From Zymoseptoria tritici IPO323 (lineage: Eukaryota; Ascomycota; Dothideomycetes; Mycosphaerellales; Mycosphaerellaceae): a stretch of 64,000 nt of DNA. The stretch spans positions 1,178,001 to 1,242,000 of the forward strand of contig NC_018208.1 of assembly GCF_000219625.1 (NCBI RefSeq). Reading direction: 5' to 3'. Positions 1 through 64,000 of the stretch are shown one piece after another (within the stretch, counting starts at the first letter, position 1; each line of letters opens with the position of its first letter). The translations under genes were made by a program, and so were the position numbers. The notes below the pieces were generated by a model. It saw only the letters and a list, made by a program, of their open reading frames with translations. It ran no database searches and was not told the DNA's origin.

Positions 1-482
1 CACATTCCTCCACCTCGAACAGTCACTGGCGGTAAACATCCATTCGATGCGGCGATAGCTTCGGTCGGAGTGCTGTTCACATCCCTGGATCCGAACGCGG
101 AGGATATGATGCATCTCTGGCTGCCGCTAGGCAAGACCGTGACAACGAGTAAGAACATTCCAGTGGGATTCCACAAGATGTCTCGTCGCTGACTTTCTCT
201 CTCTTCTTCTGAACAGGCAGCTCGCCCATCCTACCTCTCCAACCATCAACAGCCCGCGTAACGACATTCATCCACTCGCGACCTGATCTGGTGGGTCCAG
301 AGTTTCTGAACCGGATACAATGCGAGCTCTCGATGTATAGCAATCGCACCGAAGGCGCAGATGAGACGGAGCGGTGGAAAGTCTCGTTCTCAGAGAAGGA
401 TGGCCTGGTGCGATTTGCGGATAGACACGGGCCGTTCTGGCTGGGTGGATCGGAGGTGGAGAGCTATCGCTGCTTCTCATAG
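1..482 (+). CDS. 3' end of an unrecognised protein-coding gene (partial)
   Basis: Frame 1 is open from the window edge to 148. A GTAAGA donor at 149 and an AACAG acceptor ending at 216 define a 68-bp intron. The second exon runs 217-482 in a continuous frame and ends in TAG. The 87 residues of the last exon contain SRPDLVGPEFLNRIQ and end in the residues SYRCFS. I do not recognise the family. The amino-terminal part lies outside the window, so no signal peptide or domain can be judged. The intron could be misplaced by a few bases, but the frame joins cleanly at a serine codon. Confidence 0.6.
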
Positions 483-638
483 AGTGTGCTCCGGCTTTCG
501 TCCTAGTTTAATCGATTTTGCGACCTGTTCATTCCATTTGCTGCGTTCATAGCGTGCGAGAGTCGAAGCGTGGACGAGAGGGCCGAGAGGGCCTTTCCAG
601 TGGGAAAACGGATATCCTAGTATGTATCCCTGTTGGAC

Positions 639-1330
639 TCAAGCAGGCTCCTTTGGCGCCACTCCCACCATCTCATATGATCCAGCACCGTCGCGTCCAG
701 CACCCCTACTGCTGCTGCCCATCTCAAACCCGGCTTCTTCGTCTTGTGGTCCAGGAAGGTGTCCATTTCCAGCCGAGTTGGTCGCAGTCTGCTCTTTCGA
801 TCGTCCTCCAAATGCCATAGGTCTCAGTTCTCGCCATTGGCAGGCCCAGATTCCAACTCCAATCATTAATGTCGCCGAGCAGATCTGTAGCAGCCACCAG
901 GCAAATGTGTTCGGAATCTCGCGCGTGTAGAGGGATGTGATGATGAAGTTGAGGCCATGGATCGTGAGAGCGAAGTCGGGTACGAGTTTACTGCGCGCTA
1001 TGAGGAGGAGAATTGGAATCACGCTGGATGCCTTGTTAGTTGGACCCAGGGAGGGATGTGAAGCTGAGTTGTCGCAACGTACGTTATGAGAGCATCCAGC
1101 ATCCAACATAGGCCTAGAGTCCATCCTGTGGTCACATCGCCTCGCAGCTGTCGCCAGTCGAAGAATCGCGTCGGATCGGGGTGTTCGCCAGCGACGAAGG
1201 TGGTGAAGACGATCAGAACTATCGCGACGCCGTAGTAGGACAGCTGTAAGAGGAGTATCTGGGTTGCGATCCTGACGGGGCTGAGATCCATGAGGGCTCC
1301 AGGCCTGGGAGGTCGTCGCCTTCGAGCCAT
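639..1330 (-). CDS. SYS1: SYS1, Golgi integral membrane trafficking protein
   Basis: This protein of 210 residues is encoded by exons 1330-1083 and 1023-639, separated by a 59-bp intron (GTACGT...CAG). Four hydrophobic segments match the Sys1 fold. The pattern LSPVRIATQILLLQLSYYG in TM1, the segment IARSKLVPDFALTIHGLNF, and WWLLQ followed by ACQWREL agree with yeast Sys1 as I remember it. In yeast and human, Sys1 is the Golgi receptor for the GTPase Arl3/ARFRP1 and acts in late Golgi-endosome traffic. The tail after the last TM is polar and rich in Gly/Ser. A second ATG at 1291 is a possible alternative start. The gene is divergent from the complex I gene at 1586, with about 255 bp between their starts. 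Confidence 0.88.
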
Positions 1331-1585
1331 GGCAACCGTTATCGTCTCGAGGTGGCAAGCTGATCTCTGGCTTTCATTGTGTCGATGTACTCGAAAGGAG
1401 AAGATGCCTGACAATAATCATAATAAAGCTCCAGCGACGTAGCTGCCTCTCCACACAAATCATGCGGCTCAACTTCGGCACGAACCGGACGATCGCAGCT
1501 CTCAATTGACGACCTCACATTGCACGCTTCCTTTCCCTTCCTCGTCATACCTCAATTCACTCCACTCTTCCGCCTCACCGTCGCC
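1331..1585. promoter_or_regulatory. shared divergent promoter of SYS1 and the NDUFA11-like gene
   Basis: This 255-bp interval lies between two divergent start codons and must hold both 5' regions. It is pyrimidine-rich on the plus strand just before 1586. I see no clear TATA box or other named site. Confidence 0.4.
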
Positions 1586-2419
1586 ATGGCGGAACACACC
1601 GATGAACACCAGTACCACCCCGTCGACGCGATCGGCAAGTCCGTCCGGGCTGCGCTTGTCACTGGAACTGCCGGCGCATTCGTCTCCACGATCCAGAACA
1701 CCTTGACGAGGCAGAATGTCGGACTTATGGGTGTCTTCACAAGGACGGGAAGCACCATCGCTGTGTTTGGTAAGGACAATGGGCGTTCTGAGGGATGGTG
1801 GGAGAGGCATTGGAGCGCGGCGTGCTGACTGCTGGGTTCTCTAGCTGCCATGGGCGGAGCCTACTCTTTCACATCATGCGCTGCCGCGAATTTGAGGCAA
1901 AAGGACGACACGTGGAACACGACGATTGGAGGAGCGTTCGCTGGAACCATGCTTGGGCTAAGATGTACGTCGAGGACCCAACAGGAGCCTTTCAATGGGA
2001 ATGGGGACTTCTGCTGCATACCATTGCGGACGGTCAAGGTCTTGTACTGATGAATCAACAGTTCGATCCGGTCCTGCAGTCATTGGATACGGCTCAGCAA
2101 TGGCTGTCGTGCTCAGCGCTTTCCACTTCACCGGAGGTCGCATGTCAGGTTTCAAGAAGGATCCGGAGATTGATGAGGTTAGCCGGAAAGAGTACATGAG
2201 AAAGAACAGGAGGCGATCGATTGAGGAGACTGTGAACGAGCTGGGGGAGGGCCGAGGTGAGTACGATGTCCGGAGCAAATGGGACAATGTTTGCTATGTG
2301 GAAGGACAACGAGGGCTGACATTATGCTTGCAGGTATCTACGCTCCAGGCTACCCGGAGCGCAGAGCAGAGCGGATCAAGGAGCGCTACGGAATCGATGT
2401 TCCCGTCTCATCATCGTAG
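1586..2419 (+). CDS. Mitochondrial complex I accessory subunit, NDUFA11/B14.7-like (21.3 kDa subunit)
   Basis: Four exons (1586-1769, 1845-1964, 2062-2256, 2334-2419) join in frame to give 194 residues. The start has a strong context (GCCATGG). Recognisable stretches are EYHPVDA-like QYHPVDAIG near the N-terminus, STIQNTLTRQNVG, MGVFTR, the glycine-rich membrane segments AAMGGAYSFT and IGGAFAG, and the C-terminal RKEYMRKNRRRSIEET. These match the fungal 21.3-kDa NADH:ubiquinone oxidoreductase subunit related to the Tim17 family and mammalian NDUFA11, from memory of the Neurospora protein. The product should be an integral inner-membrane subunit of the complex I arm. Introns are 75, 97 and 77 bp. 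The family is fairly secure; the exact exon 3 acceptor less so. Confidence 0.82.
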
Positions 2420-3092
2420 AGCAGGGGTAGGCACTCGAACGTGGCGGGAGGGCACCTGCACGGTTGTATATATACTCACAGAACAGCTTCCGAAATATCG
2501 GCCCATCAATCCTCCGTCTCTCTGCGAATTGCAATTATGCTGACCCGTGTTACTGATCGTGTAGCGACTGACAATAGATTAGAAGACACCCTGCATCGAT
2601 TCAGCCGACGAAGACATCCGAGCTGCGTATGACGGGATCTGCGAGCTCCTAAAGGGCACAAGGACAATATCGTCAGACACAGGTCTCAATTCAAGACATC
2701 CGAGACCTCTCTCAAGGCAGATTGGGCCAGATGTGGAATTCTCTTACGCCTTTGACCTGTCTTGTGGCACTCTCAGTGGAACGTAGCAACTTGTCTTGCA
2801 TCGCTGCTAAATTCTTGCTCGAGACCTCGACACTAAACGGCCTCGCCGAGACACACAGCCGGGATATGGAGCACTGTGAGGAGAGTCTTCGCTGGGTGGT
2901 TGGCATAAAACCCAGCATACCCTCCTCATTATCCTTGGACAGATCATCATCACACACACTCCCATTGCAAGCAACATACCACATCAACACAAAAACCATT
3001 CGAACGTCTGCAGACCAAGCTCCAGACTATATCACTTCACCATCCACTGCCAGAACTCCGCATCCGAATCCTTCGCACGTCAACCATCCAAG
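2420..3092. other. intergenic, TATA-like box but no gene seen
   Basis: About 670 bp with no convincing gene. A TATA-like CATAAAAC lies at 2904-2911, about 185 bp upstream of the next start codon. No repeat or RNA gene was seen. Confidence 0.4.
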
Positions 3093-3770
3093 ATGTCGCA
3101 CATTTCCAGCTTGCTCGAAATGTTCAGCTCGTTTCGGATCACTGGCCACAGTTGGGGTCCGACGTACGCCGAAATCTCCGAAAGCAAGAGGCAAGAACGC
3201 GATGCCAACATTGCAGCGATTCGCCAACTCTCCCACGTTTCACCTCATGAGCTCCTCCCGCCCGACAACACCCCAGCTGGTGTGCCAGAGAATGCCCAGG
3301 ACTTCGATGAAGACCTTTTGAGCGCCATGAGACGTATGTGTGAGAGCACGAAGACCGACATGTATCAAGTCCGCAAACGCATTGCCCAAGCCATCCTCAA
3401 TCGTACTGGTGGCAGCACTGCCCTCTTCATCAGCGATGATTTTCGCGACGCTCGCGAGCTTCTCGAAAAGGACCTTAGCCACGACAACGGATTCATGGAG
3501 TGTCTGCAGGACGAGCCCGAGTGCGAGCACGCCGGAGGTAGACCTGCGCAAGAGCACCGTGCAAATAATACGGGAGAAAGCGTCCCACCGCAGCGTATGG
3601 AGACCAGCGCAATTCATGCCGAACTTGCGGACTTGCACGAGGAGCATAGTACAAGCTCCGGGGTCATCTACTACTGGACAAGGCATGGCTTTGTAGCCCA
3701 GCGAGTGAAAGATCTTGAGGAGGAGGTGTTCGGGAGAGGGCGTCATTGGAATCAATTTCGCCAGGACTGA
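3093..3770 (+). CDS. Unrecognised 225-residue protein, distant family-B member
   Basis: A single-exon reading frame of 225 residues begins at ATG 3093. I recognise no named domain. Around residues 35-105 the protein has the order R..NI..I, then PPDNTPAGVPENAQDF, then an LL.....CE.T helix. This parallels the region shared by the family-B genes at 15339 and 17023 (ITGE..., P..VPEDAKDCS, LL..I.FCL.RT). I therefore infer a divergent paralogue. The C-terminal 50 residues are different. Composition suggests a soluble, partly helical protein with no signal peptide or membrane segment. It is the first gene of the accessory block extending to about 18.7 kb. Confidence 0.6.
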   Translation: MSHISSLLEMFSSFRITGHSWGPTYAEISESKRQERDANIAAIRQLSHVSPHELLPPDNTPAGVPENAQDFDEDLLSAMRRMCESTKTDMYQVRKRIAQAILNRTGGSTALFISDDFRDARELLEKDLSHDNGFMECLQDEPECEHAGGRPAQEHRANNTGESVPPQRMETSAIHAELADLHEEHSTSSGVIYYWTRHGFVAQRVKDLEEEVFGRGRHWNQFRQD

Positions 3771-4574
3771 GAACGAGTCCGATGCTCTCGTATTTTCGGT
3801 TCAGCAGAGGTCCGTAAAGGGGCTGAATTTGTTATGCATGTGCTGGTCATGGTCGACTCTTCCCTGAGCGCGAGTGGCTTTGCAGGATTGGGATGATACT
3901 GAGAGGCTTGAAGCCGTGTACCGTTGGCGCACGCATTGGGTAATTTTGGTTTTGCTTTTGGGAAGGTCCTCTGGACTGGATGGCGCATGGGACTACTAGA
4001 CAGGACTAGATACTACGAGAACAAATCTATTACATCGGGCCTCCTCCAATCTTCCACCCTGGCCACAGGATCTCTGCCAACGCTTTTACCCGGACTGTGG
4101 CTGTCTTGACGCAAGAGTCGCCCGTTGATTACCTCGAGCCGCTTGCTGCATCTGGAATCTGGCGACTACGGAATTCACACACCTTGGGCAATGCGAAATT
4201 AAGGAGACCCGCGGTGAAGCGATCTTCATGGTGCGGTTCGCTGCATTTGCCAGCGACTAGACAAAGCATCGATTTGTTCTCAAGGCATCGAATCGTATCG
4301 ACTGCGTGCTGCATCTCATCTCGGCTATCCTGCATCCTGCGCGATCTGAGACTGCGGCGAGACTCGATTCAGCGTGCCAGATCGATCGATTGGCATCATC
4401 TCAATCAATATAGCGACTGAGTATAAGCATCCCTCAAAGTCCTGACATCGGCCTGCAGCTCATCTGACACTACCCATCTATTGCTGACGCCGTCTTGACC
4501 AACACCGCGACTCAGTACCTGCGTACGAACCACCCACAACAAAGCCACAGCATACCATCACACTTCTAGTGATC
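3771..4574. other. intergenic, TATA-like box but no gene seen
   Basis: About 800 bp between two accessory genes. TATAAG at 4422-4427 lies about 150 bp before the next start. Short frames here show no recognisable protein. Confidence 0.4.
4422..4427 (+). promoter_or_regulatory. TATA-like box upstream of A1
   Basis: TATAAG about 150 bp upstream of the A1 start codon. Comparable boxes precede three other genes of this block at 150-190 bp. Confidence 0.35.
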
Positions 4575-5678
4575 ATGCAACAGGTCCGGTACAATCCCGA
4601 CCACTCTGGACACGTGCCACGCCGTGCGGTGTCTCCCCACTCGCAAGAGCATAATTTCAAGATCTACCGCGAGTACTTGGTCAGGCGGATCAAAGATGTC
4701 ACTCAAGGCTCGGAACCGACGAGTTTCTTTACCGACTCACAACTTCCTCTATTGCAAGGCGATGCTGCCGAGTGGGACAAGACACTGCTGGAACACATCC
4801 TCGATCTGGCCATTGAGGTGGCGGAGATCGCACGCACCGATTTCAATTCGAATATGAGTGAAGCCGATAATATTCAACATTATGTTCGCTTCGCACGGAG
4901 TTGGATGTACGAATATGAGCAAATGAGGCGTTTGTGGAGGAGCGAGGCCGACGTGCAGAACGCTGTGAAGGAATGCCGAGCTGCTGTCAGGACTTGGTGG
5001 CGGAACAGAGCGACAGAGGTAGCGAATGAGGAGCGGAAGCAGCGGAAAGAGTCGATCCAACAAGAACGTAAAGAGGCCATGGAATCACTCGTCGCACTCA
5101 TCCGAACTTCGATATCTCGCTCTCCTGCAGATGTCATGGACGTGTGGGAGGGCATCGAAGAGCAAATCGATCAATGCCAGGGAACTTTGACGGAAGAAGT
5201 CAAGGAATCGATTGCAAAGGAGTTCGCGCGAATGTGGAAGCATGTACAAGCGCCTCGTCGAACAGGATGGATCTTTCACTCCACAAAACCTCGTCCTAAA
5301 GGATGTCAAGCAAAGGTGGCCGTGACGTGGAAAATACCTCCCGGTGGTGAGTACGACTCAGAGAAAGGGCATATCACCTACGAAACCTCGCATGCCTACA
5401 CAGAGTTCTACCGACATGACACATACCCATGGAGCCCGGACTTGAAAGACCCCCCAGAGACCATCACGCCGTTTTTGATCGATCCCATCAAGGTCAGGTT
5501 CTCCACGACAACACTCAACGGCAAGCCCACGAAAGGAGAGGTTGCTCTAAAGCCTCGTGAGATTGAAGCGCAAGACGTAAGACGTGCTCTAGCTTTGAGA
5601 AGCGGAGCACGATCTGAAGCAAATGCAGAAGTGTCCCAGACTTCAAGCACAAGCTCGACATGGTCGGAAGAGCTATGA
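4575..5678 (+). CDS. Unrecognised family-A protein (copy A1), 367 residues
   Basis: A single-exon frame of 367 residues from ATG 4575. The middle is highly charged and helical, probably coiled coil around residues 120-180. It is followed by a conserved block near residues 230-280 (AKVAVTWKIPPGGEYD, then GHITYETSHAYTEFY). The copy at 6316 has the same order: helical region, W..IE/DIE segment, then AKLKVTWEIPPGGTYD and GRITYESRHSFEEVY. The two genes are therefore ancient tandem duplicates. The VTW.IPPGG.YD block looks like a small beta domain, but I know no named family for it. No signal peptide or membrane segment is visible. The tail is Ser/Thr-rich. Confidence 0.68.
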   Translation: MQQVRYNPDHSGHVPRRAVSPHSQEHNFKIYREYLVRRIKDVTQGSEPTSFFTDSQLPLLQGDAAEWDKTLLEHILDLAIEVAEIARTDFNSNMSEADNIQHYVRFARSWMYEYEQMRRLWRSEADVQNAVKECRAAVRTWWRNRATEVANEERKQRKESIQQERKEAMESLVALIRTSISRSPADVMDVWEGIEEQIDQCQGTLTEEVKESIAKEFARMWKHVQAPRRTGWIFHSTKPRPKGCQAKVAVTWKIPPGGEYDSEKGHITYETSHAYTEFYRHDTYPWSPDLKDPPETITPFLIDPIKVRFSTTTLNGKPTKGEVALKPREIEAQDVRRALALRSGARSEANAEVSQTSSTSSTWSEEL

Positions 5679-6315
5679 AGAGCTTTACATATGCGCATCG
5701 TGGGATATCAAATGCCGCTATCGATTTGAGAAAAAGGGCAAGAGTGGAAGGGTGGAAAACTGTTTGAACGGCGAAGATAATAGGTTGCAGTACAAAGAAT
5801 GAAGTCTTCCTACGGCTATGGCGGAGATGTTTTCGAAGACGTGGAGCGCCGCCTCATGTCCAAAGGGAATCCAGATCATCCGCCGTGAAGAGCTATCGCA
5901 TCTATTGAGGGTGAGAATCCAAGACCTTCTCACATCCCGCTTTAGATACCGGTGCTCTGCTTCACTTTCATTGTTCTTTCGGCGAGCACTGCAATCATGT
6001 TCTTGGACGCCATGGTTCAGATTCCATCCTCACCACGTCTTGTTTGCTGTGTCTTACGGTAGCGAACATCGGGCAAGACATCTCAGCCGGAGGACATAGA
6101 TTGTGGGTCTCGACCAGATGAGATCTTGTCTCTGCTTGCTGAGACAGCATACTGATATAAGAGGAGCCATGGACCTTCTCTTATCATCACGATCATAAAA
6201 CGACAACGCAAAACTTGCCCTTGGTCCCATTTGCAGGAGCCTTCAACCACAGTACAACTTTCTGCTATTCCATCTCATCCAGCAATTCTCAGCTTCGCTC
6301 CAACTCTTTGCCGCG
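5679..6315. other. intergenic and 5' leader of A2 with a short upstream ORF
   Basis: About 640 bp without a gene. TATAAG lies at 6156-6161. An upstream ATG in good context (GCCATGG) at 6169 opens a 9-codon frame ending at 6198, before the A2 start at 6316. If transcription starts just after the TATA-like box, this upstream frame could reduce translation of A2. Confidence 0.35.
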
Positions 6316-7281
6316 ATGTGGCCAGCTCGTTTGACGGAAGGCTATTCAGCGAATCTGTCAACGCCAGGCTATTCAACGAACCAAGTTGCCCGCAGACCAG
6401 GTCAGATCATGACTGCAGATCAAAGGGCCAACAATGCCCACAATGGTTCCGTCCTTCGAGAAATTGAGCTACTAGCTGGAAACTTGGGTCTCCGAGCAGT
6501 TCTTACACCGAGACAACTCAGTGCCCTGAACAAGGATGCGGAAACTTGGACGACCCCAGTGCTAGACACGATCCTTCAGCTCGTCAAGACCGTCGTCCAC
6601 GAATCTCTACCCGGCGTACAAAACGCCGCAGCTGAGCATTTCATACAAGAAGCCCGAGCCTGGATGATGGACGAAGAAGTTGCCAAGGAACTTCATCCTC
6701 TTGGAGCAGGCGATGTGCAGGAGGCGGTCAAACGTTGCCAAGTCGAATATGCGGACAAGAAAGTTGCGGAAGGACAGCAGATGATGAGAGAATACCATCT
6801 ACTCGAAGCACACAAGAAAGCCATTCAGGACACGTTGGAGATCTTCAAAAAATCCATCACCGACTGCTCGAGCAACTTTGAAGAGGTCTGGCACGACATC
6901 GAATTCGAAGTCAATATGCGCCACGGCATTCTCACACACGATCTCAGGCAGTGGCTCCAAGAGCAGTTCTACGAGCTGTGGGAGCAAGCCAGACCACTCC
7001 CTCCGCGGAAGTACACCTTTCGTTCTCTCAACCCTATGATGCGGGCAAAAGGACCGAGAGCTAAGCTGAAAGTCACTTGGGAGATCCCGCCTGGTGGTAC
7101 GTACGACAAGAGCACTGGACGCATCACCTATGAAAGTAGACATAGCTTCGAGGAAGTCTATGGCATCGATGGTGCAACGAAGAGGACTGGTAACCATGAC
7201 ACCCAGCCTATCGAGATCGAGCATCTGAGTACCAAAGTCGTCAAAGTTAGGCTCAACGGCAACCCGGGAGTCATGGCCTAG
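6316..7281 (+). CDS. Unrecognised family-A protein (copy A2), 321 residues
   Basis: A single-exon frame of 321 residues, paralogous to the gene at 4575. Shared features, in order, are a helical N-terminal half, the segment FEEVWHDIEFEVNMRHGIL (A1 has VMDVWEGIEEQIDQCQGTL), and the conserved block with AKLKVTWEIPPGGTYD and GRITYESRHSFEEVY near residues 250-285. The C-terminus ends soon after, so A2 lacks the roughly 50-residue tail of A1. No named domain is recognised. Both copies lie in the same orientation 640 bp apart, which indicates local duplication followed by strong divergence. Confidence 0.68.
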   Translation: MWPARLTEGYSANLSTPGYSTNQVARRPGQIMTADQRANNAHNGSVLREIELLAGNLGLRAVLTPRQLSALNKDAETWTTPVLDTILQLVKTVVHESLPGVQNAAAEHFIQEARAWMMDEEVAKELHPLGAGDVQEAVKRCQVEYADKKVAEGQQMMREYHLLEAHKKAIQDTLEIFKKSITDCSSNFEEVWHDIEFEVNMRHGILTHDLRQWLQEQFYELWEQARPLPPRKYTFRSLNPMMRAKGPRAKLKVTWEIPPGGTYDKSTGRITYESRHSFEEVYGIDGATKRTGNHDTQPIEIEHLSTKVVKVRLNGNPGVMA

Positions 7282-7724
7282 AAGAGCCATCGCAAGATAA
7301 GAGCGAATGCACTTTTGACGGCGCAGATTGGGCTAAGGTGTTAGAGCAGGGTGCGCTTCTTGTTTTCCATGAAAGCATTTGTCGATGCCTCACAGGCGGG
7401 TAAGAGGATGAATGACCACGGCAAAAGTGAGGGTCAAGAAGCTCGGGATCAGACTGAAAGAGTCTAGGTCGTGCATCAGAGATAATAAGTACCTAATATC
7501 TACCTCGCAACATTATCCAATGCATCGGCGAACCCTCGTCTGTCGACAGTTCTGTTATATGTTCTGTAATCAAGTGAATTCAAGCATCTCTGCCAAGTGA
7601 CAGACAGAAGTGGATGCTGAAGTGAGGCGGAGCGGATTTGCAAGGACATGCCAACCTTTCTACCGAACACTCGCGAGACAACTTCTGCATAACAACATCT
7701 CAGCGCACTTCTGCAATCTACACC
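7282..7724. other. intergenic, nothing recognised
   Basis: About 440 bp with no gene, RNA or repeat that I can support. Confidence 0.3.
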
Positions 7725-8189
7725 ATGGCCTTCGGCGAAGATCAAGAGATGAAGGACTTCAACTTCGAGTCGCAAAGCGCCACTCCACGCTCGTTCATAA
7801 CAACGCCAACTCACAAGACTTCCGATTCGCCCACGGACCCAACTGGCCTTGACGACCTTCTCGCTCTGGAGGCGATCGTCGACAGAGAGACGCTTGAGAA
7901 AGACATCAAAAAGATAGAAGCTCAGCTGAAGGATGACTTACACTTGAAGGAACGTGGGCATGGTGCCCTAAGGGCAGATGCAACGCAAATTGGCTCTTCA
8001 GGGGCAAGGGGCAACATGCGCAGGGTACTGGTACCGAAGTCAGCCAGCGGTTCAAGATTGAGAGAGATGCAGACGTCAAAGATGGAGGTATCCGAGTACC
8101 CTTTAACACATCAGGCGAAAACAAACCAAGGTACAGCCTCAGATCGGACTGCTGTGGAGCAGGAGGCGGATGCGATGGACTTGTCTTGA
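7725..8189 (+). CDS. Unrecognised small acidic protein, 154 residues
   Basis: The frame continues upstream, but ATG 7725 sits in an excellent context (CACCATGG) and is the likely start. It gives 154 residues, including a helical stretch DDLLALEAIVDRETLEKDIKK. The rest is polar and rich in Ser, Thr and charged residues, probably disordered. No domain, signal peptide or membrane segment is visible. The end DAMDLS resembles the end of the next gene (DRMDLD), which may be chance. It belongs to the accessory block; function unknown. Confidence 0.45.
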   Translation: MAFGEDQEMKDFNFESQSATPRSFITTPTHKTSDSPTDPTGLDDLLALEAIVDRETLEKDIKKIEAQLKDDLHLKERGHGALRADATQIGSSGARGNMRRVLVPKSASGSRLREMQTSKMEVSEYPLTHQAKTNQGTASDRTAVEQEADAMDLS

Positions 8190-8556
8190 GACATAGTCTG
8201 CCTCGTTTGACTAGCTAGCGCTGACAATCAATGCGCATACTTCGATTCAATATTCAAAACAGCCAGTGTATCTTGTGTTGTGCGATCTCGTCGTGAATTT
8301 GTTCTCTAGCCGGGTCCTTCCTGTTTAGGACGACGCTAGCAAGGCTTGGCATGAGAAGTGAATGGTGCTCAGGACGCATGGCTGCCTCAGCTGACTAACG
8401 CCCGCCTCGACCCGCCGACCGTGAGCGCGGAGCAAATCATTGGACGCAAGCTTGGAGCTGCTTGTGCTGAGCGACGACATGATCGAATTCCCCGCCTGCC
8501 CCTGACCTTGACCGGAGCCACAAAAGCAGAGCGCAAACACCGCGCCTCTGTCCATT
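8190..8556. other. intergenic, nothing recognised
   Basis: About 370 bp between two accessory genes; no supported feature. Confidence 0.3.
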
Positions 8557-9330
8557 ATGCAAGACCTGCAACCGGGTATGAGTATGCAGAGCTACGAGCA
8601 AGCGCTCGATGACTTCCCCTATCAGCAAAACCAGGATTCGACCGTGGACGATCAAGCATACCGGCAACACAGCATGTCCGATCATGAATTGTTGTCCGCC
8701 ATGTCCAAACACAGCTCCTTTGCGCACCTCTCCAACATTTCTTACAAGAACTCCACGAGATTGTTACACAACGCGGCAACAACCCACCAGGATTTCGAGC
8801 ACTACGAACCCGCAAGCGACATTGAGGATTACACCGTCGAACTCGACTTCAACAGCGATGCGCCTTGCATCGAAGAGCAAATTCTCTACGCCATTGAGAC
8901 CAGCGGTGAAGCCACGGAGCCCGAGATCCACTTGAGATCCGTCGATGAAGCGGTCAAAGAGGTGCGTCAGTCTCTTGAGCATCTTGACATGCAGTCTTAC
9001 GAGAGGCTCACGCAGCTCCAGGCTGTCATGTTTGCCAAGGCGGCGAAGAGGCTTCGAGAAGGAGCGCCGCCATATCCGGATAATACCTTTTGCGCACAGC
9101 GCGGTGACGACGATGACGACGACGACGAGGAGAACGAGTTTTCGGACGCCGAGGCGGAGAACCATTACGTGAAGTACTTGGAGGGACGGCTTGCATTGCT
9201 CGATAGGAAGGCAAAAACCCGCCAGGCGCATGGAGGACAAAAGGACGATGCTCTGCCAGGACAGGAATGTGCTAGATCGGTCCCGCTACCTGGTGAAGTC
9301 GACGGTCAGGACCGCATGGACCTGGACTGA
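8557..9330 (+). CDS. Unrecognised 257-residue protein with an Asp-rich acidic tract
   Basis: A single-exon frame of 257 residues starts at ATG 8557. The N-terminal third is Gln/Ser/His-rich. A helical middle around residues 130-170 (VDEAVKEVRQSLEHLD..., LTQLQAVMFAKAAKRL) precedes a run of seven aspartates near residue 185 and an acidic segment. After this comes another helix (HYVKYLEGRLALLDRKAK). No named family is recognised. An acidic run between helical segments is common in nuclear proteins, but location is not shown. No close paralogue was found in the window. Confidence 0.55.
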   Translation: MQDLQPGMSMQSYEQALDDFPYQQNQDSTVDDQAYRQHSMSDHELLSAMSKHSSFAHLSNISYKNSTRLLHNAATTHQDFEHYEPASDIEDYTVELDFNSDAPCIEEQILYAIETSGEATEPEIHLRSVDEAVKEVRQSLEHLDMQSYERLTQLQAVMFAKAAKRLREGAPPYPDNTFCAQRGDDDDDDDEENEFSDAEAENHYVKYLEGRLALLDRKAKTRQAHGGQKDDALPGQECARSVPLPGEVDGQDRMDLD

Positions 9331-9679
9331 AGCGGAAGATACGGCGAAGCGGTTTTTGGTGGAAGTGCAAGGGCCGGCTCATAGTCTGGTCGTGAGAGTG
9401 TTGCCGGGTCAGGAGCAGACAGAGATACAGTATTTCCCGAAGAGAAGAAGACAGCCCAGAGACAGATTGAAAGGCATCAGGCATTGTGTCAGATTCCGTT
9501 CTATCATATCTTGTAAGTGAGCGCGATTGGGCCATATCGTGACAAGCTCAAATGAAAGTTGATCCTCATGGTCCATGTGCGTTGTGCTTGGAGGAACCAG
9601 CGATCGTCTTCTGAGTCCCGATCTCCTTCCTCGCTTAATAGGTTCCTGCAGACATGGAGTGCACTCCCACATCTGCATC
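9331..9679. other. intergenic, nothing recognised
   Basis: About 350 bp between convergent coding regions; no supported feature. Confidence 0.3.
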
Positions 9680-11077
9680 TCAAACAGCATCTTCCCCCAG
9701 ACCATCAACTTGCAGTTGGCATTTCATCTGCCGAATCCTCGCCTCAAGGACCTTTTGTTTCTGTTCCTCCAATTGAGTGTCCAATGATGCCAGAGCCAAA
9801 TCACGCTGCAAGGCAGCGGCACGATCGCTGTCCGAGAGTGACCTGGCGCCAGTCGCCTGGACGGCCGGTGAGGGAAGCGAATGGCTTCTGCCGGGAATCA
9901 TCGTGGCTTTATTATCTGTGGCTGGCAACGAGATCGAAGCTGGCTGTGACTGGGAAGCGGGTCGCGGATGGCCGCTGCTCGGTGTTGAGGATGAAGGATC
10001 GAACTGCGCTGCTGGCGCAATAGTCGAGCAGACTGGTGTAGAGGTCGGACCTGGCCGAATCTGAGAAGCTGACACCGGTTGGGCAACGCTTGAGCTTGGG
10101 ATGAATGATGAGGGGCCGCGTTGCGCTGCTGGCGGCACCGTAGAGGCTCTGTCCTACGAAGCGTTGGATGAAGACTTTCGTCCGAGAGATACAGGGGATC
10201 TCAAGACGCTGGAAGACTTCTCCACACCACGAGAGCCGGCAGTCGATTTGCTCGGTGTGAGTATTATCGTAGAAGCGGTAGAAGACTGGCTCAAGCACCT
10301 CGAAGCGATGTTGCTAGAGAATGCAGGAGCCGAGAGTCCGTGCTGCACAGTGGATGATTCGCCAGCCGAGGACTTCGCGTACACAGGCAGGGAAGATCGA
10401 GCGGTTTTGGAGGATGCTGTCGATTTGCTGGCCTTCGGGACCGGCGAAACTGATCTAGCAGATCGGGTCGAACATGCGGGAGCCGGGTCTTCTGGCTGGA
10501 GACGACCAACACACACCGAGATCGCCCTTAGCAGCATAGAATTGGCGTTGATCGGATTTTCGGGAAATGGTTTGTTGGGAGGACGATGGGCGCGTGGTAC
10601 ACAATACCAGTATGGGTGATCTTCGCCGGTGACTTCGTGAATTTCTCGGATCAATTCTTGACGAATCTCCACGATGGACTCTTTACAGTCTGCAGCAGGC
10701 TTGTGAACGAACCCGATCTCCTTCTTCGTACTCTTGATGTATGCCTCCCAGTCGTGGCGTGATATGGTATACTGACTTATTGTTTGTCCGGGCTGAACGC
10801 CTGCCTTGGTTGAGGAGATTGTCTTGGTCTGGGCACCCAACGGCTTGACTCCAGAGGTTAGAGGCTGGGAGCTTTGCAGAGAACGTCTTGCGCTTCTGCG
10901 GCAGGGGCGTGGTCCTGACAAAGAGCTCGTCATCGTCGTTGCCATCCCGCGCTCGCTTCGCGCCTTTCGAAGCTTCAGCGTTGACCATTGGCACCGAAGT
11001 TGGCGCGGATTTGGTGACAGGTGTGATACCTGACGCTCATTAGCCGGAACATTCGTCGTTGATGTGGATTCAGGCAT
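9680..11077 (-). CDS. Interrupted family-B paralogue (possible pseudogene or intron-containing gene)
   Basis: The minus strand carries a long frame from 11077 to an in-frame TAG at 10154-10156. The same frame resumes at once and stays open to 9680. The first part has the family-B core (RQELIREIHEVTGEDHPYW, then VPRAHRPPNKPFPENPINANSMLLRAISVCV), comparable with the genes at 15339 and 17023. The last part has a charged helix (LASLDTQLEEQKQKVLEAR) where the paralogues also end in a charged helix. A frame-preserving 132-bp intron at 10061-10192 (GTATCT...TTCTCAG) would remove the stop; otherwise it is a nonsense mutation. Around 10683-10994 another minus frame (GNDDDELFVRTTPLPQKRKT) also looks coding, so the upstream exon structure is unresolved. 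Confidence 0.45.
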
Positions 11078-11857
11078 ATCTCACGAGTGATCTTCTTCGC
11101 ATTTTGTACAGTGAATTTGGCCTCTGCTGCTGCAACAGCCTGCATAATGTCCGCAAGGCGAGGTCTGCAAGCTCGATACAGCGCCTGCAAGCCTAGTAAT
11201 ACGCCCCTGGGGATCAGATCTGAAGGTAAAGTGATCGCGACGGTATGAGCTAGAACCTGCTGTTATGTGGATTGAGAAGGTCGGGACAAGAATCGCAGTA
11301 CATTATATTCGGGGAACAAACAGCGCTGTTCGTTTCTCGCAGTCACGAATGGAAAGGGCGCACCTACCAAGACGTAGATGAATGTAGCGAACAGAGATGC
11401 AGCAGGGGCACTGCGACTACCCGCGATTCCCAGAATTACCTCAACATGGCATTTCGCGATGTGGAGCGGTCTTCGTCTGCGACGAAGAGCTCTGCTGAGA
11501 GCGGTCAGTATTCGTTGCTGAATTAGAAAGAACGGACCATCGAAAGCCAAGCTCTTCAAAAACTCGGAGTTTTGAAAAGGCGAACGGCGTGTGCTCGCCC
11601 AGAGTGACCCACTTTGAGCTGTGGCTACCCGTGTCCAGCCTGCTCGACTTGTCGGATGGTGCAGCGAAGGACCTCACCATTGCAGAGAGAGCTTCGTTTG
11701 AGTCATTGGAGATGCAGAACGGGCGAAAGAGGATCAATGGCCAGGGGTGATCTGTGCACTCTGCATCAGAGACATCGCGAACTCTTGCCTCTCTTGTCAA
11801 AACCGTGCAAAGCAAACGGCAACCAGAACATCATCGGTCGAAATCGAAAGGTGAGGA
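11078..11857. other. region with no resolved gene
   Basis: About 780 bp. A short minus-strand frame near 11030-11190 could be an upstream exon of the interrupted family-B gene (it contains ITREICLNPHQRRMFRLM). The rest shows nothing I recognise. Confidence 0.3.
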
Positions 11858-12497
11858 TTAGGACGAGCGTGGATGGTTCCGACTGTGGGATCGTTCGCGA
11901 ACACGAAAAGAGGTTCCAAATCCATTGTCGACGCCTTCAACTCCTTGGTGGTATGGTATGTACACGACACCTGATATCAGTTCTTTTGCAGATCCGCATT
12001 CCCATTCAACTATTTCGTTACGTTCCCTGGAGTCACGGCGTACGTTGGCCTGACGAAGCTGTGTTCCGGAAGGGTCAGTCGTAGTGTCCTTGCGCAGATT
12101 CCTCAATTCCACCTCTGCCACATACCGGTCTCCATAGTATACAGGTGCCGCCTTGCCCAAAAGCTCCTCCTCCATCTTCTGCTGCGCATAGTGTCTCCGC
12201 ACCGCATCGCGATCCTCCTCGGCTTGTAGTAGGGGAATAAGGTGGATGCGCGACCACATCTTCTCTCGCGCCAATTCGCTGTTATCCAATGTCAGCTCCT
12301 CTTGATTGTATATCCTCCTGAAAGAGCTTCCCGACGTACTTCTGCTCTCTGATGCCCTTTCCGACTTTGTAGAACCCGTAGGTCATGACACCGGCCACTC
12401 CGAGGAGGTAGTAGGCAGGTCGGAAGCCACGAACGGGTAGGTTTCGGCGGTATTGGACTGGCTCGTAGCCGCCGGTCGGCGGCATATCCTGAGGCAT
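11858..12497 (-). CDS. Complex I accessory subunit GRIM-19/NDUFA13
   Basis: Exon 1 (12497-12340) encodes MPQDMPPTGGYEPVQYRRNLPVRG..., a single TM (AYYLLGVAGVMTYGFY) and KGIREQ. A 61-bp intron (GTACGT...AACAG, 12339-12279) leads to NELAREKMWSRIHLIPLLQAEEDRD. This is the diagnostic GRIM-19 sequence. The protein is a single-pass inner-membrane subunit of respiratory complex I. Exon 2 stays open to 11858, giving 192 residues against about 130-145 usual for the family. The last 60 or so residues look unlike the family, so a further intron or an earlier natural end is possible. The gene is divergent from NOP56. Confidence 0.82.
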
Positions 12498-12809
12498 GAT
12501 TGCGGTTGCGCCTGCGCGGTGTTGTCGTGGTGTATTGAGCTGTCCCAGAGGTGTTGTCCAATGGTGGAGGTACTCTGGTATGGACAAGATGTGCTTGGCA
12601 GCGGAGCCCAATGAAGGCAAGCGCGATGGTGGCTAGCGCGGCTCGAACTTCGAGCTTTTTCGTCAAGCACGAGAAGAATTCCAAGCTGCCCATGCGGAGC
12701 GATTGAGACCGTCTGATCCACCATCACCACACCGAAATACCCGCCAGCAACACGCCGCTGATAGACCTATACCCTCGATAACACTGCGCCGAGCAGTACA
12801 CCCGCCGCC
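12498..12809. promoter_or_regulatory. shared divergent promoter of GRIM-19 and NOP56
   Basis: A 312-bp interval between the two start codons. No clear TATA box was seen. Confidence 0.4.
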
Positions 12810-14501
12810 ATGTCGGTCGACTACCTCCTCCACGAGTCCTCTGTGGGCTACGCCATTTTCTCCGTCAAGCTCCCATCTGATACCGTTGGTGCTCGCCTGA
12901 AGGAAGTACAAGATGCGCAGACCGATCTCGCTCGATTCGGAAAGATGGTGCAGCTGGTCTCCTTTGCACCTTTCCAGGGCGCCGGACAAGCATTGGAGAA
13001 CGCAAACGACGTCTCTGAGGGCATCATGAGCGACTACTTGCGCACTGTGCTGGAGGCCAACCTTCCCAAAGCGAGCAAGAAGAACAAGATCACTATTGGT
13101 GTCGGCGACAAGGGTCTTGCAGGAAGCGTCAAGGCTGGATTCACTGGCATTGAGTGCGAGACTCCGGAAACCAGCGAGCTGGCCGCCGACCTTCTCAGAG
13201 GACTGCGTCTGCACGCCGAGAAGCTGCTCAAGAACTTGCAGACGGGCGATATCTCTCGCGCTCAGCTTGGTCTTGGTCACGCCTACTCCCGCGCTAAGGT
13301 CAAGTTCAGCGTGCAGAAGAACGACAACCACATCATCCAGGCTATCGCAACGATTGATCACCTCGACAAGGCTGTCAACACTTTCTCCATGCGTGTTCGC
13401 GAATGGTACGGCTGGCATTTCCCGGAGCTCATCAGGATTGTGAGCGAGAACCAGAAATACGCACAATGCGCACTTTACATCGGTGATAAAAAGACTTTGA
13501 CGGAGGACAGCCTACACGATTTGGCCAAAATCGTGGATGACGATGAGAGCACCGCAAAGGCCATCATCGAGGCCGCACGAGTGTCTATGGGTCAGGACCT
13601 TGGTGAGAGCGACATGGAGAATGTCATGATGTTTGCGAAGCGCACTGCCAGTTTGGCCGCATACCGCAAGTCGCTGGGCGCCTACCTGGTCGCAAAGATG
13701 GGCATTGTCGCACCCAATTTGGCCGCGCTCATCGGCGAGACCGTTGGCGCTCGTCTTATCTCCCACGCTGGCTCGCTCACCAACCTGGCCAAATACCCTG
13801 CCTCGACTGTCCAAATTCTCGGAGCTGAGAAGGCGCTCTTCCGCGCGCTGAAGACCAAGGGCAACACTCCCAAGTACGGTCTGATTTACCACTCTTCGTT
13901 CATCGGCAAGGCTGGCCTCAAGAACAAGGGCCGCATTTCTCGTTTCCTCGCCAACAAGACCTCGATCGCATCAAGAATCGACAACTTCAGCCAGGCACCG
14001 ACGAGGAAATTTGGCGAGGCCCTTCGCGCTCAGGTTGACGAGAGACTACGATTCTACGCCGAGGGTGTGAACCCAACGAAGAACGCCGACGCAATGGTAC
14101 GATCGAAGACAGTCAGACGTCGAACATGATGATGCTAACAACTTTCACAGAAAGCCGCAATGGACGCCGTACTTGGCGATATCAATGTTGAAGATCCTAC
14201 CGCCGAGGTCGAAGGTGCTCCAGGTGTCACCGCACAAGCAGCTGAGCAAAAGGCACGCAAGGAGAAGAAGAGCAAGAAGTCGAAGACTGAGGACGCCGAG
14301 ATGGAGGACGTGGACACCGCCAAGGAGAACAAGAAGAAGCGCAAGTCTACCGCCGACGAGATGGAAGTTGACGAGGAGAAGATTGAGAAGAAGCTCAAGA
14401 AGGAGAAGAAGGAGAAGCGCAAGTCAGCAGGAGATCTCGCGAATGGCACCGTACCTGATGAGCAGATCAAGAAGAAGAAGAAGAAGAGCAAGGCGGAATA
14501 G
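12810..14501 (+). CDS. NOP56: NOP56, box C/D snoRNP core protein
   Basis: Exon 1 (12810-14096) and exon 2 (14151-14501) encode 545 residues. The protein is very similar to yeast Nop56/Sik1. It has the N-terminal domain (LVSFAPFQGAGQALENANDVSEG), the coiled-coil/Nop domain with RAQLGLGHAYSRAKVKFSVQ and EWYGWHFPEL, the NOP signature GARLISHAGSLTNLAKYPAST, and GNTPKYGLIYHS. Exon 2 supplies the lysine/glutamate-rich (KKE/KKx) tail typical of Nop56. The protein acts in the nucleolus with Nop58, fibrillarin and Snu13 in 2'-O-methylation and pre-rRNA processing. The intron is 54 bp and falls exactly at the junction of the globular part and the charged tail. Confidence 0.96.
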
Positions 14502-15169
14502 GTTCGTGATGATTGGAAATGTTGAATGCGGAGTTCAGGGTGTTCGAGGTGCTCGGGGCGTTCTTTGCGGTGAGTGTACCGTCAATCGGAAAGGTGGTCT
14601 GTTCGCTATATACTGTACAGCTGAAGGAGGCCAATCAATCAACTCGCTTTTCAAAACCGGCCAGCTGGAGCGAACCTCTGTGGGTTGCCGTACCGCTCAT
14701 CGGTCGTCCACCCATCTGGAACAGAGCCTGCGGACCGTGTATATTCCGTTCGTTGACTGGACTTGGCATGCAGTGGGTATGTATGTCGCCTGCCGTCCGC
14801 CCGCTGAACTATCCATCTCAGGGCTCTCACGTATTGGCGACCGATTACGTCTGGTCAACCCGGCGCTCGTGCAAGACGCCAATGCTCACGCACGTCCGCC
14901 TTAGCTTCGCGCCGGAAGCTCCACGATGATGCACCTTCAGATGAACGACGTGCATGTTTGCCGCTGTCTCAGCCTCGTTCTGGGATACTTCGGCCTGAGA
15001 GGCTGAGACATCGCGATATGGCGGTGTAGTGTTCGTGGAGGTTGGTCTTAGAGCTTCGTTGGCTGTTGCAGCATGTCGTCTGCAAGACATGCTGCGAGAC
15101 ATGCTGCTGGAATTGAAGGTCTCAGAGCGGCAAACATCTGGAGGAAGAGCAGAGCGCCACCGCTCAGGG

Positions 15170-15177
15170 CATAAATA
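15170..15177 (+). promoter_or_regulatory. TATA-like box upstream of the family-B gene at 15339
   Basis: CATAAATA about 165 bp upstream of ATG 15339 and just before the duplicated leader sequence. Confidence 0.4.
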
Positions 15178-15183
15178 GTGCCG

Positions 15184-15311
15184 GTTCCTCCTGCTAACTA
15201 CCCAGCTCTCTATTCTCGAGACATCGAGCAGGACACCTTTACAACGCCGTTCCTTCCTGCTAAGAACCTAGTTCTCTACTCTCCCGACACGAAGGACACC
15301 ATTACAACGCT
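15184..15311 (+). repeat. Two imperfect tandem copies of a ~64-bp leader unit
   Basis: Unit 1 (15184-15248) and unit 2 (15249-15311) both begin GTTCCT and CCTGCTAA, continue through a CTCTCTA-like segment, and end GACACC then TTACAACGC. They differ by substitutions and small indels. The repeat lies between a TATA-like box and the start codon, so it is probably transcribed leader. Confidence 0.6.
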
Positions 15312-15338
15312 ACTAAAATCATCCAACCGGCGAGCACC

Positions 15339-16369
15339 ATGCAAACGCTTTCGGAAGCAGCAGGAGAAGTGCCTACTTGTATCGTGATCGATGACAACGA
15401 CAAGGACGGTACGTTAAAGGGCGTATGGCCGCCCATCATGAATCGTGTACTGAGCATGCAATAGTCGAACAAGGAACGACCCCTTCGTTGCGAACCTCTT
15501 CAGACCAGCACAAATTGCCAAAAGTCCATCGTCCGCTATCAACTATCATCCGCAAGGCCGAGTTCGTCATCGACGGGGACATCTGGACGGACCACCTCTC
15601 CCATCAGAAGAAGAACAGTTTAAAGCACATGCCGTACGCTGCATGTGGGCCGTCCTCTCAGCGGAAACGGGACGAGGTGATCAACGACATCAACTTCATT
15701 ACCGGCGAAACGTCCAAGCGGGCCTGGTTCACGTGTATTCCGCTGCGATTCCGTCCCGCCAAAGTTCCTGAGGATGCTAAGGATTGCAGTACGGCTTTAC
15801 TGCAGGACATCCTCTTCTGTCTTGAAAGGACCAACGACAGACGCAAGTTAGCCGAGCAGACGGCCAAGCTTGCGGCCGCTCGTAGGCCATCGAGTAAGCA
15901 CGAGTCGCCTGTTACAACACAAAGTGTACCGCCGCCTGCCAAGATGCACGAAGCGCACTCCCAGCGCCTGTCAACACTGAAACAAAGCGATACCCGAGGA
16001 AGCTCCAGTGTCAATGCTGAGCGGGTCGAGCAGCCAGAACACTCGGAACAGCCAGATAGTCGCAAGCGGAAACATGAGGACGATGACATAAGTGCATCAA
16101 AGAAGCTCGACACAGGCTTACGAGTCCCAGCCAGGATCCAGACATCTGAAGATGCGGCGATACAACGCAAAAAGAATGAAGCAGGCTTAGCCATTATGCG
16201 ACTGGAGGCTAAAGTGAAGAGCTTGGCGAGAACGGGTGGGAGTTCGGAGGAGCACAAGGAGAGCAAGGCCGAACTGACAGTTTTGAAGCTGGACTTTGCG
16301 TTGAAGTATGGCATGAATGAGTATGCGATGTGGAGAGACCAGATGGTCCTTCAGATGTCTTCGGATTGA
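15339..16369 (+). CDS. Unrecognised family-B protein (copy B1) with a SUMO-interacting-motif-like start
   Basis: Exon 1 (15339-15408) and exon 2 (15465-16369) join in phase 1 across a 56-bp intron (GTACGT...ATAG), giving 324 residues. Exon 1 encodes CIVIDDNDKD, a hydrophobic core followed by acids, as in SUMO-interacting motifs. The core region (FITGETSKRAWFTCIPLRFRPAKVPEDAKDCSTALLQ, then FCLERT) is shared with copy B2. So is the C-terminal helix beginning NEAGLAIMRLEAKVKSLA and ending in YAMWRDQMVLQMS. The middle is polar and probably disordered, with basic stretches (SRKRKHEDDD) that could serve as nuclear localisation signals. No named domain is recognised. Confidence 0.68.
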
Positions 16370-17022
16370 GCTTGGGAATGAGATCTTGTCGGTCTTTGTG
16401 AAAGGCCGCCATATCGATATTGTGGCTGCGTAGGTAAGTATGGAGCTGGTTCAAGACGTTCCACGGTACATCGGACTTACGTGCATCTACCTTAAAGTGC
16501 TCCAGATAGGAAGAGCTGACCTCAGCATCGACTGTCCCCTACCTGGATCCATGCTGAGATCCGAGCTCCATAGCGTATCAAGCTGCCCGACTATCACCTC
16601 ATCGGGAGATCCGCGGACCTCACTGCTGTCGATGATCTGTCTCCACGCCGGGTTGATCCGGCCTATGCCTCGAAGCTGCACTGCGAGTTACTCCGTACAT
16701 GATTTTGCCGCCTCGAACAAAGCCAATTCCATGCTTGCGGCTCGGTCAGCCATTTCAAGAGCAATCAGCTCGATGGTTTGTTTCTTTTGTGTCCATCTTG
16801 CATGGTAGATCTTGCTTTACGGGTACACGCAGTGTCTCTTTCTTTACCGCAGGCGGCAAGCTTGAAAGGGGCAAACATCGAAGTCACCGACAAGTGCCGT
16901 TGTTCGAAATCAAAACCTACAACAAATCTCACAGACCGTTCGTATGCGAACAGAACATCCTCACGGCATCCGAAGTCCAGAGATATTTACTGTAAGCCCC
17001 AACATCGTCAATCGGAGCAAGT
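16370..17022. other. intergenic, nothing recognised
   Basis: About 650 bp between the two adjacent family-B genes. No TATA-like box at the usual distance and no RNA gene was seen. Confidence 0.35.
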
Positions 17023-18046
17023 ATGGCGTTTGCACCGGTTGGAAACGATAGCGACTACGATGAACTCGCGGGCGATTCGAAGGGTTTCGGTGAGATGAGC
17101 TGCAAGATTTATGTGCTCGTAGCAGTCTACTAACCATCGTGCAGCTCGACCGACCTCATCATCGATCCTTTCAGCCAGACGCGACACTCACAAAGATGAC
17201 GGACCCGAGCCGGCTGTGGGCTACAAATTCGATCCGGTCATGTACGAACAAGTGTGGAAAGACCATATGAAACAACGCCCCACTCCAAGACAAAGGTACA
17301 ATCACTCAGCGTTTGAGGAATTGAGCGACAACTCCAAGCACCAAAGACGTCGTCAGAAGGAGGCAATCGACAAGCTTACTGGGCGAGACTGTACGCTTTC
17401 GTACTCCAATCACATCCCAAGAGCATACCGACCAGTGGATCTTCCGAGGTATGCAGAGGACTGCAGTGGAGACTTGCTCAAAGTCATTGCCTTTTGTCTT
17501 CGGAATACCAAGAAGATCCGCAAGAAGGGAGAAAAGGTCTCCAAGAGCGGAAATTCTGCAGCCGAGCGTGAGCATATGCCGGCCAAGAAGACTTCGAGTA
17601 AGCAAGAGATATTGTCTCTGACCCGATTGGTACCAGCACCGATGAAGGAGCAAGACGCTCCATCAAAATCGCAAAATTCTGTCAAGAGCAGCAGGCGCCT
17701 TGACAGTCCTGAGAATGCTGTGACCTCTCCACCAACGATTGACACTGAAAATCGCAAGAGGAAGCTCATGGTTTTCAAGTGGGGAACGTCGACTAGCAGT
17801 GATGCGAGACCACAAGATCCAGTTGTGAGGAACAGAGATGCTGTGGATGAGCGCAAAAAAGAGGAAGCAGGATTGGCTATCATGTCATTGGAGGCCGAAT
17901 TGAAGAGGCTGGCAAAGACCAGCAGAGCCTCTGAGGAGTATCAGGAGAAGCAAGAGGCCTTGGTTGCTTCGAAGCTACGTTTTGGACATAGACATGGCAT
18001 GAAGTATGCACTGTGGAAAGAGTGGGTCATGCTTGAGATGTCTTGA
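17023..18046 (+). CDS. Unrecognised family-B protein (copy B2), 322 residues
   Basis: Exon 1 (17023-17089, MAFAPVGNDSDYDELAGDSKGF) and exon 2 (17145-18046) join in phase 1 across a 55-bp intron, the same arrangement as B1. Shared blocks are TGRDCTLSYSNHIPRAYRPVDLP, YAEDCSGDLLKVIAFCLRNT, EEAGLAIMSLEAELKRLAKTSRASEEYQEKQEA, and the C-terminus KYALWKEWVMLEMS. The intron position, gene order and sequence all support tandem duplication with B1. The central part is Ser/Lys-rich with basic runs (RKRKLMVFK). The C-terminal helix could be a dimerisation coiled coil. Function is unknown and no catalytic motif is seen. Confidence 0.68.
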
Positions 18047-18254
18047 TCTTGGGTTTGAGATGCTCTCGGCCTTGCCCAATCGCCAGAGTGGTGGTGTCTT
18101 ACATATGGAGTCGGTTCGATACATTTCGTGCGTATGCTCCAGACAGTTGGTCTTACAGATGAAGCAGAAACGAAGGTCGTCAGTACAAGAGCAGGCCATT
18201 TCCTGCCTTTCACTCCAAACATCTGCAAACCTCCCCTCGAATCCAAAGTACACC

Positions 18255-18673
18255 ATGGCATCGAACTCTCTCACCTCCGTCTTGAAGGTCTCCAAGCAAC
18301 GACAGCCGAGCTCCGAAACGACTATCCGGTCCCTCCGCAGAAGAGGCTCAATCGATCTCCGTCCATCTGGAACAACAGGCATCGTCACTACAGTCGGCAA
18401 GACAGCAAGGTCAATCGCCACGAATGCTTCAACAACCTCAGTCTCCGATCCCAAGACGAGCGATTGACGGTTTTCAACGAGATTGAACAGGTCGTGGGCC
18501 GGGAAGTCCAATGGATCCGCGACCTTGGTCGGGCTCCTGGTATTGCGGTTCATCCTTTAGATCTGAGTCTGCCGTACTTGACGGCTCTGGCCAAGCTGTA
18601 CAAGGAGGTCAGTGGCGATGAGGTGAAGGCGTTTCACTTTCAACGATTGGCGGCTGCAAGGAATGCAGGTTGA
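18255..18673 (+). CDS. Possible small gene with unresolved frame (unrecognised)
   Basis: ATG 18255 sits in an optimal context (CACCATGG) and opens a Ser/Thr-rich frame that stops at 18467. An overlapping plus-strand frame then reads to 18673 with a protein-like sequence (RLTVFNEIEQVVGREVQW, LPYLTALAKLYKEVSGDE). A frame change through an intron or a frameshift would join them, but I could not find a convincing donor and acceptor. It follows the family-B pair in the same orientation and may be part of the same block. Confidence 0.3.
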
Positions 18674-19453
18674 CAACGCACACAGCTTTGTGCGAAGGAA
18701 ATCGAGGAAGCTATTAGCATCTGTGCCGAGGGAAGAAGACGATCTGGAAAAAAGAGCAGACCGGCCGACTCTTCGATCGATCATTGAATAGATCACGATC
18801 TGATCCATATCTCTGCCGGTCTGTCGGATCTTTGCTGTAGTCGAACGGCCCGGGAAGCCAGGAGTTTAGGGGAAGTGACGCGGGCATCTTGGTCCAGAAT
18901 GATTTGATCATGTAGCACTAGCAACAATAGCAAGATGCCAATGGAGCTCTAGGATAAAGTGCTCCGTTTTTGCTTATCGAGACATGCTCTATCTAGGCAT
19001 ATTGCAGACGGGCTTGTCAACAGATCGTTTTAACTGTAATCGCAAGTTTTTACAGCACTCGCGAACTCATAGAAGTAATGCCTGAATACGCCATCGCTCG
19101 TTTTATGTTATCGTTGGAGGACAGCTCATCGCATCGATCGTTCGAATGTGAACGCTATTTCTGGGCCTAAGCAGGGATATCTCTCTCATGGTCACGATGA
19201 TCTCGCAGCTCGTCGACGTTGATTTGATCGATACAGCAGCTCAATGTAAAGTAGTGGGCGTGTCAAACGTAGTATTCGTGGCCTCCCGAAGATCCACGGT
19301 GTCGGGCCAAACATGCTCTACCCTTGAATTGTTTTACGGACATATATTATACAAATCACACCCTGGGAACCAATCAGCTATTAGGAGCCAAGCTCCTATA
19401 TCCTCTCAATAGCTCAGGTACACGGCAACGCCCCACACTTTGCAAAAATCAGT
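18674..19453. other. relatively AT-rich intergenic region, nothing recognised
   Basis: About 780 bp, visibly more AT-rich than its neighbours. A short perfect hairpin, AGGAGC-CAA-GCTCCT, lies around 19383-19397. No gene is supported. Confidence 0.35.
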
Positions 19454-19547
19454 CCTAACATCATTTTCAGCTGGAAGAGCGCCAGACTGTAATGGAATAT
19501 CCCCAAAGATCATCTGGATGTCCGCGGTTCGATCCCGCGTTGGGAGA
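19454..19547 (+). tRNA. Degenerate tRNA-Tyr (GUA) with a short intron
   Basis: The 3' two thirds fold as a tRNA. The anticodon stem is CCAGA (19482-19486) with TCTGG (19513-19517). The loop carries GTA at 19489-19491 and a 19-nt intron just after it, as expected for eukaryotic tRNA-Tyr. The T arm is CGCGG-TTCGATC-CCGCG, followed by TTGGGAG and a discriminator A at 19547. A T-run follows near 19553. The D loop AGCTGGAAGAGC is good, but the 5' acceptor strand and first half of the D stem do not pair (CTCCCAA would be needed). It is therefore more likely a decayed copy than a working gene. Confidence 0.5.
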
Positions 19548-20722
19548 CATCTCTTTTGCACGTTGCAGCATTCGTTTTGGTCTATCAAGACCGAAATAAT
19601 GTCGGTTTATCGATTTTTGCCGCAGCTGGACAAAGGGGCGACAACGACAGCAGGAGCATTTTTTGAGCCACTGACGCTACTTGCACCTTGATGAGCGTCA
19701 CTTGGACAGTCTGCTCATCTTTATAGCATTCGATTCGGACGTTTGTAGGTTGTGATATTGTCATTTGTTGCGGGAGTGCCAAGACTTGGCTTCTGACTTT
19801 CACGTGATCGGAGATTTTGCCGGACTGTCCCCACATCAGATCCGCCCTCCAAACCTCTTTCCATTCATCAAGATGAGACCGTCTAGCTTTCTTCTGGAAG
19901 GCAGAACACACGAATGCGCGTTCGAAAGAATCATTCAATGTACCATGGTATCCAGCGGCTGGTACAACCTGACGACATGCGAAGGCTCCCGCTACCGTAC
20001 CAAACACCCACGCGACAACAATCTGCGCTCAATACAGTATCAGGATGGTGCTGGGAACACTACGCCTCGCTCGTCCAACAGTGACGAGGAATCAGAGCCT
20101 CCTTGACTTCTCCTTTGGTGATAGCTGCCACGACGAATTTTGCACGAGAAAAGTTGGTCAAAAATCGGCCCTGCTATGGCGATGGTGAGATTGAGAAGGT
20201 CTTGTTTGCTATTGAAAACTTCCACAACAATGTGAAAAATGGATGCATGGCCATACGGGACATGAGGTGAGGTCGCCGGGAGCGACCTCCCGAAAGCTTG
20301 GCACGCCGGTGAATGCGCTCAAGAGGCAGGAACGGTACTGCATTCCATACCACGGATCCACACTCTGGCCTCCTGCGATTGTACTTCCGCTGGCGCATTC
20401 TCAGCTTGTGACACTCGATCGCTGAGCGTTCATCGACGCCGAGCTCTCCCAGAAGCTCATTCTTCCTTCACTTTCGGCTACGAGATCGTGCGTGCGACAC
20501 GGAGGCGATCCCATCCTTCGCTGCTTTCAGCGGACCTGTTTTGCTTTCCGGACCTCTGCGGCACTCCCCGGCCGTAGAGTGTTCCCAGCACCATTCTCGT
20601 TCCAGTTCGCCAATCGCCTGTTGACACCATGCGCCTAGGGACCGCGCTCTCTCTGCCCGCATCTGCCCACGTCGAATGATCCGCCATCTACCAGCGCTTC
20701 CCGCCTTCACCCCAGCCTCGAC
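19548..20722. other. region with one unproven minus-strand coding candidate
   Basis: A minus-strand frame from about 20007 to 19585 reads FGTVAGAFACRQVVPAAGYHG and continues about 140 residues. A possible upstream exon lies near 20070-20200. I could not fix a start or name a family. The remainder shows nothing. Confidence 0.25.
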
Positions 20723-21214
20723 TCACTGAAACGCCCTCATAGAACTCATATGAAAGCATCTCCACCCATCCTCCTCTTTCCTCCACTTGAACTCATAAAT
20801 AACACGAGTCATCACCCCCGGCGGCGCATTATGCTCATCGCACTCCACATACACAACAGCGGTGCCCTCTTTCTCAAACACCTCCGGCGTCACCTGAATA
20901 ACCTCCACTCGATGCTCCGGATATTTCTCCAGGAAAAACTCCCGCATCCATTTCGCGTTCTCCGCCACAGACAGTCCCTCTGGATTGTTCCCAAAATAGA
21001 CTCGAAATTCAGGGCTCAAGATGGCGGTGAGGTTTTGGTCATTGTCTCGACCGTTCCAGTCTCGATTGTTGAGTGCTTTCATGCCAGCGTGGCCAATTTT
21101 GATTAGGAAGTCGGTGAGCTCCGAGATGCTGGTGTCGGGGCTTGGAGGGGAAGTGATGGGCTCGTCGACTTTGGATGGCTTTTCGTCTGGTGGTGATGCC
21201 TCGGATTTGGACAT
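20723..21214 (-). CDS. NTF2-like/SnoaL-fold protein, function unknown
   Basis: The frame is open further upstream, but the first ATG is at 21214, giving 163 residues. After a Pro/Ser-rich N-terminal 35 residues, the pattern fits a small alpha+beta cone fold: a long helix (LTDFLIKIGHAGMKALNNRDWN), LSPEFRVYFG, KWMREFFLEKYPEHRVEVIQVTP, then strands GTAVVYVECDEH and TRVIYEFKWRKEEDGWRCFHM. This is the order seen in NTF2-like/SnoaL proteins. The call is based on pattern only; no catalytic residues can be assigned. No signal peptide is present. Confidence 0.6.
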   Translation of the reverse strand: MSKSEASPPDEKPSKVDEPITSPPSPDTSISELTDFLIKIGHAGMKALNNRDWNGRDNDQNLTAILSPEFRVYFGNNPEGLSVAENAKWMREFFLEKYPEHRVEVIQVTPEVFEKEGTAVVYVECDEHNAPPGVMTRVIYEFKWRKEEDGWRCFHMSSMRAFQ

Positions 21215-22213
21215 TTTCTCGTGGACCCAGAGGTCTGATCTGGGTCGAAGCAAGCAGAACGCTCCGGACCAGTGTCAGTCCAGTGTACCCCGTCTTCGGC
21301 CAGACTCAGACTCTTTGATCATTGCTACCAAGGCGGGGGTTGATTCGCATAGGTCAAGAGTTTGCATCCTTTAGGGTGCGGCGTTCAGCACCTACTCGGC
21401 TATATGTGTTGACACCTCGACTCCACCATCTCTCGAGCAAGACATCCGGGCGGAACCGATCCAGTACATCCTATCCAACATCCGCAGACCTCGGTCTGCT
21501 ACGGCAATCCTCTAGCCCGGCCAATTTCCGAAGCTGGTAGGAGAAAAGCCCACAACGAGTAGACGTCTAGCAGACATGATGTCCGAAGTGCAAGCGAGGC
21601 CATGGAGTACATTCAAATTATGCGCGGTAGTGCATTCAAGATAAAGGACATTGCCTTGTTCTGATTCGTATGTTCCATGTTAAAGTTCGAGCCCGCAAAC
21701 TCAAAGAGAAGTGGTGGGCTTCCTTCGACTCGGAAGGAGGCCCGACGCCGCGGCAGACTTGGGTGAGTATCGTGATATGAGGAGTATTTTGATTCTCGCC
21801 GGCTTCTCTACTCAGTCGAAAAGCGGAACGCCCACCAAGCTATTACAACAGGAAATCTTAGCGACGGCTTCACCGATCGCCGCGAAACTTGCGTTCGGGA
21901 ATAGTCACAGGCTACCTCTAGCTTATCAATGGAAGGTTTTGAATAAGTTTGGCACGTTGTTGCTGAGTATAAGGTGTTCGAAGTGCAGTCAATGTTCGGC
22001 TGACGGGAGCGTTCCGTTTTTCAACTGAGTAAGGCAGCCGGCCTAAACTCGGCGTGCCTGCACTTTCCTCGTTGGGAAAGTTTGACATGTCTCAGCGAAG
22101 GCCTCTGTTGAAACCGAGAAAAAGAGACGGTTCAGGCGAGTGTCTGGACTGTGATATTACGGCTTGTAACCGTTATATGGATTCCTTCAACAGCCTCTTC
22201 AAAGTCCCCACTA
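21215..22213. other. intergenic, nothing recognised
   Basis: About 1 kb. Short frames are present but none has a recognisable protein. No RNA gene or clear repeat was seen. Confidence 0.35.
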
Positions 22214-23885
22214 TCAAGCCATAACCCTATAAATTGGATACTCATCATTAACAGCCAACGGCACAAAGTTGAACGTCACATACGAATCCGGACTCTCCGG
22301 TTCCAGCACCGCAAACGCCAACGCAGCGTTCTTCTGTCGAGTGCTGACCAAGAAGCTACCCGCTGGCAGATGGACCTCTTTGTTCGCTGCACTCGTCGTC
22401 ACCGTGTTCAACACATGACCTTCGTAGATCTCCTCGCCGAGAGTGCTAGATGTGGCAGTGAGCACTTCCACCGTGCCGTGGTATTCGTACTCAAGAGTCT
22501 CGACTTCCAGTCCGAAGATTTCCAACCGTTCGACGATGTCGATGTATGTGCGGGGGATGAGGTACGCTTCTGGCCGAGAACGGGTCAGGTTGGCTAGGGT
22601 GGGTGTCTCGATGAAGGTTACTGGGACTTCGACCACGGAGCCGTTGGCTACAGAGACGAGGGGATAGGTTCTGTTGATTGTCGTAGTTGCTTCGAGCACG
22701 ACAATGTCCTCGGTGCTGGAGATGAAGGCTCCTCGTGCGGTTTCGATGAGGTCGTAGAGGCCCTCGGTGTCGCGGGCGGTTTCAAGTACAGCTTCTAGCT
22801 TGATGAGCTGGGTTGCGACTCGGCGCTGGAAATTCTGGTCCGCCAATCTTATGCCGCGAGTTTCGTGTAAGAACGTTATAGCCTGCGTCAAACCGACGGC
22901 GCTCTCAGCATAGCGAGCACCAGTGCCAGATTGCGTGAATTCCGGCACAGAAGTGTTCGCAGGCCCAGTAACGTAATAGTCCGACCGCAGTCCGTAGCTG
23001 GCCAAACGCTCCATCGTCGCCGGGATGAATGTGTTGAGACCAGCGCTACGGATGTCAGGGTGGATGTTGAGATCAGCTCCGATGCCGAGCATAGCATCAA
23101 CTGCGTGTTGGTATTGGCCATCTTCACCGAAAGTGGTAGATGCCGTGTACTCGTGCATATCGACCATGATGTGAGCACCGAACTCGTGGGTCCTGCGCCA
23201 GATGTCACGGGTTTGACGGCGGTCGAGCTTGACGGCTTCACGATTTGGGTCGAGGTTGCAAGCCATTCGGCGTTGGAAGGAGGCCACACCATCGGCGTTC
23301 CAGCGAGGCTATAGGTGGTCAGCGACTGTCTCGGCATTGATGTTGTCGACTTACCAGCATGAGAATGTCCATCTTCTCGAGCAGCGATGCCGTCCATGTC
23401 TGATTGGCATCCATCTTTCCTAGCAGCGCTAGAGCACCTTGATCTGCCGCGGGCTCATTTCCATGAATTGCAGCTTGGATGTACACCTTCAACTTCGAGC
23501 TGTTGGTGGTCGTGGGTGCAGTCGTAGGCTCTGAGAGGTAGACATATGGCATGACACGCCCCTCTTCGGAGAGGAATTCCGCTGAGCGATAGGTCATCCA
23601 ATCGTTCCGCTCGGCGATAGACCGGAGGAAGGAGTCCATCTCTGTTTGGCTCGTGGGACCAGCTGTGCCATTGGCAAAATCGCTGTTCCTGCTGTTCTCG
23701 TTGATGAAGTAGGGAGAGAGGAGATCAATATCCACTTCGGGGAATGCCTGTGACACCGTCTCGCTGTCTTTGATCACTCCCAAGCTATTACCACCGTAAG
23801 TGAAGCCTGGAGGAGGCGCGGTGTCTGACTGAGCTACAGCATGGCCCGCCAGCCAGAGGCATATTGATACTGCGTGAGTGTACAT
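22214..23885 (-). CDS. Secreted M14-family zinc carboxypeptidase
   Basis: Exon 1 (23885-23355) and exon 2 (23308-22214) join across a 46-bp intron (GTAAGT...TATAG) to give 541 residues. A signal peptide is evident (residues 1 to about 19). The zinc-binding motif HGNEPAA near residue 140 supplies His and Glu. PRWNADG follows at the exon junction, and the third ligand is in VDMHEYT about 60 residues on. FLHETRG further down may carry the catalytic Glu, but that is inference. Several N-glycosylation sites (NGT, NQT, NTS) fit secretion. The C-terminal 200 residues are beta-rich and less conserved. It probably degrades peptides outside the cell; specificity cannot be told. Confidence 0.82.
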
Positions 23886-25883
23886 GGTGGATCTTTATTT
23901 GCTAGGCCGAACAGATGGAATTCTCACCATGGCCTTAAGCTGGCATTGCGGCAGTGTTTATTCAGCCATTGTTCATCTAGCGTCCGAAACTTGACATGGA
24001 GTCAACGTACGCCCAGAATCGCATCGCCTAAATTCGCGTCGACGAGCCCCAAACAGGAAGGACGAAGCATAAAAGTGGTGCAGTTTCCTTGGCTTGCCTT
24101 GGCCATCGGTTTGTCGGCTGTCCATCGTCCTGTCCAGTCTTGCTTGTTCGTGACAAGATGGAGTCGATGGCTGCGCTCATAGCTGTACCTCAGAGAGTGA
24201 AAGTCGATGCATATGACGACTTCGTTCGCCGCTTCGACCAGAGAGGACTTGGTCATACCCAGTGGGAGTTCGCTGCGAAGATGAAAACCTCACATTGTCG
24301 GCGGCGCTAGACATCGCCTCCCATTCTACCGAATAATCGGCTGATCTGTCGGACTGCTCACTCGGCGATGAGGCAGAATAGCGGATAGCCCGATGTTGTG
24401 CAATGGCTGATCGGGCTAAACGCCAGCATCTTCCAGGCCTACGAGAGGCCCGAACAAGGCCGGAGCCTGGACATTGCTGCCGTCGTTGTCGCCCAAGTGC
24501 TGAAGATCACCTCCCATCGGATGCCCTACTCTCTCAAAAGCGCTGCAAGGGTTGGTCGTCCTCGTTGTTCGCAATGGTGAGGTCGGATAGATCCAAGTCG
24601 AAACACGTGTGAAAGAGCCTCAAAAACCAGGAGGTGCTGCGAACGAAATATGGACGCTTTCATTGGCTCAAGATACCAGCTGGCGGGATGACGGGAGCTT
24701 AAATTCACGTGCCGATAGACGACCAACCATCCCATTCCTCGACCACAGCTCCCTGGAACAACGGCATCTCAAGATTTGCCTCCCAGTCCAACACGGCGCG
24801 ATATACTCGATGGCTCGTGTCGATCAATCCAGACTGCAGATGTATCCGAAGGTCTAGACCCATGCCTCCCTACTGCTGACTACAGGAGATTGAACCGGGA
24901 ACAAGTCGAATGATATCAGCGCCCAGCCGTTCGACAGACGAACAAGGGGACCGCGGAGAAGTAGCCTTACGAGAATCACCTCGCATGTGAAAGTTGCGTT
25001 CACGCAAGAAGGGGCCAGGATGCTTATCAGGTAGGAGAGGCTGACGACCTGTAGCATACCCGTTTGGGGTGGTGTTATCTTAGCCACAGATAAGCTTTGA
25101 TATCGCTCGCAGATACCGGATCAACCTGGGAGCAGGAGACGGAAAGGCTCAACCGAATGTCGGGACTTGGATTTTAGCTGTGGCTTGTACGAGGCAGAGA
25201 GCATTGGACGCACCCAGACGGCTTGTATCTTGCTGTTCGGAACAAGTTTATACTGGATGCCATCAGAGAACACTTCAAGGACCAGGCATACCACCAGTCA
25301 ACGGCCACGACGCACGTCGAGCATTGTATCACCTGCAGGACATCCTTCAAAGTCCGAACGCCCGATCAATCAGCTCAAAGCACAACCGTCCAGCTCGGAG
25401 AAACGACAACACCAACTCCCAGCTCCTTCAAACATTGGCGAGACTGTTCGATCAAAACGCCATCACGCCTTGCGCATGCATGTTCATATACTCCTCGAAG
25501 CCCAAGTACCACCCAGACCCTGCACAACCGCGACGCTTCTTATCCGGATCAGCCCGAGCCACGCGCCACAGACCGATAGTGGTTGAGGAAGGGGTCCCCA
25601 CACACGTGCTACAGCGCATGGTGAGATCCGCGGAAACGTTGGTTCTTCAAGATAGTCGCCAGTCACAATCAAGGTATTGCTTGTGACTTGTGAGCTCCGG
25701 AGAAAGTCAAACTTCGTTTTTTTGGGGATATCGTGGTTGGGAGGGTTGGTCGTTCATATAACAAGGCTTCGACCTGCTGTCCCTTGTAGATCTGTCGAGA
25801 CAGCTTCTTCAACTATACCATATATCGTCTGCTTGCGACAGAGATCATTGAACTTGCCTCTGATCGAACCCATCGTCGCAAAC
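23886..25883. other. 2-kb region without a recognised gene
   Basis: No convincing gene. A plus frame at 25223-25579 (LAVRNKFILDAIREHF...) looks mildly protein-like but is unsupported. Three GATA-type sites (HGATAR) cluster at 25023-25028 (minus), 25075-25080 (minus) and 25088-25093 (plus), about 800 bp upstream of the nitrate transporter. They could be AreA/NIT2 sites. Confidence 0.35.
25023..25093. promoter_or_regulatory. Cluster of three HGATAR sites upstream of the nitrate transporter
   Basis: TTATCA, TTATCT and AGATAA fall within 71 bp. AreA/NIT2 GATA factors bind HGATAR, often in close pairs, to activate nitrate genes. The distance of about 800 bp from the start codon makes the link tentative. 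Confidence 0.3.
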
Positions 25884-27524
25884 ATGGCCTTCAGCATAGC
25901 AACCCTCTGGACGGCGCCCGCCATCAACCCCATCAACAAAAAAGCCCGCTCAATCCCCTTCTTCAACCCCATCAACGAATACGGCCGGGTCTTCTTCTTC
26001 TCCTGGTTCGGTTTCCTGCTCGCCTTCTGGTCCTGGTAAGTGCCCTCACCTCCACCAGCCCCATGCACCCCACCCCTCGCTAACCCTCCCCACAGGTACG
26101 CCTTCCCCCCTCTCCTCCACGACATCATCGCCAAAGACATCCACCTCACCCCAATCCAAGTCGCCAACTCCAACATCGTCGCCCTAACCGCAACCCTCTG
26201 CGTCCGACTCATCGCCGGCCCCGCCTGCGACCGCTTCGGTCCCCGCAAGACGTTCGCCGGCTGTCTCCTCATCGGCGTGATTCCCACTTTCCTCTCCGGA
26301 ACAGTCTACAACGTCAACCAGCTCTACGCATGCCGTTTCTTCATCGGGATTCTCGGGGGTAGTTTCGTGCCTTGTCAAGTCTGGACGACGGGGTTCTTCG
26401 ATAAGAATGTCATCGGTACGGCGAACTCGCTGACTGCGGGACTGGGGAATGCGGGTGGGGGGATCACGTACTTTGTCATGCCGGCGATTTTCAATAGTCT
26501 GGTGAAGGATCAAGGGCTCACAGCGCACGTCGCATGGCGGGTGACGTTCGTCGTTCCGGGCATCATCATCGCCGCTGTCGCTCTGGCACTCCTCCTCTTG
26601 TGTCAAGACACTCCAACCGGGAAATGGTCAGACCGCCACCAAATCGTCGAGAGCAGTAGTCTCCGGCAACACGGCCTGCAAGGCGCCATCGTCGACATCC
26701 CCGGCTCCGTGAGCGAGGAGAAAGAGAAAGACCAACGCCCCGCCTCCTCCTCCGCCTCCTCATCCAAAGTCCTGGACGAAGAGGAAAAGAAACTCGACGC
26801 AACACGGGGTCCCACGTTCGCCGACAACGAAGCCCAACTGGGATCGGCGCAGATGCTCGACACGGCGCGAGGCGAAGTCATCCAAAAACCCTCTTTCACC
26901 ACGATCCTGAAACTCTCGATTTCCCCACAAGTCCTCGTCCTCGGGATCGCGTACTTTTGCTCCTTCGGCGCGGAATTGTCGGTCAACAGCGTGCTGGGCT
27001 CATACTATCAGAAACAATTCCCGAACTTGCCCAAAGAGACGGCGAGTAATTGGGCGGCGATGTTTGGACTGATGAATGTGGTGTTTCGACCGCTGGGGGG
27101 TGTGGTCTCGGATTTGGCGTACAAGTATTCAGGAGAGAATGTTTGGGCGAAGAAGGCGCTGTTGCATGGATACTGTTTGATTACGGGGGGGTTCTTGGTG
27201 GTTATTGGGATGGTTGACTCGCACGGCGTTGGGCAGCTGGTTGCGCTGGTTGGGGTTGGGATGGCGTTTTTTCTGGAGGGTGCGAATGGGGTCAACTTTG
27301 CGGTGGTGCCGCATGTGCATCCTCATGCTAATGGTGTGGTTTCGGGATTTGTTGGAGCGTGTGGGAATCTGGGCGGGATTGTGTTTGCGGTTGTTTTCCG
27401 GTATGCGGGGGTTGGAGGGAATTATGGTCATGCCCTTTGGATTATTGGGGCGATCATCTTGGGTTTGCAAGTACTCACGTGCTGGATTCCGCCGATTCCC
27501 AAGGGACAGATTGGTGGCAGATGA
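25884..27524 (+). CDS. nrtA: High-affinity nitrate transporter (NNP/NRT2 family of the MFS)
   Basis: Exon 1 (25884-26035) and exon 2 (26096-27524) join in phase 2 across a 60-bp intron, giving 526 residues; the Aspergillus NrtA/CrnA family is about 500. About twelve hydrophobic segments are split by a long acidic/Ser-rich central loop (about residues 220-290), typical of the fungal proteins. Family marks are [17 protein letters not shown] in TM1, [17 protein letters not shown] (the TM2 arginine that binds nitrate), the first nitrate signature [21 protein letters not shown] (second arginine) in TM8, and the second signature [17 protein letters not shown]. It should import nitrate/nitrite with protons across the plasma membrane. 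No nitrate or nitrite reductase gene is in the window. Confidence 0.93.
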
Positions 27525-27741
27525 AGTGCTTGAGCAGAATTAGCTTGTCCTTTCGCGCATAGATATCCACATTTCATGAGACACAAATGCAGCACCAGCA
27601 ATTTGTTGACAATGGACGAGGAGTGAGTGAGAATCATGGTGGTGGTATGCCTTTCGGCGTGAATGCATTTCTTGACTATGGCATTCGCAGCAGATGATCT
27701 ATCATGTGCATCCGCTTTCCTGAGAACCAATCGTCGCGCAT

Positions 27742-28163
27742 TTAAGCGGCAATGGTAACCTCAACCTCGACACCAGCCTCGATGTTGATGATGATCTGCT
27801 TGACGACCTCGGTGGGAGCGTTGAGATCAATCAGACGCTTGTGGATTCTGCGCAAACCACATCAGTATACTATCCCACAATGACCTCCCCTCGATCCCTC
27901 ATTCCAACAACTCACCTCATCTCGAACATGTCCCAAGTCTTGGAGCCCTCACCACAAGGAGTCTTGCGGGTGGAGATCTTGAGGTTCTTGGTGGGAAGAC
28001 GCACGGGGCCCTTGACGCGCAACTCCTTGCTCTTGGCACGCTCGATGAGCTCGCCGCAGACCTTCTCGAGGGCGGTGACCTTCTTGGAGGTGAGGGTGAT
28101 GCGGATCTTGTGGATCTTGGGGGCGTCGCCCTGGCCTCCCTTCTTTGCGTCTTGGAAAGACAT
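27742..28163 (-). CDS. RPS20: Small-subunit ribosomal protein uS10 (RPS20)
   Basis: Exon 1 (28163-27916) and exon 2 (27847-27742) join in phase 2 across a 68-bp intron, giving 117 residues, the usual length. [58 protein letters not shown] and the C-terminus VEVEVTIAA are diagnostic of eukaryotic uS10. The flexible N-terminal tail carries Lys7 and Lys8, close to yeast Lys6/Lys8, which Hel2 ubiquitinates on collided ribosomes. The gene is divergent from CUE3, which encodes a reader of that ubiquitin mark. A second, untranslated intron upstream is possible, because another GT...AG pair lies near 28230-28290. Confidence 0.96.
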
Positions 28164-28551
28164 TTTGGTTGGATTGACTGGATCGAGGGAATTTTCGGTG
28201 GGGTTTGGGGAGGTTTTGCGAACACGACTGAGATTGCTGTTAGTTCGTGGAGATGCTTGTGATCTGGTCGTCGCGATAACTCACCTCGGTCTTGTTGACT
28301 CGGTAAAGTGATGTCCGTGAAGAAGGGAAAGCCCTCTCGTCGTGAAGCGCGAAGTTGACCAAATCGGAGTGTGAAAACTCTTGGCATTGGCTGAATCCAG
28401 CTAGTCCCAATCGGGCACATGCGCCAACTGCTTGCCGTCTTTCTCGATGCACTCATCATGACAAACAGGAGCGTATAAATTTCTAGAGGGTCAGAACAGT
28501 CCACTGCGGAGGAGATCGAAACACAGGAGACTCCCAGCATTCGTCGACAAA
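28164..28551. promoter_or_regulatory. shared divergent promoter of RPS20 and CUE3
   Basis: A 388-bp interval between two divergent start codons. GCGTATAAATT around 28471-28481, about 75 bp before the CUE3 start, is a TATA-like box. Confidence 0.45.
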
Positions 28552-30498
28552 ATGTCAATTCCAGCATTTGCACCCCTACCACCGGCCAATATCCGACTCA
28601 GCCTGGGACCGCAAGAATGGGAAGCCTGTCTGGACGCCTGGTTGACTCTCGCAGAGCTGACATTACGACTCCCACTGGACAAGTTCAGCATCGCTGCAAG
28701 TGACGATGGATCGCTACCCGTTTTCCTCAGTTCGTTCTACCAGGAGCTCAGCGAAGTCAACAACGATAGCTTCAATACTGTGAAAGTGTTGTCATTACGA
28801 AAAGTCTGCTTCCGACTGGTAGCTCGTGCTTGGTTGGAGGATGTCGCCGTATCGCAGTCTTTGCTGACCTGGAACTTCCTGTCCAACTTCTGTCATGCTC
28901 ACTTGAAGAGTTCCGCACTTCCACAGATCATGGCCAAGCTCTGGAGGAAAAGGTCGGGAGTCCTCATCCCTTTGCTACAGAAACAGAAGGATCTCGCTGT
29001 CATCATCCTGGAGTCGAACAAGATGGACGGTGCTGCGGTCCTGTTACCTCAACTTGGAACCATTACGCATGCTTCCGCGGACATTGGATCGTTCTTCATG
29101 ACTGGCTCGGACTTTTTGGACGCCTGCATTGGAGCATACGGCCGAGCTTCGAGCGATGCAGAGAAGAAAGCTTTGTCAACAAGTGTATATCTCTGTTTGG
29201 TATCTCTTGCAAAGACTGAAGTACACAGCATATCGCTCCTCTCCGACCATCTGTACACGTTGAAAGCACAAGCAGACAAGTCCGGCCCATCCCTGCTTGC
29301 GGACGTCGTCACAAACACGCCACTCCTGAGCAAGCTTCGACTGCTGGTAGGCACCAAGGCTCCAGACAGATTGTTCAAGCTGCTTGATACTCTCGACACA
29401 TATCGATCTCCAAGCCTGGCTCGCCGCAAGAAGCATCCGCAGCGACATTCAAACAAGGGCAAAGGCCGCCAAACAGAAGCCCAAAACCCGATCAACATCC
29501 ACCAAATGAGCCTCATCACCCAAATCCAAGATCTCTTCCCAGACCTCGGCTCAGGCTTCTTGATGAAGCTACTAGACGAATACAACGACGACGTCGAGCA
29601 AGTCACCGCACACCTCCTCGAGGACTCCCTCCCACCGCACCTTGCCTCCCTCGACCGTACAGAAAACGCCCAGATCCACTCGATCGACCCGCAGTCCCAA
29701 ATCGACCACCTCGCCCCCCGCTCAACACCACCTCGCTCCCAATCTCCCTTCCTCCCCGACCGCCACAACGTCTTCGACAACGACGAACTCGACTTCACCA
29801 CCTCCAACCTGCACATCGGCAAACAATCCCGCCCTCCATCCCCCTCCAATCCTTCCAATAAAGCCGCCATCCTCTCCGCCCTCGCAGCCTTCGATTCCGA
29901 CGACGACGAACGCGACGACACCTACGACGTGGAAGACGTAGGCGGAACCGTCGACACCGCACATCCCGACGGTGAACCCGGTCCCAACCTCAAACTCTCC
30001 CAGTCCGAAGTCGACGCCACGTTGTTCAGCGCATACAAGGCGAACCCGGAGTTGTTTGGTCGAACGTTTAATATTAGGAGAAGTCAAGCCCGAATGGCGA
30101 TGAAAGCGGAAACGGGAATGACGGATGAAGCGATTGAAGGGTGGGCGATTATGTTGGGGCGTGAACCGGGGAGGTTGAAGAGGTTGGAAGCTAAGACGGG
30201 GGCGGGCGCGTTTGATGGGAAGCAAGCGGAATTGGCGGGGACGGCGTATAGGGAGGGGACGGAGACGGAGGATTCGGATGCTGGGTCGGGGGGTGGGCGG
30301 GGTGGGTTTCGGGGGAGGGGGAGAGGGAGGGGTGGACGAGGCAGAGGAGGAAGGGGTGGGAATGTGGCGGGTCAGGCGGGAGATCCGAGTACGGTCGCGG
30401 CGCAGAGGAGGAAGGAGGAGAATAAGGGGAGTCGGGCAAATCATAATCGGAGGGATCAGAGGGCGAGGAAGATGGCGAGGGGTGGGTTTCCTGGGTAG
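28552..30498 (+). CDS. CUE3: CUE-domain protein CUE3/ASCC2, ribosome quality control trigger complex subunit
   Basis: A single-exon gene of 648 residues. Residues 1-300 form the helical ASCC2/Cue3 N-terminal domain (EWEACLDAWLTLAELTLRL, FLSSFYQELSEVNNDSF). The CUE domain is around residues 325-365 (ITQIQDLFPDLGSGFLMKLLDEYNDDVEQVTAHLLED), with the usual FP and LL positions for ubiquitin binding. A conserved C-terminal segment (ELFGRTFNIRRSQARMAMKAETGMTDEAIEGW) matches the Cue3 family. The extreme C-terminus is an RGG-rich tail (GGGRGGFRGRGRGRGG), a likely RNA-contact region. In yeast, Cue3/Rqt3 works with Slh1 and Rqt4 to split collided ribosomes marked by Hel2. The second half has stronger C/G-ending codon use than the first. 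Confidence 0.87.
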   Translation: MSIPAFAPLPPANIRLSLGPQEWEACLDAWLTLAELTLRLPLDKFSIAASDDGSLPVFLSSFYQELSEVNNDSFNTVKVLSLRKVCFRLVARAWLEDVAVSQSLLTWNFLSNFCHAHLKSSALPQIMAKLWRKRSGVLIPLLQKQKDLAVIILESNKMDGAAVLLPQLGTITHASADIGSFFMTGSDFLDACIGAYGRASSDAEKKALSTSVYLCLVSLAKTEVHSISLLSDHLYTLKAQADKSGPSLLADVVTNTPLLSKLRLLVGTKAPDRLFKLLDTLDTYRSPSLARRKKHPQRHSNKGKGRQTEAQNPINIHQMSLITQIQDLFPDLGSGFLMKLLDEYNDDVEQVTAHLLEDSLPPHLASLDRTENAQIHSIDPQSQIDHLAPRSTPPRSQSPFLPDRHNVFDNDELDFTTSNLHIGKQSRPPSPSNPSNKAAILSALAAFDSDDDERDDTYDVEDVGGTVDTAHPDGEPGPNLKLSQSEVDATLFSAYKANPELFGRTFNIRRSQARMAMKAETGMTDEAIEGWAIMLGREPGRLKRLEAKTGAGAFDGKQAELAGTAYREGTETEDSDAGSGGGRGGFRGRGRGRGGRGRGGRGGNVAGQAGDPSTVAAQRRKEENKGSRANHNRRDQRARKMARGGFPG

Positions 30499-30721
30499 TG
30501 CGGACGCGGAGGAGAACATTTGTGGTTGCTGCTACAGGAGGTACTGTGGTAGCTATGGACATTCTTGCTATCATAAGCAGACAGGTGATGCAGATCTAAT
30601 TCGGTATGGCAATTCCAGCAAATTGCTGTTGCTGCGGTATGATCACGCCCTTCGCATATCATCTTCGAGACCTATCATCTGCTACGGTATCGACACCGAT
30701 ATCTCATCATCATGTGAGTTT

Positions 30722-33304
30722 TCACTGCACCAGCCTCGAATCCCAATCATCCGCAAAAAAATCGCTACCCAACCGGATACTCCTCATCGCCTGCCGCCGT
30801 CGATCATTCTCCTCCCTCTGCCGCTTAGCCTCCACAACGGCCTTCTGCTTCGCACTCAGCTGAGCAAGATCAGCATCACCCAAGTCGCCCGCCACAGAAC
30901 TAGCAAGTTGTCGATCGAGAACCGCGAGAGCCTTGATCTTCATAGCTTCAACATCTGACATGACTTGCTTCGCTCCCTCGAGACGAGCTTTCTTTGCCAC
31001 TTTATCAGCCTTGTCCTTCTCCTCTTCCCGCTGCTTGCGTTTCTTCGATATCAGCTCCTGTCGACGAGCTTTTTCGGCGAGATAGCGAACGCTATGGCCA
31101 CGTGGTGCTCCTGTCTGCTCGAGACCGACCGGAGGTGTGGTGAAGAACAGCACCCGACCAGACTCGTCACGCTGGTATTGCTCGCGAACGTCTGGAGGGA
31201 TGGACAAGTTTGCGGCATCCGGAAGAGTGTAGACTTCGATCGGTGGCGGGTCGCGGTAATTTGCTGTCGGTGGGCGAGGAGCATATGCTGCCGGGTGCTG
31301 TGGTGCGGTCTGGCTTTTTGAAGGCGCGTACGAATTCTGCTGAGGGTGCACAGGACGCGGCGGCATTTGGTGGTGTTGTTGTGGTGTCGGAGGATAGCTT
31401 GGCTGAGAATTCGAGAGTGGCCGCGGCGGTATGGGTGTCGGAGCAGCTTGGCCGTACTGCTGCTGCGGTCGCGTAGGGGTGTATGAAGGCATTCCACTGG
31501 CGGACGGAGCTCGCTGAAGAGGCTGCTGTTGGTGCGCCGCAGCTGGTTGGTATGTCTGCGGTGTCGCCATCGGTCGCGGAGGTGGTGTCGGCATTTTCGG
31601 TGGTGGCGGAGGGGTGGGCTCAGGGGGCGGAGAATCTTTTTCAGTGCGGGGTCTTCGGTGGACAGCACCAACTTTTGGCGGGGCGCGGTCCGCTCCCCAC
31701 TGCGGCTGTGGCAGCTCGTCCGTCTCCTTCTGGTCGTCCTTGAGCATGTACTGTAGTGGAGAGGGGAACTTCTTCATCTTGCGAGGATGGTCGAACAGAT
31801 CCATCTCGTAGTCTTTGTCGCGCACTTCGTCCGGAAGACAACTCGCCCACGTTTTGATGGTGTTGAGTTGATGTGCTGTTTCGTTGTAACGAGACTGGCA
31901 GACATAGATCTCGGTGCCTGCAGGCATGTTTCTCGGTCGGCCCTTGAAGTATCGCGTGTAGAACATGATAAAGCACTTTCCTTCAACCTCGTCAATTCTG
32001 TGATCTCGATATCTGCCGGTCTTGACGACTTCATTCGAGAAGAAGTGCTTGTCGAATCGGTGCACAGTCTGCTCTGGTCGATAGTACCAGCACACATTGA
32101 CCATGTTCTGACCATCTTGCACTTTGTAGGTACGATAGATCTGCGCCGGGATGGGCTTCGTCAAGTCGTTGGGGTTTTGAACGTGGACCCAGTCTCCAAC
32201 TTTGTAGAGCTCGCCATTGTGCAATATTCCATTCGGCATCGGAACCTTTCCCTCGTCATCGGCAAACGAGTCATCTGGCTTCGCCTTCTCCTCGTCATAT
32301 AATCGCCCAGCTTCGACTTGCAAAGCAACAGCATCCTTGAAGATTTGCGATTCGTCCTGGTTGTACGCCTTTGCATTGTTGAACATGAGATTGACATCGG
32401 CCATGAACTCCTCCAAGGTCTTGTACTTCTTCCTCTTCACCTTCCTTTTGAGTTGGTCGTATGCCATGGGCTGTTTGATCTCGGTGTAGTAATCAGGCAT
32501 GGCAGCCTTGTCTGGGAGACGATCGAATGATCTTATCATAAGCTGGCTCTTGCTGTTCCTTGGCTTCCGAATGCCTTTCAGAATGACTTGCATGCGAGCC
32601 TCCATGGGAGTGAGCAGCTTCGGTGGTCTACCTCGAGCGCGCTTCCCATGTGCCTCGTCTGCAGTCTCTCGCTTTGCGATCGAAGTGGACGCTCGCGGAC
32701 CTCGTCGCTTCTTCTTCTTTCCATCCTCATCCTCATCACCATCATCGTCGTCATCCTCTTCTCCCTCATCGTCCGACTCTTCCTCGTCTTCCGCCTCGGC
32801 TTCCTGTTCTGCCTCTAGCATCGTCGGTGGCTCGTAGGTGGGGATCTCGCCGAGATCGGGTAAAGTCGCGACATCCTGTGTGATTACACCATCCTTGACC
32901 AACAGCTGCAACTGCTTCTCCAATTGCTCCTTGATAACCAGCGCATCTTGGAATGCACCACTGTCTGGGACATTGTATATTTGCGCATTGTGAGGAATCA
33001 GCGCAAAGTCGCGCACGAACTCGCTCCAGCTTCGGTATGCCTTTTGGTGAATCTTTGCTTTGATCGTTGACATTGCTATTGGCTCCTTGATTGTCTCATA
33101 GTAGTCCGGAAGGATCCGCTTATTGATCTTCTTGTGGAAGAGTTTGGACGGATCGAAGCCATCCTCTGTGCGATAGTCGTAGATGGCATTGAGGACTCTT
33201 GACATGGCAGCCAGATCGGTGGCCGGCAGCTGGGGACCATCGTTGGAGATTTCGGTGGACGGAATGGGTGTGGAGCTAGGACTGCGAGCCCGTTTGGGCG
33301 GCAT
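30722..33304 (-). CDS. RSC1: RSC chromatin-remodelling complex subunit RSC1/RSC2
   Basis: A single-exon gene of 860 residues. The first bromodomain lies around residues 30-140 (PDYYETIKEPIAMSTIKAKI, FALIPHNAQIYN). An acidic stretch follows, then an AT-hook-like RGRPPK. The second bromodomain is near residues 235-345 (MPDYYTEIKQPMAYDQLKRK, LMFNNAKAYNQ). A BAH domain follows at about 360-490 (GDWVHVQNPNDL, VCWYYRPEQTVHRFDKHFFSNEV). A long Pro/Gln-rich linker leads to a basic coiled C-terminal region. This order defines Rsc1/Rsc2 of the fungal RSC complex. Filamentous fungi usually have one such gene, so RSC1 stands for both. It is divergent from OTU1. Confidence 0.92.
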   Translation of the reverse strand: MPPKRARSPSSTPIPSTEISNDGPQLPATDLAAMSRVLNAIYDYRTEDGFDPSKLFHKKINKRILPDYYETIKEPIAMSTIKAKIHQKAYRSWSEFVRDFALIPHNAQIYNVPDSGAFQDALVIKEQLEKQLQLLVKDGVITQDVATLPDLGEIPTYEPPTMLEAEQEAEAEDEEESDDEGEEDDDDDGDEDEDGKKKKRRGPRASTSIAKRETADEAHGKRARGRPPKLLTPMEARMQVILKGIRKPRNSKSQLMIRSFDRLPDKAAMPDYYTEIKQPMAYDQLKRKVKRKKYKTLEEFMADVNLMFNNAKAYNQDESQIFKDAVALQVEAGRLYDEEKAKPDDSFADDEGKVPMPNGILHNGELYKVGDWVHVQNPNDLTKPIPAQIYRTYKVQDGQNMVNVCWYYRPEQTVHRFDKHFFSNEVVKTGRYRDHRIDEVEGKCFIMFYTRYFKGRPRNMPAGTEIYVCQSRYNETAHQLNTIKTWASCLPDEVRDKDYEMDLFDHPRKMKKFPSPLQYMLKDDQKETDELPQPQWGADRAPPKVGAVHRRPRTEKDSPPPEPTPPPPPKMPTPPPRPMATPQTYQPAAAHQQQPLQRAPSASGMPSYTPTRPQQQYGQAAPTPIPPRPLSNSQPSYPPTPQQHHQMPPRPVHPQQNSYAPSKSQTAPQHPAAYAPRPPTANYRDPPPIEVYTLPDAANLSIPPDVREQYQRDESGRVLFFTTPPVGLEQTGAPRGHSVRYLAEKARRQELISKKRKQREEEKDKADKVAKKARLEGAKQVMSDVEAMKIKALAVLDRQLASSVAGDLGDADLAQLSAKQKAVVEAKRQREENDRRRQAMRSIRLGSDFFADDWDSRLVQ

Positions 33305-33879
33305 GGCGGCGTCGGTTGTAGTATGGAGTCTTCGTGGTCTGCAATGTCCAGCTCAGCTCATGCGCCGGGAGACGCGACGTGAGGACGGAAGGTGCACCCT
33401 TGCGGACGGTCCCACATACTTTGGAGGCCTCAGGCATCAATAATGCTGTATGTGCCGTACGCCGTTCAGTCACTCCAGTGCGTATATTCACCTCAGCATA
33501 CAGGACAAAGATTGGGATTTCTTCACGACGGAAAGGCAGATAAGATAGTAAGAGTAGGTTCAAGCGAGATCAGTCTTGTGATCTTCCAGTTCGTAGGTGT
33601 GGCCCTGCTGACTCCTGCTCAGCACTGCAACGACGGGACCAACTACGAGACTCGTCCTCAACTCTGGCAGCTGACAGCGAAGAGTCATTGATCACGAGAC
33701 ATTGGACATCTTTTCACTCCTGCCTGCATTCACGAGCAGAGATCATCGGCTTGTGACTTTCCCCATATCTCAGACCATCCATTAGATCTGCCTTCCGAAC
33801 ATCAATTAGCACTTCCAAAAAGCAAATCTCGCCATCCTTCGCTGCACATTCTTTGGCCTGCACGAACACCGCCATCATC
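33305..33879. promoter_or_regulatory. shared divergent promoter of RSC1/2 and OTU1
   Basis: A 575-bp interval between divergent starts. Small frames in it are not convincing. No TATA box or repeat was seen. Confidence 0.4.
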
Positions 33880-34947
33880 ATGGCGACTTCCATCCGCCTC
33901 CGAGTCCGAGGCCCTCAAGGAGTGGCGACGGTGACCATCAACAATGACGCCTCCTGGAGCGACCTCATTCACGAGATCTCCGAGAAGAGCGGAGTCGCCG
34001 ACTTTGACCTCAAATACGGATATCCACCTCAGCCTCTGAACACCGAGTCCATCAGTCCAGACATGAAGCTATCCGACTTCCCTCAGAAACTCAACGGCGA
34101 ACAACTCATCGTCATGCCGCGAGCTATTCAAGCCAAACTCTCCAGTCCTCTTGAAGGAACAACAAAGAACCAACAAAACGTCGAAACGTTACCCAAAGCG
34201 AGTTCATCATCAGCACCATCCCACAAGTCCGGAGACTTCCCAGACAAACCACTAAACCTCACGAGAAAGAAGCAAAACCTCGACTCTGACCCTCCCGAAG
34301 TACAAGTCCCTCTCCTCGACGGAGTCATGGTTCTGCGCGTGATGCCCGACGACAACTCCTGCATGTTCCGAGCATTGTCCTCCGCTGTCCTCGGCTCCGC
34401 CCTCGACGGCATGACCGAACTTCGCTCTGTCGTCGCGCAGACCATCCAATCTCAACCAGAGCTCTACACCGAAGGCATGCTCGAGAAGAAACCCACAGAC
34501 TACTGCCAGTGGATCCAACGCGAAGACAGCTGGGGAGGTGGCATCGAGCTTTCGATTCTCAGCCAGCACTTCGATATTGAGATTTGCAGTATCAATGTGC
34601 AAGATTGTCGAGTGGACAAGTTTAATGAGGGGAAGGCTACGAGATGTCTGTTGGTGTATTCGGGGATTCACTACGATGTGTGTGCGGTGGCGCCTTATAG
34701 TGGTGCAGATCCGGAGTTCGATCGCAAGGTGTTTGAAGTGGTTCGAGTTGATGGCGAGGAGGAGATGGATGGAGGGGCGTTGGCTGGAGCGCTGGAGCTG
34801 TGCAGAGGATTGCAGAAGCGGCATTACTTCACGGACACGCATGGGTTCAAGTTGAAGTGCAATCAGTGTGGTCAGGGAGGAAATGGGCAGCAGTGGGCTG
34901 TTCAGCATGCGAAGAGTACCGGGCATGGTGATTTTGGGGAAGGGTGA
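33880..34947 (+). CDS. OTU1: OTU1/YOD1 deubiquitinase
   Basis: The first ATG at 33880 gives 355 residues in one exon. The N-terminus is a UBX-like ubiquitin fold (SIRLRVRGPQGVATVTI..., FDLKYGYPPQPL), which binds Cdc48/p97. A Ser-rich linker leads to the OTU domain from about residue 145. MPDDNSCMFRAL carries the catalytic Asp and Cys, WGGGIELSILSQHFDIEI follows, and YSGIHYDV carries the catalytic His. The C-terminus has a C2H2 zinc finger (KCNQCG...QHAKSTGH). This domain order matches yeast Otu1 and human YOD1, which trim ubiquitin chains on Cdc48 substrates, including ER-associated degradation clients. Confidence 0.94.
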   Translation: MATSIRLRVRGPQGVATVTINNDASWSDLIHEISEKSGVADFDLKYGYPPQPLNTESISPDMKLSDFPQKLNGEQLIVMPRAIQAKLSSPLEGTTKNQQNVETLPKASSSSAPSHKSGDFPDKPLNLTRKKQNLDSDPPEVQVPLLDGVMVLRVMPDDNSCMFRALSSAVLGSALDGMTELRSVVAQTIQSQPELYTEGMLEKKPTDYCQWIQREDSWGGGIELSILSQHFDIEICSINVQDCRVDKFNEGKATRCLLVYSGIHYDVCAVAPYSGADPEFDRKVFEVVRVDGEEEMDGGALAGALELCRGLQKRHYFTDTHGFKLKCNQCGQGGNGQQWAVQHAKSTGHGDFGEG

Positions 34948-35100
34948 TTGTGGCGTGGGCTTCATCAAGAACTAATCAGCGACCTCCAGTAGCTCTAGTC
35001 TTGTCATAGCTCGCACATACAGATATCGCTATTCATACCGACCTTCATCGACCATAACTCCTGTCCAACAACATCGCCGAACCGCCCTGGCATCACCTTT

Positions 35101-35983
35101 CTACCCCTTGCGAACCCCAACATACCTCAAAAACTCGCTTCGAAGCTCTGGCTTCTCATCGAAACACCCCATGAAGCAGCTCGTGACAGTAGTAGCGTCA
35201 GTCTGCTCAACCCCCCGCATCTTCATACACAAGTGCGAAGCCTCCATCACGACCGCGACTCCCTTCGCCTTCACGACATCTTGAACGGCATAAGCCACTT
35301 GCGACGTCAGACGCTCTTGGATTTGCAGTCTGTGAGAGTACATTTGCACGATGCGCGGGACTTTGGAGAGGCCGATGACGGTGCTGTTGGGTATGTAGGC
35401 GATGTGGATCTGCGGGACTTTGTCAGCTGTTGGCGACGCAGAAAGAGAGAGCGGCGTGCTTGTGGTAGTATACCTTGCCTAAAAAGGGAAGAAGATGATG
35501 TTCGCAAAGACTGTGGACCTCGATGTCCTTGACAACGACCATACCAGTATATGCCCCATGGAAAAGAGCTTCGCCAACGATGGCGTGAGTGTCGAGCTTG
35601 TAGCCGGAGGTGAGATCGATGAGGGCTTGGGCGTAACGACGTGGTGTTTCGAGGAGGTCTTTTCGATTGGGATCTTCGCCGATGCATTCGAGCATAGTCT
35701 TGATGGCATTGCAAAGCTTTCGGAAGTTCTCGTTGGCAGTCTCGGGCGCTTCAGTCTCGGTAGTGTCTTGGTCGACGCTGGTTTCGGTCTCATGGAACCG
35801 ATCCGCACCGGGCATGGAGTCGAACGATGCCATGTCTGAAGTTGCTACAGAGCGCTTGCGTTGATTGAAGAGCTGAAGCAAAAGCGAGCGGTCCGCAAGG
35901 TACTTATCAGTACTCCTTGTGTCGAAGATCAGAGTCCGTTTGGCAATTGCTTGTGTGACTCCATTCATACTTGATAGATGCAT
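35101..35983 (-). CDS. FOL2: GTP cyclohydrolase I
   Basis: Exon 1 (35983-35474) and exon 2 (35409-35101) join across a 64-bp intron (GTATAC...CGCAG), restoring [14 protein letters not shown]. It has the zinc ligands ([12 protein letters not shown] and HLCMKMRG) and the conserved QERLTSQVA. It converts GTP to 7,8-dihydroneopterin triphosphate, the first step of folate and tetrahydrobiopterin synthesis, as a cytosolic homodecamer. From the first ATG the protein has 272 residues. An ATG at 35833 has a better context (GACATGG) and would give 222. The 50 extra N-terminal residues are not conserved in the family as I know it, so the start is uncertain. Confidence 0.93.
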
Positions 35984-36495
35984 GGATTTGTCAATAAGCC
36001 TTGTTGTATGCTTGAGGTGAGGTCCATGTTTGCTGAAGCAACGAAAAACGGGAGCTCTCCGAATGGTGCGCGCTCGATAGTTTCGTCGACAAACTGTTTA
36101 CGCGAGCGGCAGAGCTTTGCTTCAGTCGGGGTGGCGGGCAATTCTCCAGCAGATCGAGACAAGGACAGTTTACAACCCTGGAGTTATCGGTGAAATGCCA
36201 GATCTGTCTTGTGAAAGGGAGCCATGTGGGAGCAATCGTCCGCGTGCAGATTTGCGGTGCTAGGACGTGAACTTTGGCGCGTGAAAGCTTCTGCTCAAAG
36301 ACTCTTGTAAGATGCTTGGTAAAGCGGAGAAACAGGCAGAAGGCTCGCCTTTCATGCTTCTGCTTGTTGAGCTCAGCGCATCTTAAGCTATTCGCCAACA
36401 AATAAGTCAGCAACGTCCTCATCATTCCTCAGCGCATTTCCAATACAGGAGTACATCCGACAGCTCAGGACCAAGCCAGAACCAGAACCAGCAGG
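35984..36495. other. intergenic between divergent genes, nothing recognised
   Basis: About 510 bp between the GTP cyclohydrolase and the four-domain fusion gene. No TATA box or repeat stands out. Confidence 0.35.
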
Positions 36496-39400
36496 ATGGC
36501 AAGCCTCAACAAGCTGAAGAAAGCTCTTCGAGAGCAGGCAACACAAGCTGCGCCAGCATCACAAAGGATACCACTATCCGACTCTCAGTACGAGGACGGC
36601 TTCAAGACCTTGATCGATGGTCTCGGAAACTGCGCATACCAGGACTTCATCATACCGCAACTGTCGCAGATTCTGGCACCACTCCTCGACTCTGGACGCA
36701 CGATCTCGGTGCTGGAAGTTGGTCCGGGCCCAGAGAGCGTGCTCAGTCATTTTCCCGACCTATTGAGGCACAAGATCAAGCGGTACACTGCGTTCGAGCC
36801 CAACGTATTGTTCGCAGAGAGATTGCAGCAAAGCTTGAGCTTGGCGTCAGACACAACTTCGCCGCTGCCATGCCTGGAAGGTGCACCAAAGATTCATCAC
36901 GTTGCCTTTGCTCTGGATACTTCCGCCGGTGTCCTTGAAGACGGTAATGAGGAGAAGTTCGATGTTGTGTTGTTCTGCCACAGCATGTACGGCATGAAGC
37001 CAAAGCGATCATTCATCGAGAAGGCGTTGAGTTTGCTCAAGGAAAAGCCCGCAAATGGCATGGCGGTCGTGATTCATCGAGAGAGCCTGGACTTCGGAGG
37101 TTTGACCACTCATTGTTCGACTTCCGGTCCAACAATAATCCGCGTGAATGACGGAGACGAAACGTTGAATCGCTTTGCGCCATTCATCGCTGGATACGTC
37201 ATGGAACAAGATGATGTGAAGGAGGCCGTCCAGCGGCGATGGCGACAAGTCTGCCGCGAACTGGCTGAGCGCGAAGACATCCGTGAAAGGAGTCTTCTCT
37301 TCCGCTCGCACGACACGATCACAGCCTTCACCTCAGAGGACAACGCCGGGTCGGACCCAATGACACAACTGCCCTTGGATCGAAGCAGTGTTGTCGTCAA
37401 GAACCGAGAGGCTCGTATTCATCGCCCTGCCGCGGTTCTCAAGCCGAGAAGCATCGAGGAAGTCCAGAAGTGCGTCCACTGGGCTCTCAAGTATGGAAAA
37501 AGTCTGACTGTAGTCGGTGGAGGGCACAGCGACCATTGTCTTGAGCCAGATGTCGTCGGAATTGACATGAGTGCCTTCCATCTGATTGATGTCGCAGACA
37601 CAGAAGTCAACCATACCGATCCAATCGTTGTCGTAGGAGCCGGCTGTAAGTCAGGAGACATCATCGCCGAAACAATGGCGAAAGGCTTGACCGTAGTGCT
37701 CGGATCCCGTCCGAGTGTCGGTGCCGGCTTATGGCTTCAAGGCGGCATCGGGCATCTGGTTCGGCAGTACGGACTGGCGTGTGATGCGATCGTCGGTGCT
37801 GTGGTTGTCAGCGTCGCTACCGGAGAGGTCCTTTGCATTGGATATGTACCGGACCAGCACCAGCCTCCCAACGCGTTGCGACCGAAGAATGAGGAAGATC
37901 TGTTGTGGGGTTTGAGAGGCGCAGGCACAAATTTCGGAATCGTGATCAGCGTCACTCTCAAGGCTCACCCTGCTCCACAGTACTCAGTGCAGAGCTGGAT
38001 AAAGCCCATGAGCTCCAGTGACGAAGCTCGAGTCATGTTGCGACGAATTGATGAGCAAGTGGTGAAGAAGCTTCCACGACACCAGTCTGCAGACGCCTAT
38101 CTGTTCTCGGAGGCAGGCAAGCTCCATCTCGGTGTCAGCCTCTACGAGAGCTTCATCAGCGAGCCTCCTTCGTCAAACTCGCTACTGGAGACAGTCCTAG
38201 GACCAGCTCTTGGCACTCAAGTCGTGGATTGCATCGGGCTGTTCGACACAGAGATGTACATGTCGGGTATGCATGGTGGACACGCAGGTGGCAAGACGTC
38301 TTCCTTCAAGCGATGTGTGTTCCTCAAGGACATCGGCGCCGCTGATATCGCAGAGAAGCTCACGGCCGCCATCGAGAATCGTCCTCCGCCTGCGCCACGC
38401 TGCTATCTTCATCTCCTCCACGGCAGCGGAGCGGTCGCAGATGTGGTCCCATCGGAGACTGCTTTCGGCTGTCGAGACTGGGAGTATGCTTGTGTTGTGA
38501 CTGCAGTCTGGGCTCGTGATCGAGACGGGACTGATTCCGCCCAGATCGCTACTCAGTGGGTGTACGACGTTATCGCAGATCTGCTGCCATTGAGTTCCGG
38601 CGTTTACGGCGCTGATCTTGGTCCAGACCCTCGTGATGCCGCTCTGGCAGTCAAGGCATTTGGACCGAATGGACGCCGTCTGGCACGACTGAAGGAGCGC
38701 TGCGACCCACACAATGTGTTGGCATACACATGTCCGCTTCCGTGTCTGAAGAAGCATCAAAAGCTTGTCGTTCTCGTCACTGGCGACAGCTGTGCCGGCA
38801 AAGACTTTTGCGCAAAAGTCTGGGCCTCCTTTGTGACAACTCAGAATTTCAACGTCCACATTGCGAGCATCAGTGACTCTACCAAAAGAGATTACGCAGA
38901 CTCAAAAGGCGCCGACTTGAAGCGATTGCTGGAAGCAGGAGAATACAAAGAGGACCATCGGCTCGAACTGACGGCTTACTATAAAGCTCAAGTCCAGCAG
39001 CGGCCTCAATTGCCAGTGGAACATTTCTTGGACGTAGTCCAGCAAGCCGGAGATGTGGACGTGTTGTTCATCACTGGTATGAGAGACGAGGCACCCGTGG
39101 CGAGCTTCGCTCATTTGGTCTCGGAAAGTCGATTGATCGAGGTAAATGTCCAAGCTTGCGGAGAGTCACGAAGAGATCGTGGAGGAGTCATTGCAGGAGA
39201 CGACGCCATCCCAGAACAAGGAGGCAAGAGCAAGCCAACCCTTGTCTTCAGGAACGAGGTGGCCGGCCATGAAGCGGCAGTGACATTCGCCAGAGACGCT
39301 GTCCTCCCGCTGCTTCATGAAGACCTGCAACGACTTGCCGGGCTAGTACGTTCAGTGCCAGACTTCCCACGCCCAGGAATCAATTTCCGAGACATCATCG

Positions 39401-39909
39401 GTATTTTCCAGCGGCCAGGCGGTCTCAACCTGTGTGCGAAATTGATGCGGTCCCATTTTGCAGGAGACTGGACGACCGTCGATGCCATCGTCTGCTGCGA
39501 GACAGGCGGCTTCCTCTTTACGCCGCCTCTGGCTGCGCTGGTCAACTTGCCAATGGTCATCATGCGGGAAGCCGGCAAGCTTCCTCCGCCGACTGTGAGT
39601 GTTGTCAAGTCTGCCTCGTACATCTCGTCATCGTCATCGTCAGGAGAGACATCAATGCAGAAGACGATCGAGATGGGCCGTGATGTATTGGCGAAAGGCG
39701 CATCCGTTGTCGTTGTGGATGACGTCCTTGCGACTGGAGAGACACTTTGCGCTGTGTTGGAACTGTTGAAAGTGGCTGGTGTTGATGCCGTCGATATTGC
39801 GGTCATTGTCGTAGCTGAGTTCCCGCTTCATCGAGGTCGGGAGTTCTTGCGCCGGCGAGGTTTCGGTGGAGTCATGATCCAGAGCGTTCTGGTACTGGAC
39901 GGTAAATAG
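36496..39909 (+). CDS. Four-domain fusion: methyltransferase-like, FAD oxidase (PCMH/BBE), phosphomevalonate-kinase-like P-loop, adenine-phosphoribosyltransferase-like
   Basis: One uninterrupted frame of 1137 residues. Residues about 30-285 resemble a class I SAM methyltransferase, with motif I VLEVGPGPE at 72-80. Residues about 300-745 are a PCMH-type FAD oxidase: GGGHSDHC at 341-348 holds the likely flavin-linking His344, GGIGHLVRQYGLACD follows at 416-430, and the BBE end RLKERCDPHNVLAY is at 731-744. Residues about 755-920 resemble animal-type phosphomevalonate kinase: P-loop GDSCAGKD at 763-770, then STKRDYADSKGADLKRLLE and YKEDHRLEL. Residues about 940-1137 resemble APRT: VPDFPRPGINFRDI near 954, GKLP near 1027, and the PRPP loop VVVVDDVLATGET at 1071-1083. 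All key motifs look intact. Substrate and pathway are unknown. It could be a multistep enzyme for a nucleobase-linked metabolite, which is inference. Confidence 0.85.
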   Translation: MASLNKLKKALREQATQAAPASQRIPLSDSQYEDGFKTLIDGLGNCAYQDFIIPQLSQILAPLLDSGRTISVLEVGPGPESVLSHFPDLLRHKIKRYTAFEPNVLFAERLQQSLSLASDTTSPLPCLEGAPKIHHVAFALDTSAGVLEDGNEEKFDVVLFCHSMYGMKPKRSFIEKALSLLKEKPANGMAVVIHRESLDFGGLTTHCSTSGPTIIRVNDGDETLNRFAPFIAGYVMEQDDVKEAVQRRWRQVCRELAEREDIRERSLLFRSHDTITAFTSEDNAGSDPMTQLPLDRSSVVVKNREARIHRPAAVLKPRSIEEVQKCVHWALKYGKSLTVVGGGHSDHCLEPDVVGIDMSAFHLIDVADTEVNHTDPIVVVGAGCKSGDIIAETMAKGLTVVLGSRPSVGAGLWLQGGIGHLVRQYGLACDAIVGAVVVSVATGEVLCIGYVPDQHQPPNALRPKNEEDLLWGLRGAGTNFGIVISVTLKAHPAPQYSVQSWIKPMSSSDEARVMLRRIDEQVVKKLPRHQSADAYLFSEAGKLHLGVSLYESFISEPPSSNSLLETVLGPALGTQVVDCIGLFDTEMYMSGMHGGHAGGKTSSFKRCVFLKDIGAADIAEKLTAAIENRPPPAPRCYLHLLHGSGAVADVVPSETAFGCRDWEYACVVTAVWARDRDGTDSAQIATQWVYDVIADLLPLSSGVYGADLGPDPRDAALAVKAFGPNGRRLARLKERCDPHNVLAYTCPLPCLKKHQKLVVLVTGDSCAGKDFCAKVWASFVTTQNFNVHIASISDSTKRDYADSKGADLKRLLEAGEYKEDHRLELTAYYKAQVQQRPQLPVEHFLDVVQQAGDVDVLFITGMRDEAPVASFAHLVSESRLIEVNVQACGESRRDRGGVIAGDDAIPEQGGKSKPTLVFRNEVAGHEAAVTFARDAVLPLLHEDLQRLAGLVRSVPDFPRPGINFRDIIGIFQRPGGLNLCAKLMRSHFAGDWTTVDAIVCCETGGFLFTPPLAALVNLPMVIMREAGKLPPPTVSVVKSASYISSSSSSGETSMQKTIEMGRDVLAKGASVVVVDDVLATGETLCAVLELLKVAGVDAVDIAVIVVAEFPLHRGREFLRRRGFGGVMIQSVLVLDGK

Positions 39910-40013
39910 TGCTTCTGAGATGTCGCCGAGAGAGAGCTGGTGGCGAACGAGGCACACCAAGCCGTAGCATTCTCGACAGCCTCCCGTCAGCCTGACAATG
40001 TAAGCATGTCTCT

Positions 40014-42804
40014 TCAGTCCTCCCAAGCCCGCCAATCTCCAACCTCCACTGCATTCGGCTGATCCACAAACAGCTCCACTGCGAACCCTTCCTCTTGCTC
40101 CTCCGAACTCACATACATTCGATCCACCACCAGCCAGCAATCTCTGTACCCATACTTGACGAAGTCCGGTCCCAAGTCCAGCGGATTCGTGCGCACCGCG
40201 GCGGAACTGTCGGCGTACTCTCCGCCGTGAGATGCTATCAAGATTCTCCGTGCAGGACCTCTGCCAAGTTCGATGCTGAGGCGAATGTGGGAGTGATTTG
40301 AACGGCGTTGTGAAGTGGCGGTCGTAGAACGTTTCTGGTTCAGCTGCTTTGCGATGATATAGAAGTTCATCAGACGTCGCGGAGACAGCGGTGCAGCGAC
40401 TTTACTTTCGCCTTGTTTGAACACCGCAGGCTTGAGCTCTGTTCTAATTCTCCCTGCACCTTCGCGAGGCAAGAGTGTAGCACAAACCGGCTGGGAAGAG
40501 TCGATGCGTAGGTTGAAGGCGCCGAGCTGATCTGGCTCGAATGTGCTGCAGACGATGGTGTATTGACCAGCGTCGAGGTCTTCAATTTCAGCAAGACAGC
40601 ATCCACGGCGGTAGTCTTTACTGTCGACTATGATGTCTTTCTTGCCCATGCGATGTACACGTTGACCATTACTGTGGAGAAGCCTGACGTGGACGTTGAG
40701 CTGTTGATCGTGCGCTTCCAGCAAGAGGCTGATATTTGTTCGAGCCGAGATGGTGATGTTGTATTGCGGATTATCGTAGTAAGTCGTGTTCTGGGCGTTA
40801 CCACCTGCGGTCTCCTTGCTCCATCGTCCAGACAGAGCGGTGACATGGGCATACCGGGGTCCGGCGTCCATCAACGTGATCGGCGAGTTGCTGAATGCAG
40901 ACAACGTGAACGTGTGGTTCGTTGAGTGCAGATTCTGCTCCAGCGGAACAACCGTGTAGGTTTTATTAGGTTCGCAGTCGTCCAACTTGAGCAGAATCTG
41001 CGGGCTATCGACGAACCAACCTTTTTGAAGATACCGCTCTGAAAGCAGGACTCTCCGCCCGCGCGAGGCAAAGACAACCATCGAAATGTGGCCATTGAGG
41101 TCGATGTACTGCCGTCCACTTTCAATCTCTTCGGCTGTCGCATCTTCCGGAACATAGTTCTGGAAATGTCTGCACAACAGTAGCCAGATGGTGCCCCCAT
41201 TACTAGCAGTGACCGTGAATTGTGGATGTTGTTGAAGACTTGTATATGGTCCTCTTGTCCTTTGCATGCTACCAGCCTCAGGGCTCTCTGACAGATCCCA
41301 CGCAAAGTGCGCATCCTGCCGGAAGGAGAAGAGGCCGGCGTTCCAGTTCAGATATACGGATTCGAAGTGCTGTATGACATTGTCAAGGTCCATCCAGAAT
41401 GTGCCAGGTTTCAATTGGTCGTCAACGTTGAGCAAGTCGCGCGGTGAGTTGACGGGCTCCATCTCATCGTGTAGCTGCCTGAGATCGCCTTCAGTGTATT
41501 GATGCCCATCGCTCGTGGTATCTTTGAACCGTCCGCGCCAGCTCGTGCCTTCAACCCATGGATTTTTGATAAGCATGAGACGCTGGCCATCCACTTCTCG
41601 AAGGTCGAGGACTGCGTAGTCATGCTCGCCGGCCAGCCCCAAAGCCTTCTCGGTCCTCCTCGACATTTTGCCAGTTCCCATGGTGATGAGTACGTCGCCA
41701 TAGGAAAAGCCCTTGAGAATTCGTCTCCAAAAGTTGTCTGGCTCGAGATCGTCAGATTGAAGGAAGACTTGCTCCGGAATCCAGCCCGTCAGGATCCACA
41801 CGTCAGTACCACTATTACTGCCAGGAAAATCGTAGCCGCCTCTAACTTTGAGATACGCCTTTTCAACAAGCGCTGGCCACAGCAGATTGGGATGGTTCCG
41901 ATCAATGACATGAATCACTCTGTTCGTCGAGCTTGTGGGTATGCGGTCGTCGATCACAACACGACGGTAGCCACCGTTGAAATTCATGCTTATCACGTAC
42001 TTGCCATTCTTCGACAACATCGGCTGGTCCTTCGCAACGTCAAAGGGATACATAAGACACTGTAGCATTTTGGGATGGCCACGAGCGAGTCTTGCGATCG
42101 CCGCGCAAAGGGAAGCTACCACGGAGCAGTCTGTAGCGGCATCTTGTACGAGATCAATGTCGCGATATATGTCCATTGTCGGCGCCAGTCCGGTTTGGTT
42201 GCCTAGATACCATGATGGCGGAGGCAGCGCATCATCGGGTCGTTTCCAGTCGTCCAGTACATCGGATTGGAACTCGGATAGCGGCAACTCTGACGCTTCG
42301 TCTCTTCAGGCGCTGATTGTTAGTTGGAACATGAGCTCAGACATGTAAGGAAACATACAAGAAAAGATCCTCACCAGGAGCTCTTTCAAACTCACTCTGA
42401 TCAGGAGCATTTGTCCATAGCGGAAACTTGACACCGTTGAGGAAGCCAGCTTTGAGCAGAATGATTTGCTCCTTGGTGGGTAATTTCCGAGAATTGCGAG
42501 GTTCCTTGAGTAGCCTCACCTTGCCGCTGTCGGGAGCATTGGCTTTACCGGGGCTGATCACTGCCGTCCAGTCTTCGCCGTTCTTGATCCGCTCGGCATC
42601 ATGCATATACTGCTTGACACGAGCCGAGTATTTTCTCTTTTCATCTGGATCAGTCACCAGTGACAGGGCCTTCATCGACTTCTCCGCAGCCTTGATCGCA
42701 ATTTCCAGCGCCTCATCCCTGGAGTAGGACTCACGCAATTCGCTCGCGAGTCGCTCTGCATCGTTGCAAAGATTGTCCAGGTCCTTGTTAGCTGACACGC
42801 TCAT
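40014..42804 (-). CDS. palB: Calpain-family cysteine protease PalB/Rim13 of ambient-pH signalling
   Basis: Exon 1 (42804-42359) and exon 2 (42303-40014) join in phase 2 across a 55-bp intron (GTATGT...GAAG), giving 911 residues. Residues 1-80 form a MIT-type three-helix domain (LDNLCNDAERLASELRESY, MKALSLVTDPDEKRKYSARVKQYM). The calpain core starts near residue 160. The catalytic Cys lies in the residues TDCSVVASLCA at about 208, His in AGEHDYAVL and Asn in IKNPWVEGT. Two beta-sandwich domains follow. PalB/Rim13 cleaves the zinc-finger factor PacC/Rim101 at neutral to alkaline pH on ESCRT-bearing endosomes; the MIT domain fits ESCRT-III binding. The first in-frame ATG is at 42804. Confidence 0.9.
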
Positions 42805-43227
42805 GCTGCGCCCTCCCGACGCCTCAGGGAAAAGCGAAAGGAGCAATTCGAGTTGAGTTGATATGGTGCAACAGCAGAGGTGAGGTGCCGTCCTTCACGT
42901 GCGTCCGCTTTGTTCCGGTGACGTCGGAAAGCTTCTTTGCGAGAAAGATCCGAGATTCACATGGCCTCGGTAAATCGACAACCGGCCAGTCGAGGCAGTT
43001 GATTGCTGCACTACCTTTGCCGTCCGATCATGCGTTGACAACCTGGTCATCCCGATTCCATACAGTCGGTAGATTTCGACTTCTTCTCCCGAGTATTCTT
43101 TGAGGTGCCGAGCGGGCCTTTCCACATCCTCACTCCTCTCGCCGACTCGCCTACCAACCACGCTACGCTCGCCCGCTTCGATACAACGGAGAAACTCCAC
43201 GACGAAGAGCGATCACAGAACACTTCA
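42805..43227. promoter_or_regulatory. shared divergent promoter of palB and the PMP47-like carrier
   Basis: A 423-bp interval between divergent start codons. No clear TATA box or repeat was seen. Confidence 0.4.
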
Positions 43228-44330
43228 ATGGCGCCCGCAGCCTCGAAGCAAGAACTTCCGCCATGGGGCATGGCTCTCGCCGGCTCCGGAGGTGCCCTCG
43301 TTGCGAACGCCCTGGTCTACCCGCTCGACATTGTCAAGACTCGGCTGCAAGTACAAGTCAAGAGAAATGCGAAGGACACATACGCAGAGGCTCCTGGCCA
43401 CGTACATTACGACGGAACGATGCATGCTATCCAGCATATTATCCAAGAGGAGGGTATATCGGGTCTGTTTACCGGCATCTCGGGAAGTCTTCTCGGAGTG
43501 GTGAGCACCAACTTCGCATACTTCTACTGGTACGGAATGGTGCGCGCAATATACGCGAAGCGTATCTCCAAGAATGGTGAGCCGGCTGGTACGGCGGCCG
43601 AGCTGGCCATGGGAGCTGTGGCAGGAGCTGTCGCGCAGATGTTCACAATTCCTATCGCGGTGGTCACTACCCGACAACAAACACAAGTGAAGGGCCAGAA
43701 GAAGGGCATGCTTGCAACAGCCAAGGAGATCATTGATAGCCCAGAAGGTGTTCCGGGTCTGTGGAGAGGTCTCAAGGCCAGCATGGTGTTGGTCGTCAAC
43801 CCAGCCATCACATATGGAGCTTACGAGCGACTACGGAATCTCTTATTCCCTGGCAAGGTTCAGCTTGCCGCTCATGAGGCTTTCCGTGCGTATGACTGAG
43901 AAGAATCATATGATTCTCGCTAACATATTACACAGTCCTCGGCTCCCTCTCCAAGATGATGGCAACAGTAGCCACCCAACCCTTGATCGTCGCCAAGGTG
44001 GCTCTGCAATCCACACCACCACCAGCCCGTGCCGGCAAGCCCTTCAAGTCATTTCCCGAAGTCATGCGCTACATCGTCGAGCGCGAGGGTCTGCTCGGTC
44101 TGTACAAGGGCATTGCACCGCAATTGCTCAAGGGTTTCCTCGTCCAGGGAATCCTGATGATGACCAAGGAACGTGTGGAGCTACTTTTCGTGCTGCTATT
44201 CAGATATGTGCGCAAGATCCGAAAGGAGCAATTGGAGAAGTTGGCGAAGATCGCGGCGGAGAAGGTTGATCAGGCGAAGGGTCAGCTCAAGCCTGTGGTG
44301 GAGCAGGTCAAGGAGCAAGTGAAGGCTTAG
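43228..44330 (+). CDS. Peroxisomal adenine nucleotide carrier (PMP47/ANT1 type, mitochondrial carrier family)
   Basis: Exon 1 (43228-43885) and exon 2 (43936-44330) join in phase 1 across a 50-bp intron, giving 350 residues. Carrier signatures are visible: YPLDIVKTRLQ in repeat 1, IPIAVVTTRQQTQ in repeat 2 and QPLIVAKVALQ in repeat 3. The second differs from the mitochondrial consensus in the way the peroxisomal PMP47/ANT1 proteins do. The C-terminal 45 residues after the last repeat are a charged coiled-coil-like tail (KIRKEQLEKLAKIAAEKVDQAK), longer than usual. The product should exchange ATP and AMP across the peroxisome membrane to support fatty-acid activation. ATG 43228 is preferred (TCAATGG context); no earlier ATG is in frame. 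Confidence 0.85.
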
Positions 44331-44774
44331 AGGTGGGTGCTGGAACGATGTTTTGATGGGAGGATTTTTTGAGATTCGAGAGAAGAATGGAAAGACATCA
44401 GTCATGTCTTTGGTCAAGGGACGAAGGCGACCCTGCCCACACGGGAGCCAATGGGTATATCTGAGAGAGGGATTTGGAGGACACGCTACAGCGAAATCAA
44501 TCAGTGATCTATTCTGCATCTGCGGCCCGAATCTGCATGGGTACAATATGGTTTGCGCGGGAGGTGGGAAAGAGGGCAGTCTGCAGACACGCCGTGCTGC
44601 GTGATACTGTTGTCGGGTATATAGGACATTACAATGTACAAGAACTCAGTCTTTCAACTCGACCATCCTCGTATTGTTTCCTTTGTGAGCTGGGATCGAC
44701 TTGAGGCCTAGCGAGATCCCTCTGAGTGTGATGGTAGGCTTGTCCCTCGAAGTTTCGCTTCTCCTGCTCTGCCT
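44331..44774. other. convergent 3' region, nothing recognised
   Basis: About 440 bp between convergent genes; no supported feature. Confidence 0.35.
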
Positions 44775-45290
44775 TCACTTCTTGTTCGTCTTTACCTCCT
44801 CCTCGATGTTCTTGACGTAACCCTCTAATCTCTGTACCGCGGACTGGAGCGCCTGTATCGAATGTTAGCCTGAGTTCATAATGGCCTGTATTGATTCTCC
44901 GCATACGTAGATGTCCTCCGTCAACAGCGTGTTCGACACCTTGTACTCGTCCACAACGTAGTAGTAAAGTCCACTACCCGCAAGCACTGTTCCCAGAAGG
45001 AAGCCCAAGAGCCTATATGTCGCCGAGATCCCATCGTCAGCGAATTGTTCCATTTCAAACAAAGCCTCTGCCATGCGCCCAGCACGGCTGATGTGGTATC
45101 CACGTCGGACCTACGATCCTCTGAATGCGCCAATGGGTTTTTTCGGCGTCACGACGACATCCGCCATCATTCTCCGGCTCGTTTGGAAGTTCCGTCTTGC
45201 GACATTGTGGAAGAGAGTTTGCGAGAGGGTTGCGGCGAAGGGTCGAGAGACGGCGAGGTTGCGGAGCGTGGTTGGCATGCGGGCTGCCAT
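44775..45290 (-). CDS. Small predicted mitochondrial single-pass membrane protein, 119 residues
   Basis: Three exons (45290-45115, 45012-44907, 44852-44775) join in frame across introns of 102 and 54 bp, giving 119 residues. The first 45 residues are rich in Arg, Ser and Ala with almost no acids (MAARMPTTLRNLAVSRPFAA, then RRNFQTSRRMM), as in a mitochondrial presequence. One TM follows (LLGFLLGTVLAGSGLYYYVV), then a coiled-coil C-terminus (LQSAVQRLEGYVKNIEEEV). I do not recognise the family. The topology resembles small inner-membrane assembly or MICOS-type subunits, but nothing specific supports that. Confidence 0.68.
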
Positions 45291-45782
45291 GATGAAGATC
45301 GGAGTGTATGCGGCGTGGTATGGTTGGAAGTGTTGTTGCGAGATGTTGATCAAGCTGGAGTTGATGTGCAAGTCGGCTTGTGATGTTGGAGCCGAGCTGT
45401 CAACTGCGCTTGGGCCCGCCAGCTTCTATAGAAATAGAATATGGCTCCTTCGCCAACATTGTTTCTTCTCATGTACTGAATGACGATAATCTTTCATGTT
45501 CAATTTGTTTGCGGAGCTCATATACATTTTGTACTAAGTGCTATAGCGACGAACACAAGCGCTTCTCTTCGAATATACCCGTGCAGGTGACCGTGAAATC
45601 AGCGACAATACGCTGACCACTCGAGCATTCGCCTCTCTGACTTCGCGCAGGCTCCTCCAACATGCGAGCAAGATGTAAGCTCCAAGGCATGACAATACCG
45701 CTGTGGCAAAAGCTTCCATACTGCGGGGTCCGTTGCGAGCTCCGTTTCCTAGACTTGATAGCCTCCGATCCTCCGTCACCCT
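45291..45782. other. intergenic, nothing recognised
   Basis: About 490 bp with no supported gene or repeat. Confidence 0.3.
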
Positions 45783-46349
45783 TCACCATCGGTTGTCGAC
45801 GACATTCCCATCGAAATCACGACGCTCCTCAAGAACCGACTGCTGAGCCCGGCGGATCTTGTTCACACACTCGACCGTGAAACCGTCCTCCGCTCCGTCG
45901 GCCAGAATGGCCTTGACCGCATCCAGGACGGCCTCGATATTCTCGTCCTTGATCATCGACAGCCACTCGTTCTCCTCGAAGTACTCATGAGACTCCTCGA
46001 CCTCCCATCCGTTGTCAGAGCGTGAGAGCACAATTGGAGCAATCTCGTCCCAGTATGGCTCGATGGTGACACGTCGGACCCGCTTCAGGAGGGCGGCATC
46101 TACCTCGGTAATGTCGTCCTTCTGCATGAAGATGACAAAGGTGTTGTTCTTGAAGAAGCGATCATAAACTTCATCGCGGATCTGCTGGCAGGTGGCTCCG
46201 AGCGCCTCGATGCACTTGACGGCTGGGCTTTGGTCCTCTTTGCTGGCACAGACGTCGATGGCGAGAAAGTCGTTGGCGGCGAAGAGGTAGATCTCATCTC
46301 TCAGCTCGCGAGGTAGGTTCTCAAGCAGGGTGCAGTGTGTCTCCGACAT
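45783..46349 (-). CDS. F-box-like domain protein, 188 residues
   Basis: A single-exon frame of 188 residues. The N-terminus (LLENLPRELRDEIYLFA) matches the short F-box-like helix pair common in Dothideomycete proteins (L..LP.ELR..IY). The next part (IEALGATCQQIRDEVYDRFFKNNTFVI) is the usual continuation in that group. The C-terminal half is acidic and helical. Such proteins are expanded in this class of fungi and are mostly uncharacterised. Binding to Skp1 is possible but not shown by the sequence. Confidence 0.65.
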   Translation of the reverse strand: MSETHCTLLENLPRELRDEIYLFAANDFLAIDVCASKEDQSPAVKCIEALGATCQQIRDEVYDRFFKNNTFVIFMQKDDITEVDAALLKRVRRVTIEPYWDEIAPIVLSRSDNGWEVEESHEYFEENEWLSMIKDENIEAVLDAVKAILADGAEDGFTVECVNKIRRAQQSVLEERRDFDGNVVDNRW

Positions 46350-47273
46350 TGTGTGGTGGGTTGGTTGGTTGCCGTGTGGTTGGTTGGTGTGGTTGCGTTC
46401 TTGCTTGTGCGGGATGCTGGATCGTGCTGGGCTGACTGCAACTGTAGACGGTTGATGGTTCTTTCCAGGACTACGGGGGATGATGGGCGCATCTTATACC
46501 TGGTCATTGCCATTTTCTTCAGACCGCCATACTTTTGCGACGTCCCTCGCGGTAGCTTTGGCAGCGTTCCAATCGCCAAGAGTGGTACATCTGTCTCTCA
46601 ACCACGGCTTCGGTTTGATGGTTCCAACCAAGTCGCTCGGCTCCAGCTGTGATTGCGCCGTGCAGCGACAGTCTTCAGAGTTGGTCTACCGTGGTTCTAC
46701 TCCCGAGAAGATTGCGGTATACAGTCCGACAGTGTGGAAGATGAGGCAGTCCTTTGCTTGTGACTCTCAAGCTTGCGATCCTCGGCTCAACCCTGGTCCA
46801 CCAAAGAGCTGCAACTGACACCTCTCAGATTCATCCACACGTGCGCGAGGCCTGGCAACTTGGAAGTTGCTTGCAATGCACGAAGCTGACACTCACTGTG
46901 CTTCGGTGGAAGTCCTCGAGAAAACGTGCTGAATAGTACCGAAAACATGACCATCTGAACCCCTGACTATTGGGAATGGGTCCAGAACTTCTTCGGCGCG
47001 TCGCGATTCTTGACTCTGCATCCTTTGAGTTTGGTATGACGAGCAGAGCTGTGGAGGGGTTTCTGTTTACTATGACGATCAAAACGGTGACAATTACCTT
47101 GGAATGCCTTCTAGCCGAGGAGCTATAGGTCCGGCAAGGTGCATGTATAGACTTCATTTCCTGTTTTCTGTTCATCTGATCATCCTTCTTTCGATCCAAC
47201 AAGCACTCTCGCACCATCTTCGCACGAGCAGAAAGAACCACCGATACTCAAATCTACAAATCAATACTTCACA
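46350..47273. other. intergenic and divergent promoter, nothing recognised
   Basis: About 920 bp between divergent genes. A GTTGGTTGGTT/GTGTGGTTGGTT-type simple repeat lies just upstream of the F-box gene (about 46353-46395). No other feature is supported. Confidence 0.35.
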
Positions 47274-48193
47274 ATGTCGCAGAACAGGGACTTCGACCAA
47301 GCAAAGGCCGATGCGAGACAAACCGCCGAGCAGGCCAAGGAAGCGACGAGACAGAACATCAACCAAGCCCGGGACGTCGCGGGCGAGAAGGCCGAGCAAG
47401 CAAAGAACGTCGCGCGGGACAAGGCTGAGCAAGCAAAGGACGCTGCTGACCGCGCTGGCCGCCGAGTTGAGCGCGAGCTGGAGAACGATGGCGTGTACGC
47501 ATGCTCTTCGACATCGCCTTAAAGTCATAGACACTAACTCGACGCGAACTATAGCTACAACCCCAAAGGTCTCGCCGTAGCCGCCGCCGGACCTCTCTTC
47601 CTCGCTCTCATCCCCGTCACGAACTGGATCTCGCAACCCGGCGGCTTCCTCGAGAAGGGCGTCAACGGCGTCATCGGAGGCGTAGGCCTCCTCGCATCCG
47701 CCGGCGCGTCCACCCACATCGCTCAGGGCGGTAAGATCGCAGCTCTGGCTGCTATATACGCCACAGCCACATACGCTCTATCTGGAGCCGCTAGCGCTGG
47801 AGGTCAAGATGCGGGTACGCAGGGAGGACGGGACAACAACCATCCTCGCGCGGCGCTCGCCAACTTGCAGGGTCTGCCATTGAGGTTGTACTCCGCCCAC
47901 CAGCATCTGATGGAGATGTTCCCCGGCTGGGCTATCGCCGCGGCCCTCGCGCAGGTCATTTCGCCGAATGATCAGCACATTATCAACCTGTTGGGTCTGC
48001 ATGTTATTGCTAAGCTCTTTGTGTAAGTATTCGTATCGAGATGGTTGAGTATTGTGGTTGCTGACCATATCTTCGCAGGCACTACCCAGCATACGTGCTC
48101 AACAACGGAGGCGTTCGCTCGGGGGCGCACTTCTTCGCTACCAGCGCCATCTTGAACGTGCTGCTCCAGCTTGCGAGGAAGCCATTGGTGTAG
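47274..48193 (+). CDS. LEA-like repeat N-terminus fused to a MAPEG-family membrane domain
   Basis: Three exons (47274-47494, 47555-48022, 48079-48193) join in frame, giving 267 residues. Exon 1 encodes about 70 residues of amphipathic repeats (QAKEATRQNINQ, EKAEQAKNVARDKAEQAKDAA) like group 3 LEA proteins, which form helices on drying or near membranes. Exons 2 and 3 encode a four-helix membrane domain. GRDNNHPRAALANLQGLPLRLYSAHQHLMEMFPG carries the MAPEG-type R..SAH.H..E pattern, and the HYPAYVLNNGGVRS segment fits the same family. MAPEG proteins are glutathione or eicosanoid membrane enzymes; many fungal members are uncharacterised. The join between LEA repeats and MAPEG falls near an intron, which would allow origin by exon shuffling. 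Confidence 0.78.
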
Positions 48194-48401
48194 AGGATCG
48201 GTGAGATATATGGTCGAAACAGAAAGTCCGAAACAGACATCAGCGCAGTCGCTCTAAGAAGCCTAGCATGTGGCTACGAGAAGAATGAGAATTAGTATGT
48301 ACAAACGTAATGGACTATCTTGAATTCTTTTTCGCTTGATCAGATTCACATGTAGTCGTACGCGCAGTTCACGCAGCTATCAATGGTTTCTGTACACTGT
48401 T
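48194..48401. other. convergent 3' region
   Basis: About 210 bp between convergent genes, AT-rich, probably holding both poly(A) sites. No specific signal is assigned. Confidence 0.3.
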
Positions 48402-50342
48402 CTAGTTACCCGTCCACCAAGTGTAGTTATTGGTCTGCTCCGCCGTATCGAACACCAACTGCGAGCTGCAGTTCAGTGGACGGTGTGGCCAGACATTATC
48501 CGTACCGAACCACGCCTCCAGCGAGCTCACCTCCGCGGTGTGGCCCTCACCGACGTACACACCAAATCCGGTACTGCACTCCTTGGACGGGTAGATCCTC
48601 GCTGACAGCGCGAAGCGTTCATTGATGTAAATCTCAGCAATAGAACCGTCGATGAAGACATTCATGTTGATCGCCTCCGTCGTGCCGTTGACGGAGTAAG
48701 GGTAGAAGTAGCCAGTAATGGTGGCGTTGTTGAACTCGACGATATTGCTGCTGTGCATGCGTTCAACGAGAATGGTGTGGTTTGAAGGCTCGTAGATGAT
48801 GTTCGTGTACTCCTCGCCATCGGGCGAGGCCTCAATAACAAGACCGACGGGTCCGGAAGCGGAGGAGATCCAGGCGTTGATCTCCATGTGTGCGGATCCG
48901 ACTTCCTGCACGATCGTGGTGGAGCTGTAGGTAGTGGTTTCGTTCCAGGTGTTCTTGGCAGCGGTGCGGCGGAGACCTGCGACGACGTCGGGGAGAGGAC
49001 GTACTCCCATAGTGTGGGCTGTGAAGGAGCCGTCTTCTTTGGGCTCGAGAATGGAGTTCTTTGCGTAAGAGATCTCGTCGCTCGAGTCGACGTGGTGTAC
49101 CTCATGGACGAACAGCTCGCGCGGCAGCGAGAGAGCGCCCTGGAAGCCTTGCTGGGAGGTACTGAACAGGCCACCGTCGCCAACGTAGTCTTCCCTCACC
49201 CAAGCGTACTGCACTCGGCGGTTGTGCTTGGTGTCGTTGAAGCTGGTCAAAGCATAGCCGGAGCCCCAATCTGCAGCGCCACCAGAGATCGGAGTAAACT
49301 CGACACTGCCATTGTCACGGCGAGAAACCTTGCCCTCGTTCCACAATGCCCATTGTGCAGACTGATGGAAGGACACATTGCCTCCTTCGGACCCGACGTT
49401 GACATACCAGTGAGCGATGCCTTCGCTGTCGTAAAGTGCGAAGAACCCGCTGACTTCGAAGTTGTAACCATAGCTGCCGGTGGAGAGGACTGGACCGACG
49501 GAAGTGTTGGCCGCTGGCTCCCAAAGAGCTCCGAGGAACGTCCAATCGGTCAAATTATTGGCAGGTGCAGACCAGAGTGGGACTCTTGGTCCGACTTCAG
49601 GTTTGATGCCAGAACCGAATACAGCGTAGTAGTGTGGTTCGTCGACTCCTCGCAATGCGTCGAGCTCCGGCGATGGCTCGAGGAAGGGATCGCGGAAGCC
49701 AGTGATGTTCCAATTCATTGGTGCTTGTTCGGTCGTGGTGGTGATTACAGGATTGCCGGGATATTCTTCCCACGTCTTGCCGCCATCAGTGCTCAATGCT
49801 AGACTCTGGGTCTCGGTACCTGGCTGGTATGGCAGCGCCCAGTTGGTGGGCAGCTTGGACACCGAAGTGTAAAAGATGAGCAGAGTGCCGTCCACCTCTC
49901 CTTTGGTGTTCACCGGCTGCGCAGTGCCGGAGAAGATTCCCAATCCATTATACGTTCCGTTGCCGGAGGGAGACAGGATGAGAGCTTCATTATTCTCCCA
50001 GCCGCCATGATCCTCCCAATGAATCAAGTCCTTGCTCATGGCAGAGCCCCAGCTGATGTTGCCCCAGTTGATATGATTAGGATGCCATTGGTAAGACAGA
50101 TGATATTCGTCCCGGGTGGGATCGTAAACAGCGCCACAAGGATCGTTCATCCATCCAGCAGGTGCGATGAAATGTGACTGCGGTCGCCACCGGGTGAACA
50201 AAGTGTTATTGCCCATCGACCGGATGTCTTCCGCTGTCAACGATGCGCATGTCGAAGGATGAGGTGCGCAGTCATTAGGCGCAGCGAATGCAGCTGGCAG
50301 AGCCGCCATGACCGCACACCTGGGTAAGAATGAAGAACGCAT
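48402..50342 (-). CDS. Secreted glycoside hydrolase family 32 enzyme (invertase/fructosyltransferase type)
   Basis: A single-exon gene of 646 residues with a signal peptide (about residues 1-20, ending AAFAA). The GH32 nucleophile motif is WMNDPCG near residue 64, followed by WGSAMSKDLIHWED. The transition-state motif is FRDPFLEPS near residue 218. The acid/base glutamate probably lies in NFEVSGFF near residue 296; here the residue after Glu is Val, whereas many invertases have Cys. I recall NFE(V/T) in fungal fructosyltransferase-like members, so that activity is possible. The C-terminal beta-sandwich is present. More than ten N-glycosylation sites fit secretion. It should act on sucrose or fructans outside the cell. 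Confidence 0.91.
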   Translation of the reverse strand: MRSSFLPRCAVMAALPAAFAAPNDCAPHPSTCASLTAEDIRSMGNNTLFTRWRPQSHFIAPAGWMNDPCGAVYDPTRDEYHLSYQWHPNHINWGNISWGSAMSKDLIHWEDHGGWENNEALILSPSGNGTYNGLGIFSGTAQPVNTKGEVDGTLLIFYTSVSKLPTNWALPYQPGTETQSLALSTDGGKTWEEYPGNPVITTTTEQAPMNWNITGFRDPFLEPSPELDALRGVDEPHYYAVFGSGIKPEVGPRVPLWSAPANNLTDWTFLGALWEPAANTSVGPVLSTGSYGYNFEVSGFFALYDSEGIAHWYVNVGSEGGNVSFHQSAQWALWNEGKVSRRDNGSVEFTPISGGAADWGSGYALTSFNDTKHNRRVQYAWVREDYVGDGGLFSTSQQGFQGALSLPRELFVHEVHHVDSSDEISYAKNSILEPKEDGSFTAHTMGVRPLPDVVAGLRRTAAKNTWNETTTYSSTTIVQEVGSAHMEINAWISSASGPVGLVIEASPDGEEYTNIIYEPSNHTILVERMHSSNIVEFNNATITGYFYPYSVNGTTEAINMNVFIDGSIAEIYINERFALSARIYPSKECSTGFGVYVGEGHTAEVSSLEAWFGTDNVWPHRPLNCSSQLVFDTAEQTNNYTWWTGN

Positions 50343-51138
50343 CTTGCTTGAGCCTGCACTGCTTGTTGATCGAGAGCTGTAGGGAAGAGCCCTGATGGAA
50401 GACCTACCAGGCGAGCGTCGTTCTACTTATACAGATCTGGTGCAATGACCAGCATATATACGCCGTCTCTAGGCGAGAGGCCAGACTCCACGCATGACTC
50501 CACTGGGGGAGTTCGCGGAGAGGACAAGCACTGTACACGGACCAGGATGAAGACATCGCCATGCTTTTCGTCCCCGCCGAGAAATACATCCCGGCTGGTA
50601 GAAGACACCAACGTGTGTAAATTCGCCGAGCTTGAGCCCGAGGTGCAGGCCACGGTGCTTGCCTTTGACATTGCCATCGAAATGCCGAGAAGAACGGTCC
50701 CTTGGCTGACGCTGCAAGCAGCGGGCTTTGACGGCTCCAATTGCGACGGTCCGGGGTGCTTGATGAACATGCGGAGAGCGTGTCCACCGATTCTACCGCC
50801 AAGGTGGAGCAAAAGTCCAAGCGAGTTCACTGTCTGTGACATTTGTGCGATGAAGTAGGGAGATTGCCGGTTTGTCATTCTCTCGGCGCCTGAGGTGTGA
50901 AACGAGCTGGATGAGTCAGCGAGCCACTAGCGCCGGGCGGCTTCCAATGCATCTACCTCAGGTACTACACGCATAAACATTCTCGTCTTCGGAATCGACT
51001 TACACGCTTGGGCATCATTGAGAAAGGCATTGCTGGTGATGACCGTGGCGTGACCGTCCGGTCTTCTGCTCAAAGTGCCAGTCATGCGGTGCGGTCTGGC
51101 CGGCATTCCAGAGGTAAGCGATACTCGACGACCAAGCG
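50343..51138. other. intergenic, nothing recognised
   Basis: About 800 bp. Overlapping frames of about 140 residues on both strands near 50423-50878 have no recognisable content and may be chance. Confidence 0.3.
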
Positions 51139-52537
51139 ATGAAAAGACTATCGTCCAGCTGCCTGCGCTTTCAGCTGCCATGGACAAGGCGTCCGAGCCT
51201 GCAAAGGTGCCGCAAAGACTACCGACTGCTATCAGCCACTTCGAGACTCCAAATTGAAGAGCAAAGTCTACCACGATTTCATCAAAAGCGATACTTCCCT
51301 GTGAACATTGGTCAGGTCTTCAACAACCGATATCGCATCATCGCCAAACTGGGCTACGGTGCAAATTCCACAGTCTGGCTTGCACGCGACCAAGTAACGC
51401 AGCAGTACGCATCGCTCAAGATCTGCGTCCGCGACGAGACCGAAGATTCACCTGTCTTGAACGAGTACAACATTCTCCGCCACATCTCAGCATGTGCAAC
51501 AACCTCGGACCACGCAGGTCCCTCGCTGCTTCGGCGTGCTGATGACATGTTCATGGCAGACGGGCATCACTGCTTTGTGATGAAGCCCTACGCCTGTAGC
51601 CTGCAACAGCTTCGAGAAATGTTCCCTTACTCCATAATACCACGAGAATTCATCATGGCCGTCGTTGTGCGACTGCTTGGATGCAGCAATTGGCTTCAGC
51701 TAGAGGCTGGTATCGTGCATACGGGTACAGTCTCAAGATGTTGGAACAGTTTTGGGCAATGCTAATGGTGGGCAACCAGAGATTACGCCTCAAAACATCC
51801 TCCTAGCGGCCAGCGACGACGACATTTTCTCGAGAGCCGAAAGGATGGAGCTTGAAAGCCCAAGTGTTCCGGTTATCGACCACTCAAAGCCTTGTCCATA
51901 TCCAATATACATCTCTCGCGGACTTACCATGAACCTTTCGGAAGCATCTGGATATTCAGTGTTGACAGACTTTGGCTCCGCCAGGTTCCTCGATGCTGCC
52001 GCAACGACTCGAGGCTGGTGCATGCCGGATACTTATCGGGCGCCCGAAGTCTTGATGAGCCTTCCATGGGGCCACGGTGTCGATATCTGGTCAATCGGTG
52101 TTATGGTAGGCAGCGTCAATTGTGAAAGATAAGCTTAGCTATTCACGTCGCTATAACAGGTGCTCGAGCTCCTAGAGGGGAGGAACGTATTCAATCCCAT
52201 CGATAGGGTCCACAACCAGTACGTCCTGCCAGTAGCCTTGGCTCAGTACATCAGCCTCACGGGCCCACCACCACTGTGGATGATCCAGCAAAGCGAGGAT
52301 CCAGTCATTCCAACGTTCTTCGATGACCAAGGCAGATGGATTGCCGACCTGCCCATTCCCAAGAGGAGCTTCCAGGATATCGTAACGGTGATCGAGCCTG
52401 GCGAGGAGAAGGACCAGTTCATTGGATTCCTCCACAAAATCTTCACCTGGGATACAGTCCAGAGGGCCAATTCCTACGAGCTTCTCCAGGACGAGTGGCT
52501 TACGGGACCCCTCAGAGCTCAGGGCATCCTGTCTTGA
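51139..52537 (+). CDS. SRPK-like protein kinase with altered catalytic loop
   Basis: Exons 51139-51724, 51780-52105 and 52160-52537 join in frame to give up to 429 residues; the first ATG is a guess and an upstream exon is possible. Kinase marks are KLGYGANSTVWLARD (glycine loop), YASLKIC (ATP-binding Lys), LTDFGSARF (metal-binding DFG), YRAPEVLM and VDIWSIGVMVLELLEG. The split arrangement and GIVHT... place it near the SRPK group. After splicing, the catalytic loop reads HTEITPQN where SRPKs have HTDIKPDN. The catalytic Asp is thus Glu and the Lys is Thr, while the Asn remains. It may be a weak kinase or a pseudokinase. Divergent SRPK-like genes are numerous in filamentous ascomycetes. Confidence 0.72.
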
Positions 52538-53129
52538 CAGGCCTCAGACAGGAGATGACGCTCGTTTGGTGGACTTCGCTCGGAGTGCATGCTAGCAAGA
52601 TTCAGTACCCGCGTCTAGGTGAGTTGGCAATGCTCATTCTGCCGCGTACACGTAGGCTATGCTTACATGTACGGCTATACAGACGGTTACATGCCCGGTT
52701 ACATGTCGGTGGCATGTACGGTGTCATGGACGGGTACATGTACGGTTACTTTACTGACTTGGTCCTACTAGTAAAGCGTATCTGTACGGCTGCGCAGACC
52801 GCTCGGCCAACGTGCATCTACGGTGACAACGGCGTGCAGCCAAGGTACGCGCAAGCCGGCAGACCAACGTATATGCACGCCATTATAAGCAGGAAGACCA
52901 TCATACCTGTACGCCTATATAAGCCCTTCGCGCACCTTACACGCATGGCTGTCGGGCTGTCTGGGTAAGTTACCGGTCCGCGTACATGCACGTTTCAGGA
53001 GGCGTACATCTACATTAACAGCTCAGGTACCAGGTAAACACATACTGCTATACATACATGCTAGAATACTTCGTTTCGGCTGTGTTGGCAGCAGCATTTG
53101 GACTGTTCATCAATCATCCATTCTCCTGA
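52538..53129. other. intergenic with a degenerate TACATG-rich repeat
   Basis: About 590 bp. Degenerate repeats of (C)GGTTACATG/GTACATGTACGG type occupy about 52646-52750, and related TACATG or TACGCC words continue sparsely to about 53070. No gene is supported. Confidence 0.4.
52646..52750 (+). repeat. Degenerate short tandem repeat, unit like CGGTTACATG(TA)
   Basis: Repeated words TTACATGTACGG, CGGTTACATG (twice), CATGTACGG and GGGTACATGTACGGTTAC follow one another with small changes. In one plus frame they read as GYM/MYGY-type residues, but no open gene around them is supported. Confidence 0.5.
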
Positions 53130-54238
53130 TCATCGCACAATCTTCGTCACACCAGGGGATACCTTTTCCAGGATATCAAGGAGCTCTTTCCACACCTTGA
53201 CCTGGACTTGCTGGCCCTGTTCACTCCGAACAAAGATCGACGCCGGCTTGACTTGGCATTCGCTGAGGTAGTGCCCGTGTGTCTCGCTTCCAGCTGCGAT
53301 CGCAGAGGTCAACGTTCGAGCGCCCTCTTCACTCGTTCTTCCGATGCGCTTGAGGAGATTTCGGCCACTGCAGCGTTGTTAGCAAGCTTTCTAATCGCTC
53401 TCCTCGGAAGTCTCTTACACCACGCCACCATCGTCTGTCCTGAACAGCTCAGTCTTACACCAACCAGGAGCTGGGAAGTTGACGATAACGCTTGGTCCCC
53501 CGAACTTCTCCTGATGACGAACGGTCTTGGCCATCTCCTGGAGACATTGCAGCACGATGAGCTTGCTGAGGTAGTACCTCGTAGCCATATTCGCTTTGCT
53601 CTGCTCGCTCAGAGTGGCAAAGATTTGTCCTGTGGCAGGCGTCCTCAGCTGGTCATCTGGAGCAAAGGCATGGACCGCCGAGCCAGTGATGGCGAGATGA
53701 GATGGAACTCCATTCTGCCGTGCACTCTCCTGCAGTCGGGGCAACACCAACAGAGACAGCAGAAACGTGGCGACGACATTAACGGTCAACGTTTCCTCAA
53801 GTTCCTCGGCCAGGTGGAACTTGTTGGTGGACATGCCTGCGTTGACGAGCAGTACATCGAGGCGTGGAAGTTGATTGACCCTCGCGGCGAAAGCCTGCAC
53901 GGAGGCATAGCTGGACATGTTGACCTCCCAGACCTCGATCTTGGTCTTTACGTCGCCTTTCGAAAGAATCTTTTGCTTCGCTGCTTCTCCCTTGGAGAGG
54001 TCTCTACATCCGAGGACTAGGGTCGAGACATTGAGATCGATTCTATATCGTCGTCAGGCGTACGCTCGGCGGAAGGTGGAGCAAGTGGTTCTTACAGCTG
54101 CCTTGCACTGTCGTAACCCAAACCTTGGTTCGCTCCGGTAATGACCACAGTCTTGCCTGCGAAACTCGTCTCTGGAAGCGTGGGCGTTTGACATAGCTGT
54201 CCTCTGAAGAACTGGGCGTAATCTGTAGCTGAAGGCAT
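53130..54238 (-). CDS. Short-chain dehydrogenase/reductase, 334 residues
   Basis: Three exons (54238-54096, 54042-53419, 53367-53130) join in frame across introns of 53 and 51 bp, giving 334 residues. The cofactor loop is TGANQGLG at 34-41. LLVNAG marks the NAG motif, ITGSAVHAF holds the catalytic Ser, and YYLSK holds the catalytic Tyr and Lys. The late segment PAPGWCKTEL fits the PG motif that closes the cofactor pocket. The chain length and the C-terminal extension (SEEGARTLTSAIAAGSETHG) resemble retinol-dehydrogenase or WWOX-like fungal SDRs. The arginine in LGCRDLSKG after the second strand suggests NADP(H). The substrate is unknown. No metabolic cluster genes flank it. Confidence 0.85.
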
Positions 54239-55092
54239 GGTTGGTAGACTGGTGGCTTGGTTGGTAGGATGGCTGACGGAGAGTTATGAGATTTCTGGAT
54301 TTGGCTGATGGGTATGAACCATCGTTGAGCCACGAACGAACACCATTCTTATACTGTATCGTATAGTCAGATCCGGGACTTGTTCCGATACCGTATATCC
54401 GTTCTTTGCGTAGTGTCCGGTCAGATGCAGTGCGTGGACTTAAGGTTTCAGCAAGTCCGGAGGTTGCAAACCCCGGTCTTTCGATGACAACAAAGGACAT
54501 CCTTTGAAGCAGTTGCCTGGAACAATGGAACAGATTCGCCGAGGCACAATCCTGTTGGCTTACACCTCCTTGACGTTGTTTGGGCACATCGAGGACGTCC
54601 GGGTTGAGCAGCCAGCGGGATGCAAGCTCAGCTGCAGCTGACTGACATCAGGATTCACACCGATCCCGCGGTGAACTCGAACGGACGAATGGACTTGGCA
54701 ACATAGCAGAGACAGCTTCCTACAACCTATGCCGTGCGTAGAGGAATAGCGCTTATTGCCGAGAGCCATACTGCTGCCTTCTCCGGGCAAGCATCGACGG
54801 TTGCATGAACGGCTGCTGACCTCTGGCGATGGTATCCACCGTGTCGTCTCATTCGTTGACAGTATAGCAGTGACAAGTGGTGCACTGCATGCATCTAGTC
54901 ATGCTTGGAGATCACGCTTGACATAGACTCCGGTCGAAGCGAGCCCAGGGACAAGCGACAAGATCTCGCGACAATGGCAATGCATCGAGTATACAATGAC
55001 CATCATTCATGCTCCGTCGCTGTTGCAAGCCAACCGTGCCCGATCGCTCGATGGCATTATCATTAGGAACCATTACTCTACAGCCCAGCTTT
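54239..55092. other. intergenic, nothing recognised
   Basis: About 850 bp with no supported gene, RNA or repeat. Confidence 0.35.
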
Positions 55093-56332
55093 CTAAGCCG
55101 GCTGCCCTTTAACTTTGCTCTGCCAGAGCCCAGCGATCGTTTGTTGTGTCCTTCGTTGTTGCTCCTCCATCTGCTCCTGTGTCTGACCCTTTGCATTCCC
55201 TCTAGGATCCATCGAGTCTGTCGGTCGCACCACCGGAGTGGAATCAGCATCCTCCATATCAACATCTTCATCCTTTGGCTTCACCCGCTCCGGATTCATC
55301 GATGTCGCACCGTCCATCATGCCCATGCCGCCGGCCCGCAGCTGATTAATAGCCCGTACAGTGTCAATAGCTTTGTGAAGTGTTCTTCTTGCGTTGAAGT
55401 TCTTCTTGACGGTCGGCAGCAGATCAAGCTCTCCTCTTCCACTTTCAGGGCCTGCAATCCATTGATGTACCAGTGCGTCATGTGCGGACATGCGCTTGGT
55501 CGGATCGATCGTGAGACATGCTTTGATGAATTGTCTCGCCGTCACACTGACTCCACGCCAGTATTCAAGTGGTGTGAAGCTGTAGTCCGCGACCAGAATC
55601 GCCTGCATCTCTTCCAAATTGCTATCCCTATCGAACGGCGTGTAACCGCAGAGGAGGAAGTATGTGATGACGCCAATCGCCCAGACATCGACCGGCTTGC
55701 CATGTCCACTCTTCTTGAAGATCTCCGGCGCCATGTATCCAGGTGTGCCACAAGTTGTGGTGAGTACGTGGAATTGCTCTTCGTCCATGATGCGAGATAA
55801 GCCAAAGTCGGCGATGAGGAGGTCGGCATTGTCTTCGGGCGTTCTGAAGAGCAGATTCTCGGGTTTCAGATCACGATGTACGATGCCATGGTCATGCAGG
55901 TATGCGACGGCGGAGAGTGTGGCTCGGATGAGATCGGCGGCGTCAGATTCGTAGTATGAGCCTTTTCGGCAGATGCGGTCGAAGAGCTCTCCTCCGAGGG
56001 CGAGGTCGGTGACGAGGTAGACTTGGAAGAGATGTTCAGCGGTCTTGTCGGATGGTATCAATATATTCACACTCACGGTTGTTCATGGTCTCGAAATAGT
56101 CCACCAGTGTGAGAATGTTCTGGTGTCCCATTGATACTCTCTTTAGCACGGCAATCTCATTTCGCACCATATGTTCCCGCCCCGCCATGAGGCGCTTGTT
56201 GATGACTTTCGCCGCATAATATCGGCCGGTATCGATGTGCACGCACTCCTTGACGACGCTGTAGGAGCCCGCTCCCAGTGTCTTACCCGTCTTGTAGCGG
56301 CAAGGCTGGACCTGAGCTTGCGGCGCAGCCAT
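55093..56332 (-). CDS. cmkA: Calcium/calmodulin-dependent protein kinase (CMK/CaMKI type)
   Basis: Exon 1 (56332-56077) and exon 2 (56021-55093) join in phase 1 across a 55-bp intron (GTGAGT...CCAAG), giving 394 residues. The kinase marks are complete: GAGSYSVVKE, YYAAKVINK, HGIVHRDLKPENLLF, ADFGLSR, TTTCGTPGYMAPE with the activation-loop threonines, and VDVWAIGVITYFLLCGYTPF. After the kinase domain, TVKKNFNARRTLHKAIDTVRAINQLR is basic and amphipathic, as expected for the autoinhibitory and calmodulin-binding region. The C-terminus is Asp/Gln-rich. This is the conserved fungal CaM kinase of calcium signalling. ATG 56332 (GCCATGG) is chosen over upstream codons. Confidence 0.9.
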
Positions 56333-57106
56333 GGCGGGCGACGTGTTGAGGGTGGTGGTGTTCGGAGCTCTCGTGGGACATGCAATGTATCGAGCGGAAG
56401 CAAAAGTGTCACTTATCTCCAAGCACGAGTCAGTTGTTGGGTCGTGTTCATAGGCATGGGCGCATCGGCAGGGTTATCTTCAGCTGAGGTCGAAGGGCGG
56501 GCGCTTGCGGGGTCCCGCGTGGCAGTTGCGCCAAGCCGCTAGTGCATCTTCACGTGTAAGGAGGTCGTTGGTCGACAACGCAATGGACTTCCACAAGACT
56601 ACAAGGTGTGACCATTACAACATTTTGACGGTCTTACCGTGCTCCTGGTCGCTATGGGTCGATTGTGGTGCGCTCGGAAGGGTACCTGGGAACGACAAGG
56701 CTAATCTGGCACTCTAGTCAGACTTGTTGCTTAGTTCAGGGCTCTCCCAATGTAATTCGACCTGGCGTTCGTTCTCCGCTTTCTGTAGCGTACAGACTTG
56801 ACGAATCGACGTCTCTGGGTGTTGGGATGAACCTCCGGCGGCTACGGGCTCGCGTATACAGCCAAATCGTCTGTACAAGCAAGGGACTACATCCGCGAAC
56901 TATAGCCTTCAGGGAATCAAACTCTATCATCGTATACGACCGCCCGACGCTAGAAGCTTGCAAAATCATCGCTGCGAACAAAAACGCAGCCCCACCACCC
57001 AAATTCGACGTTTCTTCCTAGAATTTCGACCCAGATCGTAAGTGAATGAATCTCTATCGTTCTACAACAAAACAATGGCACTACAACGACGCCACGGCCC
57101 AAAAAG

Positions 57107-57353
57107 GAAGCTCCCTACCCGGGTCGAACGAGTGACCTAACAGCCAAAAAAATTGATGGACGCGAAGCTCCCTACCCTGATGAGATATTAGAATGATTAT
57201 TGATTTAAGTATCATCAATATGACATACCGGGTCGAACGAGTGACCTTAGGATGATTGCGGAACGGTGCTGCAATCCCACGCTCCTGGGTCATTGTTAGA
57301 TCGGACAGTTGGAGATGGAGATTTGGTGAACGTACTACCACTGAGCTCTGCGA
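57107..57353 (-). repeat. tRNA-like Pol III boxes with two duplicated segments
   Basis: On the minus strand, GAGCTCAGTGGTAG (57338-57351) resembles an A box. CGTTCGACCCGG inside a 20-bp segment occurs twice (57228-57247 and 57119-57138) and resembles a B box. A run of seven T's (57146-57152) lies between the two copies. Another 14-bp segment (GAAGCTCCCTACCC on the plus strand) is duplicated at 57107-57120 and 57164-57177. The T and D stems do not pair, so it is not an intact tRNA. A tRNA-derived SINE remnant is possible. Confidence 0.4.
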
Positions 57354-58310
57354 GATGTTAGCACATGTTCCAGACAGCAGGTACAGCAGGGTTCAACGTA
57401 CAAAGGAGCCTGATTGGATGAGAGAGTGGCGAAAAATATCGTTTATCATCATCACACCAAGCACCCGAGAATCAGCCGAGCTTCTTCCCCTTCCAACGTG
57501 CCATCCCATTGTACTTGCTCACGTCCTTAACGTCGACTACTGCATGGCATACAAATCGAGAGAACCACGATACAGGACTATTATATCCTCGCACAGTACA
57601 GACTATCGTCGTTGCGATAGCTCGAGCGGCTGCGTCAATTTACAGGGCATTCGTTTAGGCACTCCTTCGTGCGTATCTACTCACCAGGCCATAGGTTTAC
57701 ATGAGATACTGGGCCAAGGACGCCTGGCAGACGGATCACCTCCCTACGAGCCAAGACTTGGAGATGGTTTGCCGGCTGGTAAGGCATAAAGCACACGAAC
57801 TACTTGATTAACTACCGGACCCAAGACAGAGACCATGCAACTACATCGGTGTGCAGGACGACCTGAAAGATGGAAAAAGGAAGCGAAGCAGTACTCGTTT
57901 AGGTCCCTTCCCGTTGTCGCATACAGCGTTGAGCGACAAAGCCGAAAGGCGATCTTCCATTACGAGAATGAAGTATATGGCGTATATTTGTGCTGGAGCG
58001 AACCTTCAAAGAAAGCACATGTGTCAACATCGATAAGGTTGAGGGTATCGTTGGTAAGCAACGGTGAGGTGACGTTGGCTTTCGCGAATTCGCTTTAAGC
58101 TTGAATTGCCGCATTCGGCTTCAGAAGAAGAGGCGAGGCAGGAGCAAGTTTCTGGCGGGCGTGCAAACGCCGGGCTCTGTTTTGTTTGTGCGCTCCACGA
58201 GAACATCAGTCACCACGCATATCACCACCAAGCTATCAGTACCACCACTTTTGAGATTCCGAAGCTACGACGTACACTCTCGATAGCAAATCATGCAGAC
58301 TTCTGGAGCA

Positions 58311-58470
58311 CAAGAGGGGAGGAAAAGGGATAGCGGAGAGGGGGAGGAGAGGAGGACGAAAGAGGGAGATGGGAGGAGGAATAGAGGGAAGGCGAGCAAT
58401 GAGAGAGAAGGAGCAATGAGAGAGAAGGGGAGGAGAGGAAGAGGAGGCGAAGGTAGAGGATGAAGAGATA
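58311..58470 (+). repeat. GA-rich polypurine tract with an 17-bp tandem unit
   Basis: About 160 bp almost entirely A and G on the plus strand, made of GGAGGA, GAGAGG and AGAGGGA words. It contains two adjacent copies of GAGCAATGAGAGAGAAG near 58394 and 58411. Confidence 0.6.
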
Positions 58471-58556
58471 GGTGAGAAGCAGGGGGCGAAGAGTATGTCA
58501 GTCAAGCCAACAGCAATGCACAAGAACCTCGACTAATAGCCTCGCCAGAGCTGTCC

Positions 58557-58850
58557 AAGACACAGGCGCGCAACCAACGTCGCCGCGAGACAGCAAAGCG
58601 CACCAAGACCGCTCAGCTTGATGGGCACGTCTCCACTGCCACTGACCAGGCTGATGACAACTCTGCTAAGAAATCTGTAGGCGTCATCAGAGAAGATGAT
58701 AGCCAATGGTTCGTCAGTCCCATGAGTCCTCTCAAAGACGCAAGAGCGCAACAAGCGCCGCCGCATGACGGCAAAGCTCGCCAACACCGCTCAACACGAG
58801 ACCCTCGCTTCCGGTACAGTCGACCAGACCGATGAGAAGGCTAGCGAGAG
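58557..58850 (+). repeat. Two diverged copies of a ~118-bp segment
   Basis: Copy a (58557-58676) and copy b (58735-58850) align along their length. On the plus strand they translate to KTQARNQRRRETAKRTKTAQ and KTQERNKRRRMTAKLANTAQ, each followed by a DQ(A/T)D segment. They lie in different frames, 178 bp apart. A shorter third match (TCGACCAGGCCGACGAGAAGG) occurs near 59137. This suggests remnants of a repeated coding unit. Confidence 0.45.
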
Positions 58851-59862
58851 ACTACGGTCATCATGGAAAAACGAGGAGAGACAAGATTGCTGATTGGGAT
58901 CTTGCGCTGCGCGGGCCATCATAAACTCGAAGTAAGCGCCTCTCGCCTTGTACCAGCTCTTCTACTGTCCTTTGCGGAAAAGTCACACCGCCGACTCAAG
59001 ATCCCGATCCATCCCCGTTCGAAGCCAAGTATCGCGAGTGATGTTGTTCGCAATGGCATGCATGGCATGCTTCCTGGCACATGTCCGAGGCAAGAAAATT
59101 GTCGACAGCGGGTGGGTGTGCAGTCCGGGTTGCATCGACCAGGCCGACGAGAAGGACGGCAAGGATACCACTATTTGCAGCAACGGGGAGAAGAAACGAT
59201 CATTCGTGGTCCCGGGATGAAAAAGCGGCATGTCCCCCTCCACCATCACGCAAGCCAATGTGGTTGGCATGGCTTCACATGTGCTTCGTCGGTGCCATCA
59301 TCTTTTGGCGAGTCGACGAAGGAAGAGTGCCCAAGACATGATCACTCAGACCAAGCAAACAGGGAGATGGCGATGAGAGACTCACATAGATCGAAGGAGA
59401 GGACTGGATCTCCGTATTGTTGCTTGCAAGTGGCAACACGGTAGCCTCTTCACTAATCTGTGATATCCAACGATCCTGGTCACATCTGGAAGTTTGCTCT
59501 TCGAGCAGAGATGAAGGAGCTTCAGTGAATTCTCGAAATCGAAGGACTGCCGGACGACCATGGACTCACTCCACAGAGGAGGAGAAATCCAGCATGCTCA
59601 TGCACAACCGGATAAAAGATCCCGGTGTGCTTGTACAATGAACCCGGTGTTCCCGAACCATGCTGGAAGCTATACATCCTCGACACGGCGACGATTACCC
59701 GAGCAAGAACCCGAAGCAGCTGAGACATCATGATTCCAGGCCCGGGATGGCAATCAGCCTATAATCAGCAACAGAACATGATATATACCGCCCCTCGACA
59801 CCCACCTTTACCGACCTTTTCTATACCTCCTCAAACCAGTCCTGACCAGCGAGATCAAAGCC

Positions 59863-60219
59863 ATGCAGATCTTCAATCTTTCCACCCTCCTCGCCCTGTC
59901 CTCGACCGCCCTCGCGGAATACAAGGGAGTACGATCTCCCACTTCACCCTCTCTCCAGAAGGAAGCAACCTCTAACAAACACCATCTAGAGATGTCAGAC
60001 CGACTATGTGGCTGGCGCCAGCATCGGCATGTGCTACGGTCAAGAAGAGTACAAAGGACTGAACTACCCTTGCTACCAGGTAAGCAAACCCAACATGGCA
60101 GGATGCTGCCTGAGTTTCTTGGGCTGATGTTTTCGTGCTATTCCTAGAGCAACCCGTGCACCAGGAACAACAATCCCTGCTACAACATTGGCGGCATTCA
60201 GAACAAGGCTTGCACTTAG
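59863..60219 (+). CDS. Small secreted cysteine-rich protein, 75 residues
   Basis: Three short exons (59863-59928, 59990-60079, 60148-60219) join in phase 0 across introns of 61 and 68 bp. The first 18 residues are a clear signal peptide (MQIFNLSTLLALSSTALA). The mature part of 57 residues has six cysteines at 24, 37, 50, 56, 63 and 74, enough for three disulfides, with Asn/Tyr/Gly-rich spacing (GMCYGQEEYKGLNYPC, NPCTRNNNPCYN). Size, secretion signal and cysteine content fit fungal effector-like or antimicrobial-like proteins. I recognise no named family. All splice sites are canonical, and the signal peptide plus cysteines make the model convincing. Confidence 0.75.
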
Positions 60220-61387
60220 AAGGAGTGGACTGCTTTGTGAGCTGGTATGTTTCGCCTTCATCAACGCTGGAGATGTAACCAGATCTCCCGCTGATACGAC
60301 GATGATCTAGGAACGGGTGTGCTTGTGAGCTTTTTCGTTCTCATGCTCAAAGTCCATGGGCCAAGCAGTTCTGTCACAAGTCGTGCTGAGCAGTTCGAGC
60401 GAGGCTTCAAGAGTATATCCTCACGGTGCCTGATGAATGTCGTGATTTGGTTTGATCCGGAGATGTGTGAGCGATGCTGGGTATATCGAGGTGTTTGTTC
60501 GTCTCGATAGTCCATGTCGAGAGAGTTTCTCGTTGTTCTCTGTATATTCGGTAGCTTGCGATAGCAACGACTCCTCGTCATCATACGAAGTTCGATTGAT
60601 CCGTACCGCATGCAAGCCAAAACCATTCCTTTCCCGTTCGACTGAAGTCAGCAGCACAGCAGCACTGAAGCGATAGAGTATTTCAGTACATATCGCAGAA
60701 TGACGCGAAGACGCGGTGAGACGACAACCCTGATGCATGGCACGGCAGCATGACCGCGTGCACCTTGCGTCTGGCGCGCGCCGAGATCTGAACCGTCCAA
60801 ACCTGGCTTACCTGTGCACGATTCGTTGGCCAGGAACGCTTCCCATGTTTCGAGCTGTGCCTGGTCGGGTGATGTCCGAGACCCTTGAGGTCACGGTTGA
60901 TCATGGGAAAGAGTCTCTCTTTGTGCTGCTGCTGTTGCCGACTGCACGCGATGTCGTTCCTCCTCACACGACTTTTTGTATTCTTGACATCCTCATCTAC
61001 TCCATCGTCGACATCGATGTGACAGGAGAGAAGAGCGCGGGTGGGAAAGGAAGACTCGAATCGGCAGCTTGATCCCCGCCTCGACGTCACTTTCACCGAA
61101 GTCCAAGTCTCGGAGACGCTACGATACGCTACTTTCATTGTTGACTGCGAGATTGTCAAATCGTCTTGCAATACTTCCTGCAGACGACGGGCGGTTGTCA
61201 TTCTTCTGCTTCTACTGATACCCTCATCGCTTGAGCCTCCTCGCCAAACCCATATACGGCACCACGCCTAGTCCTCCAAGAGCATCGCCTTGAAAAACTC
61301 CGACCGATCGAGGATAAGGGAAGAAAGAGGGAGCCTCACAACTACTGCAGAGAGCTGCTCTCCGCTGCGGGATCCTCATACTCGATC
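60220..61387. other. intergenic, nothing recognised
   Basis: About 1.2 kb. Several short frames exist on both strands, but none is recognisable and no repeat was seen. Confidence 0.3.
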
Positions 61388-62794
61388 ATGGCATTCGGCA
61401 GCAGTAAGAAGACGGATACAGAGGCGGGCTCCGTCTCGGCTCCAGTCTCAGATGGCACGCCCTCCGCCACCGTCTCCGAGACCAACTCCCTCAAAGACGT
61501 CGAGCGTCCGCAGACCGCTTCGAGCAGCAAAGATGTCGCAGCTGTTCCAACGGATGGTCAGGTGCCCTCCGATTCCAGCAAGCTGCGTACATTTCTAGGA
61601 ATCCTCAAGCGCTTCATCGGCGTATCGGACATGGCTGCTGTCCGCTTCAGTCTGCCCGCCCAACTTCTCGAACCAATTCCCAACCTCGAATACTGGCACT
61701 ACCTCGACCGACCTGAGACCTTTGCCGCGATCGGTGACAGCGACGACCCGCTCGAGCGCATGCTGCACTGTCTTCGCTTCTGGTTTACGAAAGATCTGAA
61801 ATACGTCAAGGGAAAGCCTTGCAAGCCATACAATAGCGCATTGGGAGAGTTCTTCCGCTGCAGTTGGGAGGTTCAAAAGGAGGAGGCCATGAAAACAGTG
61901 GGCACAGCGCAACAACCAGTGAAGGTCCACTACCTGACCGAACAAACATCCCACCACCCACCGGTATCAGCCTTCGTCTACGACTGCCCCGAAAAAGGCG
62001 TCTCAGCAGTAGGCTACGACCAGCTCTCCGCGAAATTCACCGGAACCTCCGTCAAAGTCACACCCGGAGCTCACAACCAAGGAATCTTCATCACTCTCCG
62101 CCAGCGCGGCAACGAAGAGTACCGCCTCACCCACCCGGCCGCTTTCCTCGGTGGTTTCCTCCGCGGAAACCTCTACATAACCGTCGCAGACACATGCTTT
62201 GTAACATGCGAGAAAACGGGCCTCAAAACCATCCTCCACTACCTCGAAGAAGGCTACTTTGGCAAAACCCAAAACAAAGTCGAAGGAATCGTCTACAAAC
62301 CCTCATCCATCCTCGACGACAAAGTCACTCGACTAAAAGACGTTCCCTCCAAAGAAATCATCGGACGCATCGAAGGCGTCTGGACGGAGAAAATCTGGTT
62401 CGTCCCTGGATCCGCGGACTTCAAAAAGTCGAAAGAGTCCGAACGTATCCTCCTCATGGATGTCTCGCCTCTCCTACCTATCCCGAAGAAGTGTCCACCA
62501 GAGAATCAGCAGCTTCCGAATGAGAGTCGGAAATTTTGGGGTGGAGTTACGGATGCAATTGTCGCGAAACAGTATGGACAGGCGACGCAGAGGAAGACGG
62601 AGTTGGAGGAACGGCAGAGGGAGCGGGCGGCGGAGAGGGCGAAGGAAGGGAAAGAGTGGAGTCCGAGGTTCTTCACAACGGTCACGGAGAAGGACGGACG
62701 CCCGCGGGTTAGTGAGGTTGGGAAGAAGGCTATGGAAGGGCTGCAAGCGGGTGATTACACGCTCGAGAAGCCAGCGGAGTATGGTGCTATCTGA
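61388..62794 (+). CDS. Oxysterol-binding protein-related lipid transfer protein (OSH family)
   Basis: A single-exon gene of 468 residues. After a Ser/Thr-rich N-terminus of about 60 residues the OSBP-related domain covers nearly all the rest. KPYNSALGEFFRCSW and the family signature EQTSHHPPVSAF near residue 190 are present. GIVYKPSS follows, and the C-terminal KFWGGVTDAIVAKQYGQATQRKTELEERQR is typical of the lid-distal helices. There is no PH or ankyrin domain, so it is a short OSH protein of the Osh4/Kes1 to Osh6 type; which subgroup is uncertain. Such proteins move sterols or phosphatidylserine in exchange for PI4P at membrane contact sites. Confidence 0.9.
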   Translation: MAFGSSKKTDTEAGSVSAPVSDGTPSATVSETNSLKDVERPQTASSSKDVAAVPTDGQVPSDSSKLRTFLGILKRFIGVSDMAAVRFSLPAQLLEPIPNLEYWHYLDRPETFAAIGDSDDPLERMLHCLRFWFTKDLKYVKGKPCKPYNSALGEFFRCSWEVQKEEAMKTVGTAQQPVKVHYLTEQTSHHPPVSAFVYDCPEKGVSAVGYDQLSAKFTGTSVKVTPGAHNQGIFITLRQRGNEEYRLTHPAAFLGGFLRGNLYITVADTCFVTCEKTGLKTILHYLEEGYFGKTQNKVEGIVYKPSSILDDKVTRLKDVPSKEIIGRIEGVWTEKIWFVPGSADFKKSKESERILLMDVSPLLPIPKKCPPENQQLPNESRKFWGGVTDAIVAKQYGQATQRKTELEERQRERAAERAKEGKEWSPRFFTTVTEKDGRPRVSEVGKKAMEGLQAGDYTLEKPAEYGAI

Positions 62795-63334
62795 CGGATG
62801 TGAAGAGCCCGGAAGAGGGAGTTGTAGAAGTGGCATTGCTTTGGCGTTTGGGGAGTCGAGCACAGGGCGTTGGCATCGATCAGCAGAAGAGCAGGAGTGG
62901 TTGAACATAGTACGGTCCGCCAGTCGATCATTCACACGGCAGAAGAGTAACGATGCAGGATACGAGTGGAGGATAGAAGAATGACGAGACATAGAGCAGA
63001 TGAGAACGGCACTACAGTCGCTTAGATGAATGGACTACGATGACAGCAGCGGATTGCAGTCGATTTTTGATTGATTGAACCAGACACACTGGATTGCAGG
63101 GTTTTGTCGGGAGCTTAACGGAGCATATCGCCTGGTGTGCAACGATCACCTCCCTGGCACGAGAATCAAGTCTTTCCTTCTGCTCTCCTGACTAGACCGC
63201 ACACTCCACGCCACCGGACGGTAAGTCGTGCAGTGCCGACCAAGCGCTATCACAGAGCTAGCCACCCAACCATACCTATACAACATGACCACACATTCAA
63301 AGTCCCACTCCATCCGATCCCACTCCCTCACTTA
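62795..63334. other. convergent 3' region, nothing recognised
   Basis: About 540 bp between convergent genes; no supported feature. Confidence 0.3.
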
Positions 63335-64000
63335 TCACAACCCCATCCTCTCCCCCGCCCTCTCAATCCCCTTGACCAACCCCTCCACAGTCCCCCTATC
63401 CGTCCCTCCATTAACCACAACCCTGAAAAACTTCCCATGCTCCCCCGGCGCGAAATCCGTCATGAAACCCCCTTCCTCCCTCAGTACTTTCGTAATCCCC
63501 TCTGTGACGGCACTGTTCCTCCCAGCATCCGACGTCTTCGCGTAGTAAAAGCAGACTTGCAAACATGCCGGTGGATCCGAGGAGACGAGGGTGAACTTGG
63601 GATTAGAAGCGATGAGAGAGGTGAGGTGAGTAGCGATGGAGAAAGCGTGGTCGATCGCAGCGCTGAAGCCGGAGGAGCCGTGATACAGCCAGGTAAGGGC
63701 GAGTTTGAGACTGTCGCCCCGGCGGCCGCATTGGGGTGTTAAATCGGCGAGGTCGTAGAATTGATCCAGTGAGCCGGGGATGCCGTCCCATTCCCGTTCT
63801 TCCTTCTCAGCGTGGTGGTGGCCATTGGTCATCTCTTCAGGTGGATCGGCAGAGTGGAATAAGTAGCCGGCGGGGAGCGTCATACCCTGGTGTAGGCGCC
63901 TCATGTCGGAGACGAGGAGGAAGGAGCAGGTTAGTGGGACTTGCAGCATTTTGTGCGCGCAGATGCAAATCGAGTCTGCGCGTGAGGAACCCTGGAGTTT
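63335..64000 (-). CDS. Group II PLP-dependent decarboxylase, C-terminal part (partial)
   Basis: The minus frame is open from the window end (64000) to a stop at 63335, covering the last 221 residues. Near the edge, SICICAHKMLQVPLTCSFLL carries the PLP-binding lysine in its usual setting (D.I..N.HK.L..PL.CS). Downstream, LTPQCGRRGDSLKLALTWLYHG is the group II motif, and the C-terminal domain ends with HGKFFRVVVNGG. The family includes glutamate, cysteine-sulfinate and aromatic amino-acid decarboxylases. The motif CGRRGDSLKLALTW is most like the glutamate/cysteine-sulfinate branch, but the substrate cannot be fixed without the N-terminal half. Confidence 0.88.
   Translation of the reverse strand, partial: KLQGSSRADSICICAHKMLQVPLTCSFLLVSDMRRLHQGMTLPAGYLFHSADPPEEMTNGHHHAEKEEREWDGIPGSLDQFYDLADLTPQCGRRGDSLKLALTWLYHGSSGFSAAIDHAFSIATHLTSLIASNPKFTLVSSDPPACLQVCFYYAKTSDAGRNSAVTEGITKVLREEGGFMTDFAPGEHGKFFRVVVNGGTDRGTVEGLVKGIERAGERMGL

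What the first reader, a model, noticed from the sequence alone, without database searches (positions are those of the whole stretch)
36496..39909. Single-exon gene fusing methyltransferase, FAD oxidase, phosphomevalonate-kinase-like and APRT-like domains
Seen: one frame of 1137 residues with intact motifs for all four modules (VLEVGPGPE; GGGHSDHC and a BBE end; GDSCAGKD with STKRDYA; VVVVDDVLATGET). Known: fungi use a GHMP-type phosphomevalonate kinase (Erg8), so an animal-type P-loop PMVK-like domain in a fungal protein is unexpected, and I know of no described enzyme with this architecture. Inference: it may be a self-contained assembly line acting on a nucleobase or prenylated adenine. An oxidase of the family that includes cytokinin dehydrogenase next to an APRT module is suggestive but unproven.
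Basis: partly seen in the sequence, partly recalled or inferred. Interest (0 to 1): 0.88.

Follow-up and report, generated by a model that had tools for sequence, protein, structure and literature searches.

The report
Four-in-one fungal pterin riboside maker
A wheat-infecting fungus carries one gene that fuses four different enzyme modules, the same fusion is found in many other moulds and lichens, and because a second copy of the first pterin-making gene sits right beside it, the fused protein likely builds a ribose-bearing pterin.

Summary
Window 36496-39909 (+) is one 1,137-codon frame with four modules: a class I methyltransferase (closest fold histamine N-methyltransferase), a flavin oxidase of the berberine-bridge/6-hydroxynicotine-oxidase fold, a P-loop kinase of the animal phosphomevalonate-kinase family, and an APRT-like phosphoribosyltransferase. 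It is not a quirk of one genome: 1,073 proteins match at E<=0.001, and the 120 listed are 1,085-1,179 residues long and carry the same three Pfam domains. Motifs of all four modules are near-invariant in 120 aligned rows. The adenine and phosphomevalonate labels do not hold: residues marking those substrates are replaced, and the genome has its own APRT and Erg8. The new clue is next door: a second, divergent GTP cyclohydrolase I gene (window 35983-35101), besides one on another contig. The same pairing appears in Cosmosporella (consecutive locus tags) and Podospora conica (same 76.7-kb contig), but not in every species compared. I infer a pterin pathway: methylate, oxidise and phosphoribosylate a pterin, matching the fungal metabolite asperopterin A as I recall its structure. 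Chemistry is untested. The cytokinin reading is not supported.

The parts
36496..39909 (+). Whole four-module gene, 1,137 aa, one open reading frame
   Evidence: start codon agrees with the start of relatives (consensus begins MATLDSLK)
36565..37341 (+). Module 1, residues 24-282: class I SAM-dependent methyltransferase; histamine N-methyltransferase-like fold
   Evidence: L73, E74, G76, G78, E101, C161, H162, S163, Y165 in 120 of 120 rows
37348..38730 (+). Module 2, residues 285-745: FAD-dependent oxidase of the BBE/6-hydroxynicotine-oxidase fold; His344 is the predicted covalent FAD site
38764..39180 (+). Module 3, residues 757-895: P-loop kinase, PF04275 family, Walker A G763-x4-G768-K769-D770
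39322..39906 (+). Module 4, residues 943-1137: type I phosphoribosyltransferase, APRT-like; PRPP motif VVVVDDVLATGET
35101..35983 (-). Second GTP cyclohydrolase I gene, divergent neighbour: exon 1 from 35983 or 35833 to 35474, intron 35473-35410, exon 2 35409-35101; 272 or 222 aa
   Evidence: 222-aa form 100% identical to an annotated Z. tritici protein, P0242; PF01227 E 3.5e-71
35984..36495 (.). Gap between the two divergent start codons (512 bp, or 662 bp if the cyclohydrolase starts at 35833); likely shared promoter region (inferred)
   Evidence: coordinates; no promoter test done

Best explanation
The protein carries four conserved enzyme modules in one open reading frame beside a second GTP cyclohydrolase I gene, and it likely turns that neighbour's pterin product into a methylated, oxidised, ribose-bearing pterin. 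Proposed steps, all inferred: (1) the neighbouring GTP cyclohydrolase I would make 7,8-dihydroneopterin triphosphate from GTP, and housekeeping enzymes would trim it to a 6-hydroxymethyl- or neopterin-type dihydropterin; (2) module 1 would methylate a ring nitrogen (N8 fits); (3) module 2, from a family with members that oxidise C-N bonds, would oxidise C7 to the 7-oxo (isoxanthopterin) level; (4) module 4 would attach 5-phosphoribose from PRPP; (5) module 3 would phosphorylate the pterin alcohol or the attached sugar phosphate. Shown: the modules, their conservation, and the gene pairing. Least certain: the kinase step and the order.
Confidence: 0.47

Rival explanations
1. The protein is a purine or modified-nucleobase salvage or tailoring enzyme: it would methylate and oxidise a base, attach phosphoribose and phosphorylate the nucleotide. 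The cyclohydrolase neighbour would be incidental.
For: APRT is the best NCBIfam and PDB match of module 4; a nucleotide-type kinase next to a phosphoribosyltransferase makes simple chemical sense; kinase and transferase stay together in short forms.
Against: Adenine-site and loop residues are replaced; the cyclohydrolase pairing recurs in three genera.
Confidence: 0.2
2. Cytokinin metabolism: the oxidase degrades and the transferase recycles N6-prenylated adenines.
For: A fungus, Leptosphaeria maculans, has a cytokinin oxidase activity measured in mycelium extract (PMC5521058, passages).
Against: No cytokinin-binding domain in the Pfam listing; oxidase matches are 6-hydroxynicotine oxidase/EncM/BBE; adenine site altered; no role for the methyltransferase or the cyclohydrolase.
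Confidence: 0.05
3. A 7-deazapurine nucleoside pathway like tubercidin, where GTP cyclohydrolase I and a phosphoribosyltransferase also act in one route.
For: The tubercidin cluster pairs a GTP cyclohydrolase I (TubC) with a PRPP transferase (TubE) (PMC6112128, passages including part of the abstract).
Against: That cluster also has a QueD-type CPH4 synthase (TubA) and a radical SAM protein (TubB); no PTPS/QueD and no QueC match in this genome. QueE was not searched.
Confidence: 0.05
4. An unrelated natural-product route: the modules tailor some other small molecule and the cyclohydrolase supplies a cofactor or is there by chance.
For: Substrates cannot be read from sequence; linkage shown in only 3 of 6 species compared.
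Against: A second cyclohydrolase copy right beside the gene, and again adjacent in a fungus of another class, is hard to get by chance.
Confidence: 0.23

Closest known systems
Adenine phosphoribosyltransferase (human APRT, PDB 1ore/6fch)
   Same: Fold family; PRPP motif (D1075, D1076, G1081, T1083 in 120 of 120 rows, T1080 in 117); FPxxGxxF start; GKLP loop
   Different: SRGF Arg is Gly in 120 of 120; RK of the loop is R then E in 109 of 120; Glu-Tyr of the loop faces Ser-Ser in the alignment; fused to three other modules
Animal phosphomevalonate kinase (PDB 3ch4, 7xnd)
   Same: PF04275; GKD of the P-loop; Lys797 (119 of 120), YKE817-819, Arg822, Arg863 (120 of 120)
   Different: Basic KRK in the P-loop is E/D-S-C/G; second Arg of the TRR motif is Asp (118 of 120); genome has Erg8 for the mevalonate step
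6-Hydroxy-D-nicotine oxidase, EncM, berberine-bridge-type oxidases (PDB 2bvf, 6fy8)
   Different: About 20% identical; Arg405 (120 of 120) faces Cys of a BBE-like enzyme and His of 6-hydroxynicotine oxidase, so the second FAD-linking Cys of BBE (recalled) is absent; part of a fusion
Human histamine N-methyltransferase (PDB 2aou, 1jqe)
   Different: 14% identical; substrate site not comparable from sequence
Asperopterin A of Aspergillus oryzae (metabolite; no gene known to me)
   Same: Pterin glycoside called an isoxanthopterin glycoside in cited titles (PMC6208954, passages); as I recall it also carries an 8-methyl and a ribofuranosyl group, matching three modules plus the cyclohydrolase
   Different: No product has been tied to this protein; the kinase step has no counterpart in the final molecule
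Tubercidin cluster of Streptomyces (TubC + TubE)
   Same: GTP cyclohydrolase I and a PRPP-dependent transferase in one pathway (PMC6112128, passages)
   Different: 7-deazapurine route; bacterial separate proteins; no QueD-type match here

Membership tests
Adenine phosphoribosyltransferase | Type I phosphoribosyltransferase family with PRPP motif | tested here: met
Adenine phosphoribosyltransferase | Curated equivalog cut-off of the APRT models | tested here: not met
   best 111.5 bits against a cut-off of 125; the others listed are further below
Adenine phosphoribosyltransferase | SRGF Arg, RKxGKLPG loop and Glu-Tyr loop | tested here: not met
   (Gly in 120 of 120 at the Arg position); the genome's own APRT on contig C1 keeps them. 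Glu104/Tyr105 contact adenine-like ligands in docking: PMC7414151, one passage; the roles of the others are recalled
Animal-type phosphomevalonate kinase | PF04275 profile above cut-off | tested here: met
   72.6 bits against 33.8
Animal-type phosphomevalonate kinase | NCBIfam equivalog TIGR01223 cut-off | tested here: not met
   34.6 bits against 188.15
Animal-type phosphomevalonate kinase | Basic KRK residues of the P-loop and the TRR motif (catalytic role recalled) | tested here: not met
BBE/6-hydroxynicotine-oxidase flavoproteins | FAD_binding_4 domain and whole-module fold | tested here: met
BBE/6-hydroxynicotine-oxidase flavoproteins | Histidine that bonds FAD | tested here: met
   His344 in 119 of 120 rows; role recalled, the bond itself is not tested
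BBE/6-hydroxynicotine-oxidase flavoproteins | C-terminal BBE domain PF08031 above cut-off | tested here: inconclusive
   E 0.012, below cut-off here; E<=0.01 in 15 of 27 members scanned
Cytokinin dehydrogenase | C-terminal cytokinin-binding domain (PF09265, accession recalled) | tested here: not met
   not among the 10 Pfam families listed at E<=1
Class I SAM methyltransferase | Methyltransferase fold with glycine-rich motif I and acidic residue after strand 2 | tested here: met
   Pfam alone below cut-off
Pterin (asperopterin-type) pathway | Gene for pterin supply linked to the tailoring enzyme | tested here: met
   3 of 6 species compared by name, the window's included; not shown in the other 3
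Pterin (asperopterin-type) pathway | Pterin product made by the enzyme | not testable with these tools
   needs metabolite or enzyme assays

The most novel reading that the evidence does not exclude
A single fungal protein, kept across Pezizomycotina, is the missing synthase of asperopterin-type pterin nucleosides: with a dedicated GTP cyclohydrolase I it methylates N8, oxidises C7 and attaches phosphoribose from PRPP to a pterin, with a repurposed phosphomevalonate-kinase module supplying a phosphorylation step, so that pterin 'nucleotides' are a widespread and overlooked class of fungal metabolites.
Probability: 0.28. Interest if true: 0.88.

Novelty: new variant of a known kind. Interest (0 to 1): 0.73.

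Why it matters
A four-enzyme protein that is conserved over much of a fungal subphylum, and for which the open-access paper searches gave no description, is a gap in fungal metabolism. The gene pairing turns that gap into one testable guess: a pterin riboside. If right, it would give a gene for asperopterin-like blue-fluorescent compounds (PMC6208954 suggests they may have been taken for aflatoxins), show an APRT-like enzyme acting on a pterin, and show an animal-type phosphomevalonate kinase put to new use. It also warns that automatic names such as adenine phosphoribosyltransferase, seen on many of these proteins, are probably wrong about the substrate.

Tried and rejected
Cytokinin reading: rejected for lack of the cytokinin-binding domain and for the altered adenine site. 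Mevalonate reading: rejected because Erg8 is present and the phosphomevalonate markers are lost. 7-Deazapurine and tetrahydrobiopterin: QueD/PTPS and QueC not found in the genome (six frames, exon by exon, no eukaryotic control); QueE not searched. Homologues of the whole fusion in viral and prokaryotic contigs: none confirmed (each scan used only two peptide patterns, so weak evidence); in phages 11 records matched parts of it, 10 the transferase stretch and 1 the oxidase stretch, none covering 80%. Idea that all linked cyclohydrolases are one clade: not shown. The tree (64 of the 120 listed, chosen by me, plus the C8 copy) puts the Zymoseptoria and Cosmosporella copies in a loose set and the Podospora copy elsewhere, with long-branch warnings; the residues that looked shared (LSKxPR, HLCM, RGVE) occur together in 42 of 120 listed copies. 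Idea that short kinase-transferase proteins are one ancestral lineage: not shown. In a quick tree of 42 rows (21 full, 21 short, picked by me from the 120 and 120 listed) the two kinds are intermixed, 9 changes; they are still more clustered than chance (mean 14.3 in shuffles, 3 of 500 as low). 32 of the 120 short entries listed have the P-loop within about 28 residues of the start, but many short entries carry ends of the oxidase and look like truncated gene models. The whole-model fold search only tested the oxidase; kinase and transferase folds rest on sequence. Paper searches aimed at the architecture: searches returned no paper; one search returned 64 (20 titles seen, none opened); one search returned 15 (titles seen, one, PMC6112128, read in passages). 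The library holds open-access papers only.

Full report

How widespread. A database search found 1,073 proteins at E<=0.001 among 7,997 candidates scored; the 120 listed run from 1,085 to 1,179 residues (119 of 120 at 1,100 or more), all with the three Pfam domains, at 85-100% identity in Zymoseptoria and 54-58% elsewhere. By their names they lie in Dothideomycetes, Sordariomycetes, Leotiomycetes, Eurotiomycetes, Orbiliomycetes, lichens and earth tongues (class placement recalled). In 120 aligned rows (the query and 119 homologues; the identical P0002 was dropped) conservation is even over the modules: mean top-residue frequency 0.84 methyltransferase, 0.89 FAD part, 0.88 kinase, 0.87 transferase, and 0.79 in the linker before the transferase. 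Of 27 members scanned, 27 hit each of the three main Pfam families at E<=0.01, 16 the methyltransferase and 15 BBE.

What the modules can and cannot be. The oxidase keeps its flavin-bonding histidine (119 of 120; role recalled), and Arg405 (120 of 120) faces Cys of the BBE-like enzyme and His of 6-hydroxynicotine oxidase in the alignments. The kinase keeps GKD (120 of 120), Lys797 (119), Tyr-Lys-Glu 817-819 (120), Arg822 (120) and Arg863 (120), but the KRK of the two solved phosphomevalonate kinases is E/D (115 of 120)-S (114)-C or G (118), and the second Arg of TRR is Asp (118). The transferase keeps the PRPP motif but has Gly in 120 of 120 where human APRT and the genome's own APRT have the Arg of SRGF, and lacks the Glu-Tyr loop. 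Both modules miss the curated equivalog cut-offs. So the fold families are right and the substrate names are not. The genome keeps a separate APRT (contig C1) and a separate Erg8 (contig C9; exon by exon, below the whole-protein cut-off).

The neighbour. On the other strand, 512 bp away (662 bp for the shorter, annotated form), is a two-exon GTP cyclohydrolase I gene whose 222-aa translation equals an annotated Z. tritici protein and hits PF01227 at E 3.5e-71. A genome search finds such a gene at two places, this one and one on contig C8. In a 65-row tree the C8 copy falls with Zasmidium, Elasticomyces and Teratosphaeria, while the copy beside our gene sits on a long branch; the two are 53% identical. 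To test whether the pairing is more than chance I compared contig lengths and locus tags between listings. Cosmosporella sp. VM-42 has Fc.00g055530 (cyclohydrolase) and Fc.00g055540 (four-module protein) on the same 3.85-Mb contig; Podospora conica has a member of the family (a 633-aa model) and a cyclohydrolase on the same 76,664-bp contig. Counting the window, 3 of 6 species named in both listings are linked. Ophiocordyceps sinensis is not, by the entries shown (same contig, 1,088 tag numbers apart); Elasticomyces elasticus entries lie on contigs of different length; Venturia inaequalis cannot be judged. Only 120 of 8,000 cyclohydrolase hits were visible, so second copies may be hidden. The other neighbours tested are a bromodomain/BAH protein, OTU1, PalB calpain, a mitochondrial carrier and a CUE-domain protein.

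What it likely does. A second cyclohydrolase suggests a use other than folate. The genome has no PTPS/QueD and no QueC match, so tetrahydrobiopterin and 7-deazapurines are unlikely; folate HPPK is present. A methyltransferase closest in fold to ring-nitrogen methyltransferases, an oxidase from a family with members acting on C-N bonds, and a PRPP-dependent transferase are the set needed to turn a pterin into an N-methylated, 7-oxo, ribosylated pterin. Such a compound is known from A. oryzae: asperopterin A, called an isoxanthopterin glycoside in titles cited by PMC6208954 (passages read); a title cited by PMC9781283 speaks of the pteridine glycoside from A. oryzae (passages read). That it is the 8-methyl, 6-hydroxymethyl compound with a ribofuranose is my recollection. 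The fusion is present in A. flavus and close Aspergillus species. All chemistry is inference.

What does not fit yet. Some fungi appear to keep only kinase plus transferase (for example Venturia inaequalis P0214 with P0202 and P0205, a supported group), and a few short models join the first residues of the full protein straight to the kinase (P0166, P0181, P0192), which may be real deletions or gene-model artefacts. The kinase has no obvious place in the final molecule. The linked cyclohydrolases are not one clade.

Verdict. Ten paper searches were made, five of them aimed at the architecture, and none showed a description of it in the listings seen.

Noticed in passing
L007:1495-1796 (contig C4, 2077369-2077670): A decayed fragment of a second copy of the kinase-transferase part, about 49% identical to residues 905-1007 in two pieces, upstream of a frame that by eye looks like a peroxiredoxin: the genome likely once had two copies.
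   Followed up: partly
window 35101-35983: The extra GTP cyclohydrolase I of Zymoseptoria, and those of Delphinella and Sphaerulina, share LSKxPR, RGVE and G-C-F residues with most Fusarium-type copies rather than with the ordinary Dothideomycete ones listed; this could mean old paralogy or transfer between classes.
   Followed up: partly
homologues P0166, P0181, P0192: Short models in which the first 10-25 or so residues of the full protein run straight into the kinase, as if methyltransferase and oxidase were cut out or spliced out.
   Followed up: partly
window 3093-9330 and 15425-18046: Several open frames of 225-369 aa with repeated phrases (4569-5678 and 6316-7281 share one, 15425-16369 and 17216-18046 another), perhaps local gene families.
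   Followed up: no
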